Of a stretch of DNA of 64,000 nt, positions 1 to 64,000 are shown piece after piece. The translations under genes and the position numbers were made by a program. Each line of letters starts with the position of its first letter. Position 1 is the stretch's first letter. Under the pieces are notes generated by a model, which did not search any database, was not told the origin of the DNA, and worked only from the letters and a program-made list of their open reading frames with translations. The stretch comes from Alphaproteobacteria bacterium (lineage in GTDB: Bacteria; Pseudomonadota; Alphaproteobacteria; Sphingomonadales; Kordiimonadaceae): contig JAJFIS010000019.1 in NCBI GenBank assembly GCA_021774735.1, forward strand, positions 124,001-188,000, written 5' to 3'.

Positions 1-139
1 GCAATTGCATAGGTGCTAATATGATCAAACATTATTTTTCCTTTGTTATTTTTGTACTTAGACACATTATTACTAGAATACATTGTGAGAGCATCACTGA
101 CAATGCCACTAGAGTTAACATAGAATTGGCATCCCGCAG

Positions 140-1027
140 CTAAGCTCGCTTGTTCGCATAATATTTAGCGATGATAACCTGCGCTATCCCGCCGAGGATG
201 AGCATGCCCGACACGAACAGGCGCAGCGAAATAAATTCCCCGACAAACAATATACCACCGAGCGCCGCGATAAAAGGCACCAACAGCTGGGAAACACCAG
301 CGAGCGTTGCGGTTAACCCACGCAGAGCCGCGTACCATATGGTGTAACCCACGCCCGATGCCACTGCGCCGGACAGGATCGCCAAAATAATACCCTTTTG
401 TTCGGCCTTAATATCCGCCATGTAGATGAGCAACAACAAGCCAGTGAAGGGCAGGGTGCGCATGAAATTTTGCGCCGTATCGCTAAGCGGGTTCTGTGAG
501 CCACGACCAATGAGCGTATAAAAGCCCCACGCGACCCCGGCGACGGCCATTAAAACAAAGCCAACCAGCGAAGGGGTTGATAAGGCTGGCCAAACTAAAT
601 TCGCGAAACCGACAAATGCGGTCATGGCCCCCACCATCTCGCCGATCGTTAGCTTTTCACCCTGGTAAGCCGAGACAATAAGTATGGTGAGCTGGACCGT
701 ACCGAAAAGCACCAAAGCCCCGGTGGCGGTATCCAATGATATATAAGCGAAAGAAAAAGTGGCGGCGTATATAAATAGCGCCATAGCCGCTGACCAACTA
801 GCGCCGCTTGATACTGCGGCCTGCTCATGCGCTGGTTTTTTCCGCGAAAATAACTTCACCAGCAAAAATAGGGTGATCGCCCCCGCAATTAACCTAACCC
901 CCGTGAAGCCTGCGGCACTTATCAGCCCATCCCCCAGCGCCATGCGGGTTAACACCGAATTGGCAGCAAAAGCGGTTAAAGCCAAAGCGGTCAGCACCAA
1001 TGTTTTCATCGCGCCGTTAAATTTCAT
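140..1027 (-). CDS. DMT-superfamily (EamA) membrane transporter
   Basis: A 295-residue, very hydrophobic protein with about ten predicted membrane segments arranged as two EamA-like halves (roughly residues 8-145 and 160-292). This is the layout of the drug/metabolite transporter superfamily, whose members export metabolites or amino acids through the inner membrane. The substrate cannot be told from sequence. The start is uncertain: a second ATG six codons in is equally plausible, and neither has a strong ribosome site. It is divergent from the hydrolase at 1110 and looks monocistronic. The 139 bases to its left contain no assignable gene. Confidence 0.85.
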   Translation of the reverse strand: MKFNGAMKTLVLTALALTAFAANSVLTRMALGDGLISAAGFTGVRLIAGAITLFLLVKLFSRKKPAHEQAAVSSGASWSAAMALFIYAATFSFAYISLDTATGALVLFGTVQLTILIVSAYQGEKLTIGEMVGAMTAFVGFANLVWPALSTPSLVGFVLMAVAGVAWGFYTLIGRGSQNPLSDTAQNFMRTLPFTGLLLLIYMADIKAEQKGIILAILSGAVASGVGYTIWYAALRGLTATLAGVSQLLVPFIAALGGILFVGEFISLRLFVSGMLILGGIAQVIIAKYYANKRA

Positions 1028-1109
1028 TGGAAAAATACTCTTGTTGCCCCTAAAATACCCTTATAAATGAACTATAGAGCATATTTCATAATGAGCTTAG
1101 GAACGCTTC

Positions 1110-1913
1110 ATGAAAGCCTCAAATAAATTTACCGCGATCTTAATCAGCCTTATCATTTCTATCGCTTCCTTTGCAGACGCACCAAAGATTTCTGATACTA
1201 TTTTGGTCAATGGCAAAAATGTCCATTATGAAGTTTACGGTGAAGGACCACCATTATTGTTGCTTCATGCTTATGGTATGTCTTCCATATCATGGTTGCC
1301 CTATGTGGCAGACTATTCACGTGACTATACAGTTTATCTCATTGACCTCACCGGCCACGGAAAGTCTGACCCTTTTACCGAGACCCTCTCCGTTAAGGCA
1401 GTGGCAGCAGACCTGAATATATTAATTAGCCATTTAGGCATCACCAACACCAAAGCCATCGGTTTTAGTTACGGCGGTGATGTGCTTTTTCAATTGGCTC
1501 TGTTGAACCCATCCCTTATCGATAAAATGGTCACCATTGGTGCCGTCGGCAGCTGGAATATTGATGATTACCCCTTATGGGCAAGCCTGTTTACTTATGC
1601 CAATATAGACCAATATGAAGGCATTCGCGATCTCCACAGCAGTGAAGCGCAAATCAAAGCGATTTTTGAGCAGTTTCAAAATTATCGGACTTTCATCAGT
1701 AATGATGGGCTGAAAAGCATCACGGCCCATGTTCTGATGGTTGCTGGGGACGATGATGCGGGCACTCCCCTGCGGGAGCTGATGCGCGCCCGAAAATATT
1801 TGCCCTCATCGGACCTATGGATCTTGCCCAATGTTGCCCATAGCGCCCACACGGGTGAAAACAAGCAAGACTTCATCCGCATATCAAAGAAGTTTTTAGA
1901 GCAGAATAATTAA
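1110..1913 (+). CDS. exported alpha/beta-fold hydrolase
   Basis: A 267-residue alpha/beta hydrolase with an N-terminal signal peptide (residues 1-22, likely cleaved after SFA), so it probably acts in the periplasm. The oxyanion-loop motif LLHAYG lies near residue 53. The nucleophile elbow G-F-S-Y-G has its serine near 120. A late acid is in VAGDDD, and the catalytic histidine is in NVAHSAH near the C-terminus, so the triad is complete. The substrate is unknown. Its last codons are inside a 22-bp sequence repeated downstream of the Fic gene, which suggests that its original 3' end was swapped when that cassette arrived. Confidence 0.85.
   Translation: MKASNKFTAILISLIISIASFADAPKISDTILVNGKNVHYEVYGEGPPLLLLHAYGMSSISWLPYVADYSRDYTVYLIDLTGHGKSDPFTETLSVKAVAADLNILISHLGITNTKAIGFSYGGDVLFQLALLNPSLIDKMVTIGAVGSWNIDDYPLWASLFTYANIDQYEGIRDLHSSEAQIKAIFEQFQNYRTFISNDGLKSITAHVLMVAGDDDAGTPLRELMRARKYLPSSDLWILPNVAHSAHTGENKQDFIRISKKFLEQNN
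1876..1897 (+). repeat. 22-bp direct repeat, left copy (hydrolase 3' end)
   Basis: A 22-base sequence starting TCCGCATATC, inside the last codons of the hydrolase gene. It recurs exactly at 3133-3154, about 1.26 kb downstream. A match this long and this close is not expected by chance. The flanks show weaker similarity. Together the copies bracket the small ORF and Fic gene like the two attachment sites of an inserted element. Confidence 0.85.
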
Positions 1914-2102
1914 GTGCTTAACTAACACCACGGCGCAAACCAGTGTCAAAATCAATTTCACTATTTTTTTAACCCATGTTATATATACTCTCTATTCGAC
2001 ATGAGTGTAATTTGATAAATTAAATGGATTCATGTAGAATATGAATTGAAAAATAACGTAAATGACCATAGAGGGTCTGCTTATTATTATGGGAGAGGTT
2101 AG

Positions 2103-2309
2103 ATGGCAAATCGTAAACAGTTTATTACTCAAACAGCAGCAAACCCAGAATTAGACGCTCTTCTGAAAATCGCTAAAAAAACAAAGGTTACTGAAGAACA
2201 GTTACATGAACAACGTGTAAGTTTCGCCTTTGGCAATGCTCCTGCCTCAAAATTAATTACAAAAGCCTCAGTTCTTGCAGCCTCAAAAAAGATATTGTTA
2301 TCAACCTAA
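2103..2309 (+). CDS. small protein upstream of Fic, candidate antitoxin
   Basis: A 68-residue polar, lysine-rich protein without a signal peptide or membrane segment. A good ribosome site (GGGAGAGG) sits just before its ATG. The middle holds a conserved-looking block, LHEQRVSFAFGNA (about residues 39-51), then ITKASV-like residues. It lies 44 bp upstream of the Fic gene and in the same direction, as antitoxin partners of Fic proteins often do. The textbook Fic-inhibiting motif (S/T-xxx-E-G/N) is not clearly present; the nearest is TKVTE followed by E. Antitoxin function is therefore inferred from position only. Confidence 0.6.
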   Translation: MANRKQFITQTAANPELDALLKIAKKTKVTEEQLHEQRVSFAFGNAPASKLITKASVLAASKKILLST

Positions 2310-2353
2310 ATATTGCTTCTGAACGACTTTGTCTGACGATGGGGGAAAGTACT

Positions 2354-2947
2354 ATGTCTGTTAGAGAAAGTGATGACCCAGGTTTCTTTGCACGAATTCA
2401 GGAGCAAAACCTTTTGCGCCAGTACGACCTGTTGACCAATTGCATTGAAATAGGTATCTCGAAAAACATTGAAGCATTTGACAAATACACTCTTTGGTCA
2501 CTGAATGCTGCGGCTGTTGCAAATATCGCCCAATTTGGGGGACGGTATAGGAAAGAGCCTATATATGTGGGAAAACACATCCCACCACACTTTAAAGATG
2601 TCTCAAACCTAATGGATCGCTTTTTTTCATTGCTACATGAGAATTGGGATATATTGGATGACCCAACCACTTTACCAGCGTATGCATTGTGGCGATTAAA
2701 TTGGATTCATCCTTTTGTCGAAGGAAATGGCCGCACTGCAAGGGCAGCCTGCTATTATCTTATGTGCCTTAGGCATGGAGCAATATTGCCAGGAAGTAAG
2801 ACTGTCCCTGAAAGAATAAGAGATAACAGACAGCCATATTATGATGCGCTGAGTGCGGCTGATAGGGCATGGGAGAATGGTGATTTTGATGTTTCTGAAT
2901 TAGCTGCATATCTACAAGGCTTATTGGTTGCTCAATTATCCGAATAG
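2354..2947 (+). CDS. Fic-domain protein (probable AMPylase)
   Basis: The Fic core motif HPFVEGNGRTAR is intact (histidine near residue 119), with the catalytic His, the acidic residue for Mg2+ and the GNGR anion-binding loop. Fic enzymes usually transfer AMP from ATP to a hydroxyl on a target protein. The N-terminal part (RQYDLLTN, then a GRYRKEPIYVG flap region) fits the single-domain bacterial Fic family. I chose the ATG at 2354, preceded by GGGGGAAAG, over an ATG 15 bp upstream. The nearest thing to an internal inhibitory motif is SKNIEA, which lacks the usual final G/N. Likely toxin of a two-gene module with the preceding small ORF. Confidence 0.88.
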   Translation: MSVRESDDPGFFARIQEQNLLRQYDLLTNCIEIGISKNIEAFDKYTLWSLNAAAVANIAQFGGRYRKEPIYVGKHIPPHFKDVSNLMDRFFSLLHENWDILDDPTTLPAYALWRLNWIHPFVEGNGRTARAACYYLMCLRHGAILPGSKTVPERIRDNRQPYYDALSAADRAWENGDFDVSELAAYLQGLLVAQLSE

Positions 2948-3132
2948 AATTTAGTGTTTATATTAAGCAAATTCACCGAAATCTAAAAGTAAAGACCTAT
3001 ACCAAACTCAATATAAATCAATGCCTTGTAGCGCTTTAGATTGAGGGTGGCGCGTTTATCGTCCTCTTTACCAACTTAGGCCCTAAACTCTTTATAGCTT
3101 GAGGAATTTATATAAAAAGTAGTGAAGCTCCT

Positions 3133-3154
3133 TCCGCATATCAAAGAAGTTTTT
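3133..3154 (+). repeat. 22-bp direct repeat, right copy
   Basis: Exact second copy of the sequence at 1876-1897. In the frame that matches the hydrolase it reads FRISKKFLSE then a stop, preceded closely by a stop in the same frame. It is thus a detached fragment of a hydrolase C-terminus. Joining the left copy to the right copy would give an intact hydrolase ending KKFLSE, as expected if a cassette entered at this site. Confidence 0.85.
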
Positions 3155-3193
3155 GAGCGAATAAAACACATTAAAATTTAAGAAGTAGCGGCA

Positions 3194-4723
3194 CTATTTC
3201 AGCGCATGGGGGCTAAGGCGGCGATAGGATAGCGCCTCAGCGATATGCACTTTCAAGACATTCGCGTCACCTGCTAGGTCGGCGAGCGTCCGCGCCACGC
3301 GCAGCACCCGGTGGTAGCCGCGAGCAGACAGGCGCATGCTCTCCGTCGCGCTCAACAACAGCGCCCGCCCTGCTTTATCTGGCCCTGCGATGGCCTCCAA
3401 CAGTTTACCGTCCAACTGCGCGTTCATAACCGGTTGCTGCCCTGGTGCCATGGCAGCAAAGCGCTCTAACTGTATGTTTCTGGCTAATTTTACCCGTGCT
3501 GCTATTTCTGCACTGCCTTCAGCGGGCGGTGGTAAATGGAGGTCTGATGCACTTACTTGGGGCACGTCAACACAGATATCAAAGCGGTCATATAAGGGGC
3601 CTGATATTTTACCTTGATAGTCGGCGGCGCAGCGTGGGGCGCGATTGCATGCCTGCGTTACATCGCCCAAATAACCACAGCGGCAGGGGTTCATGGCCGC
3701 CAGCAATTGAAAACGCGCCGGGTAGGTAACATGGGCCGCAGCACGGGCGATAACCGCGCGGCCACTTTCTATTGGTTGGCGCAGGGCTTCAAGTGTTTGG
3801 CGTGAAAACTCGGGCAATTCATCGAGGAACAGAACCCCGCCGTGGGCAAGCGATACCTCCCCCGATTTGGCGCGTTGACCGCCGCCAATGATAGCGGGCA
3901 TGCTCGCCGAATGATGGGGATCGCGAAAAGGCCGAGTGCGGGTGACATTGCCGCCCAGTAATTCACCTGCGAGCGAGGCTACCATCCAGCCTTCCAGTGC
4001 CTCGCGGGCTTCCAGTGGCGGCAATATGCCTGGCAGGCGCGACGCCAACATGCTTTTGCCCGAGCCCGGTGGGCCCATCATCAACATATTATGGCCACCA
4101 GCAGCGGTAACCTCTAAAGCGCGCTTAGCGGATTCTTGGCCCTTAATATCGATCATATCGGCAGTGATTTCAGCGTCCTCAATCGCCGCAGCCACCGGCG
4201 GCAACAGCATTTGGCGGCCTTTAAGGTGAGAGAGCAACGACAATAAATTCGGTGCGGCGATAATATCGACATTTTCACCCGCCCAAGCGGCTTCCGGGCC
4301 AGACGCTTCAGCGCAGACCAAGCCCATATCACAGCCAGCAGCATGCATGGCGGCGACCAGCGCTCCCGCCACGGGTCTGAGCGAACCATCAAGGCCAAGC
4401 TCCCCCATGGCAAAACGGCCACCAAGGTCATCGGGGCTGAGAACGTCCATCGCCGTCATGATCGCCAAAGCCACCGGCAGATCATAGTGCGAGCCTTCTT
4501 TCGGCAAATCAGCGGGGGACAAATTTACCGTAATACGACCCGGCGGCAGCGACAGGCCAATACCCTTCAGAGCTGCCCGCACTCGCTCGCGCGCTTCACT
4601 AACGGCCTTGTCGGGCAGGCCAACGACAGTAAAGGCCGCAATGCCATCGGTAATTTGTACTTGCACATCAACTGTGCGAGCATCCACTCCCTCAAACGCG
4701 ACGGTTTGGACCACTGCGACCAT
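3194..4723 (-). CDS. YifB/ComM-type Mg-chelatase-like AAA+ ATPase
   Basis: A 509-residue member of the YifB/ComM family. It has an N-terminal Lon-protease-like fold (about 1-170), then an AAA+ module with Walker A GPPGSGKS at 217-224 and Walker B VLFLDELPEF near 295. A cysteine cluster (CRCGYLGDVTQAC, then RC) follows, and a C-terminal Mg-chelatase-like helical lid. In naturally competent bacteria ComM is a hexameric helicase that promotes branch migration during recombination; the role in non-competent bacteria is unclear. It lies left of the HTH-smr-mltA-tim44 operon and is separated from it by 94 bp. Confidence 0.93.
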   Translation of the reverse strand: MVAVVQTVAFEGVDARTVDVQVQITDGIAAFTVVGLPDKAVSEARERVRAALKGIGLSLPPGRITVNLSPADLPKEGSHYDLPVALAIMTAMDVLSPDDLGGRFAMGELGLDGSLRPVAGALVAAMHAAGCDMGLVCAEASGPEAAWAGENVDIIAAPNLLSLLSHLKGRQMLLPPVAAAIEDAEITADMIDIKGQESAKRALEVTAAGGHNMLMMGPPGSGKSMLASRLPGILPPLEAREALEGWMVASLAGELLGGNVTRTRPFRDPHHSASMPAIIGGGQRAKSGEVSLAHGGVLFLDELPEFSRQTLEALRQPIESGRAVIARAAAHVTYPARFQLLAAMNPCRCGYLGDVTQACNRAPRCAADYQGKISGPLYDRFDICVDVPQVSASDLHLPPPAEGSAEIAARVKLARNIQLERFAAMAPGQQPVMNAQLDGKLLEAIAGPDKAGRALLLSATESMRLSARGYHRVLRVARTLADLAGDANVLKVHIAEALSYRRLSPHALK

Positions 4724-4817
4724 AAAAACCCCTCAACCCTGAATGTGCAACACAGCTACAGGTTAACGGGATTGGGGCCTAAATTGCAATCTATTGTGCT
4801 TTTATACAGAATTTAGC

Positions 4818-5207
4818 TCACTTATCGCTACGTCGCCGGGCGATGGAATCACTTTGGGCTTCTGTGATACTATCCGCCACACCTTCCAGCCCCACATCAT
4901 CGAGCTGGGGCAAAACGCGGGCAAACTGGTTAACCAGTGTCGTGGCTTTAGCATCTAGGCCTGCGGTATCAATGGTCACCTTTGGCCGCGACAAACGGGC
5001 GAGATTTTCTATTTCCTCGGCTGCGTCCCAAATCAGCTCAAAATATTGAATGACCTTTTGCACCAGCGGCCATGGGGGCGCGCCCTTGCGGCCATGTTCC
5101 AGCGCCGAGATATAAGCCGGTGATACGTCCATCGCTTTGGCGAATTGCGCTTGGGTAATGCCCTTTGAAGCCCGAAGCGCCCGCAATTTTTCACCAAATG
5201 GGGTCAC
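4818..5207 (-). CDS. XRE-family helix-turn-helix regulator
   Basis: A 129-residue protein. Residues 1-60 form a Cro/C1-type helix-turn-helix (KLRALRASKGITQAQFAKAM then SPAYISALEHGR). The C-terminal half is charged and has no recognised domain. Its start overlaps the end of smr by 4 bp (ATGA), so the two are translationally coupled and it is the last gene of the tim44-mltA-smr operon. Target genes are unknown; autoregulation of the operon would be a natural guess but no operator was identified. Confidence 0.88.
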   Translation of the reverse strand: MTPFGEKLRALRASKGITQAQFAKAMDVSPAYISALEHGRKGAPPWPLVQKVIQYFELIWDAAEEIENLARLSRPKVTIDTAGLDAKATTLVNQFARVLPQLDDVGLEGVADSITEAQSDSIARRRSDK

Positions 5208-5806
5208 GGGCTTCTGCCTCCAACCCTATCGGCCCGGCGCAACATCACATAAAGCGCGCCGTCGCCGCCGTCGCTTTGGTTTGCCGGAGCGTATGAGCGA
5301 ATGAAAGGCGCAATCTCGGGGCTTGAAAGCCATATGGGCACCACAGATTTTAGCACGCCGCCATGCTGGTCAAAGTCACTGCGGGTGCGATAGGCGGCCG
5401 AGCCACTCGTTTGTGAGAAACGTTTTCCGCCCTTGCCGGTAATGACCAAAACACAGCGATTACCGTGTTGCACAGCCAGCTCAATCTGCCGCTTGAGACG
5501 TGGGTAAGCTTGCTCTTGGGTTAGGCCGTGCAGGTCCAAAACCTGATCCACTGGGGTCTGACCACGGGTGATTTTACGTCGACTTTTACGGTCCATTTCA
5601 CTGCGGGGAACATTACTATCGTTCCCCACTCCCACATACCATTCTGCAGGCAAGGGGTTTGAACTGACCTCACTGCTATGGCGCTTGGGCAGGTCTGCCA
5701 TCGGCGCGGGCGCAGGTCGGTCTTCCAACGGCGTAAGGCTTTCGGTGACTTTTTGCCAAAGAGCCGCATCGCGCACGGTCAGTGGACCTGGTTTGCGCCG
5801 GGTCAT
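5204..5806 (-). CDS. Smr-domain protein
   Basis: A 200-residue protein with a disordered N-terminus and a C-terminal Smr (small MutS-related) domain, recognisable by LDLHGLTQEQA (about residues 91-101) and the GKGGKR loop near 125. Smr domains bind or nick nucleic acid; single-domain versions are linked to RNA or ribosome surveillance, but the function of the alphaproteobacterial form is not established. It overlaps mltA and the HTH gene by 4 bp on each side, which makes a tightly coupled operon. Confidence 0.9.
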   Translation of the reverse strand: MTRRKPGPLTVRDAALWQKVTESLTPLEDRPAPAPMADLPKRHSSEVSSNPLPAEWYVGVGNDSNVPRSEMDRKSRRKITRGQTPVDQVLDLHGLTQEQAYPRLKRQIELAVQHGNRCVLVITGKGGKRFSQTSGSAAYRTRSDFDQHGGVLKSVVPIWLSSPEIAPFIRSYAPANQSDGGDGALYVMLRRADRVGGRSP

Positions 5807-7005
5807 CGGTTTGCCTCATCAAGGTTAATCTCTTTCGGCAATAGGAGAAAATACGAACCTTTATTGGCCATGCGCCCGGCAATTTCTTTGGCTTCTGGCC
5901 CAAAGCCCCAAAAGACATCACCGCGAATTTCACCCTTGATGGCTCCGCCGCGATCTTGTGCCACCATTAGCTTGGCAAGGGGAATCGGCTCCGCTGATCG
6001 ACTTGCGGGGTTCGGGTGGCTTGAGCTCAGCCATATGGGGGCGTGGTATGGAATATATTTGGGGTCAACCGCCAGCGAGCGCCGAGCGGTGAGCGCCACC
6101 CCGGCCGCACCGTAGGTTGCCATATCATCAATGTGGCGAAAAAATACATAGGACGGGTTCATCTGCATTATTCGGCTGGCCTCATCTGGGTTATCATAAA
6201 GCCACGCCCGAATGCTGTGCATGGATATATCAGCCTGATCGATATAACCTTCAGCCACCATGCGGCGGCCAATGGCAACATATTGATGCCCATTTTGCCC
6301 GGCGTAACCGACCCTTAGTTGTTTGCCATCAGGAAGTTCCACCCGACCAGAGCCCTGGATTTGCAGCGAAAATACCATCACAGCATCATCCACCCACAAC
6401 ACCTCAAGCGCGCGGTCAGCCAAGGCACCATTGTCTATGGCTTTACGATCAGCAAAGGGAATTAGCTTTGTGCCTTCAACCCGTCCAGCGATTCGCTCCC
6501 CTTTCATACTGGGCCGAAAACGACCCAGATCAACGCTGATCAAATCACTGGGTCGCGCATAAAGCGGCACATTAAAACGGGCAGAAGGTTTGGTATCTCC
6601 CATCAACAAGGGTTCATAGTAACCGGTAAATATGCCAGTATTTTCATTTGCCGCCGTGACCGCATGGGGCTGAAAAAAGCGCTCAAAGAATTCCCGGGCT
6701 TCCCTGCTGTCTGATATATTTACAGTTAATGCAGCACGACAGCTTGCCTGCCACGCCGCCGCGCGACCTCCAACAGCACCGCCGGGCATCCGTCGCTCAG
6801 GCTTAAACTTCAATATTTTCCCGCAGCTGATCAAGTAAGCTTTTAAGGCAAGTTGATGGTCATCATTGCCCCAAAAGGGTAGTTCAGCATATGGTACCCG
6901 CTTAAAATTTAAGCCTGCCATGGAAAGCGTAGGGGATAAAAGTGCCAAGAAAATTGGTAACACAAAAAGGATTAAGACGATAAATGTGGTGCGAATCCCA
7001 TTCAC
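5803..7005 (-). CDS. mltA: membrane-bound lytic murein transglycosylase A
   Basis: A 400-residue MltA family protein with an N-terminal hydrophobic signal or anchor (residues 6-30). It carries the MltA barrel (GIFTGYYEPLLMG near 127) and the C-terminal 3D domain with its aspartates (VAQDRGGAIKGEIRGDVFWG). It cleaves the MurNAc-GlcNAc bond of peptidoglycan to form a 1,6-anhydro product. No lipobox is obvious, unlike E. coli MltA. It sits 12 bp after the Tim44 gene and overlaps smr by 4 bp, the usual alphaproteobacterial arrangement. Confidence 0.95.
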   Translation of the reverse strand: MNGIRTTFIVLILFVLPIFLALLSPTLSMAGLNFKRVPYAELPFWGNDDHQLALKAYLISCGKILKFKPERRMPGGAVGGRAAAWQASCRAALTVNISDSREAREFFERFFQPHAVTAANENTGIFTGYYEPLLMGDTKPSARFNVPLYARPSDLISVDLGRFRPSMKGERIAGRVEGTKLIPFADRKAIDNGALADRALEVLWVDDAVMVFSLQIQGSGRVELPDGKQLRVGYAGQNGHQYVAIGRRMVAEGYIDQADISMHSIRAWLYDNPDEASRIMQMNPSYVFFRHIDDMATYGAAGVALTARRSLAVDPKYIPYHAPIWLSSSHPNPASRSAEPIPLAKLMVAQDRGGAIKGEIRGDVFWGFGPEAKEIAGRMANKGSYFLLLPKEINLDEANR

Positions 7006-7017
7006 CTCTGCACCCCT

Positions 7018-7677
7018 TTATACGGCGCGGGTTGCCACCAGCGTCCAATTTGGATCATCTGAATGGGTGTTGCGGGCAAAAACCCAGCGGTCATTATATT
7101 CGGTGCCGTCACTAACATCACCATCAACAACATTTCCGTCTGCATCGCGGGTTACCGCAATAACATCAGCCGTAAAGTCAACAGTGAGCTCCGATGAACT
7201 GCCGTGCATCCGCACTTCGCTGACAGTTGCATTATTTACCGCAATTAATGAATTTTCCAATGTTAACCCTGCATCAATCCTGACATCAATGGCATCAGAA
7301 AATTGCTGGTAAACCCCGTCGTCCAGAAACTCTTCTAGCACCGCTTTATCGCCAGCCCAAAAGGCTTCCAATATCATTTTATAGGCAGAGGTAGCGCCGA
7401 TTAGAAAATCAGCCGGGTGAAAGCTACCATCAAAACGGCGAATATCTTGATATCCCCGGCGCAGAGCAGGGTCCGATACCATATCTAAAATGTCACCATC
7501 ATCACTGGGTTGTGGGTCGGCGTGAATTCTATTGTCGCTGTAAGCAGATCTACGTGTATCACCGCCATGGGCAGGGGGCAGAGGTTCATTGCCAGTTTTA
7601 TTGCCAAGCTCACCCCTAAGCCGCAAAAAGATAAACCCTGCGATCATCGCCAAAAGGATGAGGTCTAAAGCACCCAT
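7018..7677 (-). CDS. Tim44-domain membrane protein
   Basis: A 219-residue protein: a single N-terminal membrane segment (residues 3-19), a polar linker, and a C-terminal Tim44-like domain (about 85-215). It resembles the bacterial relatives of mitochondrial Tim44 (TimA in Caulobacter), which are inner-membrane proteins possibly linked to protein translocation or outer-membrane biogenesis. First gene of the leftward tim44-mltA-smr-HTH operon, and divergent from fxsA across a 159-bp spacer that should hold both promoters. Confidence 0.9.
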   Translation of the reverse strand: MGALDLILLAMIAGFIFLRLRGELGNKTGNEPLPPAHGGDTRRSAYSDNRIHADPQPSDDGDILDMVSDPALRRGYQDIRRFDGSFHPADFLIGATSAYKMILEAFWAGDKAVLEEFLDDGVYQQFSDAIDVRIDAGLTLENSLIAVNNATVSEVRMHGSSSELTVDFTADVIAVTRDADGNVVDGDVSDGTEYNDRWVFARNTHSDDPNWTLVATRAV

Positions 7678-7836
7678 GCGTCAACTCCGTATAAATAAAT
7701 TCTGCCTAAGGAGGCGATTCACCCCTAATATAACCGCGCTAACCCTTGAAGCGCCAGCCTATAATACTTATTACTTAGTATATAGTGGTACAATCACAAT
7801 TGAACCATGATTAATTTTGAAGAAAGAGCCTAAAAT

Positions 7837-8295
7837 ATGCCAATGGTAATCCTAATAGCCATTTTAAGCCTGCCGATTATTGAATTAATTGTACTGATAG
7901 AGATAGGCAGTGAAATTGGCGCTATAAATACCGTAGGGCTGTCTTTTGTCACGGCTGGTATTGGTATATATTTAGTGCGCCTGCAGGGCATGCAGGTTAT
8001 GACACAAATGAACCAAGCCGCCCGCAGCGAACAAGCGGTAGCATCACCACTTGTCCATGGCTTCTTTTTGTTGGTGGCGGGCTTTTGCCTGCTTATCCCA
8101 GGCTTCATCACCGATATATTTGGTGCCCTGCTGTTGATACCGCCGTTACGCTTGCTCATCGCAGGTAAAATTTTAAAGCGTGTCAAAACGAGCCAAGGCT
8201 TTCACCAAAGCACCATCATTATTGATGGTGAATTTAGCGAGGTTACCCCAGATGAGCATGATAAGGAAAAGGATCACCCCCCTAAATTAGGGTAG
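7837..8295 (+). CDS. fxsA: FxsA-family inner-membrane protein
   Basis: A 152-residue protein with membrane segments near residues 4-20, 25-45 and 70-105, and a hydrophilic C-terminal tail. It matches FxsA, named for suppression of F exclusion of phage T7 when overproduced; its normal function is unknown. In alphaproteobacteria it is commonly placed between the Tim44 gene and secB, as here. The ATG is used with only weak ribosome-binding sequence upstream. Confidence 0.9.
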   Translation: MPMVILIAILSLPIIELIVLIEIGSEIGAINTVGLSFVTAGIGIYLVRLQGMQVMTQMNQAARSEQAVASPLVHGFFLLVAGFCLLIPGFITDIFGALLLIPPLRLLIAGKILKRVKTSQGFHQSTIIIDGEFSEVTPDEHDKEKDHPPKLG

Positions 8296-8476
8296 TGAAC
8301 ATGTGAATATGCGACAAAATACCCGCAGATAGTATATATTTACGCGAAAGCTGAAGTTAGCAGTGATTGAAACCTTGCAGGGCAATGCGATGCATGCTAG
8401 CCAACCTGCCATGTAATTTAGAAATTTTGAACCCGACTAAAATTGTGGGGCTTGAGTATAACAGAGAGTGAATATT

Positions 8477-9034
8477 ATGGCTGAAAATGAAAAAGGTAAT
8501 GGGCAAACCCCAGTTGGTGGCCCAACTGATGAGGCCGCTGGCCCACAAGTAGGTGTGATTGGACAATATGTAAAAGATTTGTCTTTTGAAAACCCCAATG
8601 CCCCTGCAAGTATGCAAAATAAGTCAGGGGAACAGCCCGGCATTGAAGTGAATGTTAATGTTGGTGCTCGTAAGGTCAATGATGAAGTCTATGAGGTTGA
8701 ATTGAAAATTTCTGCTACTGCAAAAATGGGGGAAGATGAAACCGCTTTTGTGGTTGAACTGCTTTATGGCACCCTATTTGGCATGCGCGGTGTTCCTGAA
8801 AATGCCATGCAAGCATTTTTGCTAGTTCAAGCACCAATTTTGATGTTCCCGTTCGCGCGCCGTATTATCGCCGACGCAACTCGTGACGGCGGCTTCCCGC
8901 CATTATTATTAGAGCCCATTAATTTTGAAGCCTTATTCCAGCAGCAAATTGCTCAACAACAAGCTGCGGCAGCATCTGCTGAAGATACTGGTGCTGAAGC
9001 AAGTGATGACCCAAGCCCGATTAACTTAAACTAA
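8477..9034 (+). CDS. secB: protein-export chaperone SecB
   Basis: The SecB core (about residues 35-165) holds the typical blocks IEVNVNV, VYEVELKISA, LYGTLFG and APILMFPFARRIIAD. SecB is a tetrameric cytosolic chaperone that keeps precursors unfolded and delivers them to SecA. I chose the ATG at 8477, with GAGAG as ribosome site, instead of a GTG three codons upstream. The N-terminus is extended (about 30 residues) and the C-terminus is rich in Q, A and acidic residues. A strong intrinsic terminator follows at 9057. Confidence 0.96.
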   Translation: MAENEKGNGQTPVGGPTDEAAGPQVGVIGQYVKDLSFENPNAPASMQNKSGEQPGIEVNVNVGARKVNDEVYEVELKISATAKMGEDETAFVVELLYGTLFGMRGVPENAMQAFLLVQAPILMFPFARRIIADATRDGGFPPLLLEPINFEALFQQQIAQQQAAAASAEDTGAEASDDPSPINLN

Positions 9035-9056
9035 TCTAGGCGGCTAAAGTTTATTG

Positions 9057-9090
9057 ACCGGCTCTCGCGCTTTGCGGGGGTCGGTTTTTT
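9057..9090 (+). terminator. intrinsic terminator of secB
   Basis: A 12-bp stem (ACCGGCTCTCGC pairing with GCGGGGGTCGGT, using several G-U pairs) and a 5-base loop, followed directly by six T. It lies 22 bp after the secB stop codon and between the convergent secB and holA genes. Confidence 0.85.
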
Positions 9091-9119
9091 ATTGCGTAAA
9101 TTCACTTAGTTGTTGATTT

Positions 9120-10142
9120 TTAACCCCGTGCAGCCCGGGCAACCCGTAACAAGGCACGGGCGGTTATCGTTTCAGCCGGCATGCCTGTGGTTTTGCATTG
9201 CTGCTCGGCTTCCAGCAATAATTCTAATGCTTGGCTGACCTTTGTTGTTGGCCAGCTTCCCACAAGGCGGATAAAGCTGTCACGCTCCTTGAAAAACACT
9301 GGCGGTCTGAGCTTGGTTATTGCCTCATGCGCCGCCATGCCTCCTTCGACAAATCCCCGTGCCAAATGCAAGCGTTGCAGGCGCATCTGCAAAACACGCA
9401 GAATGGCAATAGGGCTTTCACCGGCGGTTAAGGCACGCTCCAAAGCGCGCTCTAACCCCGCTAAATCCCCTTGAGTTACGGCTGCGGCAATATGGCCAAT
9501 TTCCAACGTGGCGCTATCACCGACAACCGCTTGGACATCCGCCAAGGTCACAGAGCCTGTATTTTTGCCTTTATAGATAACCAGCTTTTCCAGCTCACCG
9601 CGACTAACTTGCCGATCACTACCAAGGTTTTCCATCAAAAAGCTCACCGCTTGTTGGTCAGCGGTCAGGCCGTCTGCGTTTAATATTTCACGGATCAACC
9701 CCATAAGGTCCTGATTGCTATCGGTGTAACAAGCAATAGCAAGTGCATGCTTGTCCGTTTCACAGGCTTTGCGCAGGGCTGACCCCGGTTTTAGGTCAGG
9801 GGATGTAATAACGATGAGGCCATCACCTACGTCAGACGCCAAAACTGTTTTCACCGCAGCAGCCACTTCATTGCCTACCCCTTCAAGGCGGACAAGGCGT
9901 CTGCCGCCCATCATGGAAATTGCCGAAATTTCATCAAGCAATATAGACGGTTGCTCTTTCACTTCTGCCAGCGTTGGGCGGGCTACCTGAAAGGGGTCGC
10001 TTAAATCAGGGCAAATCTGCTTGCCAACCATTTCAGCCCGTTCGCGCACCAAACCATCATCCCGGCCATAAAGCAAAACCACCCGCACATGCAGAGCAAC
10101 CGCTTTCAAGACACTTGCTATTTCACCAGGCTTAACTTTCAT
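9120..10142 (-). CDS. holA: DNA polymerase III delta subunit
   Basis: A 340-residue HolA, the clamp-loader subunit that opens the beta clamp. It has the AAA+-like fold with VRVVLLYGRDDGLVRERA at the N-terminus and a C-terminal collar domain. The reading frame extends 46 codons upstream, but that would overlap lptE. The ATG at 10142 (MKVKPGEIA) fits the family start and leaves a 7-bp gap to lptE, so I use it. The lptE-holA pairing after leuS is standard in alphaproteobacteria. Confidence 0.93.
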   Translation of the reverse strand: MKVKPGEIASVLKAVALHVRVVLLYGRDDGLVRERAEMVGKQICPDLSDPFQVARPTLAEVKEQPSILLDEISAISMMGGRRLVRLEGVGNEVAAAVKTVLASDVGDGLIVITSPDLKPGSALRKACETDKHALAIACYTDSNQDLMGLIREILNADGLTADQQAVSFLMENLGSDRQVSRGELEKLVIYKGKNTGSVTLADVQAVVGDSATLEIGHIAAAVTQGDLAGLERALERALTAGESPIAILRVLQMRLQRLHLARGFVEGGMAAHEAITKLRPPVFFKERDSFIRLVGSWPTTKVSQALELLLEAEQQCKTTGMPAETITARALLRVARAARG

Positions 10143-10149
10143 ATGTTGG

Positions 10150-10632
10150 TCAGTCTTTTGGTTGTGATAAAAGCCATGTCGCCAGATCTGTTTGCAATTG
10201 ATCTGCGAGCTGAAAAGCAAGCCGCTTTTCTGTGTCTTCTCGTTGCGACAGAGTGGCAAAGTCCGACAGAACCACATCAAAGCTTGAACGTGCCCGCAAA
10301 CTATCCTGCAAAACAGTTATACCGTCTGCGATCCGCACAAGAGAATAATCAGCCCAAAGTGTAACCTGTTCTTGGGTCGCGGCAGCGTCTGGGCGGATAC
10401 CAAAGCCTTCATTTTCTTTGCGTAACTTCATATCAAGGCGGTAAATGCCAGAAGATTCAGACCCTATGCGGTCGACCATATAGCCACGCATCTGCTGACC
10501 AAGTCGGTCTTCCATTGGCGCAATTTCAATGGCTGATAAGCCCGCCATAACCCCACCACCGCTTTGGTACATGGGGGTAAAGCCACAGCCGCCAAGGGCG
10601 GTCAAAAACAAAATGAGTAACAGGTTTTTCAT
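10150..10632 (-). CDS. lptE: LPS-assembly lipoprotein LptE
   Basis: A 160-residue lipoprotein with signal and lipobox LGGC (cysteine 16), then GFTPMYQ, the typical mature start of the alphaproteobacterial LptE family. LptE plugs the LptD barrel and helps insert lipopolysaccharide into the outer leaflet. It lies between leuS and holA in one transcription direction; the leuS stop is 65 bp upstream. Confidence 0.92.
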   Translation of the reverse strand: MKNLLLILFLTALGGCGFTPMYQSGGGVMAGLSAIEIAPMEDRLGQQMRGYMVDRIGSESSGIYRLDMKLRKENEGFGIRPDAAATQEQVTLWADYSLVRIADGITVLQDSLRARSSFDVVLSDFATLSQREDTEKRLAFQLADQLQTDLATWLLSQPKD

Positions 10633-10697
10633 AGCATCCAGTTTTTCACAAGGGTCGCGTCACCGCAAGGGCAGAAATCATTCTGTGCGCCCAGCCA

Positions 10698-13274
10698 TTA
10701 TCCAACAACGATATTCACAATTCTGCCCGGCACCACAATGATTTTACGGATATTTTTACCTTCAGTGAAAGTTTTAATTTTTTCACTGGCCAGCGCAGCC
10801 GCCTCTAAGCTTGCTTTATCCGCGTCTCGGCTGACCATTAAAGTATCGCGCAACTTACCGTTAATCTGCACTGCAATCGTCACCTGATCATCAGTGGTTA
10901 GGGCTTCGTCAAACTCCGGCCATGGTTGGTTTGCAACCAAACCTTCGCCGCCAAGGTTGGACCACATTTCTTCTGCCAAATGCGGCATCATTGGTGCAAC
11001 AAGTAAAACCAATGTTTCAATGGCTTCTCGCAGCGCTTCAGGTGCGCCATCACCAGATAATTTACCGCTGATGCTGTTGGTGAATTCATATATACGGGCC
11101 ACAGCTTTGTTGAAATGCAAGTTTTCTATGTCTGCACTTACACCCTTAATAGCTTTATGAGTTGCTTTTCGCAGTGCCAAAGCGCTGTCGCTTAACGCAG
11201 CCGGAATAGCCGCACCCCAAGCACTTAATTGACTTTCCAGTGTGCCAAGTAAACGCCACAAGCGCTGGGTGAAACGCCACGCCCCCTCAATACCTGCTTC
11301 GGTCCACTGCAAATCGCGCTCGGGTGGGCTGTCAGACAGCACAAACCAACGGGCGGTATCGGCACCATACTGGTCAATAATATCATCAGGGTCTACAACG
11401 TTTTTCTTTGATTTAGACATCTTCTCAACTCGGCCTTCAACAACATCAAAGCCACTGTCAGAGCGGAACAAGCTACCATCATCACGAGTTTGAATCAGCT
11501 CAGGGAAGACCCATTGCCCTTCACTGTCGCGGTAAGTTACATGATTGACCATGCCCTGCGTAAAGAGACCCTCAAAGGGTTCTTTCACGTCCAGCTGCCC
11601 GATGTGGTTGAGAGCCCTTGTGAAAAAGCGAGCATAAAGCAGGTGCAAAATCGCATGTTCCACACCACCAATATATTGGCGAACAGGTAACCAATTATTG
11701 ACGGCCTCTTTTTCTAGTGGGGCATCATTTTTAGGGGAAATAAAGCGGGCAAAATACCAACTGCTGTCGACAAAAGTATCCATGGTATCGGTTTCCCGCA
11801 CAGCAGCCGCGCCGCAACTAGGGCATTTTGTATGTTTCCAAGTGGGGTGATGGTCCAGCGGATTGCCTGGCTTTTCAAAAGAAACATCTTCAGGCAAGGT
11901 TACCGGTAATTGGCCCGATGGTACACCAACCGGACCGCAGCTATCACAGTGAATAACGGGTATGGGCGTGCCCCAATAGCGCTGACGGGAAACACCCCAA
12001 TCCCGCAAGCGATAATTGACGGTCTTTTCGCCCCAGCCACCATCACTTGCCCTTTGAATAACTTCTTTCTTGGCTGATTCCACATCTAAACCGTCAAGAA
12101 AGGCTGAATTTGCAATCAAGCCCGGACCCACATAGGGCTCACTACCAATTTGAAATGCTTGAACATCTTCGCCTTCCGGCACCACAACGGGCAGAACTTT
12201 AAGGTTATATTTATGGGCAAATTCCAGATCACGCTGGTCATGGGCAGGACAGCCAAAAATGGCACCGCTGCCATATTCCATCAGAACAAAATTGGCCACA
12301 TAAACCGGCAAAGTTTCACCTTTTATAAAAGGATGCAATACCTTTAAGCCGGTGTCATGGCCTCTCTTTTCGGCTTTTTCTATCGCTTCCTCAGTGGTGC
12401 CAGAGCGATTGCAGTCCTCAATAAAGTTTTTAAGCGCAGGGTTGTTTTTCGCCAGCGATGTAGCTATAGAGTGGCCTGCAGCAATCGCACAGAAGCTTGC
12501 ACCAAAAATAGTGTCAGGCCTTGTGGTATAGACCGGAATTTCGCCGTCTATTCCATCAATTTTACCGGCAACCTTAAAGGTGAATTTCAAACCCTCAGAG
12601 CGACCAATCCAGTTTTCCTGCATCACTTTGACTTTTTCTGGCCATTTATCCAGGGTGCCAAGCCCCGCCAACAGGTCGTCGGCAAAGTCGGTGATTTTAA
12701 AAAACCACTGGCTTAATTTCCGGCGCTCCACCAGCGCTCCCGAGCGCCAACCCTTACCGTCGATAACCTGCTCATTAGCCAAAACGGTCATGTCAACAGG
12801 GTCCCAGTTTACCTGGCTTTCGCGGCGGTAAACCAACCCTTCCCTCATAAAATCAAGAAAAATCTGTTGCGACTTGCCGTAATATTCCGGATCACAGGTG
12901 GCAAATTCACGGCTCCAATCAATAGCAAGGCCAACTTGCTTTAACTGGTTACGCATATTAGCGATATTATCATAGGTCCAATCAGCGGGATGAACCTTAT
13001 GTTCCATTGCAGCATTTTCAGCCGGCATGCCAAAAGCATCCCACCCCATTGGGTGCAAGACCTCATAGCCTTTGGCTTTACGGTAGCGCGCGACAACATC
13101 ACCTAGGGCATAATTGCGCACATGACCCATATGGATCCGCCCCGAGGGATAAGGAAACATTTCAAGCACATAATATTTTGGCTTGTCCGTATGGGTGTCT
13201 GTGACAAATGTGCCCTTTTCATCCCAGACCTTTTGCCATTTTTGTTCGGTGGCTTTGGCATTATAGCGCGACAT
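10698..13274 (-). CDS. leuS: leucyl-tRNA synthetase
   Basis: An 858-residue class Ia synthetase with HMGH ([13 protein letters not shown] near residue 47) and KMSKSKKN near 624. The CP1 editing domain lies in between ([12 protein letters not shown]), and there is a C-terminal anticodon-binding domain. It charges tRNA-Leu and hydrolyses mischarged products. Length and motifs are normal. It follows the DUF3576 lipoprotein gene but is separated from it by a terminator-like hairpin. Confidence 0.97.
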
Positions 13275-13332
13275 TGGTTTTTAGCTCCGCAGCATGTTAA
13301 ACTGTTTGTTTCTGTGAGGTGTCCTAGAACCC

Positions 13333-13355
13333 AAAAAACGGGGCCAAGACCCCGT
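13333..13355 (-). terminator. intrinsic terminator after the DUF3576 gene
   Basis: On the minus strand a 6-bp stem ACGGGG/CCCCGT with a 6-base loop is followed by a run of T (the A-run at 13333-13338). It lies between the DUF3576 gene and leuS, so the two may be transcribed at different levels. The stem is short but GC-rich. Confidence 0.7.
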
Positions 13356-13384
13356 TCTTACTAGGCCCACGGTGAAGGCGGATA

Positions 13385-13813
13385 TTAGTTAAGTGTATCT
13401 ACCCGTAATTGGCGGGCCTGTGTTAATATGGCTTCTTCAATTTCAAGTTCTGTGCGAGCCTGTACAGGCATAGTGACCCAACTTCCATCCATATTTTCTT
13501 GACGGACAATGTGAACACGAACACCGTCTGAGCGCAGGCTTTCAGAAGTGAATGAAACCGTTACTTGAACCCGCTCCTTTGTATTGTCAGGCGCAATAAA
13601 CCAATCGGATACAATAACGCCCGAAGCAGCATCCATACTGCGCATTGGCATAAAGTGCAGCGTATCTATCGTCGCTTGCCACAAATATCCATTAACTCCA
13701 ATCGCAGAGGTTTGCGGCGGCAAATCTTTCCTCTTTGCGTCAGAAGACCCACCACATGACCCAAGACTTACGGTCAGAGCTATCAGTAAAAATACGCGAA
13801 CCATCATTTTCAT
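13385..13813 (-). CDS. DUF3576 lipoprotein
   Basis: A 142-residue protein with a signal peptide and lipobox LGSC (cysteine 20). The mature part carries NGYLWQATIDTLHFMPM and SDWF blocks that fit the DUF3576 family of alphaproteobacterial lipoproteins, commonly found upstream of leuS. Function unknown; an outer-membrane or periplasmic role is inferred from the lipobox and from the neighbouring lptE. Confidence 0.88.
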   Translation of the reverse strand: MKMMVRVFLLIALTVSLGSCGGSSDAKRKDLPPQTSAIGVNGYLWQATIDTLHFMPMRSMDAASGVIVSDWFIAPDNTKERVQVTVSFTSESLRSDGVRVHIVRQENMDGSWVTMPVQARTELEIEEAILTQARQLRVDTLN

Positions 13814-14176
13814 CCAAACATCTTTTAGCAGTTAATCTATCCATAACTTGGCAATAATATTGCGCTTGCGATTGTTTTTATCGCTTCGTTTCACATCACG
13901 CCAGCTTAAATTTCTTTTGGGACTCAGAAGATCATAATCCCTATGCAGCCCAGTTTATAACCTTCACATCCGCAGATGACCAGCGCGAACTATCATGCGA
14001 GTGAGAGATTTGAATAAAAATATGGCCAAATTAGGAAAAAATAGCCCCAAAGCGTGTCGATTCAGCCACAATAGCAAACATTCTATCGCCGAGCCCTTGA
14101 AGAAGATGAGTGTTAGTGCCTAATATAGACTTATATAAATGCGCGTGATGTTGATACATGCATAAAGAAGAATGAA
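13814..14176. other. 363-bp intergenic region without an assigned gene
   Basis: Divergent spacer between the DUF3576 lipoprotein and the outer-membrane protein candidate. No tRNA-like or terminator-like structure was seen. A 42-codon basic frame at 13995-14123 is open on the plus strand but has no ribosome site and no recognisable similarity. The region should contain both promoters. Confidence 0.5.
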
Positions 14177-15094
14177 TTGAAGGCAGCAATTGTGTTGAAG
14201 CTATCTGTAGAGGCAAAATTATCTGCGCGGCTAAAAGCGGGACTGATTATCGGTTCTATCGCTTTTACTCCAGCTTTTTCTGCCCAAGCCCAAGACAAAA
14301 GCGACGCCAAAGAAACTACCGATGATAAAGCTATTATTGAGCAAATCATTCCTGCTGCGGAAAAACGTAAAAGCGCACAGGCAAGCACAGAAACGGTTAC
14401 GCAGCTTAATCTTGACCTTAGCTTGCGCGGTGGTGCCAACCAAAAGCAAAAAGGCTTGATCAAACTTCGGGATATTTCTTCTGCTCCCGCAGTGGACCGT
14501 TTGCGGGCTTCCAACACATCTGCGCTGTTAAGCTCCATCAATGCCCTCAAGGGCAGTGACAGTGAGGCGCTATATAATGGCACCGTCACTTTTCAGCTTC
14601 CTATTAGCAATAGTGACGCAGGAAACCCCAAAAGTTTTGAAATGGCTCTGACATCTCATGTTGGGCTCTCACGATCTCTACAACAAAGCGAAGCTTTTGC
14701 CAGCAAATACCAAAATCCCATGATGGAACATCGATATGACCTTGGGGTTCGCTTGGGCTATTGGGGCTTCCGTATTGATGCATCCATAGTACGCCAAGAC
14801 AGTGTTCTCTCCAATAGTTACTCCGGTGTTGACTTGGGCCTTGGATATCATTCAAATCGATTTGAAACCCGCTTGAGCCTGAAGGCTTTCCGTGAAGGGC
14901 AGCATCTAACAGGCCTCGGCGAACTTGATCGCGCCATCCATGATATAGAATTGGCGGCGGCCTACCGGATATCATCTAACATTTCACTGTCGGGTCGCTT
15001 GCGCTATACGGATTTCAGCAGCAATAGTTTCCTTGAACAAGAACTTGGCTTCACATCAAGCTCAGTATTCCTCGGTGGACGGGTCGACTTCTAA
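14177..15094 (+). CDS. putative outer-membrane beta-barrel protein
   Basis: A 305-residue protein with a signal peptide (cleavage likely after AQA near residue 38). An alanine/lysine-rich linker follows, then a long C-terminal stretch of alternating polar and hydrophobic residues (about 125-305). The last residue is phenylalanine (GGRVDF), the usual signature of outer-membrane barrels. No specific family was recognised. No in-frame ATG lies near the start: TTG at 14177 is chosen, with AAGAAG upstream. GTG and TTG a few codons later are alternatives. Confidence 0.7.
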   Translation: MKAAIVLKLSVEAKLSARLKAGLIIGSIAFTPAFSAQAQDKSDAKETTDDKAIIEQIIPAAEKRKSAQASTETVTQLNLDLSLRGGANQKQKGLIKLRDISSAPAVDRLRASNTSALLSSINALKGSDSEALYNGTVTFQLPISNSDAGNPKSFEMALTSHVGLSRSLQQSEAFASKYQNPMMEHRYDLGVRLGYWGFRIDASIVRQDSVLSNSYSGVDLGLGYHSNRFETRLSLKAFREGQHLTGLGELDRAIHDIELAAAYRISSNISLSGRLRYTDFSSNSFLEQELGFTSSSVFLGGRVDF

Positions 15095-15118
15095 GCTTTT
15101 TGTCTGCTAGCATATCTT

Positions 15119-15784
15119 TTATTTTGAAATTACTTTTCCCTGCATCATCAGTCCGTCTATGGCGGCAAGCCCTGTGTGATTTAATCCTTTTAATGCTTTG
15201 GCAGTATCAGCATTAAGACCACCAAGCGCCACCAGTGAAATATCAGCGCGGGCAATATTGGTTAAGCGGCTAAAGCGGTGAATACCAAGGTTTGGTGCCC
15301 CTTCGTGACTTGATGTAGAAAATATAGGTGAGACCAACAAGAGGTCCACCCCCATATGAGCTGCACGAGCAAGCTGTTGTGCGTCATGACAAGCTGCGGA
15401 AATAATCCAGCGCCTATTTTCGGCCAATGCGCCATAATGCTTGGGCGCCGTTAAACCCCGACCTGAAAGGTGCATACCATCAGCACCAATAAGGGCCGCA
15501 AGCTTAAAGTCATCCCCAACCAGCAGAAACTGTCGACACTGCCTGGTCGACTTTCGAAGGCTTGTAGCTAACTTCACTCGGTTGACAGCATCATAATGAC
15601 GCAAAATAATAATAGAGCCTGCGGGCAAATGCCTTGACGCTTCAACTGGGTCTGGTGTGCGAACAGGATCGCTTAACATTACCAATAACCCGCGCTGCAA
15701 TCCGGCAGACCGCAGTAAAGAATGGGAAATATTAGGTGTAAGCGCTCTATTGCGACACTGAATTAACGATACAGACTTGACCAT
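15119..15784 (-). CDS. ThiE/TenI-like thiamine phosphate synthase family protein
   Basis: A 221-residue TIM-barrel protein. Its segments (GADGMHLSGRG, ISAACHD, LLVSPIFSTSSHEGA, LVALGGLN) follow the pattern of thiamine-phosphate synthase. ThiE joins HMP-pyrophosphate and thiazole phosphate. The N-terminal half is more divergent than in authentic ThiE, and no other thiamine gene is nearby. It may be a second, TenI-like paralogue rather than the main ThiE. It is convergent with the outer-membrane protein gene and divergent from the PLP protein gene. Confidence 0.8.
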   Translation of the reverse strand: MVKSVSLIQCRNRALTPNISHSLLRSAGLQRGLLVMLSDPVRTPDPVEASRHLPAGSIIILRHYDAVNRVKLATSLRKSTRQCRQFLLVGDDFKLAALIGADGMHLSGRGLTAPKHYGALAENRRWIISAACHDAQQLARAAHMGVDLLLVSPIFSTSSHEGAPNLGIHRFSRLTNIARADISLVALGGLNADTAKALKGLNHTGLAAIDGLMMQGKVISK

Positions 15785-15839
15785 GTTGGTTTAGTAGCAC
15801 ATAGGGTGGGGCAAGATCAAAGATAGGAAGGGTGAGGCG

Positions 15840-16505
15840 GTGACAATTGCAGAAAATATTGTGGCTATTGGCACAGAAATAAGCCGAGCCTGTCGCTATG
15901 CCATGGTGCCAGAGGCAAAGCCGAATCTCATTGCCGTCTCGAAACGCCAAAACCTGGAAAAAATCATCGAAGCACTTGATTGTGACCACCGCTGTTTTGG
16001 GGAAAATCGCCTTCAAGAGGCCTTAAGCCGTTGGCCTGAACTGTGTGAACAATATGACGGCGTCAGTTTGCACCTAATAGGTTCCCTGCAATCAAACAAG
16101 GTGGCGGACGCAGTGAGATTATTCGATGTTATCCAGACCCTTGATCGCCCTAAGCTCGCCCATACACTCGCCGCTGAAATGGAAAAGCAAGCGCGACGGC
16201 CCGATCTATATATTCAGGTAAATACTGGCGCAGAACCCCAAAAAGGAGGTGTGATGCCCGACGGTCTTGAAGCCCTTGTTACGTTAAGCCGCGATGAACT
16301 GGCCTTGCCACTAGTGGGGCTGATGTCCATTCCACCCGCCGGTGATGACCCAACCCTGCATTTTAGCTTATTAAAAAAACTGGCAAAGCGCCATGAGTTA
16401 CCAAGACTATCTATGGGCATGAGTGGCGATTATGGATTGGCTGCCAGCTTGGGGGCAACCGACATTCGCGTTGGTACCGCTATTTTTGGTGAGCGCGAAG
16501 TTTGA
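15840..16505 (+). CDS. YggS/PLPBP-family pyridoxal-phosphate homeostasis protein
   Basis: A 221-residue PLP-binding barrel with the family sequences LIAVSKRQ (PLP lysine near residue 24), FGENRLQE, LHLIGSLQSNK, QVNTGAEPQKGG and LSMGMSGDY. These proteins bind PLP without known catalysis and buffer vitamin B6. The start is GTG, with AGGCG just before it. Slightly divergent details (GAE in place of the common ENE/GEE) are still within the family. Confidence 0.93.
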   Translation: MTIAENIVAIGTEISRACRYAMVPEAKPNLIAVSKRQNLEKIIEALDCDHRCFGENRLQEALSRWPELCEQYDGVSLHLIGSLQSNKVADAVRLFDVIQTLDRPKLAHTLAAEMEKQARRPDLYIQVNTGAEPQKGGVMPDGLEALVTLSRDELALPLVGLMSIPPAGDDPTLHFSLLKKLAKRHELPRLSMGMSGDYGLAASLGATDIRVGTAIFGEREV

Positions 16506-16540
16506 TCACTAGAGATCCTCCATCCGCCCATCTTTTTTGT

Positions 16541-17080
16541 TTAATTAGCCTCAATCATTAGCAAGTCTTCTGGCATGACATATTGCAGTAATTGGCGAAT
16601 GTCCGCGCACTTTAAGGCTATGCAGCCGGACGTGGGCAACATCTCACCACCTTCTGTTGTTTTCGCCACATGCATAAAAATAGCACTCCCCAGTCCCGGG
16701 CTAACGGGGTCATCGTTATGGCCAATGATTAGCCCCAGATCATAACATCCGTCATCACGCCACATCTTTTCATAACTGCCACCAAAGGGCAGTCGCACTA
16801 AGTGATTATAGGCTTTATGGGCGACGTCATCACACCAACCAAGGTCTGGCGATAATTGCAATATAGGCATATGACAGGCGGGTTTTATTTGGCGGTCGGG
16901 TCGAAAAAATGCCCGGCGGATAGGATAGCGACCAAGGGGTGTTTTACCGTCACCTTCGCTTTTATCTGCGGTGGCTACCACACCGCCGCGCCCTAGAACA
17001 CAAGGTAATGTCAAACCTGCACCGGTCAGACTAGCCTGCCTTGGGTCGTCATGTGCTGCGGTAACCACCCATTTGGTCAT
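16541..17080 (-). CDS. L,D-transpeptidase (YkuD) family protein
   Basis: A 179-residue YkuD domain without an obvious signal peptide. The catalytic block shows the conserved histidine (IFMHVA, about 136-141) and TSGCIALK with the active cysteine, matching the usual S-x-G-C-[IV]-x-L. L,D-transpeptidases form 3-3 cross-links or attach proteins to peptidoglycan. The absence of a clear export signal is odd for this role, although short cytosol-start versions are common in alphaproteobacteria. It lies 27 bp downstream of ribA, in the same direction. Confidence 0.88.
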   Translation of the reverse strand: MTKWVVTAAHDDPRQASLTGAGLTLPCVLGRGGVVATADKSEGDGKTPLGRYPIRRAFFRPDRQIKPACHMPILQLSPDLGWCDDVAHKAYNHLVRLPFGGSYEKMWRDDGCYDLGLIIGHNDDPVSPGLGSAIFMHVAKTTEGGEMLPTSGCIALKCADIRQLLQYVMPEDLLMIEAN

Positions 17081-17107
17081 GTTAGCCTCACGGTTTTTAA
17101 CACACCA

Positions 17108-18217
17108 CTAAAGGTCATGACCGGTTCTTGTCTTTTTGGTTTCTAGGTAGGCATGGTTATGCTCATTGGCAGGAAATTTATGCGCAACACGTTCAACAAC
17201 ATCAATGCCAAAACGCGAAAGGGCTTCAACCTTATCCATATTATTGGTCATCAAACGTACCCGTGAAAAGCCGAGCTTCTTGAGCATGACCGCCGCAGGC
17301 ATGAACAGTCGCTCGTCCACTTCAAAGCCCAACTTGGTGTTAGCGTCAACTGTATCATAACCCTGATCTTGCAAGGCATAAGCTTTTAACTTTGAAATTA
17401 ATCCAATGCCTCGACCTTCTTGCGCCATATATAAAATTACGCCGCCACCGGCTTCGGCAATAGCGCTTATGGCTCCTTTTAATTGTTGGCCGCAATCGCA
17501 TTTTAAACTACCCAAAAGGTCGCCGGTGAAACATTCGCTGTGCAAACGGGTCAGAACCGGCTTTCTTGGTGATACATCACCGACAATGATGGCCATATGC
17601 TCAGTGCCGCCAGTGTCAGCGCGAAAAGAGATAAGCTTGCAGTCACCCACCGCCCCCTCCAATGGTACGCGCGCTTCCGCCACAACGGCGAGACGCAGTG
17701 ACCGGGCCTTTTCCGCCGCTAAGATCTTTTCGGCAGAAACACAAAAAATATCCCCGTCAACACCACCTGACGAGATGGGGCCTAATATATCGGCAATGAT
17801 GGCCGTGGGTAATAACCGCGCAAGCTTTAACAATTTTATAGCGGCACTTTCCAACACAGTCGGTTCAACATCAATCCGGGTGAAGGGACCTTTAAAGGGT
17901 ACTGCCAAATCCAACGTCGGGTCCGCTGCTGCTTGAATTTCAATGGGCTTCATCCATTCACTTAAAACAATACGAATCTGTGGCCAGCCCTTGCAGGCCA
18001 CTTTCAAAGATGTTGCCCGCTCACTGGTCATCAACAATGTGGGCTTATCCCCAACTGCCTTCAGCGTATCAAGCAAGCCCACGCCCGTAAACTCTGCCGC
18101 AGCAATAACAATTGCCTTGTCGCCGTGCTTAATCATAACCGGCAAGCCCCGGCGCAGGTCATCTGCCATCCGGTCAACCATTATCAAGTCGCGCTCCGTT
18201 ATGTCGGTCTCATTGTT
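17108..18217 (-). CDS. ribA: GTP cyclohydrolase II with degenerate N-terminal domain
   Basis: The C-terminal half (about residues 175-365) is a complete GTP cyclohydrolase II: zinc ligands in ECFTGDLLGSLKCDCG, the substrate loop AQEGRGIGL and YDTVDANTKLGFEVDER. It opens GTP in the first step of riboflavin synthesis. The N-terminal ~165 residues resemble a DHBP-synthase fold without its usual catalytic motifs, as in other alphaproteobacterial RibA. I place the start at TTG 18217, which has GAGG at good spacing; an ATG 33 bp upstream is the alternative. No FMN riboswitch was seen. Confidence 0.92.
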   Translation of the reverse strand, partial: NNETDITERDLIMVDRMADDLRRGLPVMIKHGDKAIVIAAAEFTGVGLLDTLKAVGDKPTLLMTSERATSLKVACKGWPQIRIVLSEWMKPIEIQAAADPTLDLAVPFKGPFTRIDVEPTVLESAAIKLLKLARLLPTAIIADILGPISSGGVDGDIFCVSAEKILAAEKARSLRLAVVAEARVPLEGAVGDCKLISFRADTGGTEHMAIIVGDVSPRKPVLTRLHSECFTGDLLGSLKCDCGQQLKGAISAIAEAGGGVILYMAQEGRGIGLISKLKAYALQDQGYDTVDANTKLGFEVDERLFMPAAVMLKKLGFSRVRLMTNNMDKVEALSRFGIDVVERVAHKFPANEHNHAYLETKKTRTGHDL

Positions 18218-18422
18218 CAAAAAGCACCTCACGGCAATCAGGGGCCACAAAGGGCCAAAATATCATACGCACCTTCTGCCCCAATTTGAGGGCAATATCA
18301 AACAGTTGTGAGAAGAAGTTTATTGGACCTATCACATTTATTTCGCCAAAAGACCGGTTAACATGCATAATATAGTCACTATATGGTTTAAACACCCTTA
18401 GTCAGACGAGAGGACGCAATAA

Positions 18423-19121
18423 GTGGCCGGACGTAAAATATTACTGATCGATGATGATAATGATCTCCGCGAAACCCTTGCCGAACAGCTTGAGCTGCTG
18501 GAAGAGTTCCAAACCTTTCAGCAACCAACCGCCACTGACGGTATTAAGTTTCTAAAAGAGACCGCCGTTGATATGATCCTGCTTGATGTGGGCCTGCCTG
18601 ATATGGATGGCCGTGAAGCCTGTAAGATAATCCGCAAGAATGGGATTTTAGTGCCGATCATTATGCTCACAGGCGTCGATTCTGAAGCTGACACCATCAT
18701 TGGTCTTGATGCAGGTGCCAATGATTATGTCACTAAACCTTTCAAGACCACCGTTCTGCTAGCTCGCATGCGCGCGCATCTGCGGCAACATGAGCAGAGC
18801 GAAGATGCGGTTTTTGATATTGGTCCTTATGTCTTTAAGCCTTCGGCAAAAATATTGGAACCCCGTGACGGTGGTAGCAAATTACGCCTGACCGAGAAAG
18901 AAACCAATATTTTGAAATATCTTTATCGCACCGGCGGTAAAGCCGTTAGCCGGGAAGAACTGTTGACTGAGGTTTGGGGCTATAACAGCGGGGTTACGAC
19001 CCATACGCTGGAAACCCATATATACCGCTTACGGCAAAAAATTGAGCCTGAAGCCGGTAAAACCACCTTGCTGATCACCGAACAGGGTGGCTATAGCTTA
19101 GCAGGTATAAAGCGCCCTTAA
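18423..19121 (+). CDS. OmpR-family response regulator, orphan (CenR-like)
   Basis: A 232-residue regulator. The receiver domain has acidic pocket D10-D12, phosphoacceptor D55, T83 and K105. The C-terminal winged helix has LTEKETNILKYLYR and ETHIYRLRQKI. No histidine kinase gene is adjacent. The receiver start (DDDNDLRETLAEQLELLEEF) and the neighbouring xth recall the CenR-type essential envelope regulator of alphaproteobacteria, but I cannot prove orthology. The start is GTG. It is divergent from ribA across 205 bp. Confidence 0.9.
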   Translation: MAGRKILLIDDDNDLRETLAEQLELLEEFQTFQQPTATDGIKFLKETAVDMILLDVGLPDMDGREACKIIRKNGILVPIIMLTGVDSEADTIIGLDAGANDYVTKPFKTTVLLARMRAHLRQHEQSEDAVFDIGPYVFKPSAKILEPRDGGSKLRLTEKETNILKYLYRTGGKAVSREELLTEVWGYNSGVTTHTLETHIYRLRQKIEPEAGKTTLLITEQGGYSLAGIKRP

Positions 19122-19134
19122 AAATCAAGCAGGC

Positions 19135-19917
19135 TTAAAGGTCAAAATCAATCATCACCGGGGCATGGTCTGAGGGTTTTTCCCAGCCCCTAGCATCCAG
19201 CACCACTTCCATGGCCTTGGCTTTACCGCCAAGCTCAGGGCTAACCCAAATATGATCAAGACGGCGGCCTTTGTTCGCGACCCGCCAGTCCCGCGCCCTA
19301 TATGACCACCAACTGTAAAGCTTTTCACTAGCCGGCACAAACTCTCGCATCACATCATGCCAACCATGCGCTTTAATCAGCTCCATCATCGCTTCGCGTT
19401 CAAGCGGCGTGTGGCTCACCACTTTTTTCAATTTTTTACTGTCCCAAACATCATGCTCAAGCGGGGCTATGTTCAAATCACCGACCAAAATAGAGGGGGT
19501 GGCGAGCGCCTCGCTCCAAATGGTCATTTCCTCAACAAATTGTATTTTATGGGCAAACTTATCATTACTCTCTGGGTCTGGTTCATCGCCGCCTGCTGGC
19601 ACGTAAAAATTATGCAAATCCACACCACCATCTAATTTTATGGCGATATGGCGGGCATCGCCTTTTTCACACCAATCCCGCGACCATTGATCACTGAAAG
19701 GAACGCGGGAGAGGGTGGCAACGCCGTGATAGCTCTTCTGGCCCTTAATCGCCATATGCTCAAAGCCAAGGTCCGCAAAAAAATCACGCGGGAACATGTC
19801 ATCCATAACCTTGGTTTCCTGCAGGCATAAAATATCTGGGGCAAAGTCTTCGACAAATTTGCTAATATGGGAAAGCCGAGCGCGGACACTGTTTATGTTC
19901 CAAGTTACCAAACGCAT
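19135..19917 (-). CDS. xth: exodeoxyribonuclease III
   Basis: A 260-residue ExoIII-type AP endonuclease with WNINSVRARL, LQETK, the GDLNIAP metal site, LDHIW and the terminal DHAPV histidine. It incises DNA at abasic sites and removes 3' blocks in base excision repair. It is convergent with the response-regulator gene, with a 13-bp gap, and follows the unknown gene at 19946. Confidence 0.95.
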   Translation of the reverse strand: MRLVTWNINSVRARLSHISKFVEDFAPDILCLQETKVMDDMFPRDFFADLGFEHMAIKGQKSYHGVATLSRVPFSDQWSRDWCEKGDARHIAIKLDGGVDLHNFYVPAGGDEPDPESNDKFAHKIQFVEEMTIWSEALATPSILVGDLNIAPLEHDVWDSKKLKKVVSHTPLEREAMMELIKAHGWHDVMREFVPASEKLYSWWSYRARDWRVANKGRRLDHIWVSPELGGKAKAMEVVLDARGWEKPSDHAPVMIDFDL

Positions 19918-19945
19918 ATTGTGTTTTCCTTCATTGATCAGAACA

Positions 19946-20521
19946 TCAAAAAATATTTAAACTATTACCCCAAAGGCCCACCGGCCAATGGCCCGCCTCA
20001 AACACGGCAAAGCGGGCCAGAAAGGGGTGATCATCTTCTGCGCCCGCCATTAAGGCGAGAGCCGCAAGGTGGCAGGCGTGAGCAGCAGCACCAGTAGCAG
20101 CTTGAATAAATTCTTGATCGCGTATTTGCAGGTGTTCGGCGGCATCTTCAACCGCATAGGCCACAGGCTCTGCCACTGCCTGAGCCACATGGGCAAAAAC
20201 CAATTCCAGTGTTTCTTCGCCCACCTCTTCAACCAACTTTCCGGTTAAACTGGCGCGTTCCATTTCTTCGGCTTCCCAAGCGGGGCTATTATAATCAAGG
20301 TTTTCAGCTGCAATCGCAGCGTCTTCCCAGTTACCCAGCAACGCCGGTGTCGCATCAGGGAAACCAAGGGCGTTCACATAATCTTCAGCGCGTTTATATG
20401 TTTCTTGGTCTAAAACTTCCCCTAAAGTGCGAAACCACGGGATTTCCGCCACCAGCTCAACAAAGGGTGCCACAAGACGCAGCATCGGAAAGTCATCAAA
20501 AAATTCGGTCATATCATCCAT
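19946..20521 (-). CDS. conserved-looking hypothetical protein
   Basis: A 191-residue acidic, mostly helical and alanine-rich soluble protein. It has no signal peptide, no membrane segment and no motif I recognise. The middle (about 85-135) is a run of amphipathic helices (EEVGEETLELVFAHVAQAVAEP). The C-terminus is more aromatic (FEAGHWPVGLWG). It sits between lolA and xth in one direction (57 bp and 28 bp gaps), so it is probably co-transcribed with them. Codon use looks like the neighbours, so it is probably a real gene of unknown function. Confidence 0.75.
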   Translation of the reverse strand: MDDMTEFFDDFPMLRLVAPFVELVAEIPWFRTLGEVLDQETYKRAEDYVNALGFPDATPALLGNWEDAAIAAENLDYNSPAWEAEEMERASLTGKLVEEVGEETLELVFAHVAQAVAEPVAYAVEDAAEHLQIRDQEFIQAATGAAAHACHLAALALMAGAEDDHPFLARFAVFEAGHWPVGLWGNSLNIF

Positions 20522-20578
20522 TGCTTATGGCTAAAGGAGCGCCGCTCTTGGAGCAAGAAAAAGTTTGGTTAATATGCA

Positions 20579-21286
20579 TTAACGCCGGTTGCGACGCCGT
20601 TTAGCAATACCGCGTGGGTCTTTAAAGGTCCAAAGTGCTTTATCAAGGGTTGGATTCTCTTCAATATCACGCACTTCAACGATGGTCGCATTGCCTTGTC
20701 CATCCACCACGCCCCAGCGATAAAGCTCCAACGCACCGGGAATGGTTTCACTATCGCGAAAAATAATGGTAATTTCACCAAGCTCTGGTCGCTTAATGTC
20801 TTTAGCTCGCAGCGCCACCAAACTTTCATGCCCGCCATAAGCTGGCTCGATACTGCTATGAAAACCAGACAGGTCCAGTTTATCCGCCAGTAACAGTCTG
20901 AGCGGTGTATCCAGAACTGGCCAACGGGTCACTTGCCCCACATCACTGTCGATAAGATTGAGCGTGGTGCCATCAGCAACAATTAAAAAAGGCGTACCGT
21001 CGCTATAGTCAAAGCGTACCCGACCTGGTCGTTGCATATAAATCGTACCGCGCGCTACGCTTTGGTCGGCATTTTGCTGGATGAACTGCGCTTTAAAGCT
21101 TTTGGTACGGGCCATGTAAGCTTCCAGGCGGCGCATGGCAACAAGCTGGGGCGCTTCAATTATTTCAGTGGTCTCCATTTTTGATGTTGGCTCTGGCAAG
21201 GGCAGGGGGGTATTCTCTGTGTCCTGAGCTGCAAAACCTGCGGTCGTCACTAATAATAAAATGGATAAATAACTGAAAATCCGCAT
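20579..21286 (-). CDS. lolA: outer-membrane lipoprotein carrier protein LolA
   Basis: A 235-residue periplasmic LolA family protein with a signal peptide (about 1-20). The conserved beta-sheet core has AQFIQQNADQSVARGTIYMQRPGRVRFDY-type sequence, then VADGTTLNLID and a C-terminal strand NPTLDKALWTF. LolA ferries lipoproteins from LolCDE to the outer membrane. The ATG at 21286 follows a TTG that some programs would pick. Gene order ftsK-lolA-(unknown)-xth is typical of alphaproteobacteria. Confidence 0.93.
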   Translation of the reverse strand: MRIFSYLSILLLVTTAGFAAQDTENTPLPLPEPTSKMETTEIIEAPQLVAMRRLEAYMARTKSFKAQFIQQNADQSVARGTIYMQRPGRVRFDYSDGTPFLIVADGTTLNLIDSDVGQVTRWPVLDTPLRLLLADKLDLSGFHSSIEPAYGGHESLVALRAKDIKRPELGEITIIFRDSETIPGALELYRWGVVDGQGNATIVEVRDIEENPTLDKALWTFKDPRGIAKRRRNRR

Positions 21287-21396
21287 CAATGTTCCTTAAA
21301 TAAATCCTAGCACACATTAAATTGGCGCACCTAAGCTGAATACCGCGTGAATATAGGCTGATCATAGCCAAATAAAGGCAGAGATGCGTATATAAG

Positions 21397-23856
21397 CTAA
21401 AATTCATCCCGCTCGGGCACCAACACTTCCCGTTGGCCTTTGGCGTTCGGCGCGGAAATAACACCGCTTTCTTCCATCTCTTCAATCAGGGTCGCCGCTT
21501 TATTGTAGCCAATCTTCAAACGGCGTTGAATATAACTTGTCGTGGGCCTCCGGTCACGCAGCACAATATCCACCGCTTGGTCATAAAGCGTTTGTTCGCC
21601 GCTGCTGTTACTATCACTTGGAATGAAGGGACTATCAAAGCCGCCGTCCGGTTCTTCTGTTACCGCCGAGATATAGTCTGGCTGACCTTGCTTTTTGATA
21701 TGTTTGACAATGTCTTCTACTTCATTGTCGTCAACAAAGGCCCCGTGCACTCGGGTTATACGACCACCGCCAGCCATGTAAAGCATATCACCCTTACCAA
21801 GCAACTGCTCTGCGCCTTGCTCGCCCAAAATGGTGCGGCTATCGATTTTGCTGGTTACTTGAAAGCTGATGCGCGTCGGGAAGTTTGCTTTAATGGTGCC
21901 GGTAATAACATCAACACTTGGGCGCTGGGTCGCCATAACAACATGCAAACCCGCCGCCCGTGCCATTTGGGCAAGTCGTTGCACCGTGGCTTCCACATCC
22001 TTACCCGCCACCAGCATCAGGTCAGCCATCTCATCAATAACAATAACGATATAAGGTAGCGGCTCAAAGTCGAAGACCTGCTCCTCATAAATTGGCTGAC
22101 CGCTCTCTTTATCAAACCCTGTTTGAACGGTGCGCTTCAGCTCTTTACCGTCGGCTTTGGCCTTTTTCACCCGTTCATTAAAGGCGGTAATGTTGCGTAC
22201 CCCAAGCTTGGAAAGATTTTGGTAGCGTTCTTCCATCTCTCGCACGGCCCATTTTAGCGCTACCACAGCTTTTTTGGCTTCCACCACCACAGGGGTCAGC
22301 AGATGAGGGATATCATCATAAACGCTGAGCTCCAGCATTTTGGGATCAACCATAATCAAACGGCACTGTTCCGGTGAAAGGCGGTAAAGCAGAGACAGTA
22401 TCATAGTATTAATACCAACAGACTTACCCGCGCCTGTGGTTCCCGCCACCAGTAAGTGGGGCATGGTGGCAAGATCAGCGATAATTGGCTGACCGCCAAT
22501 GTCTTTACCCAAAGTCAAGGGCAAGGCGGCCTTCGATGTTTCATATTTACGGCTCGCCAAAAGTTCTCGCAAATAAACGGTTTCACGGGCGCTATTCGGC
22601 AGTTCAATGCCAATAGCCGTTTGCCCGGGAATGCGCGCCACCCGCGCTGATATTGCACTCATCGAGCGGGCAATATCATCAGCCAGCCCAATAACCCGGG
22701 AGGTTTTAACCCCGGCTGCAGGTTCAAGCTCATATAGTGTCACAACGGGGCCCGGACGAACCTCGGTTATTTCGCCTTTAACACCAAAGTCGTCTAGCAC
22801 ACCTTCTAACATGCGCGCATTCGCTTCCAGTGCATCGACACTCAAACGCTCCACCATGGATGCTGCCGGTGGGTTGGCCAAAATATCAAGCGGCGGCAAA
22901 ATATAATTGCCATCGCCAAAATCAAGAGTGATTTGACGCTCCCGTAGCTCGCGCGCCCCTTTACGGGCTTTATCAGGCTTTGCCACCCGGTCCTTCTTGC
23001 CTGCTTTGACTTTCGTTGAAGCGTTCAGGGCGGGTTCGCGGCGTTTTCGCTTCAATGACCGGGCTGATTTAGGGGTATCACCCTGCTTATCATCTCGGTT
23101 CATAATTTTATCGCTTAAGGTCCAAATGACCCATTTGATGCTGTCATAGAGAATAAAATAGATCCACTTTAGGGTCGCGCCGATAGTGGACCGCACCCGG
23201 GACCATTCACCCGCCGTTAGCCCCAGCGAGAAAGTAAGTAACCAAAGACCTGCCAGCAAGAAAACACTGACAACACCCCAAAATGCCACAGCGAGCATGG
23301 TCGCAGGAACGAAATTTTTAATCAATCCCGCCAGAATAACCTTAAAGAACAAGAGATCCCCCACTGAGCCGCCATACCCACTTTTGGGGATGAAGGTGGC
23401 TGGAGCTGGTTTAACCTCCAGCACCACAGCCAAACAAATGAGTGCCAGCGGCACCGCAGCCGCCTGCAAGAAAAACCACGGCATGCCTTTTAGGCGAACC
23501 AGTTGCCATGCCCAACCAAAAAGAGGTAAGGCCAGCACAAAGCCCGCAAGACCAATAGTTTGCATTAAAACATCAGAAAGCGTTGCCCCATATGCTCCCA
23601 TCCAATTGGTCACAGAAGCACTGGTGTCATGATTTAAACTGGGATCAAGCGGATTATAACTCGCCATGGCAAAAATAGTAAACAGACCAAGCAAAGCTAA
23701 AGTAATCGCTACTAAGCGCCAACCGCTGCGCTTTAAAAAAACCACCACATGCGGTGGCAGAAAAGGCGTTGTAGTCGCTTTAATCCGTGATTTTCTCTGC
23801 CCAAGCTTTTTGCCCTTTGCCACTTTTTTTGTTTTAACTGCTGCCTTCTTTGCCAC
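21397..23856 (-). CDS. ftsK: FtsK/SpoIIIE DNA translocase
   Basis: An 819-residue protein: a basic N-terminus, four membrane segments (about residues 50-210), a charged linker, and the FtsK motor with Walker A TTGAGKSVGIN and Walker B YIVIVIDEMADL. It ends with a gamma winged-helix domain (DRRPTTSYIQRRLKIGYNKAA). FtsK anchors at the septum and pumps the terminus region to daughter cells, guided by KOPS sites and acting with XerCD. The linker is short compared with E. coli FtsK. lolA follows after 110 bp. Confidence 0.96.
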   Translation of the reverse strand: MAKKAAVKTKKVAKGKKLGQRKSRIKATTTPFLPPHVVVFLKRSGWRLVAITLALLGLFTIFAMASYNPLDPSLNHDTSASVTNWMGAYGATLSDVLMQTIGLAGFVLALPLFGWAWQLVRLKGMPWFFLQAAAVPLALICLAVVLEVKPAPATFIPKSGYGGSVGDLLFFKVILAGLIKNFVPATMLAVAFWGVVSVFLLAGLWLLTFSLGLTAGEWSRVRSTIGATLKWIYFILYDSIKWVIWTLSDKIMNRDDKQGDTPKSARSLKRKRREPALNASTKVKAGKKDRVAKPDKARKGARELRERQITLDFGDGNYILPPLDILANPPAASMVERLSVDALEANARMLEGVLDDFGVKGEITEVRPGPVVTLYELEPAAGVKTSRVIGLADDIARSMSAISARVARIPGQTAIGIELPNSARETVYLRELLASRKYETSKAALPLTLGKDIGGQPIIADLATMPHLLVAGTTGAGKSVGINTMILSLLYRLSPEQCRLIMVDPKMLELSVYDDIPHLLTPVVVEAKKAVVALKWAVREMEERYQNLSKLGVRNITAFNERVKKAKADGKELKRTVQTGFDKESGQPIYEEQVFDFEPLPYIVIVIDEMADLMLVAGKDVEATVQRLAQMARAAGLHVVMATQRPSVDVITGTIKANFPTRISFQVTSKIDSRTILGEQGAEQLLGKGDMLYMAGGGRITRVHGAFVDDNEVEDIVKHIKKQGQPDYISAVTEEPDGGFDSPFIPSDSNSSGEQTLYDQAVDIVLRDRRPTTSYIQRRLKIGYNKAATLIEEMEESGVISAPNAKGQREVLVPERDEF

Positions 23857-23958
23857 CTGAAACGCCCTTATGCCCCTGTGTGCGCTGTCTAAATTTTCCC
23901 AGATAGACTAGCACATAAACTGCCAGCGTAAATAGTAGCGCTTAAAAGGGGTGTCCGA

Positions 23959-23987
23959 CAAGTAATTGCGTTACTTGGTTTTATTTT
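23959..23987 (+). terminator. orphan terminator-like hairpin, plus strand
   Basis: CAAGTAA/TTACTTG, a perfect 7-bp stem with a 5-base loop, followed by GTTTTATTTT on the plus strand. Both flanking genes (ftsK and amt) are on the minus strand, so the T-tract is on the wrong side for amt. It either ends an unannotated plus-strand transcript or is only a weak structure. Confidence 0.4.
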
Positions 23988-24006
23988 CAAATAATATTAC
24001 CTGTTG

Positions 24007-25344
24007 TTATAGACCAAGCTTTTGTGACCCTAAACCAAACTCAGGGTAAGCTTCGAGCCCGAGTTCGGTAATATCAGAACCCAGTATTTCATCTTCAGCG
24101 CTCAAGCGAATGCCCACTGTGACCTTCATCGTTTGCCAAACAATGAAGCTTGTTACGGCGGTAAATCCACCTATAGCGATAATTCCTATTAGCTGAGCCC
24201 CCAATTGACTAGTAAAATTATCAGCGTGAATAGCAACGGCCAGTGTACCCCAAATGCCAGCGACAAGATGTACCGGAATAGCGCCAACAACATCATCAAT
24301 TTTGAAACGATCCAAAAGGGGCACCACAAATACGGCGATAGTACCTCCAACCCCGCCAATAATTATAGCCGTACTCACCGATGGGCTAAGGGGGTCCGCA
24401 GTGATTGACACGAGACCCGCCAATGCGCCGTTTAAAGCCATTGTTAAATCAATCTTTTTATAAATTATTTTGGTGGTGACAATCGCAGCTAACACCCCAC
24501 CTGCTGCAGCCATATTAGTGTTGGTGAAAACTTGTGCCACTGCCACTGCATCTTGCGCGCTTGCCAGTGCCAACTGAGATGCCCCATTGAAACCAAACCA
24601 GCCAAACCAAAGAATGAAAGTGCCTAGGGTTGCCAGCGGTAAGCTAGACCCAGGCATAGGGCGCGCATTACCTGCGGCGTCATACTTGCCGACGCGTGGT
24701 CCCAAAACAAGCGCCCCAACAAGCGCCGCCCAACCGCCAACACTGTGGACAACTGAACTGCCCGCAAAATCAACAAAACCAATGCCGGTTAAAAAACCCT
24801 GACCCCAGCTCCAACTACCTTGAATGGGATAAATAATACCGGTGAGAACCGCCACAAAAGCAAGAAATGGCATAAGTTTAATCCGCTCTGCCAGAGTACC
24901 GGAAACCACAGACGCTGCCGTAGCCACAAAAACCATTTGAAAAAACCAATCGGAGGAACTGGCGTATTTTGCTGATACATCAATCACCGCATCAGAAGCT
25001 AGTTCGGCTGGACTCCACTGGGAAAATACCCCTATAAACCCTGAATTTTCCGTCACATCCAAATACATTAAATTATAACCAACCAGATAATATAAAACGC
25101 CCGCAAGTGCGAAAAGAGCAATATTTTTCAAGCAAATGGTAGCGACATTTTTACTGCGCACCAAGCCGCTTTCCAGCATGGCAAAACCCGCCGCCATCCA
25201 CATTACGAGAAACCCGCCAATTAAAAATAACAGGGTATTAAAAATATAGGCCGTTTCGGCGTCAACGGCGGCAGAAGCGGGTAGGGCTAACAGTAATATC
25301 AAACCGCCACTAATGGCACTTTTTTTAAGAAGTTTCAAAATCAT
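24007..25344 (-). CDS. amt: ammonium transporter (Amt family)
   Basis: A 445-residue Amt/MEP/Rh family channel with a cleavable leader (about 1-25) and eleven expected membrane segments. Family signatures present include LESGLVRSKN, WSWGQGFL, DFAGSSVVHSVGGW, and a late histidine in IPVHLVAGIWGT. It imports ammonium. The usual partner gene for the PII protein GlnK is not adjacent. A sigma-54-like promoter candidate lies upstream at 25393-25408. Confidence 0.95.
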   Translation of the reverse strand: MILKLLKKSAISGGLILLLALPASAAVDAETAYIFNTLLFLIGGFLVMWMAAGFAMLESGLVRSKNVATICLKNIALFALAGVLYYLVGYNLMYLDVTENSGFIGVFSQWSPAELASDAVIDVSAKYASSSDWFFQMVFVATAASVVSGTLAERIKLMPFLAFVAVLTGIIYPIQGSWSWGQGFLTGIGFVDFAGSSVVHSVGGWAALVGALVLGPRVGKYDAAGNARPMPGSSLPLATLGTFILWFGWFGFNGASQLALASAQDAVAVAQVFTNTNMAAAGGVLAAIVTTKIIYKKIDLTMALNGALAGLVSITADPLSPSVSTAIIIGGVGGTIAVFVVPLLDRFKIDDVVGAIPVHLVAGIWGTLAVAIHADNFTSQLGAQLIGIIAIGGFTAVTSFIVWQTMKVTVGIRLSAEDEILGSDITELGLEAYPEFGLGSQKLGL

Positions 25345-25392
25345 CGTGATGCTCCAAATATACGGCTCAAGAAAGCCAACATTTGGTTATAT

Positions 25393-25408
25393 TTCAAAAG
25401 CTATGCCA
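25393..25408 (-). promoter_or_regulatory. possible sigma-54 promoter of amt
   Basis: On the minus strand TGGCAT, five bases, then TTGAA: close to the sigma-54 consensus TGGCAC-N5-TTGCA, with a mismatch in the -12 GC. It lies about 50 bp before the amt start codon, where nitrogen-controlled promoters of this gene usually are. Confidence 0.35.
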
Positions 25409-25609
25409 GTTTCAAAAAGGCCATAATAAGGGAGTTTTTGCCATTTCTGACTAACTAAAGCGCGCGAACATGCTTAAAATTTAGGCATAATTATCCAAAC
25501 GCCCATAATTCTAGCATCCCTTAACACCTCTGCGGCCTTATGGTGCTGGACAGACACAGCCCAACCTTTTACACCAAATATGTTGAAATGACATGAGCGG
25601 AGCAATGCT

Positions 25610-26818
25610 ATGATCCAAAAAGATGTAACGATTGTTGGCGGTGGCCTAGCGGGTTTAACAACAGCTATTGGCCTTGCCGTGAGCGGTCTTGAGGTTGCTG
25701 TAATTGATATGTTGCCTCCCGGCGATCAAACCCTTCCCGCCTTTGATGGTCGGTCATCGGCTATAGCCTATGCATCTTGTCAGCTTTTAAAGGCTCTAGA
25801 TATTTGGGACCACCTGCCCGAAGACCCACAACCAATTTTAGAAATTCGCGTATCCGATGGTCCCTCGCTGATGAATTTGCATTTCGACTATGCGGCCCTC
25901 GGCGATGGCCCCTTGGGTCATATGATCGAAAACCGTCATATGCGGGTGGCCCTGATGAAACGCGCTGAAATGCTCGATAATATTCAAATGTTCGCCCCCG
26001 ATAAAATCACTGCAATAGAAACCGATACCAGCCGCAGCTTGGTTACACTCGCCAGCGGCACTGAAATTCAAGCGCCCTTGTTGCTTGGCATTGATGGTCG
26101 TGGTTCTATGGTGCGCAAACAGGCTGAAATTGGCATTACCAGTTGGCCCTATAATCAGCACGGCATTGTTGCCACCATCGCCCATGAGCTTAGCCACTGC
26201 GGCATTGCTCATGAACGCTTTTTGCCTTCAGGTCCCTTTGCTATATTGCCCCTAACAGATAATCGATCTTCATTGGTGTGGACCGAAAAAAGCAATTTAA
26301 GCGAAACAGTCATGAGCTTAAGCGACCGAGCCTTCACAGCCGAGGTTCAAAAACGCGTTGGCGACTTTTTAGGCGAAGTTACCGTTGTTGGTGGCCGGTG
26401 GTCCTTCCCGCTGACCTGGCAACTGGCTGATAGTTACATCAGCGAGCGCACAGCACTGGTTGGTGACGCTGCCCACGGGATGCACCCAATTGCGGGACAA
26501 GGGCTTAACCTAGGCCTGCGGGATGTAGCTGCGCTTATAGAATGTGTGGTGGACGCCGCCCGGGTCGGCAGTGACATCGGTAATGCTACAACGCTGAACC
26601 GCTACCAAAAATGGCGGCGGGCCGACGGCGCTATTCTCATGGGAGTTACGGATATATTAAATCGTTTGTTTTCCAATGATATCGCCCCCATTCGCCTTAG
26701 CCGGGACATTGGTATGGCAGTAGTGGATAAAATTGACCCCTTAAAGAAATTTTTCATGGCCCACGCCCGTGGCACTGTCGGTGAGCTACCCAAATTGTTG
26801 CGCGGTGAAGAGTTATAA
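25610..26818 (+). CDS. UbiH/UbiF/VisC/COQ6-family FAD monooxygenase
   Basis: A 402-residue flavoprotein hydroxylase with an N-terminal FAD motif GGGLAG (residues 11-16) and the DG region IDGRGSMVRKQ near 161. The C-terminal FAD/ribityl motif is RTALVGDAAHGMHPIAGQGLNLGLRD near 285. Family members hydroxylate the ubiquinone ring; which carbon this one attacks cannot be told. It is monocistronic and convergent with the protease gene. A typical UbiH-like alphaproteobacterial protein. Confidence 0.9.
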   Translation: MIQKDVTIVGGGLAGLTTAIGLAVSGLEVAVIDMLPPGDQTLPAFDGRSSAIAYASCQLLKALDIWDHLPEDPQPILEIRVSDGPSLMNLHFDYAALGDGPLGHMIENRHMRVALMKRAEMLDNIQMFAPDKITAIETDTSRSLVTLASGTEIQAPLLLGIDGRGSMVRKQAEIGITSWPYNQHGIVATIAHELSHCGIAHERFLPSGPFAILPLTDNRSSLVWTEKSNLSETVMSLSDRAFTAEVQKRVGDFLGEVTVVGGRWSFPLTWQLADSYISERTALVGDAAHGMHPIAGQGLNLGLRDVAALIECVVDAARVGSDIGNATTLNRYQKWRRADGAILMGVTDILNRLFSNDIAPIRLSRDIGMAVVDKIDPLKKFFMAHARGTVGELPKLLRGEEL

Positions 26819-26830
26819 TAACAGCGTGTT

Positions 26831-27664
26831 TTAGCGCTTAACACAAACAACTTTAGCAACGGTCAGTTGACGCCGCAGCTGTGAGCCCACATTATCAAAA
26901 TCATCATTACCAAACGGGTAAACACCCTTTGATGTGCCTTTGCCATCACCCGCGTCAGCTAATTGCGGATCATGCAACACATCTGGGTGGGCCGTGAAAA
27001 TGCGACCCCGGCGCTGGCTTTCCGCAACCGCAATACCTATAACACCGCCGTCCCTATCAAAAACAGGGCCGCCAGACAAGCCGCCAAGGGAACCGTTATA
27101 ATTGGGTCGGCGTTGCCTTTCTGCCCAAACCAGTACCCGCTCCCGAACCCTATATTGACCAGAGGTTTGCATGCGTTTGCTGCCAATCATTTGGCCGTAA
27201 ACATCACCTGGGTTGCCTTGCGGATATCCGGTCATGAAACCCACGTCCCCGCGATTGGGCATATCTGCCGCATATTGAACCACCGCAACATTCACAGCTT
27301 GCGTTATCAAAACCGCCATATCTGCCCGGGTGTTTTCCTGCACGCGTTTAACCGCCATGCCCCGGCGCGGTGCCACTTGCAAATACACCGAACTACAGCC
27401 CTGCACCACATGACGGGCAGTTAGCCAGCGACCATTTGCGTTGACAAGAAAAGCCGTACCACTGCCGTGGCTTGAGCGACGTTCAATTTCCACATTCACA
27501 TCATAGGGTGAAATACGCTCTAAGTCTGTTGAAGGTAGGGGGGAAGCTGCCTCTTGACTTTGGTCCGCGCCGGGTCGGTACTCAGGACCCGCACCGGGAG
27601 CATAACCCTCTTGTTGACCATAGTAGCGGACAATAAAAAAGAGCATGACCACAAGATAGATCAA
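26831..27664 (-). CDS. membrane-anchored trypsin-like serine protease
   Basis: A 277-residue protein with an N-terminal membrane anchor (about 2-14), a proline/glycine-rich linker, then a chymotrypsin fold. The triad is visible: His in TARHVV, Asp in ADMAVL and Ser in GLSGGPV. No PDZ domain follows, so it is not DegP-like. The annotated start is a TTG; the frame continues upstream through WFILKRFES with no standard start codon. This gives a better inside-positive anchor but would need a rare start. It is third in the operon dapB-DUF350-protease. Confidence 0.85.
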   Translation of the reverse strand: MIYLVVMLFFIVRYYGQQEGYAPGAGPEYRPGADQSQEAASPLPSTDLERISPYDVNVEIERRSSHGSGTAFLVNANGRWLTARHVVQGCSSVYLQVAPRRGMAVKRVQENTRADMAVLITQAVNVAVVQYAADMPNRGDVGFMTGYPQGNPGDVYGQMIGSKRMQTSGQYRVRERVLVWAERQRRPNYNGSLGGLSGGPVFDRDGGVIGIAVAESQRRGRIFTAHPDVLHDPQLADAGDGKGTSKGVYPFGNDDFDNVGSQLRRQLTVAKVVCVKR

Positions 27665-27678
27665 ACTTTCGAAGCGTT

Positions 27679-28107
27679 TTAAAATGAACCACCGCCGATC
27701 GCTGCTGCATTAACAAAAGCGGCGGATAGTTTAATCGAAACCAGCAACACAGCCGCTCCCATTTCACCAGCTTCAATGCGTCCCGGCAGATCTTTTAGCA
27801 TCAGATCAACAATACGAAAGGCAAACATTTGCATCAATAGAGCCATTACGGTCCAAATTGCTACATCCAGTAAGGTTACCGAAGACGCCAGCGCGAAAGC
27901 CGCAGGGATTGCCATGCCGACAACAGCACCAGCAAGTGACACGGCAGCCGCCACATTGCCCGCACGAATCAGTGCCATTTCATTATGGCGTGTTAGTTTC
28001 ATATAAACCAAAGTACCTAGAAAAAGCAACACTAAGACCACCAAAGACTGCATCATAAAATGTGGCAGTCCATTCCAAAAAGCGATCAGTTCAAGTGGTA
28101 ATTCCAT
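27679..28107 (-). CDS. DUF350 membrane protein
   Basis: A 142-residue protein with four membrane segments (about 17-35, 48-68, 75-100, 117-137), matching the DUF350/UPF0719 family. The function of the family is unknown. Its start codon shares one base with the dapB stop (TAATG), so translation is coupled. The protease gene begins 14 bp after its stop. Confidence 0.88.
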   Translation of the reverse strand: MELPLELIAFWNGLPHFMMQSLVVLVLLFLGTLVYMKLTRHNEMALIRAGNVAAAVSLAGAVVGMAIPAAFALASSVTLLDVAIWTVMALLMQMFAFRIVDLMLKDLPGRIEAGEMGAAVLLVSIKLSAAFVNAAAIGGGSF

Positions 28108-28925
28108 TAAACACCTCCCCCTTTAAGACCCAATACATCCATCATGCTATAACGCCCTGCATTTTTATCCGCAACCCAAACAGCGGCCTGCACTGCACCA
28201 TCGGCGAAAAGGCTACGGTCATGGGCTTTATGGCTAAACTCCAGCTGTTCTTTAACGCCAGCAAAAATAACTGTATGGTCACCAACGACCCCGCCGCCGC
28301 GCAGGGTAGCAAAACCAATTTCACCCTCAGCCCGTGGTCCAATAATGCCGTCTCGCACTTTACAGGCAACATCATCCAATAATTTCCCGCGCCCCTGCGC
28401 CACGGCATCGCCTAACATTAATGCGGTGCCACTGGGAGCATCCACTTTATTCCGGTGGTGCATTTCTAATATTTCTGCGTCCCATCTTGGGCCAAGGATT
28501 GCGGCCACCTGCTGGACAACAGCTGTGAGTAAATTCACCCCTAAGCTCATATTGCCCGCTTGTAAAATCGCCGTCGACTGAGCCGCGCCGTCAATAGCAG
28601 CATGGTCAATATCCGTGAGGCCTGTCGTGCCAACAACCAATGGTTTGCCGCTGGCACTGGCGGAAAGCAAATGACCCTGCAGGGCTGTGGGGCTTGTAAA
28701 ATCTATCACCACATCGCAATTTTCAAATAATGTCTCGGAGCAATCGATCACCACATGTCCCAAATCAGCACCTGTAGCCGGATCTGTTATGGCCTTACCA
28801 ATATGGATGGAGCCCACCGGCTCGGTACCGCCCGCAATGCTGGCTTCTTCACTTGCTAAAACCGCGCTTGTTAAAGCCCGACCCATACGGCCCATGCAAC
28901 CTGCAATTCCAATATGAATAGTCAT
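28107..28925 (-). CDS. dapB: 4-hydroxy-tetrahydrodipicolinate reductase
   Basis: A 272-residue DapB with the nucleotide-binding loop GIAGCMGRMGRA at the N-terminus, VVGTTGL near 100, and the catalytic block EMHHRNKVDAPSGTAL near 155. It makes tetrahydrodipicolinate for lysine and meso-diaminopimelate synthesis. Start codon is a clear ATG. It heads the three-gene operon with DUF350 and the protease. Confidence 0.96.
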   Translation of the reverse strand: MTIHIGIAGCMGRMGRALTSAVLASEEASIAGGTEPVGSIHIGKAITDPATGADLGHVVIDCSETLFENCDVVIDFTSPTALQGHLLSASASGKPLVVGTTGLTDIDHAAIDGAAQSTAILQAGNMSLGVNLLTAVVQQVAAILGPRWDAEILEMHHRNKVDAPSGTALMLGDAVAQGRGKLLDDVACKVRDGIIGPRAEGEIGFATLRGGGVVGDHTVIFAGVKEQLEFSHKAHDRSLFADGAVQAAVWVADKNAGRYSMMDVLGLKGGGV

Positions 28926-29008
28926 ATAATTTCCTTTAATCTTCCACCTCTATCCTTCAAATTTACCTGATGGATAGTAAGTGATTAGAAACTTAGAGCA
29001 AACCTATG

Positions 29009-30073
29009 TCAATCCAATGACAAAATCCATGCCCGAATTAGCGCAAGGCCTTCCACATGCACTTGATTGCGGCCAAGTTCCGGCATCATGACGCCCGGAT
29101 CGGTGGATGCCATGCGGTAAATAAGGATCGATCTATCTGGCTTGCCCGGCACAACATCAAACTCTAACCCTCCTGAACCGCGCCCTGCCGCCACCGGTCT
29201 CCGCATATACCCCCAATTCACCGGGTTTTTTTCGCTGAAAGTTAAAAATAAACCCGATGTGCTGGCCGGACCCGCCGCCCTATGGCAATGGGCGCAGTTA
29301 ATATCCAAATATGCCCGCGCCCGCTGCGCAATCGGTACCTTCACATCATCCACCCTTGGCACCTTTGGCGCTTGGCTAGACTTTGGCGCACCAGACAAAT
29401 AGCCTATGACGGACCAATGCTCTAACTGATTGGCGGCCCCAAATTTATAATTATAATCTCGGTTAATATTACGGGCTTTGGGGCCGAGCGGCGTAAATTC
29501 GCGGTCCTTGGTGTGGCAACCCTTACATTGATTGCGGTTAGGCACGGCATAATTAACCGTAACGGACAGGCCCAATTTATCTATATAAGAAACAGGCATT
29601 CGCGCCCCAGCGACCTTAAGTTTCGCATCGGTCATATCATCATTCCAAATATAGGCCCATGCTTGCCAACCACGCGCTTCCTTGATTAATAATCGTGTTT
29701 CGATCAACCTAATATTTTTATCAGGCTTTCTAAAATCAGCGGGATAGGCGAATGTTTTAACAAGGATACTACCGAGCGGAAAATCAAAGGCTTCACTATC
29801 ATTATAGTTTGCAGAGCTGCCTTCCGGCACATGAACAAATCGATATTTCAGTGCATAATCCGTGAATAGTGGCACGATCAGATCATAAGGTAACAAGCCG
29901 TTATTTGGCTTTTGGCTTTGATTGTCAGCGAATAAATTATAGGCGGATATATTTTTAGCGGGACGTGCGGCATGCAAGGCCTCAACATCAATCATTTGCT
30001 CATCCGCATGCAACACCGGCTGCGATAAAACAACGGTCATGAAAAACCCTATATATTTCACCCAACCCGCCAT
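29009..30073 (-). CDS. exported diheme c-type cytochrome-like protein (SO2930/HNE_0200 family)
   Basis: A 354-residue exported protein with a signal peptide ending near residue 23 and two c-type heme motifs, CKGCH (about 183) and CAHCH (about 262). Sequence and length fit the family of uncharacterised proteins that are regularly paired with a parallel beta-helix protein, which is the next gene upstream. Periplasmic electron transfer is implied by the hemes, but the partner and substrate are unknown. The gap to the beta-helix gene is 13 bp. Confidence 0.85.
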   Translation of the reverse strand: MAGWVKYIGFFMTVVLSQPVLHADEQMIDVEALHAARPAKNISAYNLFADNQSQKPNNGLLPYDLIVPLFTDYALKYRFVHVPEGSSANYNDSEAFDFPLGSILVKTFAYPADFRKPDKNIRLIETRLLIKEARGWQAWAYIWNDDMTDAKLKVAGARMPVSYIDKLGLSVTVNYAVPNRNQCKGCHTKDREFTPLGPKARNINRDYNYKFGAANQLEHWSVIGYLSGAPKSSQAPKVPRVDDVKVPIAQRARAYLDINCAHCHRAAGPASTSGLFLTFSEKNPVNWGYMRRPVAAGRGSGGLEFDVVPGKPDRSILIYRMASTDPGVMMPELGRNQVHVEGLALIRAWILSLD

Positions 30074-30086
30074 ACTTCAGGCTGCC

Positions 30087-31331
30087 TTATTCCTGTTTCT
30101 GATCTTGCGGCAATTGCACAGCCTGCAATCGCGCCCGGGTTCCCCGATAATTTTCAATATTCTGGTCAAGGCTCGACCCCCAAGGTAAATAGATTTCATG
30201 CACAATGTTTAAATTCACCATGGTGGTGCCTGCCGCTTCATCCACCAATATGCTATCGTCGTCATCAATGCCGAACATGAAGGACCAAAAACCATCCACG
30301 GCCCCATCCCAGATGATATCGCTGTAAACTTCATCAGTGCGGGAACCCACCAATGTCTTAATCATTTTAGCGGGGTCAAACCCACCGCGGCCATATTTAT
30401 TTCCGGTTAACAATACCCGGCGCGCGGTGGGGATATAAGCATCATCGTAATATTTACGAGGGTATGCAGCAATGATCACATGGGCAGAGGCATTTTCATC
30501 AAATATATTGTCAAAAACCTCAATGCCCCGATTGGCCATCACCATCACACCGGTGCCAGCGGGCACCATAGCCACAATATTGCCTTTGGGGGCAAAATTA
30601 GCTGTGTTGTTATTTTGGATAATATTATTAAACAACCTTGTTGAATGGCCGCCACCTTGAGGCAAACCAGGAAGGTCAAAAACTAGAATACCGCCTGTAT
30701 TATTTTGAGAGATATTATTATGCACATCCGAAAAATAACTATTTTCGATTTCAATGCCCGCCACATTATATTGAGCTATGTTATGGCGGATAACGATATT
30801 TTGGCTTTGTCCAACATATATTCCAGCGTCAGAGGCGCCTATCACCAATGAATTCTCAATCAACACATTTTTGGATGATACCGGGTAAAGACCATAAGCG
30901 CCGTTGCTGGCTTTGGGGCCACCGGTCCATTCAACGCGGACAACTCTAATTGTAACTGTATCAACACCTTTGATCTTGATGCCATCACCGGGCGTGTCTA
31001 CCACGGCAAAGCCCTCTAATGTTACGCGGTCAGAGGTAACCAAAATGCCCTCGCTGCCTGCTTGTTGGCCTTTAAAATTGAAAATAGTTTTATCCATGCC
31101 CGCCCCGCGCACGGTAATATCTGAAACATCCAGTGACAGGGCGTCAACAAAATCATACCGGCCTGCAGCGACCATGATGGTCGTGCCGGGCTCAGCCAAA
31201 ATGAGCGCTTCTTGCAATTGCTCATAAGCATCTGGGCCGTGCTCGACATGGATAATATTGTCTTCAGCGAAAACAGACGCACTGAATAAAAACATCAAAC
31301 TGATCATAACTTTGATTACTTGATCGCGCAC
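30087..31331 (-). CDS. exported parallel beta-helix repeat protein
   Basis: A right-handed beta-helix protein of 414 residues from the start chosen here. It has repeated short segments such as TVRGAGMDKT, VTLEGFAVVDTPGDGIKIKG, NVLIENSLVIGASDAGIYVG and IVIRHNIAQYNVAGIEIENS. These proteins often bind or cleave polysaccharide, but this family occurs with the diheme protein next door and has no known function. I chose GTG at 31331 because GGGAG lies six bases upstream and leaves a normal signal peptide ending SVFA; upstream codons in the frame are less likely. Confidence 0.85.
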   Translation of the reverse strand: MRDQVIKVMISLMFLFSASVFAEDNIIHVEHGPDAYEQLQEALILAEPGTTIMVAAGRYDFVDALSLDVSDITVRGAGMDKTIFNFKGQQAGSEGILVTSDRVTLEGFAVVDTPGDGIKIKGVDTVTIRVVRVEWTGGPKASNGAYGLYPVSSKNVLIENSLVIGASDAGIYVGQSQNIVIRHNIAQYNVAGIEIENSYFSDVHNNISQNNTGGILVFDLPGLPQGGGHSTRLFNNIIQNNNTANFAPKGNIVAMVPAGTGVMVMANRGIEVFDNIFDENASAHVIIAAYPRKYYDDAYIPTARRVLLTGNKYGRGGFDPAKMIKTLVGSRTDEVYSDIIWDGAVDGFWSFMFGIDDDDSILVDEAAGTTMVNLNIVHEIYLPWGSSLDQNIENYRGTRARLQAVQLPQDQKQE

Positions 31332-31585
31332 GCGCCTCTCCCTCAACATCAAGAAGTGCGGAAAGGGTGACGTTTTTTGACCACTTTGGCAAGCCCCCAC
31401 AAAACTGTCACGCCCAGTGAGCAGCGCGAAGAAAGGGGATATATGCGATTTAGGCGTTATATTCGGAACCCCAGAATGGATTTCCTTCCCTCAACCATAC
31501 TGGTCTCGCCGGGAAAGACGAGGTAGAGATGTTTTGATCACCCCGTCGGACGTATGAATATAAAAATCGTGCCAGATAACTTACG

Positions 31586-32716
31586 TTAATCTGTTAAATC
31601 TTCCCATAGCTCTTTGGCTTTTGAAAAGAAACCAGCTGTACGCGGGTTTACCTCCGCATCTGTTTTATCGGCAAATTCGCGTAACAGCTCTTTTTGCTGT
31701 TTGGAGAGATTAACTGGCGTTTCAACAATGGCTTCTAAGATCATATCGCCTTTATAACCACCATGAAGTTCGGGCATGCCCTTGCCGCGCAGTCGGAACT
31801 GACGCCCACTTTGGCTACCAGCGGGAATTTTCACCTTCGCGCGTCCACCGCCCAAGTTTGGTACTTCAATTTCACCACCAAGCGCCGCTGTTACCATTGG
31901 AATTGGTACCTGACAAAAAAGCATGTCGCCGTCGCGCTTAAAGAGCGAATGAGGTGTAATGGACAAGAAAATATATAAATCTCCGTCCGGGGCACCTGCC
32001 ATGCCCGGCTCCCCTTCACCAGCAAGGCGAATACGAGTGCCGTCTTCCACCCCTTGAGGCACATTGACATTTAAGGTCTTGTCTTTTTGGATTTTACCGG
32101 CACCGCGGCATGGTTTACAGGGGCTGCTAATAACTTGGCCCGCGCCATTACAGGTCGGGCAAGTGCGCTCCACCATAAAGAAACCTTGTGTTGCGCGCAC
32201 TTTGCCTGCACCACCGCAACCACCACATATTTCTGGTTGGGTGCCTGCTTCAGCGCCGGTTCCGTGGCAAGCATCACAAGCTTCATGGCCCGGCACTGTG
32301 ATGGTGTCATTTTTACCCGCGAAAGCATCTTCCAGTGAAATTTCTAAGTTAAAACGTAAATCACCGCCGCGCCCAGCATCGCCGCCACCGCGCCGACGTC
32401 GGCCACCACCACCGCCGCCAAAAAATTCTTCGAAAATATCGGAAAAGTCAAAACCACCACCGCGACTTTGACCGCCACCACCCATGCCACCTTCAAAGGC
32501 CGCATGGCCATATCGGTCATAAGCCGCACGTTTGTCACCATCTTTAAGAACTTCGTAAGCTTCACCCAGCTCTTTAAACTTAGATTCCGCCGACTTGTCC
32601 CCGGGGTTGCGGTCAGGGTGATGTTGCATTGCTAGTTTTCGGTAAGCTTTTTTTAAGGCTGCCGCATCAGCTTGTTTGGATACACCCAAAAGCTCGTAAT
32701 AATCCTGCTTTGACAA
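31586..32716 (-). CDS. dnaJ: co-chaperone DnaJ
   Basis: A 376-residue DnaJ: J domain with HPD (QHHPDRNPG near 33-40), a G/F-rich region, and four zinc-binding CxxCxGxG repeats ([32 protein letters not shown]). A C-terminal substrate-binding domain follows. It stimulates DnaK ATP hydrolysis and delivers substrates. The start is TTG with GGGAG upstream, unusual for such a conserved gene. A strong hairpin separates it from dnaK. Confidence 0.96.
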
Positions 32717-32753
32717 AGCACCACTCCCAAAATACTAGTCTGGTTAATGCAGA

Positions 32754-32785
32754 ACGCCGTCTTCGGAAAACCACGAAGACGGCGT
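32754..32785 (-). terminator. dnaK-dnaJ intergenic hairpin (attenuator candidate)
   Basis: A perfect 11-bp stem (CGCCGTCTTC with its complement plus one A-T pair) and a 10-base loop between dnaK and dnaJ. No clear T-run follows on the minus strand, so it is probably a partial terminator or an mRNA-stabilising element that lowers dnaJ relative to dnaK, rather than a full stop. Confidence 0.65.
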
Positions 32786-32810
32786 CTGTATTTTTAAAGG
32801 CTCAAAAGCC

Positions 32811-34739
32811 TTAGTCTTTCTTGTCTTCGTCAACTTCTTCGAAGTCCACATCCACAACATCTTCATCGGCATCAGTGGCTTGTGCGGCCGCGTCTGCTGC
32901 ACTGGCATCAGCGGCGTCGCCACCCTCTTCGCCTTGGCCGGCTTTATATATTTCTTCGCCCAACTTCATGCTTGCCTGCGCGAGCGTTTCGGCTTTGGCC
33001 TTAATGTCATCAGGCTCACCAGCTTCAACCGCTTCTTTAGCAGCCGAAAGCGCATCTTCGATGGCTTGCTTGTCATCACCAGAAATTTTATCACCGTGTT
33101 CTTTCAAATTCTGCTCGGTCGAATGAATAAGCGATTCCGCTTGGTTTTTAGCCTCAACCAGTTCGCGGCGCTTCTTATCATCGTCAGCATTGGCTTCAGC
33201 GTCTTTCACCATCTGGTCAATATCAGCGTCAGAAAGGCCACCAGACGCCTGAATTTGGATCTGGTGTTCTTTACCGGTGCCCTTGTCCTTGGCCGAAACA
33301 TTCACAATACCATTGGCATCAATATCAAAAGACACCTCGATTTGCGGAATGCCGCGCGGGGCTGGTGGAATACCAACCAGATCAAAGTTACCGAGCATTT
33401 TATTATCCGCAGCCATCTCGCGTTCACCCTGGAACACCCGAATGGTTACCGCAGCTTGATTATCTTCAGCGGTGGAGAAAACTTGGCTCTTCTTGGTTGG
33501 GATCGTGGTATTGCGCTCAATAAGCCGTGTGAAAACACCGCCGAGTGTTTCAATGCCGAGCGACAATGGTGTCACATCCAAAAGAAGCACATCCTTAACA
33601 TCGCCCTGCAGAACGCCCGCTTGAATGGCAGCGCCCATGGCCACAACTTCGTCGGGGTTCACACCTTTGTGGGGGTCACGACCGAAAAACTCTTTCACCA
33701 CTTCTTGGATCTTAGGCATGCGGGTCATACCGCCAACCAGCACCACATCATCAATCTCGCCAGCTGCCATGCCGGCATCTTTGAGCGCTTTTTTGCAAGG
33801 CTCAAGGGTGCGCCTAACCAAATCCTCAACCAAATTTTCAAGCTTAGCACGGGTCAGTTTAATCTGTAAGTGCTTAGGGCCAGAGGCATCAGCCGTTATG
33901 AAGGGCAAATTAACTTCGGTTTGTTGGCTAGAGGAAAGTTCGATCTTGGCTTTTTCAGCCGCTTCTTTCAGCCGCTGTAGTGCCAAACGATCCTTTTTCA
34001 GGTCAACGCCATTTTCTTTTTTGAACTCTTCGGCCAAATAATCAACCATGCGCATGTCAAAGTCTTCACCGCCGAGGAAAGTATCACCGTTAGTGGACTT
34101 CACTTCAAAAACGCCGTCACCAATTTCCAAGACCGATACGTCAAAGGTGCCGCCGCCGAGGTCAAACACTGCGATAGTGTGGCCATCTTCTTTCTCTAAG
34201 CCATAAGCCAGTGCGGCAGCCGTTGGCTCATTGATAATCCGCAGCACATCAAGACCGGCTATTTTACCTGCATCTTTAGTTGCTTGGCGCTGAGCGTCAT
34301 TAAAATAAGCTGGCACCGTAATAACAGCCTCGGTAACCGCTTCACCAAGGTAAGATTCTGCGGTTTCCTTCATTTTTTGAAGAATCATCGCGGAAACTTG
34401 GCTCGGAGAGTATTTCTCATCCTTCGCCTTAACCCATGCATCACCGTTATCAGCCTTAACGATATTATACGGCACCATTTCCATATCTTTTTTGGTCATC
34501 GGATCATTGAATGTCCGACCAATTAAACGTTTGATCGCAAACAATGTGTCCGTGGGGTTCGTTACCGCTTGGCGCTTGGCTGGCATACCTACCAACCGTT
34601 CATCACCTTCGGCGAAACCAACTATCGACGGCGTCGTGCGCGCGCCTTCCACATTTTCAATCACTTTCGGCTTTGCGCCGTCCATCAAGGCAACACAGCT
34701 ATTTGTGGTGCCTAGGTCAATACCAATTACTTTACCCAT
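32811..34739 (-). CDS. dnaK: chaperone DnaK (Hsp70)
   Basis: A 642-residue Hsp70 with an intact nucleotide-binding domain ([10 protein letters not shown] near residue 5, [16 protein letters not shown] near 190, [11 protein letters not shown] near 330), a substrate-binding domain and an acidic C-terminus ending in [13 protein letters not shown]-like sequence. It folds and protects proteins with DnaJ and GrpE; grpE is 25 kb away with hrcA. A heat-shock-type promoter lies at 34867. Confidence 0.98.
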
Positions 34740-34866
34740 GGTGTCCTTTTCCCTTGCTCAGCAGGCAACACAGACCTTATTTCTTTAAGCATCCATGCTC
34801 GCCCCTTGGGCTTTCAACAATTACTAATATATATGGCGTGCCTATTTGCACTCCTGTTCAGCGCCT

Positions 34867-34895
34867 ATATAGGTAGCCAAACCGTTCGCTGCAAG
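34867..34895 (-). promoter_or_regulatory. RpoH-like heat-shock promoter of dnaK
   Basis: On the minus strand CTTGCA, a 16-base spacer, then CCTATAT. This fits the alphaproteobacterial RpoH pattern (CTTG ... C-TAT-T). It is about 130 bp before the dnaK start codon in the 336-bp dnaK-lepB spacer, which otherwise holds no gene. No CIRCE operator was seen, although hrcA is present elsewhere in the window. Confidence 0.65.
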
Positions 34896-35075
34896 GGAGT
34901 AATCCCAATATTCTGGGTTTTTTTGCATATTTTTGCTCTCACGCTCAACAAGTCGCACATATAGAGCCTTCTGCCGCAAAATGTTACTTCCTCAAGCTCA
35001 ACCATTGCAATGTCGCGCCAGAAAGTTAAACTCGCCACAAACAGGCGGGCTATCTTAGCCCATTAGGAGTAATTT

Positions 35076-35810
35076 ATGGCTGACGATAAAAATTTAAAAA
35101 CTGATGCAAAGTCTCTTATTCGCGACATTATTTTTATCGTGGTTATCTTTTTGGTGATAACGACCTTTGGTTTTTCCAGCTTTCACATTCCGTCGAGCAG
35201 TATGGAACCAACCCTAGAGGTCGGTGACCGCTTGGTTGTTTCAAAATTTTCTTATGGCTATAACCGCTACAGCATGTATTTCGATGCTGGGTGGGATGAA
35301 AAAATATTCTCAGACCCGCCCAAGCGCGGGGATGTGGTAGTTTTTTCACGCCCTGAGGTGGGACCAGATGATTTCATCAAACGGGTCATTGGCCTACCCG
35401 GCGACCGTATCGCCATGCGCGGCGGACGCTTGTTCATCAATGGTGTGCAGGTGGAGCGACGTTTTGTGCGTGAAGTTCGCTTTAAGGGCTACCAAGGTAT
35501 AGACCGTCATGTGCGGGAATATGAAGAGACCCTGCCCGGCGGCGTTACCCATCTCATATACGAAGCGTCCGATAACTATCCCGCAGACAATACCGCAGAA
35601 ATTGTTGTCCAAAGCGGCTATTATTTCATGATGGGCGATAACCGAGACCGCTCGAATGACAGCAGGTCAAATATGGGCCAAATTCCGCAAGAATATTTAA
35701 TCGGTAAAGCACTGGTGACCACCTTCAGCCTGTATGACTGTGATCAGGGCAAAGATATTTATTGCCCCGCTGGCGTACCACTAGGTCGCTTCTTTAATTC
35801 AATAGATTAA
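35076..35810 (+). CDS. lepB: signal peptidase I
   Basis: A 244-residue LepB with an N-terminal membrane anchor (about 15-37), the catalytic serine in SSSMEPTL near residue 42, the catalytic lysine in DFIKRVIGLPGD near 100, and GDNRDRSNDSR near 188. It removes signal peptides at the periplasmic face. The ribosome site AGGAG is well placed. It is divergent from dnaK and convergent with parB. Confidence 0.96.
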   Translation: MADDKNLKTDAKSLIRDIIFIVVIFLVITTFGFSSFHIPSSSMEPTLEVGDRLVVSKFSYGYNRYSMYFDAGWDEKIFSDPPKRGDVVVFSRPEVGPDDFIKRVIGLPGDRIAMRGGRLFINGVQVERRFVREVRFKGYQGIDRHVREYEETLPGGVTHLIYEASDNYPADNTAEIVVQSGYYFMMGDNRDRSNDSRSNMGQIPQEYLIGKALVTTFSLYDCDQGKDIYCPAGVPLGRFFNSID

Positions 35811-35888
35811 GATATGATTTAGCGCAGAACCCTAGGTATAGGTAAAGCCATTATTATCCATATAAATCAATGCATTATAAAGTATTGA

Positions 35889-35906
35889 TGCCATGGTACC
35901 TTGGCA
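35889..35906. repeat. 18-bp near-palindrome between lepB and parB
   Basis: TGCCATGGTACCTTGGCA, an inverted repeat with one mismatched pair, 10 bp after the parB stop codon. The lepB and parB genes converge here. It may act as a bidirectional terminator stem although no T-run follows on either strand, or as a protein-binding site. Confidence 0.5.
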
Positions 35907-35915
35907 TAAACAGGC

Positions 35916-36848
35916 CTATCTATCGCCGAGGCCGAGTTTGATACAAACATCATCAAGCTGCTCTAACGTGCTGTAATCTACGGTAATATTACCACCTGTA
36001 TCCCCGCGATGGTTTATCGTAACCTTAAGGCCAAGAGCGGCGGACAGGTCTTTCTCCAGCGCCTTAGTATCAGCGTCCTTTTGCTGCGCCTGCGCCTTAA
36101 CTTTTCCCTTGAGTTTAGCAGTGCCTTTGTTGGCCGAAGCTAAAATTTCAGCTTGGCGAACGCTTAAGCCTTTATCGACAATTTCTTTGGCTAAGCGCTC
36201 AGCTTCTGGCAAGCCAATCAATGCCCGCGCATGCCCCATGGATAGCGCACCGGTATCAACCATCGCTTGGACCGCGTCTGGCAAACCAAGAAGGCGCAAA
36301 ATATTAGCAACATGACTGCGGCTTTTACCGACGATTTTTGCCAAAACCTCTTGAGTATGATCAAAATCCTGGATCAGGCGGCTATAACCCCTCGCCTCTT
36401 CAATCGGCGACAGGTCACGGCGTTGAACATTTTCAACAATTGCCACTTCCAGCGCTTCACGGTCATCGATATCCAACACAATAACCGGCACTTCATGCAA
36501 ACCCGCTTGCTGCGCCGCTCGCCAGCGCCGCTCTCCCGCAATAATCTGGTATCTATCTTGCGATAATCGACGCACCAATATGGGTTGCAGTACCCCTTTT
36601 TCTTTGACAGAGCGCGCCAAATCATCCAGTGCCGCTTGATCAAAATGCACTCTCGGTTGACCGTCATAGCGCTCAATGAAGGCGGTGGGTAAAATACTGA
36701 GCCCAGAACCGCTACTGGCTTCGCCACCCGATGCAGAGGCTTGCGTATTGGGCTGGCCAACAATTGCATCCAATTGTGGCTTATCGTCCCCTAACAGGGC
36801 AGAAAGGCCCCGGCCTAAACGTCTTGGTGGTTTTTTTGCTTTGCTCAT
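35916..36848 (-). CDS. parB: chromosome partitioning protein ParB
   Basis: A 310-residue ParB/Spo0J family CTP-dependent clamp with a flexible N-terminus, the GERRWRAA CTP-binding motif, VENVQRRDLSPIEEA, a helix-turn-helix with KSRSHVANILRLLGLP that reads parS, and a C-terminal dimerisation domain. It loads at parS and slides along the origin region. It follows parA in the operon; two parS sites lie 1.5-4 kb away in rsmG and near mnmE. Confidence 0.97.
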   Translation of the reverse strand: MSKAKKPPRRLGRGLSALLGDDKPQLDAIVGQPNTQASASGGEASSGSGLSILPTAFIERYDGQPRVHFDQAALDDLARSVKEKGVLQPILVRRLSQDRYQIIAGERRWRAAQQAGLHEVPVIVLDIDDREALEVAIVENVQRRDLSPIEEARGYSRLIQDFDHTQEVLAKIVGKSRSHVANILRLLGLPDAVQAMVDTGALSMGHARALIGLPEAERLAKEIVDKGLSVRQAEILASANKGTAKLKGKVKAQAQQKDADTKALEKDLSAALGLKVTINHRGDTGGNITVDYSTLEQLDDVCIKLGLGDR

Positions 36849-36884
36849 ATCACACTAACTTATTGATTATAAATGTTAAAATAC

Positions 36885-37664
36885 TTATGCCGCTTTTCTG
36901 CGGTCCCGGCGCAGCAGCTCACCCGCCAAATTAATATAGGCGCGGCTACCCGAGCACCGGTGGTCATAAAGGATCGCCGGAAGGCCGTGGCTCGGCGCTT
37001 CTGACACTCGCACATTGCGCGGAATAACCGTTTTATAAACTTTGTCCCCCAAATAATCTCGTACATCGGCCGCTACTTGGACCGCCAAATTATTGCGCCC
37101 ATCAAACATCGTCAGCACCACACCATTCATCTCAAGGGTTGGGTTGAAAGCGTCTCGAACCCGCTCGATGGTTTTCAGCAACAAGCTTAAACCTTCCAGG
37201 GCAAAAAATTCACACTGCAGAGGCACAAGCACACTATCTGACGCCACCAAGGCATTAATGGTGAGCAGCGAGAGTGATGGCGGACAGTCAATCAAGACAT
37301 AATCATAATTCTTAGCCGCTGGAATTTTCTCGAAAGCTTTTTTCAGCCGGTAATTCCGCTCCGGCAAGTCTGCAAGTTCAAGGTCAGCACCCGACAGGTC
37401 AACCGTACTTGGTACAATATCAAGACCTGGCACCTCGGTCGGTAAGATCGCTGCATCAATGGGCGCAGCCCCTAGCACCACATCATAGGAGGAGATTTCC
37501 CGGTCAGTCCGCTCGATACCAAAACCCGTACTTGCGTTACCTTGAGGGTCTAAATCGATGATCAGAACACGCTTACGGATAGCGGCGATGGCGGTGGCTA
37601 AATTGATCGTCGTTGTAGTTTTACCCACCCCACCTTTTTGGTTCGCGACAGAAATTATTTGCAT
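36885..37664 (-). CDS. parA: chromosome partitioning ATPase ParA
   Basis: A 259-residue ParA/MinD-type ATPase with the deviant Walker A KGGVGKTTTT at 10-19, DLDPQGNASTG and DCPPSLSLLT. It forms the nucleoid-bound gradient that pulls ParB-origin complexes apart. I start at ATG 37664, with AAAGGCGG upstream; the frame extends eight codons further to a TTG that is less likely. Order rsmG-parA-parB is standard. Confidence 0.96.
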   Translation of the reverse strand: MQIISVANQKGGVGKTTTTINLATAIAAIRKRVLIIDLDPQGNASTGFGIERTDREISSYDVVLGAAPIDAAILPTEVPGLDIVPSTVDLSGADLELADLPERNYRLKKAFEKIPAAKNYDYVLIDCPPSLSLLTINALVASDSVLVPLQCEFFALEGLSLLLKTIERVRDAFNPTLEMNGVVLTMFDGRNNLAVQVAADVRDYLGDKVYKTVIPRNVRVSEAPSHGLPAILYDHRCSGSRAYINLAGELLRRDRRKAA

Positions 37665-37784
37665 AAATCCGCCTTTCCCGTCGCCCAAAGAGCTTTACCC
37701 GTTCCCAATTGTGACAAAACCATCTCCCTCTAAACCAACCTTTTAAGCGTAATGCTTAAAACAACCTATACCGCTTTGATTTTA

Positions 37785-38423
37785 TTATCTTTTATTATGT
37801 TCAATTTTTTTAACTTCCCTCAGATGCAAGATCACTCCTCTGGGATCCGTCTGACTTGGGTAGCGGTTAACAGTCATACTCCATGATCGTTTGGCTTCGG
37901 TCAATTCCTCATCGGCCTTTTCACCTTTTAAAAACCAATAGCTACCATTCTCCGCCAGAAGTGGTGCCCCCCAGGTCAGCAATTGGCCCAGTGTGGCACA
38001 GGCGCGGGACATAATTATATCCGCTTTTACGTCTTTTATGTCTTCGACTCGGCGATTATCAATCTCAACATCCACCCCCGCTGCGAGCGAAGCAGCGCGC
38101 ATGAAGGCGCATTTACGGCCATTTGCCTCGATGAGGCGCAGATTACCGACCCCCATAATGGCCAGAACCAACCCGGGAAAGCCAGCACCTGCGCCAATAT
38201 CGGCAATTTTTGGAAATTTCTCTGTCTCTTTTTCTCGAATCAACACTGCTAACTGCGCTGAATCTAACATATGCCGCCGCCACACATCATCCAGCGAGGA
38301 TGTCGCTACTAAGTTTTTAGCTGATTGCCATTTGATGAGCGTATCTGCATAGGCTTGCAGCTGCGCCATTGTTTCACGTGAAACACCTGTGTCTCGGGCA
38401 AAGTCCAATGCGGTATAAGCCAC
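37785..38423 (-). CDS. rsmG: 16S rRNA (guanine527-N7)-methyltransferase
   Basis: A 212-residue RsmG (GidB) with the SAM-binding motif DIGAGAGFPG near 76 and LIEANGRKCAF. It methylates G527 of 16S rRNA. Its start codon GTG follows the mnmG stop codon directly, so it is translationally coupled. The first codons contain a perfect parS site, which forces the residues VSRET at about 14-18. Confidence 0.95.
   Translation of the reverse strand: MAYTALDFARDTGVSRETMAQLQAYADTLIKWQSAKNLVATSSLDDVWRRHMLDSAQLAVLIREKETEKFPKIADIGAGAGFPGLVLAIMGVGNLRLIEANGRKCAFMRAASLAAGVDVEIDNRRVEDIKDVKADIIMSRACATLGQLLTWGAPLLAENGSYWFLKGEKADEELTEAKRSWSMTVNRYPSQTDPRGVILHLREVKKIEHNKR
38370..38385. promoter_or_regulatory. parS site 1 (inside rsmG)
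   Basis: TGTTTCACGTGAAACA, a perfect 16-bp palindrome identical to the ParB-binding consensus. It lies in the 5' part of rsmG, about 10 kb from the proposed oriC. The parABS system marks and segregates the origin region. Confidence 0.95.
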
Positions 38424-40337
38424 TCACCCACCCCTACGGCTAGTTTGTGCGCTTTGATTGCCCTCACGCTGCCGCTTTCCTTTTTTAATCAAGGCAAGCA
38501 AAATGGTAAGGGATGCAGGTGTTACCCCCGCTATGCGCGAGGCCGCCCCCAAAGTTGAAGGGCGCGCTGCCTCAAATTTTTCCCGCAGCTCATGGGATAG
38601 TCCTGCCACAACAGAAAAGTCTAAATCTGATGGAATAATAAGCGCCTCATCCTTGCGAAACGCCGCTATATCAGCGGCTTGACGCTCTAAATAAGTAGCA
38701 TAAAGCGCGTCAATTTCAAGCTGAGATGCGGTCACCTCTGTGATGTTTGATAGCGCATCAGGCCAAGTTTTTTGCAAGTCTGAAAAGTTAATATCACTGA
38801 ACCCAAGTAAGGTGCGAGCGCTTCTACGTACCCCATCTTGTTTAATCTTCAGCCCTTTCTTCAAAGCCTCATTAGGGGTCAGTGTCAGGCTATCCAGTAA
38901 GGCATTACCAGCCTTTAACGCCGCCATCTTACATGCAAAGGCCTCTACCCTCGCTTGGCCAACCGCGCCAATATCGATCCCTTTTTGGGTCAAGCGCTGG
39001 TCTGCATTGTCCGCCCGCAGCGTTAAGCGATATTCCGCCCGGCTGGTAAACATCCGGTAAGGCTCTTTCGTGCCTTGGGTAACCAGATCATCGATCATCA
39101 CCCCCATATAAGCATCAGCCCGGTCAAGAACAAACAGCGGTTTGCCACCAGCAGCCAGTGCCGCGTTGAAGCCCGCTAGCAACCCTTGGGCTGCAGCTTC
39201 CTCATAACCCGTTGTGCCATTGATCTGACCCGCAAGATAAAGCCCTGAAACCCGCCGTGTCTCTAAGGTTGGTCGCAGCTCTCTCGGGTCGATAAAATCA
39301 TACTCAATCGCGTAACCAGGCTGCAGAATAACAGCTTTCTCAAGCCCGGGAATGGTGTGGATAAAGGCTTCTTGAACATCCCCAGGCAGGCTTGTTGAAA
39401 TACCATTTGGGTAAACCGTATGGTCGTCCAAGCCCTCAGGTTCCAAGAAAATTTGATGGTTATCTTTGTCGGCAAAACGGACAATTTTATCTTCCACAGA
39501 AGGACAATAGCGCGGACCCGTACCTTCTATCTGACCACTATATAGCGGCGAGAGCTGGATATTATCGCGGATGATCCTGTGAGTCGCAGCAGTGGTGCGC
39601 GTCATGTAACAGCTTATTTGCGGCACCTTAATTTCGTCGGTCATGAAACTGAAAGGCACTGGGTCCGCGTCCCCTGCTTGCTCCTCACATGCTGCCCAGT
39701 TTATCGTGCGGCCATCAAGCCGGGCGGGCGTACCCGTTTTCAGGCGGCCAAGCTCAAAGCCTTGCGCCATCAAAGTTTCAGATAGTCCAATAGCGGGCGC
39801 ATCACCGACCCTGCCTGCCGGTATCTGCTCGGCCCCAATATGAATAAGACCACGCAGGAAGGTACCGGTAGTAAGAATAACCCTATCCGCCGTGTAGTGT
39901 GTGCCATCTCCGCAGATAACGCCTTGAACCTGAGGGGCTTTATCGTCATTTTGCGCCAGAATTAAATCTTCAACACCTCCCGCAACCACGGTTAAGTTAG
40001 GATAATTTAAGATGATACCCTGCATCGCCTCCCGGTAAAGGCGGCGGTCGCTTTGACAGCGTGGACCCTGAACTGCAGGCCCTTTACGGCGATTGAGCAA
40101 ACGAAACTGTATGCCCGAGGCATCCGCCACCCGTCCCATAATGCCGTCTAGAGCGTCAATTTCCCGCACCAGATGGCCCTTACCAAGCCCACCAATGGCA
40201 GGATTGCAGGACATTTCACCAATGGTTTCAATCTTATGAGTGACCAACAATGTATTGGCACCTAGACGCGCTGAAGCCGCCGCAGCCTCACAGCCCGCGT
40301 GTCCCGCTCCAATAACAATGACATCAAACTCTGCCAT
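38424..40337 (-). CDS. mnmG: tRNA uridine-5-carboxymethylaminomethyl modification enzyme MnmG
   Basis: A 637-residue FAD protein (GidA) with [10 protein letters not shown] at 11-20, [21 protein letters not shown], and the catalytic-cysteine region [17 protein letters not shown]. The C-terminal domain binds MnmE. Together they modify the wobble uridine of several tRNAs. ATG 40337 (MAEFDVI) is chosen; the frame goes eight codons further to a TTG with poorer context. It is followed without gap by rsmG. Confidence 0.97.
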
Positions 40338-40434
40338 AAACACTAACCCTACCAAGCTCAAATGTGCCCATCAGGGCTGTGCTATAGCGCTGCTACCCAG
40401 CAATGTCAAAAGATATGCCGTGATGGTTGGCCTA

Positions 40435-40450
40435 TGTTTCACGTGGAACA
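40435..40450. promoter_or_regulatory. parS site 2 (mnmE-mnmG spacer)
   Basis: TGTTTCACGTGGAACA, matching parS with one change in the right arm; the reverse complement is the form used by B. subtilis Spo0J. It starts two bases after the mnmE stop codon and is about 8 kb from the proposed oriC. Confidence 0.9.
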
Positions 40451-40452
40451 AA

Positions 40453-41802
40453 TCACTTGCCTATGCAAAAGTCAGAGAACACCACATCTAGGATGTCCTC
40501 GACCCCCACTCTGCCCGTAATGGTGCCAAGCGCCCGGGTTGCCATGCGGATATCTTCGGCAACCAGAACCGCGTCATGGCCCGCATGCTTAGCGAACCGG
40601 TCTAGGTGCTCCCAACACTCTTCAAGCGCTAACCTGTGGCGTACTCTAGTTAATGCGGGTGTCTCTCTGGGTGCTACCGCAGCCTTAATGTGGCTTTCAA
40701 GCGCGGCGAAAAAGTCATCCATGCCAGCACCCGTCTTAACCGAGATAGCATGTATAGCTACTAATGCGTGGTTTGCGCGGAGGCCTGTTGGTCGGCCCCC
40801 TAGGTCTGATTTTGTAAAGAGTAACATGCTCCCGGGTGTAAGTAATTTCTCGCATTCAGGTGAAAGACGATGGGTACCAGAAGGCGCCAGAACTAGGCGC
40901 AGGTCTGCCTCCTCAGCCCGCTTGAGCGAGCGCTTGATACCCTCCGCTTCTACTTCACCAACATCACCGTCCCGAAGGCCAGCGGTATCGATAAGGCGCA
41001 CAGGAAAGCCGCCAAGGTTAAGTTGAACCTCAATACTGTCACGGGTGGTGCCCGCAATGCCTGAAACAATCGCCACATCAGAGCGGGCCAAATGGTTCAT
41101 CAAAGTAGACTTGCCGACATTGGGTGCGCCCAATATAACCACCCTGTACCCACTGCGCAGACGTTCCCCTCGGTGGCCATCTTCCAGATGCCCTTGAATA
41201 TCTTGCGCCAGCTCAGCCACAGCGGGTGCCACAGCTACAGCAAGCCCATCAGGAAGGTCTTCGTCCGGAAAATCGATATCGGCCTCTAGGTGAGCAAGGT
41301 GACCAACAAGGCGGGCGCGCCACCCTTCATAAAGACGGTGCAAAACCCCATCCATTTGAGCGAGCGCCTGTTCGCGCTGGCCTGCGGTTTGGGCATGGAT
41401 CAAATCACCAAGCCCCTCCGCTTCGGTTAGGTCCATCTTACCACACTCAAAGGCTCTGCGCGTAAACTCCCCAGCTTCGGCTGGTCGCATGGCTTCCATG
41501 TTGGAAAGTGCTGCTATCACACCCTCAACAACCGCAGGGCCGCCGTGCAAATGTAGCTCAACCACATCTTCACCTGTGAAGCTGTTCGGGGCCTTGAAAG
41601 GTAACACCAGCGCCCGGTCTAAAAGCACATTGCTTTCAGGGTCATGCAATGCGGCTAAGCTAGCTTTGCGTGTCGGAAATGCGCCTTCGCCAGCGAGTGC
41701 CGTTAGCGCCGTGTAAGCAGCCGGCCCGCTTATGCGCACAATCGCCACTCCCGCCACAGCGTGCCCACTAGAAAGTGCAAATATAGTATCTAAATCAAAC
41801 AC
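40453..41802 (-). CDS. mnmE: tRNA modification GTPase MnmE
   Basis: A 449-residue MnmE (TrmE) with a formyl-THF-binding N-terminal domain, helical middle, and an inserted G domain with Walker A GAPNVGKSTL near 230, switch GTTRD and DTAGLRD. It ends in the conserved C-terminal FCIGK with its catalytic cysteine. It works with MnmG. The G4 motif reads TKSD. It is 33 bp downstream of the DUF6489 gene. Confidence 0.97.
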   Translation of the reverse strand: MFDLDTIFALSSGHAVAGVAIVRISGPAAYTALTALAGEGAFPTRKASLAALHDPESNVLLDRALVLPFKAPNSFTGEDVVELHLHGGPAVVEGVIAALSNMEAMRPAEAGEFTRRAFECGKMDLTEAEGLGDLIHAQTAGQREQALAQMDGVLHRLYEGWRARLVGHLAHLEADIDFPDEDLPDGLAVAVAPAVAELAQDIQGHLEDGHRGERLRSGYRVVILGAPNVGKSTLMNHLARSDVAIVSGIAGTTRDSIEVQLNLGGFPVRLIDTAGLRDGDVGEVEAEGIKRSLKRAEEADLRLVLAPSGTHRLSPECEKLLTPGSMLLFTKSDLGGRPTGLRANHALVAIHAISVKTGAGMDDFFAALESHIKAAVAPRETPALTRVRHRLALEECWEHLDRFAKHAGHDAVLVAEDIRMATRALGTITGRVGVEDILDVVFSDFCIGK

Positions 41803-41835
41803 TTAACTATATTTCCTTGAAGGGGTATCTATGAT

Positions 41836-42078
41836 TTATTTGCCCTTTTTAGCAGCGCTTGTCACATTCGATACAAAAGAAAAAAGTTGGTTCTGCACTG
41901 CCTGAGCGCCAACCAGCATAGTATTCATGTATTTTTCTACATCTTCAGCTTTAAGACCACCAGATATTCTATCTTTCACTTCTTTCATCATGGCGTCTTG
42001 AAAACCACTTACGTCTGGCAATCCCAACAATTGCCGCGCTTCGACCGGTGTACATTCAACTTCAATTTTCATTTTCAT
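41836..42078 (-). CDS. DUF6489 family small protein
   Basis: An 80-residue protein beginning MKMKIEVECTPVEARQLLGLPDV, which matches a small alphaproteobacterial family (DUF6489) found next to mnmE. It looks like a short strand followed by helices, with no membrane segment or signal. Function unknown. It is divergent from the methyltransferase-like gene at 42167 and probably co-transcribed with mnmE. Confidence 0.85.
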   Translation of the reverse strand: MKMKIEVECTPVEARQLLGLPDVSGFQDAMMKEVKDRISGGLKAEDVEKYMNTMLVGAQAVQNQLFSFVSNVTSAAKKGK

Positions 42079-42166
42079 CTGACTTCCTTTACGCTTTGCT
42101 TGAATTTTTATCAGTTCCGCCCCATCTTGATAACTATAAAAAAATCAAGCGGAAATATGATATACC

Positions 42167-42646
42167 ATGCACCAGCTTTCAATGCATAGCCCCTTTGGCG
42201 ACTTAACGATATTTGCTGACGGCGAAGCCATCATCGCACTGGATTGGGGTTGGACCCCTGACCAAATGCCGAACACTGTTTTGCGTGAAACTAAGCGGCA
42301 GCTGGATGCTTATTTCGATGGGGAGCTTGAGCGCTTTGAGCTTACACTCGCGCCTGATGGCACTGACTTTCAACGTTCTGTCTGGGCGCGAATGTCCAAA
42401 ATACCATATAGTGAAACAATGACATATGGTGAAATGGCAGTTGAGCTTGCCACCATGCCCCAACCCATCGGCGGGGCATGTGGTGCCAACCCTATCCCTA
42501 TCATCATCCCCTGCCACCGCGTTTTAGCGACTGGTGGCAATATGGGTGGCTATAGTGGTGAAGGGGGCATCGAGACCAAAAAAGCGCTTCTGGTGCTGGA
42601 GGGCAACCTACCTTTCAAACAAGATGATCTTTTCACTTATATTTAA
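42167..42646 (+). CDS. methylated-DNA-protein cysteine methyltransferase
   Basis: A 159-residue MGMT-like protein. The C-terminal domain has the helix-turn-helix with TYGEMA and the suicide motif IIPCHRVLA (cysteine near 115), preceded by CGANP, and GGYSGEGGIETKKALLVLEG. It repairs O6-alkylguanine by transfer to its own cysteine. No AdaA domain is present. Confidence 0.93.
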   Translation: MHQLSMHSPFGDLTIFADGEAIIALDWGWTPDQMPNTVLRETKRQLDAYFDGELERFELTLAPDGTDFQRSVWARMSKIPYSETMTYGEMAVELATMPQPIGGACGANPIPIIIPCHRVLATGGNMGGYSGEGGIETKKALLVLEGNLPFKQDDLFTYI

Positions 42647-42811
42647 AAGAAGATTGATCTCAGCAAATATATCCTGATTAACTTAATGGCTGACAATAGT
42701 TTTTCGGCCTAAGTGGCGCAGCATATATTTCTTCAATGGTTATGAGGTAAATGCCCAGAAGCATACCATGGCATTATGGTGCCAAAGTTTAATAACTATT
42801 ATTATAATTGA

Positions 42812-43462
42812 TTATTTTAATAGTTTATTCAAAAACATATCAATATTACTGAAATTTTTAACCCAATTTTCAACCCCCCTCACGCGGGGGCCAATGCCGA
42901 TGAAGTTCCAGCCAAGTGCGGCGGTGGCCTCAACATCCCAAGGCCCATCACCCACATAGCTAATGCTATTTAATGGGCCCAAAGTTTTTATCGCCTCATA
43001 AGCTTGCTGCATAATATCTACCCGGGCAACAGCATCGTCTGAAGTTTTAAGAATCATTTCTTTCTGCCACAAGCCTGCGTGTTTGAGCTTAATCTCAGCG
43101 CTTTGTCGCCACCCACCTGTGGCTAAAGAACAGGCCATATTTTCATGGGCTTTAATATAGGCCAAAAGCTCACAAGCACCCTCCATGGGCCCAATAGCCT
43201 TTGGTGTCTCCCGCAAGCCTTCTTCGAGCAGCCGCAAAAACCGGTCTTTTATCCGCTGATATTCTTTGAGGGTAATATCCCGGCCAAGGTGACGCTGCGC
43301 ACATTCTGCAACAATACCAGCGTCGCTCACATGTTCATAACCGCGCCAATTTCTATCGACCCTAATATCTAGCTCAAGCTCAATCGCTTCAGCAAAATAA
43401 TGACCATCTGCCTCCATCGAATGGATAAGGGTGTCATCGATATCAAAGATTACGAAATGCAC
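42812..43462 (-). CDS. HAD-family phosphatase
   Basis: A 216-residue haloacid-dehalogenase hydrolase with motif I FDIDDTLI (nucleophile D7, acid D9), motif II in LATGG near 113, the conserved lysine before LKTSDD, and motif IV YVGDGPWDVEAT near 170. The C1 cap resembles phosphoglycolate phosphatase-like enzymes, but the substrate is not clear. It points leftward between the MGMT and M20 genes. The 165 bp downstream contain a weak hairpin only. Confidence 0.85.
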   Translation of the reverse strand: MHFVIFDIDDTLIHSMEADGHYFAEAIELELDIRVDRNWRGYEHVSDAGIVAECAQRHLGRDITLKEYQRIKDRFLRLLEEGLRETPKAIGPMEGACELLAYIKAHENMACSLATGGWRQSAEIKLKHAGLWQKEMILKTSDDAVARVDIMQQAYEAIKTLGPLNSISYVGDGPWDVEATAALGWNFIGIGPRVRGVENWVKNFSNIDMFLNKLLK

Positions 43463-43524
43463 CGAGCATATCCCCTCGCAAAATAGCGACCAAAGAGGTT
43501 AGCGCTTGACGAATCAAAAAAAGC

Positions 43525-44847
43525 TTATTTTTTCATCAGCTCCAGCAAAGCCGTAACGGTTGAGGCAACGCCGTTTGTGACAGCAGGTCGCGGGGTGATT
43601 TTAAACAAGGGGCTATGATGGCTTGGTACCGCAGCACCGCCGGCTTCTTCGCGCTCAAAGTCTGCTTTTGACGTTCCGCCGATGGCCCAATAAACGCTAG
43701 GAATATAGGGGTCGGTAGTAAAGAAAGGAAAATCTTCCGCGCCCATGCCTTTGTTGGGGGTTTCTTTAAGGGCGTCATCCCCCATATCCCGCGCCCAAAC
43801 GGCTTTTAGGCGGCGCACCAACGCCGTGTCATTTATGGTCGGCGGTACGCTTTCGTCGGATATAATCACTTCGGGTAATTTATCTTCCGGCAGTCCCGCC
43901 ACCCGGCCTGTGTTAATGGCAATGCGTTTGATACCATCGAGCAGCAACTTCCGGGTCTCTGGGCTGGTATTGCGCACGGTTAATTGCAAATGCGCTTCAT
44001 CTGAAATAATATTATGCTTGGTGCCTGAATGAAATGACCCAACGGTGACAACACCCGGGTCCCGCGGTGAAAGTTCACGCGCCACAAGGGTTTGCAAAGC
44101 AACAACAACTTGACTGCCGATCAACACAGGGTCTTTGCCCCGGTGTGGGCTGGCACCATGGGCACCAATACCGTGAATGATGATATCGACCGAATCAGCA
44201 CCGGCATAAGGTGAGCCTTCTTTGACGTCAATTTTACCCGCCTCAACGCCTGAGGACACATGGAAAGCCAGCGCAAAGTCTGGCTTACCGAAACGCTCCC
44301 ATAAGTTATCCGCCATCATGCGCTTGGCCCCAAGAACGCGCTCTTCCGCGGGTTGGACAAGCAGCATTAGCGTCCCTGACCACTGGCCTTTAAGGGCCGC
44401 CATGCGTCTGGCCGTGCCAACCATGCTGGTAATATGAACGTCATGACCGCAGGCATGCATCACGGATACGGTTTTGCCGGTAATTGGATCCGTTTGTGTG
44501 GCGCTAGAGGCATAGTCTAGCCCGGATTTTTCCTCGACCGGCAAGCCGTCCATATCGGCGCGCATCATAACCAGCGGCCCGTCACCATTTTTCATCAAGG
44601 CTACAACACCCGTGCCGCCGACGCCTTCATGCACCTCAAAACCAACGCTGCGTAGCTCTTCGGCCATGCGGGCGGCGGTTTTGTTTTCTACGGTGGAAAG
44701 TTCAGGGTTTTGGTGAAAATGAACAAACAAGTCAGATAGATGTGCATCGTAATCCTTGGCAACCGCTTTGCTTAGCGCGTCATCGGCAGCTATTGGAGCC
44801 GCAATTAAACATGTGGCAAGAATGGTAGACGCTAAAAATTTCATCAT
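43525..44847 (-). CDS. exported M20-family amidohydrolase
   Basis: A 440-residue peptidase M20 (IAA-amino-acid hydrolase/hippurate hydrolase type) with a signal peptide (1-21). Metal and catalytic segments are MRADMDGLPVEE, MHACGHDVH, QPAEERVLGAKRMM, FHV and GMGAEDFPFF. It should release amino acids from N-acyl or N-aminoacyl compounds in the periplasm. The start is the first of two adjacent ATGs, with AGGA six bases upstream. It follows rho but is separated from it by a terminator. Confidence 0.9.
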   Translation of the reverse strand: MMKFLASTILATCLIAAPIAADDALSKAVAKDYDAHLSDLFVHFHQNPELSTVENKTAARMAEELRSVGFEVHEGVGGTGVVALMKNGDGPLVMMRADMDGLPVEEKSGLDYASSATQTDPITGKTVSVMHACGHDVHITSMVGTARRMAALKGQWSGTLMLLVQPAEERVLGAKRMMADNLWERFGKPDFALAFHVSSGVEAGKIDVKEGSPYAGADSVDIIIHGIGAHGASPHRGKDPVLIGSQVVVALQTLVARELSPRDPGVVTVGSFHSGTKHNIISDEAHLQLTVRNTSPETRKLLLDGIKRIAINTGRVAGLPEDKLPEVIISDESVPPTINDTALVRRLKAVWARDMGDDALKETPNKGMGAEDFPFFTTDPYIPSVYWAIGGTSKADFEREEAGGAAVPSHHSPLFKITPRPAVTNGVASTVTALLELMKK

Positions 44848-44925
44848 TATCTGTCCTTTAATTTATGATTGAGCCATGGCGCTTGGCGGTCAGCCTAAGA
44901 GGCAAAATGGGGGCTGTCTACTCAC

Positions 44926-44958
44926 AAAAGCAAAAGCCCGACCAGAAGGCCGGGCTTT
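44926..44958 (-). terminator. intrinsic terminator of rho
   Basis: On the minus strand an 11-bp stem (one G-T wobble) with a 4-base loop at 44933-44958 is followed by TTTTGCTTTT. It begins 31 bp after the rho stop codon and isolates rho from the peptidase gene downstream. Confidence 0.85.
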
Positions 44959-44988
44959 AAACTGTTTAAACAACAATGAATGTTTCCG

Positions 44989-46245
44989 TTAATTATTCAT
45001 CGACTGGAAAAATTCTTCATTATTTTTGCTGTCTTTCATCTTGCCGAGCAAGAACTCCATACTGTCCACCGTGCCCATTGGGGTCAAGATACGGCGCAGA
45101 ACCCACATCTTGGATAGCGTTCCAGGGTCTACGAGCAGCTCTTCCTTACGGGTACCGGATTTAAGAATATCAATCGATGGGAAGATGCGCTTATCGGCAA
45201 CTTTACGGTCGAGAATAATTTCGCAGTTACCGGTGCCTTTAAATTCCTCAAAAATAACCTCGTCCATGCGGCTACCTGTCTCAATAAGTGCAGTGGCGAT
45301 AATGGAAAGCGAACCGCCTTCCTCGATATTACGCGCCGCACCAAAGAAACGCTTGGGCCGTTGCAGGGCATTGGCATCAACACCGCCGGTCAGCACTTTG
45401 CCGCTCGATGGCACAACAGTGTTATAGGCGCGGGCAAGCCTTGTGATACTGTCGAGCAAAATAACCACATCATGGCCATGCTCAGTTAAGCGTTTTGCCT
45501 TTTCAATAACCATTTCAGCCACTTGCACATGGCGGCTCGCCGGTTCATCAAAGGTGGAGGAAACCACCTCGCCGTGAACCGAGCGCTGCATGTCGGTCAC
45601 CTCTTCCGGACGCTCATCAATCAACAGCACCAGCAAATAAACTTCCGGATGGTTCTTGGCGATACTTTTGGCGATATTTTGTAGCAGCACCGTTTTACCC
45701 GTACGCGGCGGGGCCACGATCAGTGCCCGCTGGCCTTTACCGATAGGCGAAACTAAATCAATCACCCTTGAAGACTTATCCTTAAGGGTAGGGTCGTCCA
45801 TATCCAGTTTCAAGCGCTCATCGGGATAAAGCGGGGTCAGGTTATCAAAAGCTACTTTGTGGCGGATTTTTTCTGGCTCATCAAAGTTGATTTTATTAAC
45901 TTTCAACAGGGCAAAATAGCGCTCGCCGTCTTTTGGCGATCTAATTTGGCCATCAACTGTGTCGCCAGTGCGCAAGGCAAAGCGGCGAATTTGGCTAGGG
46001 CTGACATAAATATCATCAGGTCCTGGCAGGTAATTAGATTCTGGACTACGCAGAAAACCAAAACCATCAGAGAGTATTTCGATCACGCCGCCGCCTGAAA
46101 TTTCAACGCCGTCTTCAGCTAATTTCTTTAAAATTGCGAACATCATGTCTTGCTTGCGCATGGTGCTGGCATTTTCTATGCCAAGCTCTTCAGCGGTATT
46201 CAGTACATCTGCTGGAGTTTTGTTCTTAAGGTCTTGAAGATGCAT
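44989..46245 (-). CDS. rho: transcription termination factor Rho
   Basis: A 418-residue hexameric RNA helicase with an N-terminal SAP-like region (1-45), the RNA-binding cold-shock-like domain ([20 protein letters not shown] near 55), Walker [13 protein letters not shown], and the arginine-rich ATPase core with [16 protein letters not shown]. The family-typical length suggests no large insert. The 249-bp leader between hemJ and rho shows no clear structure and no gene. Confidence 0.98.
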
Positions 46246-46494
46246 AAAGGAAGTCCGTTCTGAAAGGGTAAGCTGTGCTGATACTGTAATACTGGGAGTT
46301 TAACTTTAATTCAGCATAGGTTTTTAGATTGTTATGTAGCAGTAGACTGAAGTGATTAGATAAATATGGTATGATTATTCTTCGATATGAAGCAGCCTGA
46401 GGATCAGGTTACTGTATATTGAGCGCAAGCTATCACGCAGCAGCCAGAAGTCAAGATTTTCCGTACTTACCAGCAATTCATAACATGAAAACCT

Positions 46495-46941
46495 TTAAAA
46501 AGGCTTTACTACCGCCAAAATCACCACGGCAATGATAATAAGGGCTGGAATCTCATTGATCATCCGAAATGCTTTTGAGCTTAACACTTGCTCCCCCCTT
46601 GCTATCTGTTTTCGCCACTTAGCCAGCAGCATATGAAAAATGGTCAGAGCCAAAACCAACAATAATTTAACGTGGAACCATGCGCCCAGTCCCGCCCCCA
46701 TATGGGCCGCCATCATCAAACCAAAAAGCCAAGCTAGGATCATCGAAGGGTTCATAATGATACGCAGCAAACGCTTTTCACGCTCAACCCAAATAACCCC
46801 CTCATCGCTATTGGCGGCAGCTTCTGCATGATAAGCAAAATAGCGCGGCATCATGAAAAGGCCCGCCATCCAAAAAATAACAAAAATAATATGAAAAGCT
46901 TTGACCCAAAAATAAGTCTCTCCCAAAAAACCTTCCATCAA
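46495..46941 (-). CDS. hemJ: protoporphyrinogen oxidase HemJ
   Basis: A 148-residue integral membrane protein with four membrane segments. The conserved histidine near residue 17 (KAFHIIFVIFWMAGLFMMPR) and the LGAWFHVKLLL block identify HemJ. It oxidises protoporphyrinogen IX to protoporphyrin IX in the membrane. It lies between hemE and rho, 31 bp after hemE, which agrees with a heme role and is the usual alphaproteobacterial arrangement. Confidence 0.93.
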   Translation of the reverse strand: MMEGFLGETYFWVKAFHIIFVIFWMAGLFMMPRYFAYHAEAAANSDEGVIWVEREKRLLRIIMNPSMILAWLFGLMMAAHMGAGLGAWFHVKLLLVLALTIFHMLLAKWRKQIARGEQVLSSKAFRMINEIPALIIIAVVILAVVKPF

Positions 46942-46972
46942 TTTATCTCCGCTTTTGTCATGTTTAAATTAC

Positions 46973-48004
46973 TCAGCGTCTATAAGCTTTAATATGGGCT
47001 GAAAGTGCAGCTACATGGTCAACCGGGGTCTCGGGTACAAAACCATGGCCTAAGTTAAAAATATGTGCGCCCTTGCTAAAACCATCTAATATTCTACTGG
47101 TCTCGCTCAGCATTGCAGGCCCACCTGCTACGACCATTCTTGGATCCAAATTACCTTGAACGGGTATTTTCGTCTGAATGGTATCTGCGGCCCAAGATAT
47201 TGGTACACCGCTATCCAATGATACCGCATCAACGCCAGTTTCACAGACATATTTCTCCAGCATCATGCCAGCAAGCCGTGGGAAACCAATGATCGGAGTT
47301 TCGCTATGTTTTAAGCGTAGGCGGCGAACAATTTCACGAGTTGGTTCAATAACCCAGCGATCAAAAGCTGGTTCAGGCAAGGCCGCTGACCAACTATCGA
47401 ATATTTGAACCACATCAGCGCCGGCATCAATTTGGCTAATCAGATAGTGACTAGTGGCATCAACCAATAGCGATAAAAGACTGTCGAAACCCTCAGGATC
47501 ACCATAACCCCAATCTTTTGCAGCACCGTGGTCTTTGCTGCCTGCACCTTCAACCATATAAGTTGCCACGGTCCAAGGGGCCCCTGCAAAGCCAATCAGA
47601 GTTTTATCGTCAGGTAATTGATCTTTTAAAATTTGTACCGTCCGGTAAATACTCCCCGCTTTATCGTCAAAGTTTGCCAAATTTAAGCTTTGTAACTCTG
47701 TAACGCTTTTTATTGGCTCTAACCGTGGGCCTACACCACCCTCAAACCATGTTTTTTGGCCTAGTGCATCTGGTACTACCAAAATATCGGCGAATAAAAT
47801 GGCACCATCCATATCAAAGCGTTTGATAGGCTGCAGGGTTACCTTGGCTGCTTTATCTGGTGAATAGCAAAAGTTTAAAAAACTGGATGTGGTGGCTCGA
47901 ACTTGTTTATATTCACTTAAGTAGCGTCCAGCTTGTCGCATAAACCAAAAAGGTACATTGTTTCCAGGGTTACCCTTGAGGGTTTCTAATAATGGTTTTG
48001 TCAT
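46973..48004 (-). CDS. hemE: uroporphyrinogen decarboxylase
   Basis: A 343-residue HemE with the characteristic PFWFMRQAGRYLSEYK, CYSPDKAAKVTLQP, FAGAPWTVATYMVEG and GNLDPR. It decarboxylates uroporphyrinogen III to coproporphyrinogen III. I choose ATG 48004; a TTG nine codons upstream is a weaker start. It is transcribed away from the putative origin and heads the hemE-hemJ-rho segment. Confidence 0.97.
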   Translation of the reverse strand: MTKPLLETLKGNPGNNVPFWFMRQAGRYLSEYKQVRATTSSFLNFCYSPDKAAKVTLQPIKRFDMDGAILFADILVVPDALGQKTWFEGGVGPRLEPIKSVTELQSLNLANFDDKAGSIYRTVQILKDQLPDDKTLIGFAGAPWTVATYMVEGAGSKDHGAAKDWGYGDPEGFDSLLSLLVDATSHYLISQIDAGADVVQIFDSWSAALPEPAFDRWVIEPTREIVRRLRLKHSETPIIGFPRLAGMMLEKYVCETGVDAVSLDSGVPISWAADTIQTKIPVQGNLDPRMVVAGGPAMLSETSRILDGFSKGAHIFNLGHGFVPETPVDHVAALSAHIKAYRR

Positions 48005-48111
48005 AAATATTCTTACTTGAGATAAGCGCAAATGGGTGAACTAATTACCAGACCTCTATACTAAATAATATTAAATAAAAAGGTAGTTGTTGTAGTAGGG
48101 CCTGTGAATTG

Positions 48112-48132
48112 TGGGGATAATTGTTATCCACA
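48112..48132. promoter_or_regulatory. inverted DnaA box pair
   Basis: TGGGGATAA and TTATCCACA on opposite sides of a 3-base spacer form a near-palindrome. The right half is the perfect DnaA consensus; the left half is TTATCCCCA on the minus strand, containing the TCCCCA core reported for weak Caulobacter DnaA boxes. This is the densest DnaA site in the proposed origin. Confidence 0.8.
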
Positions 48133-48400
48133 GAGTTACGCACAAAAACAAAAGAATAATTTTGATGCCCTTAAAAACCCGTCAAGCCCTGTATTTCTTT
48201 GGGGGCAACCTATGAAAAGATAGAAATTAAAAAGGTGAAAAGCGGGGATAAGTTAAAAAAACACTTGTTTTCAGTTTTTTTCGGCCCAGAGTCGTCCTCG
48301 TGATTGACGGGTGTGGATTAAATCAGCACCCTTGTGCAGCGATATTGCATTATGAGCATAAAGTGAGGACATGAGTTTGGTCCCCTTGATTAAACAGTAG

Positions 48401-48409
48401 TTATCCACA
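48401..48409 (+). promoter_or_regulatory. DnaA box overlapping the PPSR ribosome site
   Basis: TTATCCACA, a perfect box, ends 9 bases before the start codon of the PPSR gene and shares its last base with the AGGG ribosome site (48409-48412). Confidence 0.8.
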
Positions 48410-48418
48410 GGGTTATTT

Positions 48419-49267
48419 ATGACGCCAATTTCAAATTCTAGTGCCTATCATATCCATATGGTTTCAGATTCTACCGGTGAAACACTTGAAAGCATCGCCA
48501 ATGCAGCGCTGGTGCAATTTAATGGCAGCGATATTATTAAACACTTTTGGCCGATGATTCGTAATGCTCGGCAGATGAAACGGGTGATGCAGGATATCGC
48601 CGAACATCCCGGCTTGGTGATGTATACCTTAGTGGATAAAGAAATTCGCACTGTTTTGGAAGAAAAATGCGAGCGCTTGGGCCTGTCTGTTTTACCAGTT
48701 CTTGACCCGGTGATTTCATTACTTGGAAGCTATCTTGGTCGGACAGCAACTGCGCTGCCAGGGCGCCAACATGCGCTTAATAAAGATTATTTTGCCCGCA
48801 TTGATGCGCTTCATTTTACCATGGCCCACGATGACGGCCAGCTAAGCGATGATCTGTCAGAAGCGGATATAATTCTTATCGGGGTCTCGCGGTCATCTAA
48901 AACACCAACCAGTATCTATCTTGCCAACAAGGGCTATAAAACCGCCAATGTTCCTTTTGTGCCAAACTGTCCCATGCCGGCATATTTAACCCGATTAAAG
49001 ACCCAATTTGTGATGGGGTTAATGACAAGCCCGGATCGGTTGGTTGAAATTAGAACCAATCGGCTTCGTTCCCTTAAAGAAGATGAAATATCGGCCTATA
49101 CCGAGCTTAATGAAATTCGCAATGAAGTTCAGCAGTGTCGGCGTTACTGTGCTGATAATAATTGGCCTGTGATTGATGTGACCCGGCGCTCGATTGAGGA
49201 AACAGCTGCGGCCATTATCAATAAATATCATGGGTGGGAAGAAGCAGGGAGGACCAACGATGGCTAG
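48419..49267 (+). CDS. PPDK/PEP-synthase regulatory protein (DUF299)
   Basis: A 282-residue bifunctional kinase/pyrophosphorylase family protein with the P-loop-like GVSRSSKTPTSIYLA near residue 152 and a conserved N-terminal HMVSDSTGETLE. It switches pyruvate phosphate dikinase or PEP synthase on and off by reversible threonine phosphorylation. It is first in the right-hand origin operon, directly downstream of the proposed oriC. The maf start overlaps its stop by 8 bp. Confidence 0.93.
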   Translation: MTPISNSSAYHIHMVSDSTGETLESIANAALVQFNGSDIIKHFWPMIRNARQMKRVMQDIAEHPGLVMYTLVDKEIRTVLEEKCERLGLSVLPVLDPVISLLGSYLGRTATALPGRQHALNKDYFARIDALHFTMAHDDGQLSDDLSEADIILIGVSRSSKTPTSIYLANKGYKTANVPFVPNCPMPAYLTRLKTQFVMGLMTSPDRLVEIRTNRLRSLKEDEISAYTELNEIRNEVQQCRRYCADNNWPVIDVTRRSIEETAAAIINKYHGWEEAGRTNDG

Positions 49268-49874
49268 CCTAAATGCTTCCCAACCTTTAATTTTGGCATC
49301 AAAAAGTTCTGCGCGCGCTTCGTTATTATCTGGTGCAGGCTTGATATTTGAAAGCCTCTCCGCTCATGTGGACGAAGGGGCGGTTAAGGAGGGGTTGTTG
49401 GATGCAGGGGCAGAGCCTTGTGCGATCGCAGAGAGTTTGGCTGAGATGAAAGCGATGCAAATATCTCTTCAGCATATTTCGGCCATAGTGATTGGCGCGG
49501 ATCAGCTTTTGGTTTGTGAAGGCAAGCTATATTCAAAAGCTACAGACATAGAGGGTGTTAAAGTGCAGTTGCGCGAACTTCGTGGGCGTGATCATCAACT
49601 GATATCAGCCATCTCTGTGGTGCAGGGCGGAAAGCAAATTTGGCACATTAATGACAACGCCACTTTAACAATGCGCAACTTTAGTGAAGCCTTTTTGGAT
49701 GATTACTGTGCCCTTGTTGGGCCAAAACTTTTGTCAAGCGTCGGTGGTTATCATCTAGAAGGTCGTGGTAGCCAGTTATTCACTAAAATTCACGGGGATT
49801 ATTTTACTATCTTGGGTCTTCCTTTGATGCCCCTACTTGGTTTCCTGCGCCAGCACGGAGCTTTATTGCCATGA
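49260..49874 (+). CDS. maf: Maf-family nucleotide pyrophosphatase
   Basis: A 204-residue Maf protein with LILASKSSARASLL at the N-terminus, a conserved GADQLL, and SVGGYHLEGRGSQLF near the C-terminus. Maf proteins hydrolyse non-canonical or canonical NTPs to NMP. The frame extends further upstream, but the ATG at 49260 has GGGAGG before it and overlaps the upstream stop (ATGGCTAG), so translation is coupled. Confidence 0.93.
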   Translation: MASLNASQPLILASKSSARASLLSGAGLIFESLSAHVDEGAVKEGLLDAGAEPCAIAESLAEMKAMQISLQHISAIVIGADQLLVCEGKLYSKATDIEGVKVQLRELRGRDHQLISAISVVQGGKQIWHINDNATLTMRNFSEAFLDDYCALVGPKLLSSVGGYHLEGRGSQLFTKIHGDYFTILGLPLMPLLGFLRQHGALLP

Positions 49875-50722
49875 GTGGCTTGCCAAAAAAAACTTTAAAG
49901 GCAGCCGTCATTGGTTGGCCAATTGACCATAGCCTGTCGCCAACCATTCACCGCCATTGGTTGGCCCAGTATAATATTACAGGTCAATATGACCCCATTG
50001 CTGTTGCCCCTAATGAGCTTGAAGCAAAAATCACCAGTCTGGTGGGTGCGGGCTATAACGGCTTTAATGTCACCATTCCCCATAAAACTAATATTATGGC
50101 GTGTTTGGACTATATTGACCCCATAGCTAAACGGGTCGGTGCGGTGAATACGGTGTGGGTTGAAGGCGGCAAATTGATGGGTGCTAACAGTGATGTTTTT
50201 GGCTTTTTAGCGCATCTTGAAGCAAGCGCGGGCAAAGCATGGCAGCGGCAAATGCCTGCACTTGTCATTGGGGCGGGTGGCGCTGCGCGGGCGGTGGTGG
50301 TTACCCTTTTGGACGCGGGCGTGTCAGAAGTTCGCCTGACAAATAGAACCATAAGCAAGGCAGATGAAATTGCAGCGCACCTGCAAGAGACCCGCGTAAA
50401 AGTCATCCACTGGGAGGGCCGCAACCAAGCGATCAGCGGTGTTGGCCTGATTGTTAACACCACCAGTCTTGGTATGGCGGGCAATCCAGCGCTGGATATA
50501 GACCTATCCGAAGCGCCCGGTGACTGTGTGGTTTATGATATTGTCTATAAACCGCTTTTAACACCCCTATTGGCCGCCGCCAAAGCGCGCGGTTTGCTCA
50601 CGGTTGATGGCCTCGGTATGTTGATGCACCAAGCTGTGTTGGGGTTTGGAAAATGGTTTGGCCAAGTGCCGCAAGTTGACGCAAACTTGAAGGCGGCAGT
50701 TAGAAAGGCAGCCGGATGCTAA
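49871..50722 (+). CDS. aroE: shikimate dehydrogenase
   Basis: A 283-residue AroE with SLSPTIHRHW (about 20), the catalytic lysine in NVTIPHKTN near 66, an NADP-binding GAGGAARAV, TNRTISKAD and a C-terminal GLGMLMHQA. It reduces 3-dehydroshikimate in the aromatic amino acid pathway. Its start overlaps the maf stop by 4 bp (ATGA). Confidence 0.96.
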   Translation: MSGLPKKTLKAAVIGWPIDHSLSPTIHRHWLAQYNITGQYDPIAVAPNELEAKITSLVGAGYNGFNVTIPHKTNIMACLDYIDPIAKRVGAVNTVWVEGGKLMGANSDVFGFLAHLEASAGKAWQRQMPALVIGAGGAARAVVVTLLDAGVSEVRLTNRTISKADEIAAHLQETRVKVIHWEGRNQAISGVGLIVNTTSLGMAGNPALDIDLSEAPGDCVVYDIVYKPLLTPLLAAAKARGLLTVDGLGMLMHQAVLGFGKWFGQVPQVDANLKAAVRKAAGC

Positions 50723-51315
50723 TCATTGGCCTAACAGGATCCATCGGGATGGGCAAGACAGCCACCGCGGATATGTTTAAAGCGCTCGACATTCCGGTCT
50801 TTGACGCTGATGACACCGTCCATAATTTGCAGGCCCCCGGCGGTGCGGCATTACCCGCTATATCGACCGCCTTTCCCGGCACCGTGAAGGATCAAAGTCT
50901 TAACCGGGCGATGCTGGGCACTTTGGTGTTTAAAGATAAAGCGGCCTTGAAAAAGCTTGAGGCCATCATGCATCCGCTTGTTGCTAAGATGCGCCAAATA
51001 TTTATTCGTGGTGCCCAAGCTGAGGGCGAAGCTCTGATCGTACTTGATGAGCCGCTGCTTTTTGAAACGGAGCAAGCTGGCGGCTGTGACCATATTGTTG
51101 TGGTTAGCGCTGGTGTAGACGTACAAAAAGCCCGCGTTATGGCGCGGCCAAATATGACGGAAGAAAAATTTGCAGGCATAATCGCGACCCAAATGTCTGA
51201 CGCTGACAAACGCGCTTTAGCCGATACAGTGATTTTAACCGATAAAGGCTTTGATGCGGCGCGAGCTGATGTTAAAAAACTGGTTGTTGCGTTACAAGCG
51301 CAAGAAGGTTCATAG
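50716..51315 (+). CDS. coaE: dephospho-CoA kinase
   Basis: A 199-residue CoaE with P-loop GLTGSIGMGKT at 5-15, a middle LEAIMHPLV, and DEPLLFET. It performs the last step of coenzyme A synthesis. The start codon overlaps the aroE stop by 7 bp, so maf-aroE-coaE are coupled. Confidence 0.96.
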   Translation: MLIIGLTGSIGMGKTATADMFKALDIPVFDADDTVHNLQAPGGAALPAISTAFPGTVKDQSLNRAMLGTLVFKDKAALKKLEAIMHPLVAKMRQIFIRGAQAEGEALIVLDEPLLFETEQAGGCDHIVVVSAGVDVQKARVMARPNMTEEKFAGIIATQMSDADKRALADTVILTDKGFDAARADVKKLVVALQAQEGS

Positions 51316-51325
51316 GATTAAATTG

Positions 51326-52006
51326 ATGGCAGAACGTGAAATTATTTTTGATACAGAAACAACCGGATTTGACCCTTTTTCTGGCGACCGAGTGATTGAA
51401 ATAGGCTGTGTTGAAATGGTCGGCAAAATGCTAACGGGCGAAAATTTTCACGTCTATACAAATCCCGACCGAGAGGTGCCTGAAAGCGCTTTTAAAATTC
51501 ACGGAATATCTACCGCCATGTTGCAAGACAAGCCACGTTTTAGCGAAGTTGCGCAGGATTTTTTGGATTTTGTCGGCGACAGTTCAAAGCTGGTGGCCCA
51601 CAACGCTGACTTTGATATGAAGTTCATCAATTGGGAGCTTGAAAATGCAGGCTTAGAGAAACTGCCCATTACGCGCTTCCATGACACCCTTGCTATGGCG
51701 CGTCAAAAATTTCCCGGGGCTTCTAATTCCCTCGACGGACTGTGCAAACGTTTTGGTGTTGAGAGCAGCCACCGGACCCTGCACGGTGCCTTGCTCGATA
51801 GTGAAATATTGGCCGAAGTTTATATTGAACTTACCGGCGGTCGCCAAGCGGGCTTGGAGCTGGTCAGTGAAAATCATTTTGTGGCACCCAGTGGGGCAAA
51901 GGCTAAGCGCGAACGGCGTAGTTTCCCCGCAAGTGAAGCAGAGATTGAGGCCCACAAAGAATTTGTGAAAAAATTAGATAACCCGTTATGGCTGGTTGAT
52001 AAATAA
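51326..52006 (+). CDS. dnaQ: DNA polymerase III epsilon subunit (3'-5' exonuclease)
   Basis: A 226-residue DEDDh exonuclease: FDTETTGFDP (first Asp/Glu, about 7-16), VAHNADFDMKF and HGALLDSEILAEVYIELTGG with the terminal His and Asp. It proofreads chromosomal replication. ATG 51326 (MAEREIIF) fits the family; the open frame extends 25 codons into coaE. It is convergent with gshB, with 6 bp between the stop codons. Confidence 0.95.
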   Translation: MAEREIIFDTETTGFDPFSGDRVIEIGCVEMVGKMLTGENFHVYTNPDREVPESAFKIHGISTAMLQDKPRFSEVAQDFLDFVGDSSKLVAHNADFDMKFINWELENAGLEKLPITRFHDTLAMARQKFPGASNSLDGLCKRFGVESSHRTLHGALLDSEILAEVYIELTGGRQAGLELVSENHFVAPSGAKAKRERRSFPASEAEIEAHKEFVKKLDNPLWLVDK

Positions 52007-52012
52007 ACCGTG

Positions 52013-52963
52013 TCAGGCTAATTTACGCTCAATCGCATCCCAAATATCAGCTTCTAGACAAACATCCGCCAGCCGGTTTATGGATTGCAGGCCTGTGGGC
52101 GATGTTACGTTAATTTCGGTCAGCCAGTTGCCAATAACGTCGATACCGACAAACAAAAGACCACGTTCTTTCAGGGGCTCTTTGAGGCGGGCACAAATTT
52201 CTCGGTCGCGGTCGCTTAGCATTATATCTTCCGCTAGGCCGCCAGCCACCAGATTTGAGCGAATTTCACCTTTGGCTGGAATACGGTTGATAATGCCGCC
52301 GATCTCACCGTCGATCAAAATTATCCGCTTGTCCCCCTGCACCACCTCGGGCAAAAACTTCTGCACCATTACAGGCTCAAGGTTCATATCCATAAACATT
52401 TCATGCAAGGTGCCAAGGTTGCTGTCTCCGGGTTTTAGATAGAAAACCCCCGCGCCGCCATTGCCGTGAAGGGGCTTGATGATAATATCGCCGTATCGCT
52501 GCCGAAAAGCTGTAATGTCAGCTAGGCGTCTGGTAATCATCGTTGGTGGCATCAGGTCAACGAATTGGGTAGCAAATAATTTTTCCGGGGCGTTGCGCAC
52601 TTCCACCGGGTCATTGACGATCAACACATCATCCATAATGAGCTCAAGCAAATGGGTCGCGGTAATATAGGCCATGTCAAAAGGCGGGTCTTGCCGCATT
52701 AAAATGACATCCATGTCTTTAAGATTAACCTGTTCGGCTTCACCAAAGGTAAAATGGTTACCTTTTTCTCGGCGAACCGTAACCGGATGGGCGAAGGCGG
52801 TGACCCTGCCTTCATCGTAGGTAATATCGCTGGGTCCATAATGATAAAGCTCATATCCACGGGCTTGAGCCTCCAGCATTAAAACAAATGTGCTGTCACC
52901 GTCTATATTAACATTTTCCATCGGATCCATTTGAACCGCGACCTTTAAGGATTTCTTCGTCAT
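52013..52963 (-). CDS. gshB: glutathione synthase
   Basis: A 316-residue ATP-grasp glutathione synthetase with VAVQMDPMENVNIDGDSTF at the N-terminus, KPLHGNGGAGVFYL for ATP binding, and FVGIDVIGNWLTEINVTSPTGLQ at the C-terminus. It joins gamma-glutamylcysteine and glycine. It is last in the rsmI-yraN-gshB operon. Confidence 0.96.
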   Translation of the reverse strand: MTKKSLKVAVQMDPMENVNIDGDSTFVLMLEAQARGYELYHYGPSDITYDEGRVTAFAHPVTVRREKGNHFTFGEAEQVNLKDMDVILMRQDPPFDMAYITATHLLELIMDDVLIVNDPVEVRNAPEKLFATQFVDLMPPTMITRRLADITAFRQRYGDIIIKPLHGNGGAGVFYLKPGDSNLGTLHEMFMDMNLEPVMVQKFLPEVVQGDKRIILIDGEIGGIINRIPAKGEIRSNLVAGGLAEDIMLSDRDREICARLKEPLKERGLLFVGIDVIGNWLTEINVTSPTGLQSINRLADVCLEADIWDAIERKLA

Positions 52964-52985
52964 TATTTTATCCTGTTAATTTATC

Positions 52986-53381
52986 TTACAGACCAGCTTC
53001 ACCGACATGCCATACGCCCTGAATATGGTGTGGTATCATGCCCGCGCCAAGGACTATCACATCAAAACGACCAAAAAAACTTTTTCCCTTACTTGCTTGC
53101 TCTGCGAGCCAATGATCAGCGGCGCGAGAAATGCGCTGTTTTTGCTTATGTGAAATGCTCTCCAGTGCGCTAGCTTCATCGCTTCTGGCTTTGACCTCAA
53201 CAAAGGCGACGACCTTGCCGCGCCGGGCGATGATATCTATTTCTCCCGCTGGATTGCGGTAGCGCATAGCGATAATGCGGTATCCTTTCAGGCGCAGTAA
53301 CATTGCCGCTAAGTGCTCCCCCATAAGGCCGCGCTTATAGGCTGCGCGTTTTTTATAGGTGGCTGCGGGTTTTTTAGTCAC
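52986..53381 (-). CDS. yraN: YraN/UPF0102 family nuclease-like protein
   Basis: A 131-residue protein with an endonuclease-like fold: GLMGEHLAAMLLRLKGYRI, then RNPAGEIDIIARRG and VAFVEVKARS, the PD-(D/E)XK-type core. Function unproven. It starts with GTG overlapping the rsmI stop by 8 bp. In alphaproteobacteria it normally lies between rsmI and gshB, as here. Confidence 0.93.
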   Translation of the reverse strand: MTKKPAATYKKRAAYKRGLMGEHLAAMLLRLKGYRIIAMRYRNPAGEIDIIARRGKVVAFVEVKARSDEASALESISHKQKQRISRAADHWLAEQASKGKSFFGRFDVIVLGAGMIPHHIQGVWHVGEAGL

Positions 53382-54276
53382 GGGATTTTTCTATTTCTAA
53401 TGCTTTTTGGTATAGGTCCCGTTTTTTGGCACCTGTTAGCTCTGCCGTGAAGGCGGCAGCTGATTTGGTACTCATATGCTTTAAGGCTTTGCCCAAAATT
53501 TCTTCGGCAGCGATTTCTATTTTGCTGATGTCTTCTTCTTTTACGCTGGGTCCTATGACGATAACAATTTCTCCTTTTGGCGGGTCAATGTCAGCGTAGA
53601 TTGCTGCCAGTTCAGACAGTGTTGCGGTGCGGGTTTCTTCAAATTTTTTGGTGATCTCTCGGCTGACGGATACAGGTCTATTCCCAAGAACCGCAGCAGC
53701 GTCCGCTAGGCTAGCGGCTAAGCGACGACCACTTTCATAGATAACAAGCGATGCCTTTAATTGGTTATAGTCACCGTACCATGTTTGGCGGGCACCGCTT
53801 TTATTGGGCGGGAAGCCGGCGAATAAAAACTTATCAGTAGGTAAGCCCGATAGGGTTAAGGCAGCAATCGCGGCGCAGGGACCGGGTATAGTAGTGACGG
53901 TAATATCGCGGGCGCGGGCATCTGCAACCAATTTGTAACCAGGGTCAGAAATGAGCGGCGTACCCGCATCACTTACCAGTGCCACCGCAAAGCCCGCCTC
54001 AATTTTATCCAAAATACGGTCCCGCACCCGGGCGTCACTATGGTCATGGTAAGCCATCATTTTTGTGTTGGTGCCGATAAAAGCGAGCAATTTAGCGGTA
54101 ACCCGCGTATCTTCACAGGCGATAAAGTCTACATTTTTAAGGGTCTCTTGTGCTCGCAGCGTAATATCACCAAGATTGCCAATTGGGGTCGCGGTGATAT
54201 AAAGACCTGCTTTTAAAATATTTAATGGGTTTGCGCTTGACCTTTGGCCATTACCAGTTTGATGCGTGCCTGTCAT
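53374..54276 (-). CDS. rsmI: 16S rRNA 2'-O-ribose C1402 methyltransferase
   Basis: A 300-residue RsmI with ITATPIGNLGDIT, CEDTR, YHDHS, LVSDAGTPLISDPGYKLV and GFPPNK. It methylates the ribose of C1402 in 16S rRNA. It is divergent from the LpoA-like gene. The N-terminus is longer than usual (about 25 residues before the conserved core), so an internal start is possible. Confidence 0.95.
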   Translation of the reverse strand: MTGTHQTGNGQRSSANPLNILKAGLYITATPIGNLGDITLRAQETLKNVDFIACEDTRVTAKLLAFIGTNTKMMAYHDHSDARVRDRILDKIEAGFAVALVSDAGTPLISDPGYKLVADARARDITVTTIPGPCAAIAALTLSGLPTDKFLFAGFPPNKSGARQTWYGDYNQLKASLVIYESGRRLAASLADAAAVLGNRPVSVSREITKKFEETRTATLSELAAIYADIDPPKGEIVIVIGPSVKEEDISKIEIAAEEILGKALKHMSTKSAAAFTAELTGAKKRDLYQKALEIEKSRD

Positions 54277-54342
54277 GATTTTGACCCAGTTGTTGAACTA
54301 TATCTGATATGTACCATAAGCTTAGGATATGAAAGTAGTAGC

Positions 54343-55752
54343 TTGAGAATAGAGAAAACACCAGCGCCGTCCACTTTGGCATTGCCCAATCGTTTTGTAT
54401 TGGCGCTTTGTGCTGTTTTTTTTGTTGCTGCTTGTGGGGCAAGTACGACCCCCGGGTCTTCTATACCCCGCACAGTAGGTCCCGCCCCCAGTGTTGAACA
54501 AAGCCCACCAATGGAAGCGGCTGAAGAACAAGCTGCTACGGGTGCGCCAACGCTTTTGAATGCTCGCCACATAAACATAGCAATTTTATTGCCCTTGTCA
54601 GGTGACGATAAGGCTGTGGGTAAGGCCCTGCTGCAGGCAGCCAGCATGGCCCTTTTTGAAGCTTATGACGACCGATTAACTTTGGTGCCTTATGACACCA
54701 CTGGCACGAGGGAAGGTGCGGCATTAGCCGCCCAAAAAGCGGTTGACGGCGGCGCGGCTATCATTCTTGGGCCGTTATTTTCCGGTAATGTCCGTGCGGT
54801 TCAGCCCATATTAGCGGGCCGTGGTTTGGTGCAAATTAGTTTTTCCAATGATCGCAGTGTTGCAGCCCCTGGCCGTTATATCATGGGGTTTCAGGTCGAA
54901 AATGAAGTTGGTCGGGTTATGCAGTTTGCTCTTGATCGCGGGCATAAAAATTTCGCTGGCCTTTTTCCCGATGGTATATACGGCACCTTAGTGCGGGAAG
55001 CTTTCGGCGATAGCCTGGAAGCCACGTCTGGCAGGGTAACGGCGATGGAGCGTTATCACCTGCAAGCGGACACCTTGGATCACCCTGTTCGTATTATTGC
55101 TGATTATGATCGCCGGAAAAAACACCGTGACCAAGAAATTGATTTTCTGCTTTCGTTAGAAGATGACATGACCGATGAGATTGCCAAATCACTTAAACCC
55201 TTTGATACCCTTGAGGGGGTGCCTTTTGACGCCTTAATGGTGCCAGAGGGCGGTAGCTTGATGCGCACCCTTGGTCCATTGTTGCCCTATTATGAAATTG
55301 ATCCCAATCTGGTGCGTTTTTTAGGGACTGGCTTGATGAATGATATCTCGCTGAGAAGAGAGCCACCTTTGCAAGGGGCGTGGTTTGCCGCCCCAGAACC
55401 GGCAGCTCCAGATGCAATTTTAAATAAATTAGCTGATAGCATGGGCGTATCGCCGCCGCGCATTGCGACACTGGCTTATGATGCCATGAGTTTGGTCGCT
55501 CATATTATGCGCAGCTACGGTCGGGACGGACTTTCAGACTCTGATGTATTTTTAAATCCACGGGGTTTTAATGGCATAGACGGCCTCTTTCGCTTTACGC
55601 AAGAAGGTTATAGTGAGCGCGCTTTGGCTATTTTGGAAATAAGGCGCAGCGGCTTTTTGGTGGTAGACGGTGCCCCAAAACGTTTTCGCGGCGCTGTTTC
55701 TGGTGTTCTGCGGGCGGAGGTTAAGCAAGCAAACGACCCAGCAAATAATTAA
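54343..55752 (+). CDS. LpoA-like lipoprotein (penicillin-binding protein activator)
   Basis: A periplasmic-binding-fold lipoprotein of 469 residues. The lipobox VAAC lies near residue 31 from the start chosen here. The body resembles branched-chain amino acid receptors and the alphaproteobacterial LpoA family, with IAILLPLSGDDKAVG and DGGAAIILGPLFSGNV. LpoA in E. coli activates PBP1A. No ATG fits the signal peptide: TTG 54343 is chosen, though the frame is open from the divergent rsmI start. Its end overlaps hemW by 32 bp on the other strand. Confidence 0.82.
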   Translation: MRIEKTPAPSTLALPNRFVLALCAVFFVAACGASTTPGSSIPRTVGPAPSVEQSPPMEAAEEQAATGAPTLLNARHINIAILLPLSGDDKAVGKALLQAASMALFEAYDDRLTLVPYDTTGTREGAALAAQKAVDGGAAIILGPLFSGNVRAVQPILAGRGLVQISFSNDRSVAAPGRYIMGFQVENEVGRVMQFALDRGHKNFAGLFPDGIYGTLVREAFGDSLEATSGRVTAMERYHLQADTLDHPVRIIADYDRRKKHRDQEIDFLLSLEDDMTDEIAKSLKPFDTLEGVPFDALMVPEGGSLMRTLGPLLPYYEIDPNLVRFLGTGLMNDISLRREPPLQGAWFAAPEPAAPDAILNKLADSMGVSPPRIATLAYDAMSLVAHIMRSYGRDGLSDSDVFLNPRGFNGIDGLFRFTQEGYSERALAILEIRRSGFLVVDGAPKRFRGAVSGVLRAEVKQANDPANN

Positions 55753-56896
55753 GCAAAGGAACACCTGATGGCGTTAGGGTGAAAAAGCCATTTTCTTGGG
55801 CAATATGACCAGACGCGGATAGTTTTTCCACCTCAACAGGGTCAAGGAAGTTATGAAGCGCCACACCAAAGCGGGCCTGAAAAGCTTTAAGGTCAATCCC
55901 TTTAGTTAAGCGCAGACCCATCATTAAAGCTTCAACCGCGCGGTCTTTGGGGTCAATGGTTTCAAAGCTTTCTAAACCAAGGCCCTTTTTGTTAACGGCT
56001 GCGAGCCAATTTTCCGGGCGGCTTATTTGGCCGTGGGCTTGGGCAGCGCCTTGGGTGTTTGAAGGCAAGCGACCATGGGCACCCGGCCCAATACCCATAT
56101 AAAAATCCCCTTGCCAATAAGCTAGATTATGCTGGCTCTCCGCCCCGGGTTTCGCATGGTTAGAAATTTCATAGGCGGGCAGGCCAGCACTTAAAGTCAT
56201 CTCGCGGGTCAAAGTAAGCAATGCTGCAGCGTGTTCTTCGTCTGGCAGGGTAAATCTACCGCGCCGGAATTGATGGTCAAAAGCGGTGCCTTCTTCAATG
56301 GTGAGCTGATAAAGCGAGAGATGGCTTGGATTCATGGCCAAAGCTTCGCTCAATTCAGTTTTCCAATTAGCTAGGGTCATATTTGGTCGAGCATAAATCA
56401 GGTCAAAACTAACGTGGTCAAAAATATTTCGGGCGACGTCTAATGCTGTCATGGCCTCGCTTACATTATGGAGGCGGCCTAGAAATTTAAGCGCGTCATC
56501 TCGCAGGGACTGAACCCCAATAGATATGCGGTTAACCCCTGCTTGCTTGTAATTTTGAAAGCGGCCAGCTTCCACGCTAGATGGGTTTGCTTCCAGCGTT
56601 ATTTCTATGTCATCACCATTGCCCCAGTGGCTACTTACCTGCTCAATAATCGCTGCGGTGGTCTCTGGTGGCATTAGCGAAGGGGTGCCACCACCAAAAA
56701 AAATACTGCTGGCTTGCAGGTTTGGAAACAAAGCTTTGAAATGGTCAATTTCATCTAGCATGGCGCGTTGCCAAGCGGCGGCATCCACATGGTCGCGGAC
56801 ATGGCTGTTAAAATCGCAGTAAGGACATTTTTTGAGACAAAAAGGCCAGTGAATATAGATCGCACATTTGGCGGATATATGGCTGGCCGTTAGCAT
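55721..56896 (-). CDS. hemW: radical SAM heme chaperone HemW
   Basis: A 391-residue radical-SAM protein with the iron-sulfur ligands CLKKCPYC (CX3CX2C) near residue 21, GGTPS, EANPSSVE and the HemN-type C-terminal domain. HemW (once called a coproporphyrinogen oxidase) delivers heme to respiratory enzymes. The ATG at 56896 overlaps the rdgB stop by one base (TGATG). The 3' end is antisense to the LpoA-like gene for 32 bp. Confidence 0.92.
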   Translation of the reverse strand: MLTASHISAKCAIYIHWPFCLKKCPYCDFNSHVRDHVDAAAWQRAMLDEIDHFKALFPNLQASSIFFGGGTPSLMPPETTAAIIEQVSSHWGNGDDIEITLEANPSSVEAGRFQNYKQAGVNRISIGVQSLRDDALKFLGRLHNVSEAMTALDVARNIFDHVSFDLIYARPNMTLANWKTELSEALAMNPSHLSLYQLTIEEGTAFDHQFRRGRFTLPDEEHAAALLTLTREMTLSAGLPAYEISNHAKPGAESQHNLAYWQGDFYMGIGPGAHGRLPSNTQGAAQAHGQISRPENWLAAVNKKGLGLESFETIDPKDRAVEALMMGLRLTKGIDLKAFQARFGVALHNFLDPVEVEKLSASGHIAQENGFFTLTPSGVPLLNYLLGRLLA

Positions 56897-57495
56897 CAAC
56901 CAGCTTTAAAGCAGGCTTCAATAAGCTGCTTGAAAGCATCTGCCCGGTGGCTCATGGCGTGTTTTTCGGCGGGGTCCATTTCGCCAAAACTTTGGCTATG
57001 CCCGTGGGGCACAAAGATAGCATCATAACCAAAGCCATTATTACCGCGCATGGGCCAAGTTAGGTCGCCGTGAACCGTGCCTTCGAAAGTTTCAATATGT
57101 CCGTCGGGCCATGCTAGTGATAAGGCACAGACAAAATGTGCGGCCTTGGTGCTATCGCCCACCTCAAGCATGACCCGTTCCATGGCTGGGGAAAAGTCTT
57201 TATTTGGCCCGGCCCAGCGGGCGCTATAAATGCCGGGTGCTCCATCAAGCGCATCCACCGCCAAGCCACTGTCATCGGCGAGCGCTGGCATATTGGCAGC
57301 CGTAGCTGCCGCTAATGCCTTAATCTCTGCGTTGGCTTTAAAGGTTAAGCCGTCCTCAACGGGTTCTGGCAGGCCTAATAAGCCCGCCGAGATGGGGGTT
57401 ACGCTATATTGAGCAAGAAGGTCGCTAATTTCACGGACTTTTCCTGAATTATGGGACGCAACAATAAGGCTGTCGCCCGTGAACTTTCTAGCCAT
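56896..57495 (-). CDS. rdgB: non-canonical purine NTP pyrophosphatase
   Basis: A 199-residue RdgB/HAM1 protein with [11 protein letters not shown] (about 13-23), [11 protein letters not shown] near 75, and [14 protein letters not shown]. It removes dITP, XTP and related nucleotides. It follows rph closely and precedes hemW, a common alphaproteobacterial order with hrcA divergent. Confidence 0.95.
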
Positions 57496-57508
57496 GAATA
57501 TCTTTTCC

Positions 57509-58228
57509 TTAGCTTATGCCAAGCGCAGCCTTTTGCGCAGCCCCTATCGCATCACAGCCAATTCGGGCGAGGCGTAAAAGGCGTAAAAGTTCTTCTTCAG
57601 AAAAAGCTTCTTCCTCAGCCGTGCCTTGAACTTCCACAATACCGCCTTTGCCGGTCAGCACAAAATTAGCATCGGTTGAAGCGGCACTATCTTCGGGGTA
57701 GTCCAAGTCAAGCACGGCATTGCCTTCATAAATGCCGCAACTAACGGCGGCGATGGTGTCCTTGAAAGGCGAACGGTCGATATAACCACCAGCGCGCATC
57801 CATTCAAAACAGCGATGCAGGGCAACATAGGCACCAGAAATTGATGCGGTGCGGGTGCCACCGTCGGCTTGAATAACATCACAGTCGATGCGTACTTGTT
57901 TTTCCTTAAGGGCGGAAAGGTCAACAACGGCACGCATGGCCCGGCCAATAAGGCGCTGAATTTCTTGGGTGCGACCACTTTGTTTGCCGCGCGCCGCTTC
58001 ACGGCCCATCCGGTCATGGGTGGAGCGGGGCAACATACCATATTCTGCTGTTATCCAACCATTACCAGTATCGCGCAACCAAGGCGGGGTGCGGTCTTCA
58101 AAGCTGGCGGTTACCAACACATGGGTATCGCCGAATTTGACCAAGCAACTGCCTTCAGCGTGTTTGGTAAAGTCTGGGATAATTTCTATTTTACGCATTT
58201 CATCTACAGCACGACCACTTGGACGCAT
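57509..58228 (-). CDS. rph: ribonuclease PH
   Basis: A 239-residue phosphate-dependent exonuclease with [13 protein letters not shown] at the N-terminus, [21 protein letters not shown], and [23 protein letters not shown]. It trims 3' ends of tRNA precursors. It is divergent from hrcA across a 108-bp spacer. Confidence 0.96.
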
Positions 58229-58279
58229 AAAGGATCTCCTTAAAGGTTTGGATCAATTTATTCGTTTAATAGCCTTTCA

Positions 58280-58308
58280 TTGACTGTGAGGCAACGCCTG
58301 CCTAGATA
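58280..58308 (+). promoter_or_regulatory. sigma-70-type promoter of hrcA-grpE
   Basis: TTGACT (58280-58285), a 17-base spacer and TAGATA (58303-58308). The predicted start of transcription is about 20 bases before the hrcA ATG. This supports the later start codon for hrcA. No CIRCE operator is visible around it. Confidence 0.65.
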
Positions 58309-58336
58309 TAAAAGGAATGTTTTTAAGGCCGATAAT

Positions 58337-59371
58337 ATGAATATGGATATGCTTAACACGCGAACCCGGCTGATTTTTCAGCATATTGTCGAATCATACT
58401 TGGATTCTGGGGACCCCGTTGGCTCACAGACCATTGCTAGGGCGGCTGATATTGCGGTATCTCCGGCTACCGTGCGCAATGTTATGTCCGACTTGGAAGA
58501 GGCAGGGTTATTGTCTGCCCCTCACACCAGCGCCGGCAGAGTACCAACGGATATTGGGCTTCGGTTGTTCGTTGATGGTATTTTAGAGGTTGGAAATTTG
58601 TCACGGGATGAACGGGAAAGCATTCGCGGCAAGTGCCAAGCCAGCGGTCAAAATATTGAAAGCATGCTTAGTGAAGCGACAAAAAATTTGTCAGGTTTAT
58701 CCCACTGCGCCAGCTTGGTGATGGTAGACAAATCTGAAACGAAAATAAGCCAGATAGAATTTGTTCCTCTGTCACCGGGTAGGGCGTTGGTGGTGTTGGT
58801 GGGTTTGGACGGCGGTGTAGAAAATAGAATTGCTTCAGTTCCCACAGACCTGCCGCCATCATCCTTGGTCATGGCGGGTAATTATTTAAGCGCGCGCTTG
58901 ATGGGAAATAGCCTAGAAGCCGCAAGAGCCAATATTGAGCGTGAGCTGGCAAGTAAGCAAAGCGAGCTTGATATTTTAACAGCAAAAGCCGTAAAAGCTG
59001 GTTTGGCGCTTTGGTCGGGGGATACAGCCAGTCCTTCGCTGATTGTCTCAGGAGCAGCAAATTTACTTGAAAATGTATCAGCCAGTGATGACTTAGAGAA
59101 AATTCGTCAACTACTTGAAGACCTTGAGAGCAAAAAAGAGATGGTTAGCTTGCTAGATTTGGCCCGTGGCGGTGAGGGAGTTCGACTTTTTATTGGCGCA
59201 GAGAATAATTTATTTTCCCTATCGGGTTCATCTTTGGTACTTGCTCCCTATATGAATGACGCAAACAGCGTGGTCGGGGTTGTTGGTGTGATTGGTCCTA
59301 CAAGGCTAAATTACGCGCGCATTATTCCGATGGTGGATTATACCGCCCAAATGGTCAGCCGCATGTTCTGA
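58337..59371 (+). CDS. hrcA: heat-inducible transcription repressor HrcA
   Basis: A 344-residue HrcA with an N-terminal winged helix (YLDSGDPVGSQTIAR, SPATVRNVMSDLEEAGLL, PHTSAGRVPTD) and a C-terminal GAF-like domain. It represses groESL and similar genes at CIRCE sites and needs GroEL. Three ATGs lie close together at 58337-58349; I use the first, with AAGG eight bases upstream. It is followed by grpE after 28 bp. Confidence 0.95.
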   Translation: MNMDMLNTRTRLIFQHIVESYLDSGDPVGSQTIARAADIAVSPATVRNVMSDLEEAGLLSAPHTSAGRVPTDIGLRLFVDGILEVGNLSRDERESIRGKCQASGQNIESMLSEATKNLSGLSHCASLVMVDKSETKISQIEFVPLSPGRALVVLVGLDGGVENRIASVPTDLPPSSLVMAGNYLSARLMGNSLEAARANIERELASKQSELDILTAKAVKAGLALWSGDTASPSLIVSGAANLLENVSASDDLEKIRQLLEDLESKKEMVSLLDLARGGEGVRLFIGAENNLFSLSGSSLVLAPYMNDANSVVGVVGVIGPTRLNYARIIPMVDYTAQMVSRMF

Positions 59372-59399
59372 CCCGGGCCTTTAAATATTGAGTTTAATA

Positions 59400-59975
59400 A
59401 TGAGTGATGACGCTAAAAAAGAAGAATTAGACGAAGCCACTGAGGCTGAAGAAAATGTGACCACTGAGGCCGAAGAACCGAGTGAGCTTGAAAAACTGCA
59501 AGCTGAGGTTTTAGAGCTGAAAGACCGTTTGTTGCGTACAATGGCAGAAATGGAAAATGTCCGCCGCCGCGCCGAGCGCGACCGGAGCGATGCCTCGGCT
59601 TATGCGGTGACCGGCTTTGCCCGGGATATGTTAAGCGTTAGTGATAATTTGCACCGCACGCTCCATGGGGTTCCGGAAACGGTAGTTGATGATATGAAAC
59701 CTTTTGTTGACGGCGTGGAAATGACCGAGCGCGAACTTTTGTCTAATTTTGAAAAACATGGCATTAATCGGGTTGAACCGAAGGTCGGCGAGAAGTTCGA
59801 CCATAATAAACATCAGGCCATGTTTGAGGTGCCCAGTGAAGAAATTAACCCAGGCAATATTGCGCAAGTGGTAAGCAATGGTTATGTGATCAAGGATCGC
59901 CTGCTGCGCCCAGCCATGGTTGGGGTTGCGATTTCTGCAGCGCCAACGCCAGAAAAAATAGATACCGAAGCTTGA
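59400..59975 (+). CDS. grpE: nucleotide exchange factor GrpE
   Basis: A 191-residue GrpE with an acidic disordered start, a coiled coil (residues 30-75, LKDRLLRTMAEMENVRRRAERDR) and a C-terminal beta-wing with HQAMFEV and GYVIKDRLLRPAMVGVA. It releases ADP from DnaK. ATG 59400 (MSDDAKK) is chosen; a TTG four codons earlier is in frame. Gene order hrcA-grpE is separate from dnaK-dnaJ. Confidence 0.95.
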   Translation: MSDDAKKEELDEATEAEENVTTEAEEPSELEKLQAEVLELKDRLLRTMAEMENVRRRAERDRSDASAYAVTGFARDMLSVSDNLHRTLHGVPETVVDDMKPFVDGVEMTERELLSNFEKHGINRVEPKVGEKFDHNKHQAMFEVPSEEINPGNIAQVVSNGYVIKDRLLRPAMVGVAISAAPTPEKIDTEA

Positions 59976-59994
59976 TAGACATTGTCTTGGTGGT

Positions 59995-60426
59995 TTAATC
60001 GTGCATCCACGGGATTTTTTTCAAAAGCCACTGAAAGCTGAAATAGCCAATAAACAAAGGCCCAAGGAGGAAAAACTCCTGAGGTCTGTGGTATTCTGAT
60101 ATTCGCACCAGAATGACAAAAAGCCCTATGGTTAAAAAACTAGTGCAGATAAATCCACGGCATTTGGCACCTACGGACTTTTCTGGCAGGCCCAGTGGAT
60201 TGCTGTCAACTACAGGCTCTTTCACAGGGTCTCTACGTTTGTTTGAAGCTCGGCTCATGCAGAATGAGGTGAGCATCACGGCAATGAGGCCTGTGGTTTC
60301 CCATATTGGTTTCGGCGGAACAATGCTGCCATAAAACATGCTCATAATTTTGGTGCCAAACCCTAAGCCAATGATGGTCAGGAGCCACTGAAGTTTATTC
60401 TCATGCTTATGGAGCCATTTAATCAT
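59995..60426 (-). CDS. hypothetical four-helix membrane protein
   Basis: A 143-residue membrane protein with four hydrophobic segments (about 13-32, 43-58, 91-107, 117-133) and a basic, cysteine-containing central loop. No family is recognised. Its start overlaps the end of the beta-lactamase-like gene by 4 bp (ATGA), so they are translationally coupled and could act together at the membrane. It is convergent with grpE. Confidence 0.7.
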   Translation of the reverse strand: MIKWLHKHENKLQWLLTIIGLGFGTKIMSMFYGSIVPPKPIWETTGLIAVMLTSFCMSRASNKRRDPVKEPVVDSNPLGLPEKSVGAKCRGFICTSFLTIGLFVILVRISEYHRPQEFFLLGPLFIGYFSFQWLLKKIPWMHD

Positions 60427-61676
60427 AATTCTGCTGCTTTATCTTCAGGTTCGTTCGGTGTTGATACAGCTTTGGTGATGGCGCGAAAAACGACGATGCT
60501 TTCTTCGGTATTTAATTTGAAATTAGGGTCCACACTGGTGCGGGCGATCACAACACCCGCTTTTTCATCAACCCAAATATACTGTCCCCAGATGCCGATT
60601 GCGATATATTCTCGGTCATAATCCTTGGGTACCCACCACTGATATTGGTAACCACGGGTTCCATAAACATTTTTAGGCATAACGTGGTCTGCATCAGGAA
60701 TGGTGGCTTCCTTAATCCAGCTTTGGCTTAAAAGGCGCTTACCGTTCCAAACGCCGCCAAGGCGGTAAAGCTCACCAAGCCGAGCAAAGTCACGTAGGGT
60801 GGCATTAAGGCAACAGAACCCGACCGGTATGCCTTCGTCACTGCCATCCAAAAGCCAAGTGGCATCGGCTTCCATGCCCAGTGGCTTCCATAACCGCTCT
60901 TCAACAAGGGTGTGAAAGGGCTTTTTCATAACAGTGGTCACAAGCCACGCCAGCATATGGGTGTCTGACGAGCGATATTCCCAGCGGGTTCCGGGTTCTT
61001 CCTTTTTATCATAGGCGGCTAAAATATCATTCAAGGGTTCACCGAAAATCCATGTGCGATAAAGTACCGTTTGCGCGTCAGACATGGCAAATGATGTGTT
61101 GCTGTTTGGGGCGCCGTAGCTTTCATAAAAAGTTACGCCAGACGACATTTGTAATACATCTTTGATCCGTGCAGCCCCATAAGCCGTGTTCTTTAACGCT
61201 GGGATATAATGATCCATGCGATCATCAACCGATTTGATGAGACCATCATCGATAGCCATACCAACAAGCGTTGAGACAAAGCTTTTAGCTACTGACCAGC
61301 TAGTATGACGGCTATCCTTGCTTTCGCCTTGTAAATAGCGCTCGTGAAGAACCGTTCCATCTTTGATAACCAAAAGGCCAGTAACCTGCAAACGGGCTAA
61401 AAAGTCATCCAGTTTACGCTCTTCACCCTTGAAGTTATAGGAAAGCTCAAGGGGGCCTGCATTTTGAGGCCAGGCATGACGATCTTCAGCGCCTCGGATC
61501 CAGACCCAAGGATAAAGCTTTTCCATGTTACGAAAATGGTGAACCCGCTCATCTGGCTGAAAGGTTCTTATCATGCCAGAGGGACTGAAAGTGGCCCATG
61601 GTTGATACCAAAAAAGCACCAGTGTGATAAAGATACCTAGCAAGGTAACACCTGTGCGCTTTACCCATTTTTTCAT
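60423..61676 (-). CDS. membrane-anchored beta-lactamase-fold serine hydrolase
   Basis: A 417-residue protein with an N-terminal membrane anchor (about 7-26). The serine hydrolase fold of class C beta-lactamases and esterases follows: the S-x-x-K motif is SVAK (serine near 129), a tyrosine motif YRSSD near 215 and a late GTRGYQYQWWVP. The anchor puts the catalytic domain in the periplasm. Substrate unknown; a penicillinase role is unlikely without further evidence. ATG 61676 is chosen, with GGGAG six bases upstream. The frame runs 16 codons further. Confidence 0.85.
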   Translation of the reverse strand: MKKWVKRTGVTLLGIFITLVLFWYQPWATFSPSGMIRTFQPDERVHHFRNMEKLYPWVWIRGAEDRHAWPQNAGPLELSYNFKGEERKLDDFLARLQVTGLLVIKDGTVLHERYLQGESKDSRHTSWSVAKSFVSTLVGMAIDDGLIKSVDDRMDHYIPALKNTAYGAARIKDVLQMSSGVTFYESYGAPNSNTSFAMSDAQTVLYRTWIFGEPLNDILAAYDKKEEPGTRWEYRSSDTHMLAWLVTTVMKKPFHTLVEERLWKPLGMEADATWLLDGSDEGIPVGFCCLNATLRDFARLGELYRLGGVWNGKRLLSQSWIKEATIPDADHVMPKNVYGTRGYQYQWWVPKDYDREYIAIGIWGQYIWVDEKAGVVIARTSVDPNFKLNTEESIVVFRAITKAVSTPNEPEDKAAEL

Positions 61677-61737
61677 GCTCGTCTCCCTTTGAAGCAGAGA
61701 CGCTATAGAAAACACACCGCGCAATCAAGGCTTTCAA

Positions 61738-63336
61738 TTACTGCACTATGGCTTTATCAAGTAAATCACCGATCAATGCTTGATCTATTAGGACAATGGT
61801 TTCTGCAATACCGTAAAGCGCGATGAAGCCGCCCATGCGTGGCCCTTGGCTTTGACCAAGCAAAACCTCATAGCAAGCCTTGAACCAATCACGCAGGTTT
61901 TCAAACCCTGCATCTTTGCCAGCACTATAAACCTCAGTCATGATGACACTGGCATCCTTAACGGATTTATCCATTGCGGTTAGGCGTGTTTTTAAACTTT
62001 TAAAAGCAGTGATCTCTTGCTCATTTGGCGCTCTAAACACCTTTGTCGGCAAGACAAAATCTTCATAAAAGCTGAAGGCATAATCCATCATTTTATCAAG
62101 CAGAGGGTATGTCTCAGCGTTTGCTTCTTCAACATAACGGCTGACAAAACCCCAGAGGGCTTCTTTGTTTTCGGCGTGGGATGCGCTGACCAAATTTAAA
62201 AGCAAAGCAAAGGTGATCGGCATTTTGGCCGAAGGAATTTCATCGCCGTGGATATGCCAAACAGGGTTCTTATATTGTTCAAGTGGATCTTGGTCCTGAT
62301 ATTTTTCTAAAAAGGTAAGATATTCATCAACAGTTTTGGGAATAATATCAAAATGCAGGCGCTTGGCCTTGCGCGGGCTTTGGAACATATAAAGGGACAG
62401 GCTCTCGTCGCTGGCATAGCGTAGCCATTCTTCAATCGACAGGCCATTACCTTTAGACTTGGAAATTTTCTGGCCTTTGTCATCAAGGAAAAGCTCATAA
62501 ATAAGTCCTTCGGGTGGATGTCCACCCAAAATGCGACAAATGATATTGGAAAGCTTAACGCTTTCGCTCAAATCTTTGCCGGACATTTCATAGTCCACAC
62601 CCAGAGCGTCCCAGCGCATGGCCCAATCGACCTTCCATTGGCATTTGACGAAGCCACCCGTTACCAATGTTTCGGCGGCTTCTCCATCACTATCGGTAAA
62701 GCCGATCAAACCTTTTTTAGCATCGATCAGGGTTACAGGCACTTGCAAAACATGACCATTTTTTGGGCAAACAGGCAGGAAGGGCGAATAGGTTTTGCGG
62801 CGCTCTTCCCCAAGGGTGGGTAGAATGACATTTATTATTTTGTCATAGTTTGCGCAGATTTTCAGCAGCGTCTCGTCAAATAATCCGTCATTATAACAGT
62901 TGGTGGAACTGTAAAAATCATAAGTGAAACCAAACTGGTCCAAAAAAGTTTGAAGACGGGCATTATTATGGGCACCGAAACTATCATGGGTACCAAAGGG
63001 ATCTGGCACCCGGCTTAGCGGCATGCCCAGCATGGGTTCTAGCACATGTTTGTTCGGTACATTATCGGGCACTTTGCGCAAGCCGTCCATATCATCCGAA
63101 AAACAGATGAGCTTGACCGGAATATCGCTTATTTCTCGGAAGGCCCGCATAACCATACTGGTACGAGCAACCTCGCCGAAGGTGCCAAGGTGTGGTAACC
63201 CTGATGGGCCGTAGCCAGTTTCAAATAGTATATAGCCTTTGTCTGGTGTCTGGCCGCCGACGCGTTTGAGCAGCTTTTCCGCTTCCTGAAAAGGCCAGGC
63301 TTTGGATTGAAGCGCTATATCCGCGTTGGTGGTCAT
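61738..63336 (-). CDS. lysS: class I lysyl-tRNA synthetase
   Basis: A 532-residue class I enzyme: HIGH-like motif GPSGLPHLGTFGEV near residue 45 and KMSKS-like KISKSKGNG near 292, with a Rossmann fold. Class I LysRS is the archaeal type, common in alphaproteobacteria, whereas most bacteria use an unrelated class II enzyme. The C-terminal helical domain binds the anticodon. It is divergent from the helicase gene at 63490. Confidence 0.95.
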   Translation of the reverse strand: MTTNADIALQSKAWPFQEAEKLLKRVGGQTPDKGYILFETGYGPSGLPHLGTFGEVARTSMVMRAFREISDIPVKLICFSDDMDGLRKVPDNVPNKHVLEPMLGMPLSRVPDPFGTHDSFGAHNNARLQTFLDQFGFTYDFYSSTNCYNDGLFDETLLKICANYDKIINVILPTLGEERRKTYSPFLPVCPKNGHVLQVPVTLIDAKKGLIGFTDSDGEAAETLVTGGFVKCQWKVDWAMRWDALGVDYEMSGKDLSESVKLSNIICRILGGHPPEGLIYELFLDDKGQKISKSKGNGLSIEEWLRYASDESLSLYMFQSPRKAKRLHFDIIPKTVDEYLTFLEKYQDQDPLEQYKNPVWHIHGDEIPSAKMPITFALLLNLVSASHAENKEALWGFVSRYVEEANAETYPLLDKMMDYAFSFYEDFVLPTKVFRAPNEQEITAFKSLKTRLTAMDKSVKDASVIMTEVYSAGKDAGFENLRDWFKACYEVLLGQSQGPRMGGFIALYGIAETIVLIDQALIGDLLDKAIVQ

Positions 63337-63361
63337 ATTTTTATCCTTAGTATTAAAAGCT

Positions 63362-63446
63362 ATTAAGTCGCGCGGAACCTATGGTTTTGTGCTGCATGCG
63401 TCAAGCAAAACAATCTTATCTATTAAGTCTATCATAACGACTTAAT
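63362..63446. promoter_or_regulatory. repeated ATTAAGTC half-sites upstream of the helicase gene
   Basis: ATTAAGTC at 63422-63429 and its inverse GACTTAAT at 63439-63446 form a perfect 8-bp inverted repeat around a 9-base spacer. The same half-site occurs at 63362-63369, exactly 60 bases upstream. The cluster lies in the divergent lysS/helicase promoter region and looks like an operator. Confidence 0.55.
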
Positions 63447-63489
63447 CGGGTCTTTCAATCTGGCACAACGGCGTTATGCTCTGACGCTT

Positions 63490-64000
63490 ATGGAAGATCT
63501 TGTTACATTCGCTGAAAGTAAGAGCTTAAGCTTAAATGACATTCCGGTCATGGTTGTTGGAGCCGCTGGTGCTGCGCAATTAACTGCGGACGGTGAATAT
63601 ATTGAGCTAACATTAGACGAGGCCGCTGCGGAAATACAGGGCACTCCCCATTTGTTGACTGCCGCACCAATGATTGCCCGTCGCCTTGGCCTTGGTAGCT
63701 TTCGTGCTTTTGATACGCTTGAACTATTTGCTTTCGTGCGTCCAGCCCGCTTTTGCCTGCCGGACATATCAGGGCTTATGCGGGCTTTGTTGTTAAATGA
63801 TCCTCTCGATAGCGCCGCCGATCGGCTGCTAGCCACCCGTAAGGCAGCTGAGTATTTATTGAGCGATGCCGCCAGTGAAACCTACCGCTACAGGGCAGGC
63901 TCTGGCCGAGTGGCAGCGATGATGGCGAAGGCAGGTTGGTGCTGGGGGCCGCTTATCAGTGGTGCGCTCGCCAATGTTGTTGACCATAGCCGAGAAGATG
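63490..64000 (+). CDS. DinG-like ATP-dependent helicase, N-terminal part
   Basis: Open to the window end for 170 codons without a stop, so the C-terminus is missing. The translated start contains the alphaproteobacterial DinG-like N-terminal sequence IARRLGLGSFRAFDTLELFAFVRPARFCLP (in short: RRLGL, FDTLELFAF, RPARFCLP), found before the helicase domain in these large proteins. The helicase motifs themselves would lie outside the window. The start is ATG 63490; a good ribosome site was not seen. It is divergent from lysS. Confidence 0.8.
   Translation, partial: MEDLVTFAESKSLSLNDIPVMVVGAAGAAQLTADGEYIELTLDEAAAEIQGTPHLLTAAPMIARRLGLGSFRAFDTLELFAFVRPARFCLPDISGLMRALLLNDPLDSAADRLLATRKAAEYLLSDAASETYRYRAGSGRVAAMMAKAGWCWGPLISGALANVVDHSRED

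Follow-up and report, generated by a model that had tools for sequence, protein, structure and literature searches.

The question raised by this locus is whether the spacer between two divergently transcribed genes, hemE and the PPSR gene, is the place where replication of the chromosome starts. The DNA analysed here (a 64-kb stretch, hereafter the window) belongs to the 2.78 Mb draft genome of a Kordiimonadales bacterium, assembled in 51 contigs. Skew, a cluster of DnaA boxes and the conservation of the spacer in related genomes were all checked, and together they uphold a preliminary description that had proposed a chromosome origin between hemE and PPSR. From its sequence, the spacer is almost certainly the single chromosomal oriC of this bacterium, of the hemE-linked alphaproteobacterial type. 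This would fix the origin for a genus of which the source genome is the sole member among the genomes searched, in an order where our literature search found no described replication origin, either for Kordiimonas or for the order itself. A hemE-linked oriC is an ordinary, known kind of origin; what is added here is a conserved unwinding core and a question about the trinucleotide repeat that it contains.

The spacer and its neighbourhood

The gene order around the spacer is gidB-mnmG-mnmE-rho-hemJ-like-hemE / PPSR-maf-aroE-coaE-dnaQ, and thus contains the hemE/COG1806 boundary that was reported for the Caulobacter crescentus origin, Cori (PMC1914354). The same hemE/PPSR arrangement is present in the Kordiimonadales loci compared, and the best identity of the PPSR protein (66%) is to Kordiimonas species. 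Reading frames and Pfam matches place the two flanking genes on opposite strands, as first described, with an upstream TTG at 48031 as a possible alternative hemE start (Table 1). AT-rich stretches had also been described in the spacer. Its GC content is 0.374, compared with 0.489 for the window as a whole, and its most AT-rich part is 48036-48090. No structured RNA was found in the window with Rfam, and no plasmid-borne relatives of the spacer were found. A 28-bp segment elsewhere in the genome (G000:C44:38567-38594) is 93% identical to window positions 47870-47897, inside hemE, which is likely a chance match.

Table 1. Position of the predicted origin, its sequence elements and its neighbours (window coordinates).
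Feature	Position	Strand	Remarks
parB + parA	35916..37688	-	ORFs; Pfam ParB_N/HTH_ParB and AAA_31
parS TGTTTCACGTGAAACA	38370..38385		Exact 16-mer; 9.6 kb from spacer
parS	40435..40450		One mismatch; 7.6 kb from spacer
hemE (uroporphyrinogen decarboxylase)	46973..48004	-	Left flank; ORF; Pfam URO-D 358.9 bits
Predicted oriC (hemE-PPSR spacer)	48005..48418		414 bases; from skew minimum, DnaA box cluster, conservation
AT-rich stretch, likely duplex unwinding element	48054..48081		AT-rich in every aligned relative
DnaA-trio-like array TAG TTG TTG TAG TAG	48084..48098	+	Five units; 13 bp from 48112 box
GC spacer GGCC	48099..48102		Between trios and boxes; from sequence
Weak tandem DnaA box CAATTCACA	48103..48111	-	Three mismatches; complement within near-invariant CTGTGAA motif
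DnaA box TTATCCCCA	48112..48120	-	One mismatch; anchor of unwinding core
DnaA box TTATCCACA	48124..48132	+	Exact; inverted partner of 48112 box
Weak box TTACGCACA	48136..48144	+	Column pattern conserved
Weak box TTATCCCCG	48243..48251	-	Box-like site in same place in most relatives
GANTC site	48289..48293		Possible CcrM methylation
DnaA box TAATCCACA	48312..48320	-	One mismatch; box-like in relatives
Weak box TTATGCTCA	48353..48361	-	Aligns with TTACCCCCA-like sites of relatives
DnaA box TTATCCACA	48401..48409	+	Exact; adjoins PPSR; almost invariant in family
PPSR gene (Kinase-PPPase, COG1806/DUF299)	48419..49267	+	Right flank; ORF; Pfam 316.6 bits

The two perfect and two near DnaA boxes of the preliminary description, and its inverted box pair, were all recovered in the spacer (Table 1). 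These four boxes of at most one mismatch compare with 0.08 expected from base-shuffled spacers. On the 280 kb of its contig the spacer is the 420-bp stretch richest in such boxes, and every other stretch, those overlapping the spacer set aside, holds two at most. The whole genome contains 40 exact boxes, of which the pair in the spacer are the only two that lie within 1 kb of each other. The exact box TTATCCACA is also over-represented in the genome as a whole, beyond the origin, since a reversed control pattern occurs only 15 times.

Two parS sites lie near parAB at close to the 8-10 kb first stated (Table 1). An exact DnaA box (39356-39364, minus strand) is located inside mnmG, between the two sites; DnaA of Caulobacter has been reported to act at parS (PMC6399470).

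Compared with Cori, taken here from its published description, the spacer shares the hemE and COG1806 flanks, the AT richness, multiple strong and weak DnaA boxes, with weak ones of the TCCCCA type among them, and a parS about 8 kb away (PMC1914354, PMC4285127, PMC6399470). The match to the Caulobacter hemE-linked origin that had been drawn at first sight holds for the flanks, the box cluster, the AT richness and, as detailed below, the skew minimum. It differs from Cori in its strong box (TTATCCACA here, TGATCCACA in Cori) and in the absence of CtrA sites, as no full site (TTAA-N7-TTAA) was found in 26 aligned spacers vs five in Cori (PMC4285127). The origins proposed for Rickettsia prowazekii and Wolbachia on the strength of boundary genes and DnaA boxes (PMC1914354) likewise have hemE at one flank; however, these predictions lean on CtrA and IHF sites, unlike ours, and Wolbachia is without the COG1806 neighbour seen here.

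GANTC sites are about seven times denser in the 26 spacers (4.6 per kb) than in the window (0.6 per kb), where they are four times rarer than expected (39 observed vs 158), and the GcrA gene is present in the genome. Given this enrichment, the GcrA gene and the lack of CtrA sites, a methylation-linked control of the origin is plausible, and a CtrA control of the Caulobacter kind is less plausible. The origin spacer of Kordiimonas laminariae holds 13 GANTC sites in 427 bp.

GC skew and the dnaA alternative

Skew was computed on two contigs of the draft genome, the one that carries the spacer (C11) and the one that carries dnaA (C15), and, for relatives, on sampled parts of their sequences. The preliminary description had made the origin depend on a cumulative GC skew minimum at the spacer and nowhere else. 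On the 280 kb of C11 the minimum falls at window position 47815, 0.2 kb from the spacer, with the skew rising afterwards, and a GT-minus-AC walk reaches its minimum at 47818. The two complete relatives sampled around the circle (G007 and G020) each show a single minus-to-plus switch, and it is found at the same hemE-PPSR spacer. The local minimum is inside the spacer in G007 (1,039,152); in G020 (549,449) it lies at the hemE end, 0.25 kb away from the core.

One could argue that the real origin lies at dnaA, as in Bacillus, and that the hemE spacer is a mere promoter region regulated by DnaA, given that DnaA boxes occur at promoters too and that the sequences of four complete relatives (G008, G009, G020 and contig 1 of G028) start at dnaA. 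The latter is an assembly convention, and the skew of the dnaA contig tells against such an origin, as it declines steadily over 218 kb, passing through dnaA without any lasting switch there. Boxes of at most one mismatch are also absent within 9 kb upstream of dnaA and 6 kb beyond, and the switch of the relatives is off dnaA by 0.14 Mb in G007 and 0.55 Mb in G020. An origin at dnaA was thus rejected for want of a lasting switch and of nearby boxes, and we consider it extremely improbable. The skew minimum at the spacer, together with the steady fall through dnaA, instead points to an origin at the spacer. Assemblies differ in their starting point: that of G020 was rotated to a dnaA start though its skew places the origin at hemE-PPSR, whereas that of G037 starts at PPSR, that is, at the origin.

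A conserved core and its spread in Alphaproteobacteria

The alignment of the 26 spacers, nearly all of them from Kordiimonadaceae, defines a core at 48062-48133 that is the most conserved part of the spacer, the boxes not being equally conserved. The core consists, in order, of AT-rich DNA, a trinucleotide array, GGCC, two tandem minus boxes and an inverted plus box. Within the CTGTGAA motif that covers the weaker tandem box, each column of TGTG is conserved in 25-26 of the 26 sequences. The combination of a one-mismatch box with at least three such repeats is the only one of its kind in the window.

This layout matches that of the B. subtilis basal unwinding system (BUS), where the better of two tandem boxes is further away from the trios (10-13 bp) and a GC spacer averages 4 bp (PMC8287927). 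Here too a better box, a weaker tandem box, a GC spacer of about 4 bp, a trinucleotide array and AT-rich DNA follow each other in the same orientation, and the box-to-array distance of 13 bp is alike. Of the criteria by which a BUS is searched, a box of at most two mismatches within 16 bp of the array is present (48112, minus strand, one mismatch, 13 bp), whereas at least three consecutive trios with a central adenine are absent, as the array, read from the box, is 3'-GAT GAT GTT GTT GAT-5' and has just two consecutive central-A trios. The repeat is rather 3'-GNT-5'. The strict rule of three or more NAN was dropped, since it overlooks the window's conserved core and selects a site that is not conserved. 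Tandem TAG repeats in the unwinding element are also found in the Thermotoga maritima eTrio (PMC10316083), although with another type of DnaA box and another neighbourhood.

From the sequence of the core we infer how initiation may proceed. DnaA would bind the strong boxes (48124, 48401, 48112 and 48312) first and then the weaker ones; a filament would grow from the tandem minus boxes (48103-48120) toward hemE, across the GC spacer, until it reaches the plus strand of the array. The AT-rich stretch would then be opened and the helicase loaded there, two forks would leave, and the neighbouring parS/ParAB system would segregate the copies.

Is the core restricted to the Kordiimonadaceae? A calibrated sequence model of it retrieves the spacer as the best match in its own genome (57.3 bits, the next being 17.8), and with a nucleotide profile 25 of the 78 spacers that were scored beyond those used for training (with one locus present twice) exceed 10 bits, as does no shuffled sequence. 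Among 31 sampled alphaproteobacterial genomes, including our own, with a core match at E <=0.01 and a PPSR gene, all but one (G149) have their best match upstream of PPSR, at a distance of 231-496 bp and with the same orientation. A rigid core pattern with exact spacing and at most two mismatches gave only two hits in 385 genomes, of which the one in G066 falls in the hemE-PPSR spacer. The profile search shows that such a pattern is too strict as a class-wide test. At the sequence level, the core is common to much of the Alphaproteobacteria.

A second objection is that the boxes regulate the transcription of hemE and PPSR and are unrelated to replication. The two genes are divergent and share the spacer, and the Caulobacter DnaA is a transcription factor too (PMC6399470). 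However, sigma-70-like promoter matches in the spacer amount to a single weak one, no more than chance, and the core coincides with the skew minimum. The core also persists where the genes were not found: in 12 examined genomes with a core but no PPSR hit, it is beside hemE in seven, next to rho in three and elsewhere in two. Neither hemE nor PPSR was found in the three rho-adjacent genomes, and in two of them a reading of the ORFs places maf and aroE on the other side. The position adjacent to rho and maf is the ancestral place of the core, and its retention there despite the loss of neighbours fits an origin and not a mere promoter region, so that a purely transcriptional role is very hard to credit. 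As an oriC element, the class-wide core could help to find origins in draft genomes of Alphaproteobacteria, also where hemE and PPSR have been lost.

Departures from the common arrangement were also seen. A set of Sphingomonadales spacers (L035-L065) has another box geometry, with a plus box at about 183, a minus box 12 bp beyond it, and a run of GTT GTT GTT closer to hemE. In family f5, the DnaA proteins of three genomes (G028, G034 and G040) score far below those of the rest of the order, and no core hit was obtained in G028 and G040; the family possibly has a diverged origin-initiator pair. Good core matches outside the hemE/rho/maf cluster were found in G168 and G171 (loci L257 and L260), in the latter beside an enoyl-ACP-reductase-like gene, and these are possibly relocated origins in reduced genomes.

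The GNT repeat and the DnaA residue

The five units of the array in the 26 spacers give 130 cells, in which T occupies the 5' position in 118 and G the 3' position in 106, while the middle base is A in 50, T in 51, G in 29 and C in none. The difference in constraint between outer and middle bases is significant (Fisher p <1e-11), with the reservation that the sequences are related and not independent. At the corresponding place, other alphaproteobacteria carry runs of GTT or GGT.

In B. subtilis, Asn187 of DnaA contacts the central A, and initiation suffers when this base is replaced by T or G (PMC10721633); that study also remarks that DnaA homologs may differ in how they recognise trios. Unlike the B. 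subtilis protein, our DnaA, aligned to the solved structure (8btg), has a phenylalanine (Phe222) at the Asn187 position. In a sample of 59 loci, a few of which could not be extracted, every alphaproteobacterial DnaA read has Tyr, Phe or Leu at this position, and none has Asn. The variable central base agrees with this residue change, to which it could be causally tied. We tentatively suggest, at somewhat less than even confidence, that the DnaA-trio of alphaproteobacterial origins is a variant, 3'-GNT-5', constrained at its outer G and T and not at the central A, and that a DnaA carrying Tyr, Phe or Leu at the Asn187 position captures single-stranded DNA independently of the central base. The main weaknesses of this suggestion are phylogenetic non-independence and the choices made in alignment.

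The variability of the middle base, set against a B. subtilis DnaA that reads a central A, could also mean that the array is not a single-strand DnaA site but AT-rich or bendable DNA, retained because it makes the duplex flexible or serves another protein. This is a less likely explanation, given that the array has a three-base periodicity, stands at a set distance from a DnaA box and in a set orientation to it, and recurs class-wide, including as pure GTT or GGT arrays, and that DnaA differs at exactly the residue that reads the central base. If the variant-trio reading is true, the published search rule for a central A would overlook this class's unwinding site or put it in the wrong position, and a GNT repeat that works as a trio would offer a direct test of how far the B. 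subtilis base-capture model reaches in other bacteria.
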